A DNA stretch of 21,144 nucleotides from a virus. The position numbers and the translations under genes are program-made. Where the stretch lies: positions 1 to 21,144 of the IMG/VR virus record IMGVR_UViG_3300044637_002055. The stretch is one strand, 5' to 3'. Shown here piece after piece: positions 1 through 21,144 of the stretch. Below the pieces are notes generated by a model. The model was given only the letters and a program-made list of their open reading frames with translations. It was not told the DNA's origin and searched no databases. The stretch's first letter is position 1. Each line of letters begins with the position of its first letter.

Positions 1-2
1 TC

Positions 3-152
3 CCCAACGGGAGCCTCTGGGTCGATTTGGAAGTCGATCAAGAAGATCTCGATGATGATTTCGATGCCACAATTGAGTGGGCTGCCGAGCAATGGTGCTC
101 GATCAACCTGCCCATAGGTTGGACCTTCTCACGGGTTCTGATGGAACCCTGA
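3..152 (+). CDS. C-terminal end of an acidic hypothetical protein (partial)
   Basis: An open frame enters from the left edge and stops with TGA at 150-152, giving the last 49 residues of a protein. The visible part is acidic (a DLEVDQEDLDDDFD stretch) and then tryptophan-rich (EWAAEQW, IGWTF), ending LMEP. No family is recognised. The other two forward frames also stay open for part of this stretch. This one is preferred because its stop lies 17 bases before a strong hairpin, the same gene-end layout seen for the next genes. The GC-rich codon use fits the neighbouring small genes. The start lies outside the window. Confidence 0.5.
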   Translation, partial: PNGSLWVDLEVDQEDLDDDFDATIEWAAEQWCSINLPIGWTFSRVLMEP

Positions 153-169
153 TCGTTAAGGTTTGTAAC

Positions 170-190
170 AGGGCCAGCCAGCCTGGCCCT
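170..190 (+). terminator. GC-rich terminator-like hairpin
   Basis: An 8-bp perfect stem (AGGGCCAG pairing with CTGGCCCT) closes a 5-base loop. It is followed by TCCCACC rather than a T-run, so it resembles the T-poor hairpins that end the other genes of this region. It sits between the partial gene and the next promoter-like box. Confidence 0.55.
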
Positions 191-200
191 TCCCACCTGC

Positions 201-206
201 TAAGAT
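201..206 (+). promoter_or_regulatory. Possible -10 box for the DUF7227-like gene
   Basis: TAAGAT is followed by TTCTTTCA, the same tail that follows TATAAT at 1729-1734. It lies 10 bases after the upstream hairpin and 22 bases before the ATG. No clear -35 box is visible. The repeated layout is the main support. Confidence 0.35.
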
Positions 207-228
207 TCTTTCAGTTCAAACCAAACCA

Positions 229-900
229 ATGAACTTCGCACTCACCGCTGTCAGCTCTAACGCCAAAACCGGCCCGATCCCTGTCAGCACCTCTAGCCGT
301 GCAACCTGCCCGAGCACCTGCCCTTTTTACGATAAGGGTTGCTATGCCAAGGCTGGCCCCCAGGCTCTGCACTGGCGCAAGGTTACTGAAGGTGCCCGTG
401 GCGTGAGCTTTCAAGAGTTCACAAGTGCAATCCGTAAGCTGCAACGTGGCCAGATCTGGCGCCACAATGTATCTGGTGATCTGCCACACATTCTCGGCAA
501 CATTGATGCACTTATGGTGCAGTCTTTGGCTGAGGCTAACCGTGGCCGCCTTGGGTATACCTATACCCACCACATTCTGAATGATCACAACATTCAGGTC
601 ATCAGAGAAGCTAACGCTAAAGGCTTCACGATCAGCGCCAGTACAGAGAATATAGAGGTGGCGGATGCTGTTATGTCGGAGCACGGCATTCCTGCTGTGG
701 CTGTTGTTAAGTCTGACAAGACTGATAGATTCTACAAGACAGAATCAGGCCGTAAAGTTATTACCTGCCCGGCAGCATTGCACCCCGGCAAGGTAACTTG
801 TGCCACTTGCAAACTGTGTACAATTGCAGACCGTGATTATATAATCGCATTCCCTGCTCACGGCAATGCAAAGAAAACAGTGAACGAAATTGTCGCCTAA
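229..900 (+). CDS. Cysteine-rich phage/plasmid-type protein, DUF7227/Gp88-like
   Basis: This 223-residue protein resembles, from memory, the DUF7227 family found in phages and plasmids and, more distantly, mycobacteriophage Gp88 proteins. Family-like blocks include TGPIPVSTSSR (14-24), a first Cys cluster C27-x3-C31-x6-C38, GQIWRHNVSGDLP (74-86), GYTYTHH (109-115), a second cluster at C180, C191, C194 and C197 (CPA...CATCKLC), and AFPAHG near the end. The spaced cysteines suggest a metal or iron-sulfur site; this is inference and no reaction is known to me. No Shine-Dalgarno is evident before the ATG, where the leader is A/C-rich. The gene has its own -10-like box and a hairpin after the stop, so it is probably a single-gene unit. 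Internal start codons would lose the first Cys block, so this start is retained. Confidence 0.8.
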   Translation: MNFALTAVSSNAKTGPIPVSTSSRATCPSTCPFYDKGCYAKAGPQALHWRKVTEGARGVSFQEFTSAIRKLQRGQIWRHNVSGDLPHILGNIDALMVQSLAEANRGRLGYTYTHHILNDHNIQVIREANAKGFTISASTENIEVADAVMSEHGIPAVAVVKSDKTDRFYKTESGRKVITCPAALHPGKVTCATCKLCTIADRDYIIAFPAHGNAKKTVNEIVA

Positions 901-929
901 AGTATAAAGATTAAGCTTTGCAACAATCC

Positions 930-953
930 GGGCCAGTCAGCCACGGCTGGCCC
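930..953 (+). terminator. GC-rich terminator-like hairpin after the DUF7227-like gene
   Basis: GGGCCAG pairs with CTGGCCC across a 10-base loop. The stem sequence is almost the same as that of the 170-190 hairpin, and the flank CCCTTCC is shared. It is preceded by TTGCAACAATCC, nearly repeated before the 1293 hairpin. Confidence 0.6.
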
Positions 954-964
954 TTCCTAGCCTG

Positions 965-970
965 TACACT
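965..970 (+). promoter_or_regulatory. Possible -10 box (TACACT)
   Basis: TACACT lies 11 bases after the hairpin at 930-953 and 24 bases before the next ATG, matching the spacing of the other cassettes. There is no convincing -35 box. Confidence 0.25.
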
Positions 971-994
971 TAATGAGTCCTGAGGCATCCAGCC

Positions 995-1276
995 ATGAAC
1001 AGCCAAGCTTCCCGTCCCGCTCAATTTGCTCCAGCTCCCGGCCAGCGGCGCTGGGTTCGGGACTGGCAGGCCGCCATCAGGGGCCGCCGTGGCTGGGTTC
1101 ACTTGATCCGGGTGGATCAAGTTGTGAGCGTTATGGTCGACGCTCCATACGATCACAACGACGCCGGCCAATGGGAGCGCCGGTGTTTCAGCCGCTGGCA
1201 GTGCCCCAGCGTGGGGGCTGAGTTCCCCAGCTTGGCTGCTGCTGCGGCCTGGGTTGCTGGGTTGCCGTCAGTGTGA
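995..1276 (+). CDS. Small Arg/Trp/Ala-rich hypothetical protein
   Basis: The product is 93 residues and not recognised. It is basic and tryptophan-rich in the middle (RRWVRDWQAAIRGRRGWVHLIRV), followed by VVSVMVDAPYDH, two cysteines (RRCFSRWQCP) and an alanine-rich C-terminus (LAAAAAWVAG). No signal peptide or membrane segment is obvious. The start at 995 has GAGG 9 bases upstream. A second frame with an ATG at 973 overlaps it, but its translation is low-complexity (Ser/Pro/Arg) and looks like a shadow. The gene lies between a hairpin and -10-like box upstream and a hairpin downstream. Confidence 0.6.
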   Translation: MNSQASRPAQFAPAPGQRRWVRDWQAAIRGRRGWVHLIRVDQVVSVMVDAPYDHNDAGQWERRCFSRWQCPSVGAEFPSLAAAAAWVAGLPSV

Positions 1277-1292
1277 CGGATTGCAACAAACC

Positions 1293-1320
1293 GGGGTCTG
1301 ACCCATAGCCAGGGTCCCCC
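1293..1320 (+). terminator. Imperfect GC-rich terminator-like hairpin
   Basis: GACCC pairs with GGGTC around a 7-base loop (ATAGCCA). This is extended by GGGG with CCCC after a 3-base bulge. It starts 17 bases after the stop of the 93-residue gene and is preceded by TTGCAACAAACC. Confidence 0.5.
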
Positions 1321-1333
1321 CATCCCTTAAACT
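1306..1333 (+). promoter_or_regulatory. Promoter-like element starting in a terminator loop
   Basis: TAGCCA (1306-1311), in the loop and base of the upstream hairpin, lies 16 bases before TAAACT (1328-1333). These are weak matches to -35 and -10 boxes. The arrangement resembles the stronger promoter at 1705-1734. Confidence 0.35.
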
Positions 1334-1341
1334 TATCTCAA

Positions 1342-1361
1342 GCGGGCCGACAGGAGCCCGC
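1342..1361 (+). promoter_or_regulatory. 5' leader hairpin, copy 1
   Basis: GCGGGC pairs with GCCCGC around the 8-base loop CGACAGGA, directly after the putative transcription start. It is followed by ACAACACCAG and then the ATG 14 bases after the stem. A second copy at 1743-1762 keeps the stem by a paired change at its top base pair. The element therefore probably acts as RNA, perhaps in translation or transcript stability. Confidence 0.5.
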
Positions 1362-1375
1362 ACAACACCAGGAAC

Positions 1376-1690
1376 ATGGCAAACTCTGACCGTCTGACCC
1401 GCACTTCGATCCCAACCGCCGTGGCTGTGGCTGTGGCCAAGGTCACGATCAAAACCGGCTGCATCGTGGGACGCCACCGTGCCCAATGGTTGCTGGATCT
1501 GTGGGAGAGCCCCACCGCTCTACCTGCAGAGCGCAAGCTTGGCCGCCAGGCTCTGCAGTCTGCAGCTGACGCAGCAGGCCGCAGCGTGATCACGCTGGCT
1601 GATGGCCGCACCATTGGGGACCGGGTGTTCTCAAAAGCTTCCACACGCCGGCTGCGTGATTGGAGCCAGGATCGCAACGCCAGCTGCTGA
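1376..1690 (+). CDS. Small basic hypothetical protein with shared leader
   Basis: The product is 104 residues, basic and alanine-rich, with no recognised family. It begins MANSDRLTRTSIPTAVAVAVAK. A middle part (HRAQWLLDLWESPTALPAERK) looks helical, followed by GRQALQSAADAAGRSVITLADG and a basic end (STRRLRDWSQDRNASC). The size and charge would fit a small nucleic-acid-binding or host-interacting protein, but that is only a guess. The ATG has AGGA only 2 bases upstream. The start is supported by alignment with the next leader, which places its ATG at the equivalent position after ACAACACCAG. The TGA stop leads into TCAGC and then a G-run hairpin, as in the 2035-2256 gene. Confidence 0.65.
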   Translation: MANSDRLTRTSIPTAVAVAVAKVTIKTGCIVGRHRAQWLLDLWESPTALPAERKLGRQALQSAADAAGRSVITLADGRTIGDRVFSKASTRRLRDWSQDRNASC

Positions 1691-1697
1691 TCAGCTC

Positions 1698-1721
1698 AGG
1701 GGGGTTGCCAACAGCCCCCCT
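1698..1721 (+). terminator. G6/C6 terminator-like hairpin
   Basis: AGGGGGG pairs with CCCCCCT across a 10-base loop (TTGCCAACAG). There is no T-run after it. It starts 8 bases past the TGA of the 104-residue gene. Confidence 0.65.
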
Positions 1722-1734
1722 AACCCTCTATAAT
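1705..1734 (+). promoter_or_regulatory. Sigma-70-type promoter with -35 in a terminator loop
   Basis: TTGCCA (1705-1710) lies 18 bases before a perfect TATAAT (1729-1734). The -35 hexamer is exactly within the loop of the preceding hairpin. Transcription would start near 1741, just ahead of the leader hairpin of the next gene. This is the best promoter in the GC-rich part of the window. Confidence 0.6.
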
Positions 1735-1742
1735 TCTTTCAA

Positions 1743-1762
1743 GCGGGGCAAACGGACCCCGC
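1743..1762 (+). promoter_or_regulatory. 5' leader hairpin, copy 2
   Basis: GCGGGG pairs with CCCCGC around the 8-base loop CAAACGGA, followed by ACAACACCAG and then the ATG 15 bases after the stem. Compared with copy 1 (1342-1361), the stem's top pair changes from C-G to G-C, so both sides changed together. The loop keeps its terminal GGA. Confidence 0.5.
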
Positions 1763-1777
1763 ACAACACCAGAGACC

Positions 1778-1963
1778 ATGACCACCACCGAAGCCCAAAC
1801 AGTCCTTGCCCCCCTTGGAGTGGAGCGGGTCGCTGCTGGCGCCATGCTCGGCGCCGAGCAGATCTGGCTGGTGACCCACAAGGGAACCCGCTACGCCTAC
1901 TGGGGGATGGCCCTCGCAGACCTTGTAGCTGAGCTGCAGCAGTCCAACGACTGGTGGGACTGA
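1778..1963 (+). CDS. Small hypothetical protein (61 aa)
   Basis: The product is 61 residues and not recognised. It reads as a compact folded domain: VLAPLGVERVAAGAMLGAEQIWLVTHKG, then TRYAYWGMALADLVAELQQSNDWWD, which suggests a beta strand pair followed by an amphipathic helix. Codon use is GC-rich, as in the neighbours. It has the clearest promoter of the region and the second copy of the shared leader, so it is expected to be expressed on its own. A perfect 8-bp hairpin follows 9 bases after the stop. Confidence 0.7.
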   Translation: MTTTEAQTVLAPLGVERVAAGAMLGAEQIWLVTHKGTRYAYWGMALADLVAELQQSNDWWD

Positions 1964-1972
1964 GCCCCACAC

Positions 1973-1992
1973 GGGAGGCCTCCGGGCCTCCC
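1973..1992 (+). terminator. Perfect 8-bp GC-rich hairpin
   Basis: GGGAGGCC pairs with GGCCTCCC around TCCG. It is followed by CTTCCACTTCC instead of a T-run. No -10 box follows before the next ATG, so readthrough into the 2035 gene is possible. Confidence 0.55.
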
Positions 1993-2034
1993 CTTCCACT
2001 TCCACTGATCAACCACACCAGCCACACCCACACC

Positions 2035-2256
2035 ATGGCCGCCAAGGAAACCACCATTACCCTGACCCTCAGCCTCACCGAGGCCCGCCAGCTGCAAAGC
2101 CAGCTAGCTGACGCCGCTACCCGCTGGCACAGCCTTTGGAGGGATGCCGTAGAGGGCCGCCGGCCCGATCTCACCGCCAGCGGCTGCAGCGCTGTTGGGA
2201 AGGCCGCCTGGGCTCGATTTGATCAGATCGCCGAACTGATCGCAGCAGCTGACTGA
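2035..2256 (+). CDS. Small helical hypothetical protein (73 aa)
   Basis: The product is 73 residues. After a threonine-rich strand (MAAKETTITLTLSLTEARQ) most of the chain looks helical (LQSQLADAATRWHSLWRDAVEG, AVGKAAWARFDQIAELIAAAD). No family is recognised. The same frame stays open upstream to 1954, but that longer reading crosses the hairpin at 1973-1992 and gives a proline/histidine-rich leader (PLPLPLINHTSHTHT). The ATG at 2035, after the C/A-rich CACACCCACACC, is therefore the likelier start. The TGA is followed by TCAGCAGCCAGGGGGG, closely like the 3' flank of the 1376-1690 gene. Confidence 0.65.
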   Translation: MAAKETTITLTLSLTEARQLQSQLADAATRWHSLWRDAVEGRRPDLTASGCSAVGKAAWARFDQIAELIAAAD

Positions 2257-2265
2257 TCAGCAGCC

Positions 2266-2285
2266 AGGGGGGCTTCGGCCCCCTT
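2266..2285 (+). terminator. UUCG-tetraloop terminator-like hairpin
   Basis: GGGGGC pairs with GCCCCC around TTCG, giving a C(UUCG)G tetraloop, an unusually stable RNA loop. A G-T and an A-T pair extend the stem. CCTTCC-type sequence follows instead of a T-run. It closes the GC-rich gene block. Confidence 0.65.
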
Positions 2286-2287
2286 CC

Positions 2288-2361
2288 ATCAGCATTCCTG
2301 ATCCATCAGCATTGCTTATCAGCCAGTGGCAAGACAGATCAGCATTCCTGATCCATCAGCA
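2288..2361 (+). repeat. Two copies of a 24-base direct repeat, 50-base period
   Basis: An identical 24-base unit, starting ATCAGCATTCCTG and ending CCATCAGCA, lies at 2288-2311 and 2338-2361. Partial echoes follow (GTCCTGATCAG at 2362-2372) and lie between the copies (TTATCAGCCAG). The repeat is in GC-rich sequence just left of the composition change. Confidence 0.85.
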
Positions 2362-2480
2362 GTCCTGATCAGTCGGGCAGGGCAGTATAAGCGGGCCTTA
2401 TGGGTCGCCGGGCCGCCGGGCCGTGAAAAACCTCTAACTACCCTAAGCTATACCGGACCCAAAGAGCCAGAGAGATATTC

Positions 2481-2520
2481 AATCAACTCAAAAAATTTTC
2501 AATCAACTCAAAAAATTTTC
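2481..2520 (+). repeat. Exact tandem duplication of a 20-base AT-rich unit
   Basis: The unit AATCAACTCAAAAAATTTTC occurs twice without a gap, at 2481-2500 and 2501-2520, just before the first AT-rich gene. It could be replication slippage, a binding-site array or an assembly artefact at the junction. Confidence 0.9.
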
Positions 2521-2532
2521 CACCAGATTTTT

Positions 2533-2907
2533 ATGACTTATACGAATTGCCCAAATAATCAAAATGGCCATGTATCAGAAGATCTTCACACATACCAGGA
2601 TATCAGAGAAGATTTAGAAACAGATAGGAAAGAAGCTATCGAATTTTTAGCTCAGCTAAAAACAATGTATCAAATGAATGTAAAAAATTCTGGCATAAGA
2701 GAAGCACTTAAAGATGTTCATACTACTCTCAATATCACAAAACCATCAGAGTATTACGAAGGTAACATTGCAGTTGTATATGATGAGTTGTACACATTAA
2801 ACAAACAATTTTACAAATCCAAAACCAATGCAGAAATTATCAAACTAATCGAAGGAGAAGAAGAATATATCATATTTCCCCATTTGCATTTTGAAAAACT
2901 TCTATGA
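2533..2907 (+). CDS. Small acidic hypothetical phage protein (124 aa)
   Basis: The product is 124 residues and not recognised. It begins MTYTNCPNNQ and continues with charged helical stretches (YQDIREDLETDRKEAIEFLAQLKTMY, NIAVVYDELYTLNKQFYKSK) and ends IIKLIEGEEEYIIFPHLHFEKLL. Acidic residues are abundant. The frame is open further upstream to an ATG at 2326, but that extension runs through the repeats and the GC-rich junction and has junction-like composition. The ATG at 2533 is therefore chosen, although no good Shine-Dalgarno precedes it. Codon use is AT-rich, like the phage genes to the right. The stop overlaps a possible 40-codon gene by ATGA. Confidence 0.6.
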   Translation: MTYTNCPNNQNGHVSEDLHTYQDIREDLETDRKEAIEFLAQLKTMYQMNVKNSGIREALKDVHTTLNITKPSEYYEGNIAVVYDELYTLNKQFYKSKTNAEIIKLIEGEEEYIIFPHLHFEKLL

Positions 2908-3026
2908 AATTTCCAACAAACACAAGTCTCCGAGAGCAATTTTCATATATTACTCTATGTCTTTCAGAGACACTTCAAATAATCTCAGAGAAATTTTTCT
3001 CCAAAAAAATTTCTGAAAAACGTTGA
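2904..3026 (+). CDS. Possible 40-residue protein coupled to the preceding gene
   Basis: An ATG at 2904 overlaps the TGA of the upstream gene (ATGA), a common arrangement for translational coupling, and opens a 40-codon frame ending at 3026. The product begins MKFPTNTSLREQFSYI and ends KKISEKR; it is basic and not recognised. Without it, 2908-3056 would be an unusually long gap for this tightly packed region. It could still be chance, because the sequence is AT-rich and the frame is short. Confidence 0.35.
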   Translation: MKFPTNTSLREQFSYITLCLSETLQIISEKFFSKKISEKR

Positions 3027-3028
3027 TA

Positions 3029-3052
3029 TATACTGTAGTTTTGAATAAAAAT
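3029..3052 (+). promoter_or_regulatory. Possible promoter before the AbrB-like gene
   Basis: TATACT (3029-3034) resembles a -10 box and is followed by an AT-rich GAATAAAAATAC, a loose match to T4-type late promoters (TATAAATA). There is no clear -35 box. Either element would serve the gene at 3057. Confidence 0.3.
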
Positions 3053-3056
3053 ACAC

Positions 3057-3239
3057 ATGTCTACATTTTCTTCATTTACAACAGAAGTACAGTACGATAA
3101 TAAATCTGGTGAATATTTCATTACATTCCCCGATGAGCTACTCGATGAAATGCAATGGATTGAGGGTGATACCTTAGAGTTTGAATACTTTGATCATCAT
3201 GATACTCCTGGTATTCGCATACATAAAGTAGGAGACTGA
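3057..3239 (+). CDS. Small AbrB/MazE-like protein
   Basis: The product is 60 residues. The pattern GEYFITFPDELLDEMQWIEGDTLEFEYFD, with strand, P-(D)ELL, a tryptophan, and GDxLEFE, is that of a swapped-hairpin AbrB/SpoVT/MazE-type domain, in which the typical core reads 'iPkelreelgl.pGd.l.v'. Similar tiny acidic proteins are common in cyanomyoviruses as I recall them. In MazE/AbrB this fold binds DNA, but the strong acidity here makes DNA binding uncertain. A small antitoxin or transcription-factor role is only a possibility, and no toxin gene is next to it. The stop is 12 bases from the start of the large structural gene. Confidence 0.6.
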   Translation: MSTFSSFTTEVQYDNKSGEYFITFPDELLDEMQWIEGDTLEFEYFDHHDTPGIRIHKVGD

Positions 3240-3251
3240 TGACTTATACAT

Positions 3252-6200
3252 ATGGCTAATTGTAGTCCAAAAAAAGATCAAATTGTTAAAACTTTAACTG
3301 GTACATACCCACCATGTCCAACACCAGCAGAAGGAGAAACTGCAACTCCCAAAATCGAAACATTTGGACCATATACTGACAAATATTGGTTTGAGGTAAG
3401 ACCACCTCTTGCACGAAAGACTATTACAAATGGTAGCAAGAAGGAAAAACTAGTTAAGACTGTTATTCAAATTCCTGCTCTTGATGCAGAGAATGCTGAT
3501 GGTGATATTGTAAACTTTATTGATCAAGAGTTTTATCAACAAGAATACGTTTTTGAAAATAATAAATCCAAACCAGTCTATGAAAGAGTTTGTAAAGCAG
3601 ATAAAGTATACGACGAACAATACTTCTATCATATTTTTGAATGGCCATTAGAGCACGATATTCAGGAAAGAACCGTTGGTGGTATTATTGAAACTACTCC
3701 ACCAACCAGCACAGACCCTGAGGCACCAGCACCTTGCCCAGAATATGCAGCATCCAGTACCAGCGTCAGCGGCACATTCACACTTGCTAGAGTAGACAGT
3801 GAAGTAATTGGCCTACCTGAAGGTAGTATTGCATACCATGGAGGTACACTCGACAATAAAATATTCTTTTATTATAAAAAACAAACAGATTTAAATAACA
3901 TTGTTTCAGTCAATACCAATATGATTGCTGTTGGTGATGTCATCAACGGTTGGACGGTAGACAAAGTAGTCAACTATAACTCTGAGCACTTTGATCAAAA
4001 ATCTTTGAGAACCACAGAGTCTGTTAGAAGGAGAGTTTCTAAGGTTTCTGAGAAGAACAAGACTCCTGGGTTTATCTTCATCAACAAAAATGATGGAGCA
4101 GAAGATAGAAAAATCAATGTCGGTGATTTAGTAACTGGCTATGGTATTCAAAAAGAGACCTACGTAGATAGTGTTCAAGGACTTAAAATCTTTCTTACTA
4201 AACCTCTTAAGTATAAAAACAAGAGAAGAGTTAGAAACGTAAAGTTTACCAATACTGGTCTTGCAAATAACATTTCAAACCAAATCTTATGCTATGCAGA
4301 GATTAGTGGTGGTAGTGCTCCATTCGTAAAAGATCAATACTATTCTAAGGATACTCCAAGTACACCTCAAAGTACTAGTATTGTTTATCATGTATTTGAT
4401 AATAAAAAGAACAAAGATATTCAACTGACTACCACCAAAGATATTAGAGTACAAGCAAAGAACAAGAATGATGAAGGTGGTTCTGATGATTCTGAAAATA
4501 GAAAGTATTACCTAGTCACATTCTTAGATCAGACTACTATTAGTAACAAGAATGATGTTCAGATCACTATCACAGATGATCAAAGTGCTTCTGGTAGTGA
4601 TACATCATTTAGATTTGTATCTAAAGTTGAAGTAGTAAACAATAAAAGCTTTAAGGTTTGGTTCAAAACAGATGATAATAAGGTTAATACCTTTGTTCGT
4701 GGCTGGAATGTAACCAGAGTTCCTGGAGGTGCTAATGTTCCAACAAATACAATTCAGGTTATTGCTGGTAAAGGCATAGTAGATCGCTCTGCCGTCTGTG
4801 GAGTTTATGTCAGTAATGATAAAAAGTTCTATACTTATACACCATTATTCTATTCTAGAGATGGATTTTGTGAATCTACTTACTTAGAAGATGATGATGG
4901 TAAGTTTATACTTGGTAGTGTTATTCTAGATGATGGCAGTTATTACTTACAGCAGCAATTCTTATGTGTTGCTCCTGCAGGTGATGCTGCATATCAGGTG
5001 AATAATGTGTTCTGGACGTATTTTAACCGCCCAGCAGAGAAAAATGAGCTTGCTACTTGGGTTTCTAGGCTTGCTGAGTCCAATTTTCTTACAGTTCAAC
5101 AGGAAATTGTTGATACTGAGAAGGTAAAACTTGGAACTCGCACTGTTTTAGCAATAAAAGACTCTGAATGTGACAACAACATCACTCCAGACTACTCAAA
5201 AGTCTACTATCCACATAGTGAATTTAATACTTTTAATGAATATATTGCACCAATCACAAATGATACTATATTTGATCCTTGTCTTGACACAAAAACTCCA
5301 AAATCTTACAGCAAAGAAGAGCTTGACAACGTAATTAAATCAAATTTACAGGGCAATTTTAATCTTGCAAGCATCAATCTACCTGAGGAAATGTACAAAC
5401 AAGTCATTTCCAACGAAAATTCACTACAAAATACTCTATTAAAGGCTATCGAGACTATTGGTGGGTCTGTACCAAAGAAAACAACCATTCCAAACCTACC
5501 TCCACAGATTGAAGGTGAAGATAAATCTAGTCAAGTCTTCAAAACTGAAGCTGCATATCGTATTCCACCTAGGTTTAAATCATTAGAATACGTCATTGAG
5601 GACTTTAGTTTTGTTGATGATTCTGCATTATTCCCAGATTCTGATGAAAATAACATAAAAATTCAGATCAAATCTATTCCTCGCTGGACTGGTTCAATTT
5701 CTCCATCAAGTGGAGCTGGTTGGCAAGCTAATGTTAATACTGTTGGAGGATTTATTAATACAATAACTATTTCTGCTGTACCATTTGTAGTTCCCATAGG
5801 TGGTGGCACAATTAAATGGGCAAAAGGAGTTTTAGCTCCAGGAGGAGAAGAAAAAGAAATACCACTTCCAGAAGTATTATGGCACGGCGAAGGCACAAAC
5901 TATCAAGTTACTTTTGAAAAAACTCTAAACTTCAGAGTAAATGAAGTCAGCAAGAATCTTTCTAATGCAGTCAAGAACAAAGGTAATCCATATATGGATG
6001 AACCTCCATATGCAAAGCTTACTCAAGAATTAAAACCATCTGATACTACAATTACAGTAGATAGTACTCATCAATTTATTTCTGCAGGTTACTTAATTAT
6101 TCCAAAATTTATTGTGAAAAAGGAAATCAATCCAGAAACTAGAAATGAAACTCTATACCATTACTATCTTGGTGAAGAGATTATCTATTATAGAGACAAG

Positions 6201-6536
6201 ACAGAAACACAATTCTTGCAGTGTACAAGAGGAATGTTTAGTACTACAGCATCATTTGAGAAGACTGCAAATTCTGGAGACATAGAATCTGGAGTTACAT
6301 ATATAATTAAGAGTCTCGGATCTATCAACTGGAAAGATTACGGTGCTCCAGATGGATATACAGTAGGAACTGTATTTACTGCAACATCTGATGGATCTGG
6401 AACTGCTGAAAGTGGAGAAGTATACTTATTTGAAAGTACGATGACTCCATTTACAGGAAGTAATTATGCAATCAATAGTTATCAGAAAAATAACTACTTG
6501 TCTCAATTCTGGCCTATTTCTATTCAGGACAAATAA
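3252..6536 (+). CDS. Large unrecognised virion-type protein upstream of PAAR
   Basis: The 1094-residue product is not matched to a known family. It starts MANCSPKKDQIVKTLTG with no signal peptide and is rich in Asp, Asn, Thr and Lys in beta-type patterns. Two C-terminal modules point to a tail or fibre protein. Around residues 945-1000 there is a GYLIIP...GEEIIYYRDKTETQFLQCTRG block, also present in the 2489-residue protein. Around residues 1016-1055 there is TYIIKSLGSINWKDYGAP...GTVFTAT, a small repeat type I recall from many phage tail proteins. It lies directly upstream of the PAAR spike gene (2-base gap), so a role in the baseplate, central spike or attached fibres is inferred. Its Shine-Dalgarno-like AGGAG (3230-3234) is 17 bases away; a six-codon upstream frame intervenes. 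Confidence 0.7.
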   Translation: MANCSPKKDQIVKTLTGTYPPCPTPAEGETATPKIETFGPYTDKYWFEVRPPLARKTITNGSKKEKLVKTVIQIPALDAENADGDIVNFIDQEFYQQEYVFENNKSKPVYERVCKADKVYDEQYFYHIFEWPLEHDIQERTVGGIIETTPPTSTDPEAPAPCPEYAASSTSVSGTFTLARVDSEVIGLPEGSIAYHGGTLDNKIFFYYKKQTDLNNIVSVNTNMIAVGDVINGWTVDKVVNYNSEHFDQKSLRTTESVRRRVSKVSEKNKTPGFIFINKNDGAEDRKINVGDLVTGYGIQKETYVDSVQGLKIFLTKPLKYKNKRRVRNVKFTNTGLANNISNQILCYAEISGGSAPFVKDQYYSKDTPSTPQSTSIVYHVFDNKKNKDIQLTTTKDIRVQAKNKNDEGGSDDSENRKYYLVTFLDQTTISNKNDVQITITDDQSASGSDTSFRFVSKVEVVNNKSFKVWFKTDDNKVNTFVRGWNVTRVPGGANVPTNTIQVIAGKGIVDRSAVCGVYVSNDKKFYTYTPLFYSRDGFCESTYLEDDDGKFILGSVILDDGSYYLQQQFLCVAPAGDAAYQVNNVFWTYFNRPAEKNELATWVSRLAESNFLTVQQEIVDTEKVKLGTRTVLAIKDSECDNNITPDYSKVYYPHSEFNTFNEYIAPITNDTIFDPCLDTKTPKSYSKEELDNVIKSNLQGNFNLASINLPEEMYKQVISNENSLQNTLLKAIETIGGSVPKKTTIPNLPPQIEGEDKSSQVFKTEAAYRIPPRFKSLEYVIEDFSFVDDSALFPDSDENNIKIQIKSIPRWTGSISPSSGAGWQANVNTVGGFINTITISAVPFVVPIGGGTIKWAKGVLAPGGEEKEIPLPEVLWHGEGTNYQVTFEKTLNFRVNEVSKNLSNAVKNKGNPYMDEPPYAKLTQELKPSDTTITVDSTHQFISAGYLIIPKFIVKKEINPETRNETLYHYYLGEEIIYYRDKTETQFLQCTRGMFSTTASFEKTANSGDIESGVTYIIKSLGSINWKDYGAPDGYTVGTVFTATSDGSGTAESGEVYLFESTMTPFTGSNYAINSYQKNNYLSQFWPISIQDK

Positions 6537-6538
6537 AC

Positions 6539-6862
6539 ATGACAAGACCGATAGCAGCATTAGGAAATCCAGATTCTATTTCGTTTAGACCATGTTGTGT
6601 CTATCCACCCAACGTCGTAACTCCCATTGCATCCACGGTATTTTCCAATGGAAGGCCCAGAGCCAAGGCAGGAGACGTTCTAACCCCTGCTCCAGGCTTT
6701 CCTACGTGCCCTGACACAAGCTGTGCCCCTCTCGCAAGGGCTATCATAGCCCCAAGCAAGGTCTTTGTTAACGGAAGGCCATCTGCTCATGTAGGGGACT
6801 TGACAAATCCGGCTTCTCCACGTACAATATTACCTGCCCCCACAAACCTATTCGTGAACTGA
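6539..6862 (+). CDS. PAAR-repeat baseplate spike-tip protein (T4 gp5.4-like)
   Basis: This 107-residue protein has the repeated signature of PAAR proteins: FSNGRPRAKAGD (35-46) and FVNGRPSAHVGD (76-87), with Pro/Gly-rich turns and the opening RPIAALGNPDS. PAAR proteins form a sharp cone that caps the central membrane-piercing spike of contractile tails, in T4 gp5.4 on top of gp5, and are usually held by a zinc ion bound to His and Cys. His84 and the cysteines at 19, 20, 57 and 62 are candidates here; the exact ligands are inferred. AGGAC lies about 10 bases before the ATG. The gene is noticeably richer in G+C (hand count 35 of 60 at 6661-6720) than its neighbours. The next gene starts 1 base after its stop. 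Confidence 0.9.
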   Translation: MTRPIAALGNPDSISFRPCCVYPPNVVTPIASTVFSNGRPRAKAGDVLTPAPGFPTCPDTSCAPLARAIIAPSKVFVNGRPSAHVGDLTNPASPRTILPAPTNLFVN

Positions 6863-6863
6863 C

Positions 6864-7007
6864 ATGGCAAAAGCACCTAGTTTCAACAAGTCTGGCTACA
6901 CTCCAGGAAATCCCAAAATGACCCGTCAAGGTCGTTCAAAGAACACCCGACTTTCTGCTACAAGTCGTAATGGTCGGAAAAAAGCCTATCGAGGTCAAGG
7001 TCGATAA
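6864..7007 (+). CDS. Tiny very basic conserved-looking phage protein (47 aa)
   Basis: The product is 47 residues, beginning MAKAPSFNKSGYTPGNPK and continuing MTRQGRSKNTRLSATSRNGRKK to end YRGQGR. It is strongly basic (Arg/Lys) with Gly, Ser and Asn and should be disordered. I recall very similar short proteins beside structural genes in other cyanomyoviruses, but no function is known to me. Basic short proteins may bind nucleic acid or acidic virion surfaces; this is inference. It starts 1 base after the PAAR stop and is followed at once by an intrinsic terminator, so it ends that transcription unit. Its composition resembles the PAAR gene. Confidence 0.75.
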   Translation: MAKAPSFNKSGYTPGNPKMTRQGRSKNTRLSATSRNGRKKAYRGQGR

Positions 7008-7017
7008 TACAGTATTT

Positions 7018-7040
7018 GGAGGTCTATGACCTCCTTTTTT
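7018..7040 (+). terminator. Intrinsic (Rho-independent) terminator
   Basis: GGAGGTC pairs with GACCTCC around a 3-base TAT loop, followed directly by six T. It is the only textbook intrinsic terminator in the window and separates the PAAR unit from the wedge genes. Confidence 0.9.
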
Positions 7041-7044
7041 ATTA

Positions 7045-7051
7045 ATAAATA
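7045..7051 (+). promoter_or_regulatory. T4-type late promoter-like ATAAATA
   Basis: TTAATAAATA lies just past the terminator and 60 bases before the next ATG. T4 late promoters use TATAAATA, and cyanomyovirus late promoters a similar box. The same heptamer also occurs by chance inside genes of this AT-rich window (near 9406 and 17166), so position is the main support. Confidence 0.5.
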
Positions 7052-7111
7052 CTACCGAAGGGATAGCAACCCCTTTAAAAGTTCTGTTAGACCCATTTTT
7101 GGAGAAAACAG

Positions 7112-7267
7112 ATGGCAATGCATCCAAATCCCGATAGGGACACCACATACATGAAAACTATGTGGGGAACAACTAGATTAGTTACTGACTACGTTCCTCA
7201 AAAATCTCAAAAATCAAAAAAATATAGTATTGATTACTGTGAATACTTTGAGGATGTATCTAAATAG
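7112..7267 (+). CDS. Small hypothetical phage protein (51 aa)
   Basis: The product is 51 residues: it begins MAMHPNPDRDTTYMKTMWGT and ends KYSIDYCEYFEDVSK. It is not recognised. The N-terminal half is Met/His/Pro-rich, the middle Lys/Gln-rich (PQKSQKSKK) and the end acidic and aromatic. The start has a good Shine-Dalgarno, GGAGA at 7101-7105, 6 bases upstream, which supports real translation despite the short length. It sits between the intrinsic terminator with late-promoter-like box and the gp25-like gene, so it would be first in the wedge transcript. A second ATG two codons in is an alternative start. Confidence 0.65.
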   Translation: MAMHPNPDRDTTYMKTMWGTTRLVTDYVPQKSQKSKKYSIDYCEYFEDVSK

Positions 7268-7293
7268 TTTATAACTACTAGTTTTTTACCTTA

Positions 7294-7710
7294 ATGTCCA
7301 TCGTTTCTCAAGAATTAGGCAAAATTTCTAGGTCTTTTAAAGACATTAGCTTAAATTTTGGTTTAAATCCAGTCACAAAGGACATTGTGGTGCTAAAAAA
7401 CGAGGAAGCTATTAAGCAATCAGTTAAAAATTTAGTTTTAACTAAATTGGGTGAGAGATTATTCAACCCATTAATTGGAACTGATACTACTAGCTACCTC
7501 TTTGAACTCAATTCCACATTTTCTGCAAATTCTTTGATTAAAGAAATTGAAAATGTGCTTCTTACATATGAACCAAGAATTACATTAGAAAACATCACTG
7601 TAAATAATGAAGATGATTCTGATGAATTTGACGTAAGTATAGATTATTTTATCGTCGGACTGCCCCCAGTTGTGCAAAACGTAGACTTTATCCTCGTAAG
7701 AGAAAGCTAA
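7294..7710 (+). CDS. 25: Baseplate wedge subunit, T4 gp25-like
   Basis: This 138-residue protein (T4 gp25 is 132) belongs to the GPW/gp25 family, which also includes TssE of type VI secretion. The family core LVLTKLGERLFNPLIGT (47-63) and the diagnostic EPR motif (E93-P94-R95, in YEPRI) are both present, as is the acidic C-terminal strand region ending VDFILVRES. In T4, gp25 clamps gp6 and gp53 in the wedge and contacts the first sheath ring, so it helps trigger sheath assembly. No Shine-Dalgarno is visible before the ATG (TTTTACCTTA). Three bases separate its stop from the gp6-like gene, fitting joint translation. Confidence 0.92.
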   Translation: MSIVSQELGKISRSFKDISLNFGLNPVTKDIVVLKNEEAIKQSVKNLVLTKLGERLFNPLIGTDTTSYLFELNSTFSANSLIKEIENVLLTYEPRITLENITVNNEDDSDEFDVSIDYFIVGLPPVVQNVDFILVRES

Positions 7711-7713
7711 TAA

Positions 7714-9882
7714 ATGGAACTACCTACTATCTCTGCATTAGAATTCGATCAAATCAGAGAATCCATTAAAAATTACATCAAAACCAAGACAGACTTCAAA
7801 GATTATGACTTTGAAGGATCTAATTTGGCTATGTTGGTGGATGTGCTGGCATACAACAGCATGTATTCATCATACAATATCAACATGGTAGCCAATGAGC
7901 TAAACTTGGATACTGCTGTTTTGCGTGATAATGTAGTTTCACATGCCAAGAGATTAGGATATACACCAAATTCATATACTTCAGCAAAAGTAAATTATAA
8001 CATTACAGTAAATAACGTACAATTATATAAATCAGTTACAGTAGACGCTGGACCTATATTCTCAACTACACAAAACAACAAAAACTATACATTTCTATTA
8101 CGAAACAAATTAAACATTAATACTCAAGGAAACAATGCAGTTACCTTTAGTAATGTAGAGTTAATAGAAGGATCAGAATTTAGTATCAGGTATACTGTAG
8201 ACAATTCAAATGAAAATCAAAGATTTTTCATTCCAAACAATTATGTAGATGCAGATACTATCAAAGTTTTTGTAATTTCCGACCCAGGAACCAACTTAGA
8301 AGTTGAATATGAGAGAAAATTAGGTATTGTTGGAATTACAGCATCCGATAGAGTATTTTTTGTTGAAGAAGTTCAAGATCAAAAATATGAAGTAATATTT
8401 GGTGATGATGTAATTGGTAGAAAACTACAAAATGGTGAAGTAATTGTAATCAAATACATCGTATCCAGTGGGTCTGAATCAAATCAAATTTCAACATCAG
8501 AATTAAAGTTTATTGGTGTAGTGACCGGGGATACCACGAGTATCGCTGCAAGTAATATTTCCACAACTGCATTAAGTACAAAAACAGATGGTGGATCTGA
8601 GTTTGAATCCATCAAATCTATCAAATACAGAGCACCTAGATATTATGCGTCTCAGCAAAGAGCAGTAGTAAATAGTGACTATGAAAGTATTCTTCAAAAT
8701 ATTTACGCAAATGCAGATTTAATCAGAGTTATTGGTGGAGAAACCAAATCACCACCAGAATTTGGCAAAGTGTTTATATCAATAAAGCCAAAAATTGGTT
8801 CTACAATTTCATTAGTAGAAAAAAATAAAATTGCAATGGAATTGAAGAAATATGCTGTAGGTTCAATAACTCCAGTTATTGAAGATGCTGTTCCATTTTT
8901 CATAGATTTATATATTGACGTAATATATGACCAAACTAAAACCAATAAAGATAAATTAACTCTGATAAATTTAACAAGACAGATTATATCAGACTACAAC
9001 TTAGATGATGAATTTAAAAACTTTAATGGTATATTTTCATCTTCAAAATTAATATGTTTAATTAGAGATATTGAGCCAGCGGTTAAGTTTGTCATTTTAA
9101 AACCAATCTTTAGAAGATTAGTTCAATTATTTGAGAATGTTCACTATAGATACAAGTTAAATTTCTATACCAGATTAAAAAATAATATTGACACAAAATA
9201 TACTCTAATTAGCGAGCCATTTTGCATCAAAGGTTATAATGCACCTTTATTCTTAGCTGCATTTTCAAATAATTTTTCTGGATGTGAAAAAGATGGTGCT
9301 GTATACTTAATTACAGAGAAAGAAAGAGTAATTGCTATTGCAGGTACTATAAATTATGAAACTGGTGTTGTAGAATTTGACTTAACTGCCTGTCAGACCA
9401 GTCCAATAAATATCTATGTTATTCCAGATAATCCAGACATAACAACAGGAGCAGACACATACCCATCAATTCAACCAGTTGAAGTTGAATACATTGATAT
9501 ATCAAGTATATCAGGACCTACTCGCCCCACCATCAAACCATTGTCAAATCCAAATACATTAATTCCAACTCCAAATCCATCTGGAGATCCACTTGGCAAT
9601 AATCCAACTAATGATATTCCAGGAAGTACTACAACTAATCCAGATGGTAGTGTGACTAATGTAGCTGACGATGGAACAGCAACTACAACCAATCCAGATG
9701 GAACTCAAACCATAGAACCACCAACTGATCCAGTAGATCCTTGTATTGCACTATACGAAAAAATTGAAGCTCAAGGATATATTGATAATGCAACTGAGCA
9801 AAAACTTGCAGAGTATGGATGTCCTCCACCGGATCCAAATATTGAAGACTTCACTCCAGTTACCCCAGATATCTGCTCATGA
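7714..9882 (+). CDS. 6: Baseplate wedge subunit, T4 gp6-like, with Pro/Thr-rich tail
   Basis: This 722-residue protein (T4 gp6 is about 660) starts with the strongly conserved gp6/baseplate-J-like region: FEGSNLAMLVDVLAYNSMY, then NMVANELNLDTAVLRDNV and HAKRLGYTP (about residues 30-83). The middle has GDDVIGRKLQNGEVIVIKYI and YRAPRYYASQQRAVVNSDYE, also typical of this family. gp6 dimers join neighbouring wedges into the ring of the contractile-tail baseplate. From about residue 590 the chain becomes Pro/Asn/Thr-rich with two TTTNPDG(S/T) repeats, then DPCIALYEKIEAQGYI and CPPPDP, ending PDICS. This tail is not part of the gp6 core that I know. The TGA overlaps the next ATG (ATGA at 9879-9882), so the gp7-like protein is probably translationally coupled. 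Confidence 0.92.
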   Translation: MELPTISALEFDQIRESIKNYIKTKTDFKDYDFEGSNLAMLVDVLAYNSMYSSYNINMVANELNLDTAVLRDNVVSHAKRLGYTPNSYTSAKVNYNITVNNVQLYKSVTVDAGPIFSTTQNNKNYTFLLRNKLNINTQGNNAVTFSNVELIEGSEFSIRYTVDNSNENQRFFIPNNYVDADTIKVFVISDPGTNLEVEYERKLGIVGITASDRVFFVEEVQDQKYEVIFGDDVIGRKLQNGEVIVIKYIVSSGSESNQISTSELKFIGVVTGDTTSIAASNISTTALSTKTDGGSEFESIKSIKYRAPRYYASQQRAVVNSDYESILQNIYANADLIRVIGGETKSPPEFGKVFISIKPKIGSTISLVEKNKIAMELKKYAVGSITPVIEDAVPFFIDLYIDVIYDQTKTNKDKLTLINLTRQIISDYNLDDEFKNFNGIFSSSKLICLIRDIEPAVKFVILKPIFRRLVQLFENVHYRYKLNFYTRLKNNIDTKYTLISEPFCIKGYNAPLFLAAFSNNFSGCEKDGAVYLITEKERVIAIAGTINYETGVVEFDLTACQTSPINIYVIPDNPDITTGADTYPSIQPVEVEYIDISSISGPTRPTIKPLSNPNTLIPTPNPSGDPLGNNPTNDIPGSTTTNPDGSVTNVADDGTATTTNPDGTQTIEPPTDPVDPCIALYEKIEAQGYIDNATEQKLAEYGCPPPDPNIEDFTPVTPDICS

Positions 9883-12800
9883 CCAGTACAAAAGAAAAAA
9901 TTGTAAATATTTCTTCACTGATTGAACAGCAGTTACCAGATTTCGTTAGTGAGTCCAATCCCAAATTCGTATCATTTCTGAGTTCATATTATGAATCTCA
10001 AGAAATTAAGTATAACTCATTAGATTTAATCACTAATTTAATTGATTATTATAATATTGGAAGCTATTCAATCAGTAGCTTAACTCAATATACTAATTTA
10101 CAATCTGCGATTACTGAAACTTCTGATACAATCACTGTTACTAGCACTCATGGGTTTCCAGCAAAGAATGGATATATTAGTATTAATGGTGAAATAATTT
10201 TTTACAAAGAAAAGACTGCAACACAGTTTAAAAATTGTGTTCGTGGTACAGCAGCGTTTATATTTGAAAGTATTCCATATAGTCAGGTTGTATACAAGCA
10301 AGGTATTGTAGCATCCTCACACACATCAGGTTCTCAAGTTGTAAATATTGCATACTATTTTACTCAAGAATTTTTAAAAAGAATTAAATCTGAGATTTCT
10401 CCAAATCTACCAGAAGTATTATCAAAAGATTTAAATATAATCACTTTCCTTAAAAATATAAAATCATTCTATTCATCAAAAGGAAGTGAAGAGTCTCATA
10501 AAATTTTATTCAGAATTCTATTTAATGATAAAAAGGTAAAGATACGCTTAACTCCTAGGGGATCTGGTGCATCTATCAACATTGTAAATTATACCGGAAA
10601 AATTGATACCTTTAGTTTAATTTCTGGCGGAACTGAATATTACTATGAAGTAGATGGCAATGGCAATTTAATTTCAGAACCACTTATTGAAATAGTTGGT
10701 TCTGGAACTGGCAAAAAATTGTCTGGAGAAGTATTTGTCCCAAGTTCTGCACAAATGAAAGTCACTGGGATGACTTCATCTGGTACTATTAATCAAGTTA
10801 TAGTTGTTAATGAAGGTGAGAATTATATTGGTCCAATTACTGCAAGAATTAGACCTAGAACTTTTATTCAAGATCAAACAATTTATAATAAAGATTCTGA
10901 TGGAGTTACTACTGCAACTGCTAAAGTAGATACTTGGGATCCTGGTACAAATGAATTAATTCTGTATGATGTAGTTGGATATTTTAAAATTGATGACAAA
11001 ATAATTGGTGAAGGTGGAGAAAATCCAAGAGGATTTATTTCAAAAGCTTATCCGGTAACTGATATCAATAAAGAGGGTAATCCATCTATTGAAATTATAT
11101 CACAAGACCCATTAATTGAGTATCCTAAAAATTACGTATTCAGACCATCCTCTGCAGTATTCTATGAAAGGATATCAATTCGTTGTGAATTACTACCTGC
11201 ATATAGCTCGGTGACTACTTTGGATAATGTGAACTTAATTGAACTAGTTCAATCTAAAGATATTAGTAATAATATTAAAGGTGTAAATTTAGTTGTAACT
11301 GAAATTTTAAAGATAAGTGATAATTTATACGAGTTTGAACTTCAAAAATCACTAAACTACAAAGATTTATACTTACCATCATCTACAGTAGCTACATCTA
11401 CAGTAAATAATATAACTGCAACCTCAAATTCTACAATTTCAGTACAGTCAACATTTAATTACCCAAAAACTAAGGGTAGATTATTTGTCAACGGAAAAAT
11501 TATATCTTATCAGAGTAAAACTAATACTCAATTTTTAAATTGTAAACTAGAAGGTTCTGGATCTGTTAATGTTATAGCAAACAGTGTGGTTCATTTATAT
11601 GGAAGAACATGCCTTACTTTTGGTGAATTATCATACTTTATAAAAGGTTATATTAACGGTGATAGAAAAACTTCTTCTCTAGTATTATTCAGATTGTACG
11701 GCCTTCCATCAAATCCAATAATTGAACAAGGTGGTTCTCTGTATTCTCAAAATGTATTTGAGTTAGAAGTAAATACTCTCAAATTAAATAAAACAATATT
11801 ACAGTCAAAACAATATTCTGGCGGCGAGATAACTGAAGTAATAATAGAAAATCCTGGCAATAATTACAGGGTTAATGACAAATTAATTATAAACAATGCT
11901 GGAAATATCGGCAACGGATTTTCTGCACAGATTTCTAGTGTCAAAGGTAAAAATTTAACTCAGTATAACTTTTCAGTAATTAATGATCAAAATTGTATTG
12001 TATTTACCACAAATCAACCCCATAGTCTTCAAGTTGGAGATAAAGTAAAATTCAATCAAGTTTTAGGAAATCAAACAATCTTTAATGTTGTATCCAATAC
12101 TAAATTTGCCGTAGAGAATACTTTAAATCTGACCAATTTAAGTTTAAATAATCTATCATATATTACCAATTCTGGAACTGCACTAGGACCTATTGCAACT
12201 ATTAATATTTCAAACTATGGTAAAAATTATGCCAAATTACCAGAAGTAGTTGGTATAAACTCTCAATCTGGTTCTGGAGCTATCATTCAATTAAATTCTT
12301 CTAAAGTTGGCAATATAACAAAATTTGCGTATGATTCAGTTGGTGATGAATTGATTGGACATAAAAATACCAAGTATCAACTGAAAATTCCAAACACTGC
12401 AAAAATTATTAATAACTTTGAATTAGACTCCATTGAAGTTGTAAATGGAGGAAATACTTATAACTCAGTGTTAGATAAAGTAAAAGTAAATGGTGTAGTT
12501 GATCCAAATTATGAATTTGAATTAATTGCAGAATCTGGAATTATTAGACAAGTAAATGTAATAAAAAGTAAGTACAACTTAAACGCATTTCCAGAAATTA
12601 CAATTCAAAGTAATTTTGGTGTTGGAGCGGTATTGAAGCCTGTATTGAGAAGAAGAAAACTAAACCAAGGAGATATCTTAACATTTGGATCTCCAGGATC
12701 TTCAGTGAAATGTGAAGTTGTTAGTTTTGATCCAAAATCATCCACATTAGAATATAATGTAACTTCTGGAACTATTTCAGATGGAGCTGTAATCTATGAC

Positions 12801-15800
12801 TTACTAGGAGTTCCATATGGAACTATTACCAAAATAAACAAAGCATCTGCATATTGCAAGAGATCTCCATATATTAAATATTCACCAAAATTTTTAGACA
12901 ATCTTGGGTTTATAAGTGATGCTAGCCAAAAAATTATAAACAGTGATTATAATCAAGATTGGGCATACAGTATAGTATCAACGAGAAATACAAAAGAATG
13001 GAAGAATGATGTTCTAGAGAACACTCATGTATCTGGATTTAGAGTATTTGGCAAAAATAGAATTGAAAATAAAAGAGAATTTTTTGAATCTAAAGAAGAT
13101 GTATTTAATAGCTCTGTAATTTTCAAATCTACATTAAGCAATTTAGCCAATATAAATTTAAAGCAATCTAAATCTATTTTACAAAAAATAGCTGTTGTAA
13201 ATGCATCTTCATTTGCAATTTCAGATATAATTTATGGCAGCTTTAGTCAATCATATGGAATTATCACCTCAATAAGTGAAAATTACATTGTAGTCAATGT
13301 AATAAGTGATTCTGAATTTGAATTTGGAGAATATATCTTTAAAGTGTCTCCAGAATTTATTCTTAATAATGAGAATATAACAACTTACGGAATTTCATTT
13401 TTTAATGGAATTTTTCAGCAACCATTTAACTCATACTATTTAACTAATTCTAACTACATACCAAGGTTTTTAGTATCGTTAGTAGATAGTATAGTATTAC
13501 AAAAGTTACAAACACCATTTCAAATAGTAGATACTGCTTTAAGCGGCAATACAATAACTTTAACAAAAAATTTAACTCCAGTAATACCTACTTCAAAAGA
13601 TCAACTATTGGTATCTGTAAATGGTGTATTGCAATCATCTTCTGCATATTCATTGACACAAAATATTCTAACACTAACTTCAGTCACATTAACTAATGCA
13701 GACACATTATTTGTATTATATCATCCACAATTAAAAGCACTAACTTTTACTGGATCAGGAACTACATATACCATAAATTATGATCCAAGTTCTTCTTGCA
13801 ATTTAATTATATTTGCAAATGGTGTATATCAGACTCACCTGACTCCAACTTCTAATTTTAGTCGATCTGGAAATCAATTAGTATTTTCCGAGTCAATAAC
13901 CAATCCTTCTATAAATTTAGTTGGTTGGTATATTGATGAGACTGTAGAATGTTCAATCGTAAATATTGGTGATATCAATGATAGAAAAATTATTGATACA
14001 AAAGCAGTAGATCTACAGAAATTAACAGAATATTTAGAAACTAATAATGTAAAACATCCAGAATCTTTATATGAAATCTCAAAAGATTTAATTGAAGGTA
14101 CAGTAAACGTTCAAAATGATACTGTGTATGGATTTGACACTAATTTTATGTATTCAACCCCAAAATATTCTGATAGTTATGTTGAAGTTTTAGATCCTAT
14201 TAGTTTTAATGGGACTTCATACCAGTTTCCACTTAAGTACATGAGTGGAAACTCATATACTCCAATAAATGAAAAAACTAATTTAATTGTAAATATAGAT
14301 GGCAATATACTAGATCCAAAAAAATATAGCGTAACAGGATCTACAATTACATTTCAAAATTTATATACTTCAGCAAACAAATGCACAATTACTGATTTTT
14401 ATAGTAATTATGTTGCAAGTACAACTACATCTGCAAAAGGAGTAATTTTAGATGATTTGAATGTAGTTCAAAATAATACTAGACAAACATTCAACTTGTC
14501 TGATAGAGGAGTTCCACAGTATGTGAAAAATACTGCAGATATATTTGCAGTAAAGAACCAAAGTTTATTGGTTCCAAATTCACAATCACAATCAGTATCT
14601 GGAAATAAAATTACATTGCAAGCTGCACCTACTGCATCAGATGCAGTACAATTATTTTATTTCAACAGGCAGTTGAGTCCTGCAAAAACAAAAAATGTTG
14701 TATTAGATACTTTAAAATATCCTGACGGAGTTCAAAAGACTTGGCCTCTTACTAAAAATGGAATTTTATTTACTCCAGTAAGTGTCAATAATTTGTTAGT
14801 GTGTATAAATGGTGTATTTCAAATTCCTGGAGTAGACTATACTACTTCTGGTACAACTATCACATTTGATGAAGCTCCAACAGTAATTGATGATATTGTA
14901 GTCATCTATTCATACAATAACATCAATCAAAATACTTATATAACTAGCTTTACAGCAATTGCACAAGTAACTACAGTACCACTAGGATTAACCCCACCTA
15001 ATGTATATGATTTGTTAGTTTCAAGGAATGGAGTTATTCAAAATCCAACTGAAGATTTTACTGTATCTGGAACTACTTTAACATTCACTTCTCCAGTTCA
15101 AGCAGAAGAAATTGTCTTCATAGTGTATGCACATGCATCAGAAGAAATTGGAATTTCAAATGTAAATGGTTCAACTATAACACTGTCAACATCTATAACT
15201 GCTGGACAGGAAGATGGATTAGTAATCTATGTAAACGGTATTCCAAAATTTTACAATAAAGATTACACTATTTCTAATGGAAATACAGTTACATTATTAA
15301 ATGAAGTTACCGTTGATAATGGAACAGTACCATTTGCAATAAAATATGTAACATCATTTATTACAGATGTAATTGGTGACTATCAAAGTGGCACAAGGAC
15401 TAAGTTTAGATTATTGTATAATGAACAAAATTTAATTAGTTCTGATGTTGCAGAGAATGCTGATATTTTAGTTTCCAAAAATGGAATAATTCAATATCCT
15501 GGGACACAATATTCAATAACTCCTGAAAGAGGCATGATTGAATTTGCAACACCACTCACTCCAACAGATGTTGTGTTTATGGTCAGAATGTATGGAAATA
15601 CATTGATTACATTAACACCAACCGGAACTAATTTACAGTATACTCTAAGTCAATCTATACCAGTAGATCAGAGAGAAAATCTTGTTATTTTTGCATCAAA
15701 TCAATGGGGCACTGAAGAATTGAATACATTTACGTTTATAAATGCAAATACTATAGCATTCAGTAGTGCTCACACTGGATATATCTTTGGCATTAAATTT

Positions 15801-17348
15801 GATACCTCTTTCAAGTTATTAGATCAGATACACACTCCATTTAATGGAATCAATACTAAATTTAATTTATTCAAATCTACAGAAAATTTCTTGCCTCAAG
15901 GGACCATTGAAAATAATCAATATCCAGATGAATCTAGTATAATAGTTGTAAAAGATGGTAAGTTGTTAGATCCTGCAGTAGATTATACTTTACAAGGAGA
16001 TATCAAGAGTCAAATTCAATTTGCAGTAGCTCCTAGTTCAAATAGTGAAATATCGGTCAAGTCTGTTGGATCCTTCCTCAAACTAAAGACCATAAATTCT
16101 GCATCTGGCACTGTATTCAATATTCAAAAAAATGATAGTACAGATTATTATCCAAATAAAGACATTGATAGACCTAGAAAATTAGAAAATCAAATTATGG
16201 TTTTCAGAAATGGAAATATTCAAAGTCCTTTATATGATTACTATCTTGATAATAATCAGTTAGTATTTACCTCACCTGTATCATCAAGTAAGTTAGTAAT
16301 CCTAGACTTTAGAGGAGTTCCTTCAGATGTAACCGCAAATAGTATTTCTTCTGCCATTTCAATTGGCGATAAAATAATGATTGCTGGAGATCCAGATCTA
16401 AAAGTTGTTTCATCTATATTATCACCAACAGTGATGAAAGTTACTTCTTATATTGAAAAAGGAAAAACATATATTATTAATGTGTCTGGCAATTTTACTG
16501 ACTTCGGCGCTATTAACAATTATGTAGGTACAACTTTCACTGCAACTGCATCTGGAGTATCAACTGGAATCGCTTTTTCTAAAAATACTAAAAAAGCATC
16601 GGATCTTGTAGTCAATTCAAGCACTTTATATGGAAAAGTAACTAGTTTTAACATAATAAATGGTGGAAGTAATTATGTAGATCCCGTAATTTTAAGAACC
16701 AAAGGAGTTGGATATAACGCTAAGGGAAGTGCTACTGTAGATATTAAGTCTGGTAATAAAGTAGTAGGTCCAGTTAAGATTGAATCTGAAGGATACAATC
16801 AATATGCAACTCCTGTAGTGGTTCCTACCTCATATTCATATGTTTACAGACAAATTCCAGTTAGTAAATCTTCAATTCAAATTGCAACAAAATTAGCATC
16901 ATCAATAAATTCAACCGCAGAAATTATTCCAATTTCAAATTCAAGTAGATTCAAATCTAGTGATATTCAAGTTGTAGTAAATTCTTCATCTGGTTCTGGT
17001 GCTGCATTTAGACCTTTTGTGAGTAAAGGAAAAATTATCAAAATAGAACTTATAAGCGGTGGTAGTAATTACAATGAGATAGATATTTCTATTGATATTA
17101 TTAATGGGGGTGGATCTGGTTGTGTTATCGAACCAGTATTAAATTCTTCTGGAACTATCACCTCCATAAATATAAAGACCACTGGTGAAGGGTACGATAG
17201 CTATAAAGTTATCATTGATACTGAAATAATAGAATATACAACTATTGATACCACTCAATCCACTCCACGTCTATTTGGCTGCACCAGATCAGCAAATTCT
17301 ACATCACACAATCAAGATACATTGGTGTATTTTGATGAGTTTATTTAA
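9879..17348 (+). CDS. 7: Giant baseplate wedge protein with gp7 C-terminal-type domain and fibre-like repeats
   Basis: The 2489-residue product lies exactly where gene 7 lies in T4, between genes 6 and 8. Three blocks match the C-terminal part of T4 gp7 from memory: DFVSESNPKFVSFLSSYYES with IKYNSLDLITNLIDYY (21-58); FYSSKGSEESHKILFRILFN (197-216; T4 has FYSTKGIEASYKFLFKVLYN); and DYNQDWAYSIVS...W...HVSGFRVFG (about 1023-1055; T4 YYVMKIKS...W...HPVGFGF). The T4 N-terminal half is not recognisable. Inserted or added are GG(S/N)xY beta repeats (about 240-320, 650-870, 2255-2480), eleven NGVxQ-type repeats (about 1240-2140), a TYIINVSGNF...GTTFTAT module (about 2200) and TQFxxC blocks near residues 100-122 and 520-560. 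It is more than twice the T4 length. It probably forms the wedge arm and an elaborated periphery; gp7 identity is strong for the N-terminal domain and inferred for the whole. Confidence 0.8.
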   Translation: MTSTKEKIVNISSLIEQQLPDFVSESNPKFVSFLSSYYESQEIKYNSLDLITNLIDYYNIGSYSISSLTQYTNLQSAITETSDTITVTSTHGFPAKNGYISINGEIIFYKEKTATQFKNCVRGTAAFIFESIPYSQVVYKQGIVASSHTSGSQVVNIAYYFTQEFLKRIKSEISPNLPEVLSKDLNIITFLKNIKSFYSSKGSEESHKILFRILFNDKKVKIRLTPRGSGASINIVNYTGKIDTFSLISGGTEYYYEVDGNGNLISEPLIEIVGSGTGKKLSGEVFVPSSAQMKVTGMTSSGTINQVIVVNEGENYIGPITARIRPRTFIQDQTIYNKDSDGVTTATAKVDTWDPGTNELILYDVVGYFKIDDKIIGEGGENPRGFISKAYPVTDINKEGNPSIEIISQDPLIEYPKNYVFRPSSAVFYERISIRCELLPAYSSVTTLDNVNLIELVQSKDISNNIKGVNLVVTEILKISDNLYEFELQKSLNYKDLYLPSSTVATSTVNNITATSNSTISVQSTFNYPKTKGRLFVNGKIISYQSKTNTQFLNCKLEGSGSVNVIANSVVHLYGRTCLTFGELSYFIKGYINGDRKTSSLVLFRLYGLPSNPIIEQGGSLYSQNVFELEVNTLKLNKTILQSKQYSGGEITEVIIENPGNNYRVNDKLIINNAGNIGNGFSAQISSVKGKNLTQYNFSVINDQNCIVFTTNQPHSLQVGDKVKFNQVLGNQTIFNVVSNTKFAVENTLNLTNLSLNNLSYITNSGTALGPIATINISNYGKNYAKLPEVVGINSQSGSGAIIQLNSSKVGNITKFAYDSVGDELIGHKNTKYQLKIPNTAKIINNFELDSIEVVNGGNTYNSVLDKVKVNGVVDPNYEFELIAESGIIRQVNVIKSKYNLNAFPEITIQSNFGVGAVLKPVLRRRKLNQGDILTFGSPGSSVKCEVVSFDPKSSTLEYNVTSGTISDGAVIYDLLGVPYGTITKINKASAYCKRSPYIKYSPKFLDNLGFISDASQKIINSDYNQDWAYSIVSTRNTKEWKNDVLENTHVSGFRVFGKNRIENKREFFESKEDVFNSSVIFKSTLSNLANINLKQSKSILQKIAVVNASSFAISDIIYGSFSQSYGIITSISENYIVVNVISDSEFEFGEYIFKVSPEFILNNENITTYGISFFNGIFQQPFNSYYLTNSNYIPRFLVSLVDSIVLQKLQTPFQIVDTALSGNTITLTKNLTPVIPTSKDQLLVSVNGVLQSSSAYSLTQNILTLTSVTLTNADTLFVLYHPQLKALTFTGSGTTYTINYDPSSSCNLIIFANGVYQTHLTPTSNFSRSGNQLVFSESITNPSINLVGWYIDETVECSIVNIGDINDRKIIDTKAVDLQKLTEYLETNNVKHPESLYEISKDLIEGTVNVQNDTVYGFDTNFMYSTPKYSDSYVEVLDPISFNGTSYQFPLKYMSGNSYTPINEKTNLIVNIDGNILDPKKYSVTGSTITFQNLYTSANKCTITDFYSNYVASTTTSAKGVILDDLNVVQNNTRQTFNLSDRGVPQYVKNTADIFAVKNQSLLVPNSQSQSVSGNKITLQAAPTASDAVQLFYFNRQLSPAKTKNVVLDTLKYPDGVQKTWPLTKNGILFTPVSVNNLLVCINGVFQIPGVDYTTSGTTITFDEAPTVIDDIVVIYSYNNINQNTYITSFTAIAQVTTVPLGLTPPNVYDLLVSRNGVIQNPTEDFTVSGTTLTFTSPVQAEEIVFIVYAHASEEIGISNVNGSTITLSTSITAGQEDGLVIYVNGIPKFYNKDYTISNGNTVTLLNEVTVDNGTVPFAIKYVTSFITDVIGDYQSGTRTKFRLLYNEQNLISSDVAENADILVSKNGIIQYPGTQYSITPERGMIEFATPLTPTDVVFMVRMYGNTLITLTPTGTNLQYTLSQSIPVDQRENLVIFASNQWGTEELNTFTFINANTIAFSSAHTGYIFGIKFDTSFKLLDQIHTPFNGINTKFNLFKSTENFLPQGTIENNQYPDESSIIVVKDGKLLDPAVDYTLQGDIKSQIQFAVAPSSNSEISVKSVGSFLKLKTINSASGTVFNIQKNDSTDYYPNKDIDRPRKLENQIMVFRNGNIQSPLYDYYLDNNQLVFTSPVSSSKLVILDFRGVPSDVTANSISSAISIGDKIMIAGDPDLKVVSSILSPTVMKVTSYIEKGKTYIINVSGNFTDFGAINNYVGTTFTATASGVSTGIAFSKNTKKASDLVVNSSTLYGKVTSFNIINGGSNYVDPVILRTKGVGYNAKGSATVDIKSGNKVVGPVKIESEGYNQYATPVVVPTSYSYVYRQIPVSKSSIQIATKLASSINSTAEIIPISNSSRFKSSDIQVVVNSSSGSGAAFRPFVSKGKIIKIELISGGSNYNEIDISIDIINGGGSGCVIEPVLNSSGTITSINIKTTGEGYDSYKVIIDTEIIEYTTIDTTQSTPRLFGCTRSANSTSHNQDTLVYFDEFI
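13600..16320 (+). repeat. About eleven diverged protein repeats inside the gp7-like gene
   Basis: The encoded protein repeats the pattern L(L/I)V-x-x-NG-x-x-Q-x-P-x-x-x-Y-x-x-x-G-x-x-(I/L)xF about every 65-160 residues. Copies begin near LLVSVNGVLQ, LIIFANGVYQ, LIVNIDGNILDP, SLLVPNSQSQ (weak), LLVCINGVFQIPG, LLVSRNGVIQNP, LVIYVNGIPK, ILVSKNGIIQYPG, LVIFASNQW (weak), IIVVKDGKLLDP and IMVFRNGNIQSP. Each looks like a small beta domain. DNA identity between copies is low, so the array is old. Confidence 0.75.
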
Positions 17349-17355
17349 ATAAATA
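17349..17355 (+). promoter_or_regulatory. T4-type late promoter-like ATAAATA before gene 8
   Basis: TTTAAATAAATAATC begins at the stop codon of the gp7-like gene, and the ATAAATA heptamer is 34 bases before the gene 8 ATG. This 41-base gap is one of very few in the wedge block, which supports a function. Confidence 0.45.
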
Positions 17356-17389
17356 ATCATACAAAAGACTAACTATAAGGATAAAACGA

Positions 17390-18988
17390 ATGCCTTCTTT
17401 AGTAACTGATAATTTTAGAGTGTTTGCTGCACAACAGTTTATAGAGTCTCTAGAGGAGCCTTTTACTGGAGCGAATCCAGATACAGATTCTTCTAGCAGT
17501 GCTCAATTATATAGAAGTAAGATATATTTGTTCATTGGAAGATCTTACAACTGGAACGATCCCAATGGAACTATTAAAGAAAAGTATGCAGGAGTCACTG
17601 GAGTAAATGATCAAACTCCACCAAATCCAGTGGATAACTTAGATGAATTGAATGAAATTTATGATGATATGATTGCAGTAAAACGAATTCAACGAGGTGA
17701 CGTATCAGAAGTAATTCGTAAAAGAATTTGGCAATCTGGAGTTGTCTATGACATGTATAGACATGATTATAGTCCATCAACCCCAGCAAAAGCATCATTA
17801 CAATCAAAGCTGTATGATTCTAGCTTTTACGTAATGACAGATGATTTTCGTGTATACAAGTGCATTTATAATGGACAAACTCCACTTGGAAATGCATTTC
17901 CAAGTGGAAAGCCATCCACATCAAAACCAACAGCAACTACACCAACTATACAGACCACAGCAGATGGGTATAGATGGAAGTACATGTATACTATTTCGAT
18001 TACCGATTATATTAAATTTGTATCTACTGATTTCATTCCAGTTAAAATAGAAACCAGTGTTAGAGATGCTGCCATAGCTGGTTCAATTGATCAGGTATTT
18101 GTTCAAACTTATGCTTCTAGTTTAAATATTAATGGTGAAAATTCAGGAACTGTATATACTAAAATAGATGGAAATGGTACTGGTGGAGTTGTATCTGTAA
18201 CTATTTCCAATGGAGCAGTTACATCTGCATCAGTAGTTAATGTTGGATCTGGATATACATTCGGAACAATTGATTTAACAAAATGTTATGACAACCAAAA
18301 TTTAACTGGTTCTTCATTCAGTTTAGGATCAAATTCAAGTAGTGTGCAAATAATTCCCATTATTTCTCCTCCAGGTGGACATGGTAGTAATGCCATCTAT
18401 GAGTTAGGTGGTTATCGAGTAATGATCAATAAAAATATTGAGTTCTTAGATGGTAATGGAGATATTCCAGTCAATATGGAATTTAGACGATTTGGTTTAA
18501 TTGAGGATCCTAAAATAAGCAATGAAGATTTTGTACAAACTACAGGAACAGTTTGTAAAGCAGTAAAATTTATTAGTAATACTTCAGAAACAACTACATT
18601 TTTAAATGGAGACATTATAACTCAAACTAGAATTGATAATGGAGTTACATACGAAGCAAGAGGAAGAGTTATTCATTGGGATCCTATCAATAAAATACTT
18701 AGATATTATCAAAATGAATATATCTCAACTTCTCAGACTCAATCTAGCAGTAAAAACAAGTTAATTGCATTCTCTGGAAATGCTGTAATTTCAAATGTCA
18801 CTGGGTCTGTGACTGCAACTCCAGATTCTAGTTTTACTGGAACTATTGCAGGAATACAATTTTCAAGTGGCTATTTTAGTTCTGAAATAACTCCATACAG
18901 TGGAAATATTTTATATGTTGAAAATAGAAAGCCAGTGTTCAGATCAAATGATCAGATTGAAGATGTCAAATTAGTCATTGAGTTCTAA
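17390..18988 (+). CDS. 8: Baseplate wedge subunit, T4 gp8-like
   Basis: This 532-residue protein matches cyanophage gp8 by pattern: YLFIGRSYNWND (46-57), YDDMIAVKRIQRGDVSEVIRKRIW (91-114, where gp8 has 'PR' and 'W'), YVMTDDFRVYKC (147-158), and DGYRWKYMYTI (192-202). The last residues SGNILYVENRKPVFRSNDQIEDVKLVIEF correspond to T4 gp8's C-terminus (SGEMIYMENRPPII...EEINILF). gp8 is a dimeric wedge component that binds gp7 and gp10. T4 gp8 is 334 residues; the extra length includes a Gly-rich GTGGVVSVTISNG...VGSGYTFGTI insertion at about 258-295, of the same repeat type as in the gp7-like protein. AAGG lies 9 bases before the ATG. Confidence 0.88.
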   Translation: MPSLVTDNFRVFAAQQFIESLEEPFTGANPDTDSSSSAQLYRSKIYLFIGRSYNWNDPNGTIKEKYAGVTGVNDQTPPNPVDNLDELNEIYDDMIAVKRIQRGDVSEVIRKRIWQSGVVYDMYRHDYSPSTPAKASLQSKLYDSSFYVMTDDFRVYKCIYNGQTPLGNAFPSGKPSTSKPTATTPTIQTTADGYRWKYMYTISITDYIKFVSTDFIPVKIETSVRDAAIAGSIDQVFVQTYASSLNINGENSGTVYTKIDGNGTGGVVSVTISNGAVTSASVVNVGSGYTFGTIDLTKCYDNQNLTGSSFSLGSNSSSVQIIPIISPPGGHGSNAIYELGGYRVMINKNIEFLDGNGDIPVNMEFRRFGLIEDPKISNEDFVQTTGTVCKAVKFISNTSETTTFLNGDIITQTRIDNGVTYEARGRVIHWDPINKILRYYQNEYISTSQTQSSSKNKLIAFSGNAVISNVTGSVTATPDSSFTGTIAGIQFSSGYFSSEITPYSGNILYVENRKPVFRSNDQIEDVKLVIEF

Positions 18989-18989
18989 A

Positions 18990-18996
18990 ATAAATA
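18990..18996 (+). promoter_or_regulatory. T4-type late promoter-like ATAAATA before the DUF4815-type gene
   Basis: CTAAAATAAATAATAG starts at the gene 8 stop; the heptamer is 33 bases before the next ATG. The spacing nearly equals that before gene 8, which supports a shared promoter type. Confidence 0.45.
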
Positions 18997-19029
18997 ATAG
19001 GAAGCACGAAAACTTTGAAGGTTAAATAG

Positions 19030-21144
19030 ATGCAAAATACAGATCTTAGTTTGCAACCATACTTTGATGATTTTGATCCAGGTAAAAAATTCTATAAGGT
19101 ATTATTCAAGCCAAACTATCCTGTCCAAGCTAGAGAGTTAACAACTCTACAGTCAATTTTACAGTATCAAATTGAAAAATTTGGTCAACATGTATTTAAA
19201 GATGGATCTGTAGTTATTCCTGGCCAAACTGGGTATAATGTTCAGTATTCTGCTGTTCTAGTACAACCTACCATAAATTCTATTAATTTTGAAACTATTA
19301 GAGCAAATTTAGTTGGAAAAAATATTAGAGGTTTAACTACAAATGTAGTTGCTACTGTAGTAAACAGTATTGGTGCAGATGAATCCGAAAAATCAACACC
19401 AACACTTTATGTAAAATATATTTCATCTGGAAATATCGTTAATGGTGTTCAATTTACTAAATTCTCAAGTGGAGAAACGTTAGTAGATGAATTTAACAAT
19501 CCTGTAGCAATTACCACAACTCAAGGTGCAACAGATTATGTCGGAAGTGCTGCATTTATTACTGAAGGGGTATATTTCATTAGAGGATTTTTTGTAAATG
19601 TTCCAGCTCAAACTATAATTCTAGATCAATATTCAAACTTCCCTTCATATAAAATTGGGTTATCTGTTCAAGAATCTATTGCAACAGCTGAAACAGATTC
19701 TACTTTATATGATAATGCAGTTGGTTCTTCAAATTATACTGCTCCTGGTGCAGATAGACTAAAAATAGATGCAGTATTAACTAAACAAGATATTAATTTT
19801 GGTTCCGATTCTTCTTTCATAGAATTACTTAGACTTGATAAAGGAAAATTAGTTGAACAAGTTCAAATTTCAGTATATGATGAGTTAGAAAAAAATCTAG
19901 CTAGAAGAACTTATGATGAATCTGGAAATTATACAATTAATGATATTAATTTAAGAATTCGTGAAACTTACAATAATGGTCAAAACAATGGAGTATATAA
20001 TTTAAATGATACTCTTCCAGACGGCAAAAAAGTATTAAATAGAACTCCAACCGCAGAAGATAGTAATGCTATAAATGGATTAGATCATTATACTATTGAA
20101 CTAGATCCACTCAAAGCATATGTGAAAGGATTTGAGGTTAATAACACTAGTAAAAAATATTTAACAGTAGATAAACCAAGATCTTCACTATCTGTAAATA
20201 ATCAAGGAATATCATCAATTTTTGGCAATTATTTTACAATAAAATTAGATAATACTTTTAGTGGAACATTCCCAACTGGTACTAATATTCAGTTATTGAA
20301 AGCAGGAGATCAAATTGGACAATGTAGATCTTTAGGATTAATTTCTGGAGGCAGATTATTTGTTTGTGATGTAACAATGTTTTCAATTATCACAACTCAA
20401 AATTCTTCAGGTTTATCTGACGGAGACTTTATTTTTAGTTCTGGCGGATCACAGGCAGTTGTCCATGGAATTAATGGACCTACAATTACATTAAGACAAA
20501 CTACTGGAGATTTTACAAAAGGAGTCACATTTGCAAATAGCAAAAACTCAGATGTACATACTATAGTTACTGCAGAAAATTATTCAATTGAAAATATAAC
20601 TTCAATTGCAACTTCTGGAGGAGCGTCTGCACAATTAGCACTTGAAGAAGTTTCTATTTCTGGATCTTCTTTTAAGGTAACTGATAATGTTTTAACTGGA
20701 GTATCTACTAATTTTTCAAAAGATGTAAAAGTTCCAATGAAATTAATGATTGGAACAACAATTTCAACAATATCTTCAGTTGTTAATGAATCTATCACAC
20801 TACCTTCAGGAAGTGTACCCAATGGAACTTATTACTCTGTAAAAAAATTAGTACCAAAATTAAAAACTTTTGGAAATAATTTCTTTTCCGCATTTCCAAA
20901 TACTGTTAAAACTACTTCAGATTTATCATATTATAAGACAGTAAATGAATCTAATAAAACTGTAGGAGCTGGAAATATTGTTAACATTTCTACTACTTCA
21001 GACTTTTCAATTTCCACTGGAGATATTGGAGTAACTAATTCATCTGGGATTGTTTCTTATACAATAAGTCCAACCTCACAACCAAATAATATTAATTTGA
21101 TTGTCACCTCTGCAGTTGGTTCTGTTGTATCTGTTACATATAAA
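19030..21144 (+). CDS. DUF4815-type cyanophage structural protein (partial)
   Basis: The frame runs from the ATG at 19030 to the right edge without a stop, giving the first 705 residues. The opening, LQPYFDDFDPGKKFYKVLF then KPNYPVQARELTTLQSILQ (8-45) and FGQHVFKDGSVVIPGQTGYN (52-71), is the conserved N-terminus of DUF4815 virion proteins in cyanomyoviruses as I recall them. Then come beta-rich stretches (VYFIRGFFVNVPAQTIILDQYS; DHYTIELDPLKAYVKGFEV, as in related proteins). GAAGG is 8 bases before the ATG. It follows gene 8 where T4 has genes 9 and 10, so a role at the baseplate periphery or as a fibre attachment protein is inferred. The C-terminal part is outside the window. Confidence 0.85.
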   Translation, partial: MQNTDLSLQPYFDDFDPGKKFYKVLFKPNYPVQARELTTLQSILQYQIEKFGQHVFKDGSVVIPGQTGYNVQYSAVLVQPTINSINFETIRANLVGKNIRGLTTNVVATVVNSIGADESEKSTPTLYVKYISSGNIVNGVQFTKFSSGETLVDEFNNPVAITTTQGATDYVGSAAFITEGVYFIRGFFVNVPAQTIILDQYSNFPSYKIGLSVQESIATAETDSTLYDNAVGSSNYTAPGADRLKIDAVLTKQDINFGSDSSFIELLRLDKGKLVEQVQISVYDELEKNLARRTYDESGNYTINDINLRIRETYNNGQNNGVYNLNDTLPDGKKVLNRTPTAEDSNAINGLDHYTIELDPLKAYVKGFEVNNTSKKYLTVDKPRSSLSVNNQGISSIFGNYFTIKLDNTFSGTFPTGTNIQLLKAGDQIGQCRSLGLISGGRLFVCDVTMFSIITTQNSSGLSDGDFIFSSGGSQAVVHGINGPTITLRQTTGDFTKGVTFANSKNSDVHTIVTAENYSIENITSIATSGGASAQLALEEVSISGSSFKVTDNVLTGVSTNFSKDVKVPMKLMIGTTISTISSVVNESITLPSGSVPNGTYYSVKKLVPKLKTFGNNFFSAFPNTVKTTSDLSYYKTVNESNKTVGAGNIVNISTTSDFSISTGDIGVTNSSGIVSYTISPTSQPNNINLIVTSAVGSVVSVTYK

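Follow-up and report, generated by a model that had tools for sequence, protein, structure and literature searches.

The window analysed here is the whole of an IMG/VR virus record of 21,144 bp, which carries the T4-type baseplate genes gp25 and gp6 at 7294-9882. Its bases 1-2450 have a GC content of 48-65% and hold the small genes considered below, while the adjoining structural region (2450-6000) is at 31-37%. A chimeric contig, with a GC-rich segment (1-2450) joined to an AT-rich remainder, was ruled out, because the same GC step and gene order recur in related, independent contigs; the step suggests that the cassettes described below are drawn from a GC-rich pool. Judging by their nearest isolates (DSL-LC03, Dishui Lake) rather than by sample data, these phages would be freshwater viruses with picocyanobacterial hosts.

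Two small genes in the GC-rich region, both on the plus strand, are preceded by similar successions of elements. The first cassette opens with a terminator-like hairpin at 1293-1321 (GGGG..CTGACCC..GGGTCCCC), which lies 3' of a gene at 995-1276 and has no long T tract; RNAfold gives -17.0 kcal/mol for the 60-nt segment ahead of the -10 box. The putative -10 box at 1328-1333 is TAAACT, a 4/6 match, at a position where relatives have TACAAT or TACACT, and no clear -35 was seen for cassette 1 of the window. From the -10 spacing the transcript is predicted to start at the AA of 1340-1341, 6 nt past the -10 box. The sequence reads TCAA, a hairpin at 1342-1361 (stem GCGGGC/GCCCGC, loop CGACAGGA), ACAACACCAG, GAAC and ATG, the part after the hairpin forming an unstructured, A/C-rich linker (1362-1375, ACAACACCAGGAAC) that reaches the start codon of a 104-aa gene of family 1 (1376-1690). 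In the second cassette the terminator-like hairpin (1698-1721, GGGGGGTTGCCAACAGCCCCCC; -26.5 kcal/mol for the 60-nt segment) contains the -35 box TTGCCA (1705-1710), which is separated by an 18-nt spacer from the -10 box TATAAT (1729-1734), together an 11/12 match to the consensus. The predicted start, from the same spacing, is the AA of 1741-1742, and the sequence runs TCAA, a hairpin at 1743-1762 (stem GCGGGG/CCCCGC, loop CAAACGGA), ACAACACCAG, AGACC and ATG, again with an unstructured, A/C-rich linker (1763-1777, ACAACACCAGAGACC) up to the start of a 61-aa gene of family 4 (1778-1963), which has a single close relative (G012/L250). A terminator-like inverted repeat, read from the sequence, follows this gene at 1973-1992 (GGGAGGCC-TCCG-GGCCTCCC). 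A repeat search returned 1316-1371 and 1717-1772 as a direct repeat at 75%. The decamer ACAACACCAG also occurs once elsewhere in the window, inside a coding region on the minus strand (9362-9371), and is thus not specific by itself.

The sequence-only reading had described these two leaders as sharing a hairpin whose top, loop-closing pair is flipped from C-G to G-C with the stem kept, in front of proteins that are not alike. Both leaders and the flipped pair read as described, and the two proteins fall into different blastp clusters; the 5' ends it guessed near 1340 and 1741 agree with the starts that we predict from the -10 boxes. Its description of 8-base loops ending in GGA holds in the window, but the GGA ending is not general, as relatives have GGT, GAA or GAT. 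The 41-42 nt leaders 1 and 2 fold at -13.5 and -12.8 kcal/mol (z of -4.2 and -3.5), and none of 200 shuffles did as well.

Other leaders and repeats lie close by. At 229-900 a DUF7227/GP88-like gene has a PeSL-like upstream region (GGGCCAGCCAGCCTGGCCC, TAAGAT; PeSL, promoter-early stem-loop) and a leader that lacks the hairpin of the two cassettes (TTTCAGTTCAAACCAAACCA); similar GTTCA leaders, a second leader type, also precede other small genes of DSL-LC03 and Sf-FR1. Degenerate ATCAGCATTCCTGATCCATCAGCA repeats (2271-2372, three partial 35-nt copies), with similar repeats in G012, lie between small-gene region and structural genes, and a 20-nt tandem duplication (ATATTCAATCAACTCAAAAA / ATTTTCAATCAACTCAAAAA, 2475-2514) sits at the composition boundary.

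Copies of the hairpin element, one to four per record, were found in the window and 17 other IMG/VR contigs, where they are confined to one locus per record, upstream of the baseplate gene gp6; in 16 of the 18 records they lie 4-12 kb upstream of it. A 172-kb record has its copies at 17,810-21,263 and gp6 at 28,485, and a 246-kb record has them at 126,777-127,548, with gp6 at 131,621. The collection, to which two specific pattern scans contributed further contigs, came to 27 distinct hairpin-leader instances, and the proteins downstream form 12 blastp clusters without detectable similarity to each other, although a distant relationship between clusters 4 and 12 is possible. Because several of the contigs are nearly the same as one another (G003/G004, G006/G007, G009/G010 and G016/G017), the independent records number about 14. 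Identical hairpins occur in phages whose gp6 proteins range from 41 to 100% identity, and their presence at identities down to 41% suggests either recent cassette exchange or strong constraint. Relatives of the 104-aa protein encoded behind hairpin 1 contributed eight contigs to the collection, and the leader hairpin is present in all eight, with one mismatched pair in L243/L244. A covariance model (CM) scored hairpins 1 and 2 at 54.7 and 58.4 bits (R1, built with both included); its recovery of 18 of 18 records is circular, since the same records supplied the model, and the non-circular test is a set of protein-anchored homologues described below.

The relatives are all metagenomic, apart from weak or hand-read candidates in two isolates. 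In DSL-LC03 the candidate at 77219-77256 (TGAGG-CAAACGA-CCTCA) is a weak CM match at 14.2 bits and E = 2.3, and in Sf-FR1 a candidate leader before SfFR1_65 was read by hand. Close DNA copies of the leader were not found in isolate phages by blastn, and the CM gave no matches on S-CRM01 and Sf-FR1. That the leader or family 1 came from a host is not supported: scans of bacterial and archaeal genome contigs, which need near-exact patterns, returned 0 matches. Family 1 has 44 homologues in viral contigs and none found in bacterial or archaeal genomes, and its AlphaFold model (pLDDT 75) had no significant structural match. Rfam 15 gave 0 matches above the gathering threshold in the window, the best in 1250-1850 being weak chance matches. 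Loose pattern scans with CAAG-N-ACAACACCAG and CAAGC-N-GCACAACAC each returned at least 120 matches, and for the former no convincing further member was seen among the matches listed; a promoter-plus-hairpin pattern picked up two true members, along with five matches by chance. The 246-kb phage (G002) has a hairpin leader of another kind before a 54-aa gene (GGGGGAGGCAACTCCTCC, following TAGTAT; L311, 4268-4340), which may be a further diverged member, and Sf-FR1 (L306, 2667-3830) has small genes behind CTATACTGACATCAGTTCA leaders and a TACTAATACAAACTC-type repeat array just upstream of the gene at 3645.

The arrangement of the element is regular at its 5' side. From the -10 hexamer to the stem there are 8 or 9 nt in 27 of the 27 distinct instances, which places the first paired base at a predicted +3 or +4, and the distance from stem to ATG varies from 14 to 18 nt and is longer in distant homologues. 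The fixed -10 spacing and variable ATG distance imply that the position of the stem is set by the transcript start, not by the ribosome site. All 27 distinct instances have a consensus-like -10; a -35 with at least 4/6 matches is present in 20 of the 28 listed instances, and in ten of the 28 the -35 reads TTGACG, TTGACA or TTGCCA and falls within the upstream hairpin, with 18 nt between it and the -10. In nearly every instance a hairpin folds directly upstream of the -10. A terminator scanner called none of these upstream hairpins, whose T tracts are weak, so that termination there is uncertain. Each cassette consists of a terminator-like hairpin belonging to the preceding gene, often including the -35, followed by a putative sigma70-type -10 and the leader. 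The transcript would begin with about two unpaired bases, then a GC-rich hairpin of 5-7 bp, an A/C-rich unstructured linker with a weak ribosome site, and the ATG.

Comparison of related contigs indicates how genes behind such leaders change. G001 and G003 are nearly identical over more than 200 nt, up to and including the leader, after which a 97-aa gene in one stands against an unrelated 58-aa gene in the other, and similarity returns at the stop codon. The window, compared with G012, is without one whole cassette of about 390 bp, and the alignment picks up at the promoter ACCCTCTATAAT. In both comparisons the gene replacement or indel breaks at the cassette, as described for PeSLs, and the case for module exchange rests on these two junctions, few but exact. 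Shared cassettes would provide the homology for swapping genes, as has been proposed for PeSLs. Concerted homogenisation within a genome was not supported, since hairpins of different families are equally alike between genomes (0.754) and within one (0.752; permutation p = 0.77).

In an alignment of 26 sequences the expected pairing is present in 91.6% of cells and both sides have changed in three of the six stem pairs, figures that are conservative because the outermost pair is open in seven rows, in part because their stem sits one position out of register. Covariation scores 0.252, compared with 0.085 in shuffled alignments (none of 500 reaches the observed value) and 0.004-0.037 when the partner is slid, and repeating the test on realigned matches gave the same picture. 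As members had been found partly by the leader pattern, we made an independent, protein-anchored test, in which 44 homologues of the 104-aa protein (39-93% identity) were fetched through protein patterns alone. Among the 36 distinct leaders of this set, in which the -10 was probably mis-picked for L341, L353, L360 and L364, the first paired base is at the predicted +3 in 28, and z is below -2 in 21. Their stems are rewritten with pairing kept, as in GCCGG/CCGGC, GCGGGA/TCCCGC, GGGGGGC/GCCCCCC, AACGAGG/CCTCGTT and GCAGGGG/CCCCTGC, and when the arms of 17 stems, themselves chosen as stems, were re-dealt among one another, pairing fell from 0.99 to 0.72. Cassette leaders are also much stronger than the rest of the leaders at the same loci, and pair from +3/+4: all 25 tested are at or below -8 kcal/mol with a pairing onset of +1 to +5, a combination seen in 15 of the 123 others (5 of 22 for the GC-rich ones); as the 25 had been preselected as hairpin leaders, this comparison covers strength and position, not discovery. 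The hairpin is thus real and conserved in structure. The sequence-only reading had proposed a conserved RNA element reused across cassettes, which may act as a regulatory leader or stability element; conservation and reuse are supported, and the further members with compensatory changes that it called for were found, including among leaders chosen by protein alone. Upstream of seven family 1 homologues (L342, L345, L349, L350, L354, L358 and L367) we also noted longer leaders of the form GCG-A-GGGGG ... CCTCC ... CCCCCCGC, in which two alternative hairpins are possible; these might represent a switch or simply an extended stem.

These data bear on two alternatives in which no RNA function is required. 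That the hairpins are shared merely through recent copying of cassettes, as structure without function, is highly improbable: some copies in a single genome (G003) do not differ at all over about 40 nt and several contigs are near-duplicates, but covariation is present, and the stem at +3 persists at 39-55% protein identity, where leader sequence is not conserved. A purely DNA role is, together with a protein operator, one of the main rivals. Here the inverted repeat would be a dyad operator past the promoter or a GC-rich patch of homology for recombination, consistent with the two exchange junctions at or adjoining it. Covariation alone cannot separate RNA from DNA, because compensatory change also preserves a DNA palindrome and G-U pairs are rare (only one, in G003). 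We consider this reading unlikely, since a homology patch should conserve sequence and the stems are instead rewritten with pairing kept, and since stems of 5-7 bp, loops of 4-9 nt and a shifting register are ill-suited to a rigid dimer operator.

The loops are relevant to the second main rival, in which the hairpin is an RNA operator through which a phage- or host-encoded RNA-binding protein jointly controls all cassette genes at the level of translation or decay. Among close relatives the loop varies little or not at all at C1, A3 and G6, which is more than a plain shield needs and would fit a bound protein. In distant homologues, however, the loops are rewritten (ACAA, AAGA, ACCACC, GAGAGA) with stem and position kept, and the hairpin does not cover the ribosome site. 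A CsrA/Rsm site in particular was ruled out, as the GGA is not conserved. Taken together, an operator of this kind seems a rather doubtful explanation.

The position of the hairpin could also point to an action on the polymerase in early elongation, whether as an initial pause, as an attenuator or as an antitermination element of the put kind that would let polymerase pass the terminator-like hairpins separating the cassettes. Phage HK022 has leader RNAs of the put type, which offer a precedent, and the onset near +3 would suit such a role. The segment from +3 to +22 would, however, be partly inside the polymerase while the hairpin forms, no Rfam match was obtained, and read-through would not be needed with a promoter-like site before each gene. 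An intrinsic attenuator was ruled out by the lack of a T tract after the hairpin, and we regard a polymerase-acting hairpin as very unlikely overall.

The reading that we favor, by a little more than even confidence, is that the window holds two copies of one mobile control cassette, each with a leader as its transcribed end; the cassette would be a new PeSL variant in which the leader shields the 5' end of the mRNA from host RNases. The setting would be the hyperplastic small-gene region of a freshwater T4-like cyanophage, where each small gene would probably be transcribed early and as a unit by itself. The leader hairpin then probably shields the start of the viral message, a step to which we attach confidence near one half. 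In E. coli, 5' stems protect mRNA by blocking access of RppH and RNase E; as a single-stranded 5' end is what RppH and the RNase E sensor require, a GC-rich stem behind two unpaired bases is protective there (PMC3997798). Cyanobacteria have RNase E and RNase J but lack close homologues of RppH (PMC10989914), which counts against assuming the same 5' decay pathway in the host. During infection a marine cyanophage increases host RNase E, and antisense RNA covers and protects its own transcripts (PMC9692554); shielding of phage messages by a leader would fit such a setting. The broader proposal, that these are an undescribed family of phage 5'-terminal hairpins carried on mobile promoter cassettes and protecting the message of any gene from host 5'-end-dependent decay, is more tentative and falls somewhat short of even confidence. 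If true, it would amount to a transferable structural cap for phage early mRNAs. The element itself offers a short, possibly portable leader for cyanobacteria as well as a marker for annotating cassettes in phage metagenomes.

Several known systems resemble parts of this arrangement. The 5' stem-loops of E. coli ompA and papA (Emory, Bouvet and Belasco 1992, via PMC3997798) are likewise GC-rich hairpins a few nucleotides from the start, followed by an unstructured ribosome-binding region; as far as that account goes they serve single host genes, whereas here the hairpin is part of a repeated, mobile phage module with putative stabilization in a host without a close RppH homologue. The haloviruses HGTV-1 (PMC3950731) and HF2 (PMC8707807) have a repeated intergenic promoter motif before many genes, which in HGTV-1 includes an inverted repeat and has been likened to PeSLs in a review (PMC3950731); these are archaeal viruses with TATA-type promoters, and the portions of these sources available to us report no covarying 5' leader hairpin.

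The closest relatives of the element are the PeSL cassettes of T4-type phages, reportedly the work of Arbiol et al. in 2010 and Comeau et al. in 2014. An unstructured leader is a trait of the type example, RB49, and is not known to be part of the published PeSL definition. In the RB49 small-gene regions we located 35 promoter-like sites, of which a few are probably false because they were picked by consensus; the clear PeSLs place the stem between -35 and -10 (TTGACA-GGGGATCGGTGATCCCC-TATAAT), and their leaders, for example ATCAAGACGAG..AGGAGAATCAAA, lack structure. Only 4 of these 35 putative-promoter leaders reach -8 kcal/mol or lower and the other 31 are weaker, in contrast to all 25 of the cassette leaders tested here, and for this reason we speak of a variant and not of a plain PeSL. 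In the present cassettes the -35, where it can be recognized, falls within the upstream hairpin, and the predicted 5' end of the transcript carries an additional, covarying hairpin. As related in papers that cite the original work (PMC4503421, PMC3950731), PeSLs are small intergenic cassettes in which a strong, early sigma70-like promoter is merged with a stem-loop that serves as a terminator, in several copies per genome between the ORFans of a hyperplastic region, with gene exchange at breakpoints in the cassette; the one to four copies per record before genes of 12 families, and the two junctions, agree with that description. Beyond what the sequence-only reading had proposed, the hairpin can thus be seen as the last part of a PeSL-type terminator-promoter-leader cassette whose genes are exchanged at the leader, and this gives a concrete molecular picture of how cyanophages may load and swap ORFans in the hyperplastic region. 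In the ORFanage of the marine T4-like cyanophage S-PM2, also a variable ORFan region, PeSL-mediated exchange was considered and thought unlikely, as its authors found too few PeSL-like motifs (PMC4503421). The freshwater relatives studied here differ in having denser cassettes and visible exchange, which would extend PeSL-type shuffling to freshwater cyanophages, after the doubts raised for their marine relative, and add an RNA part to it.
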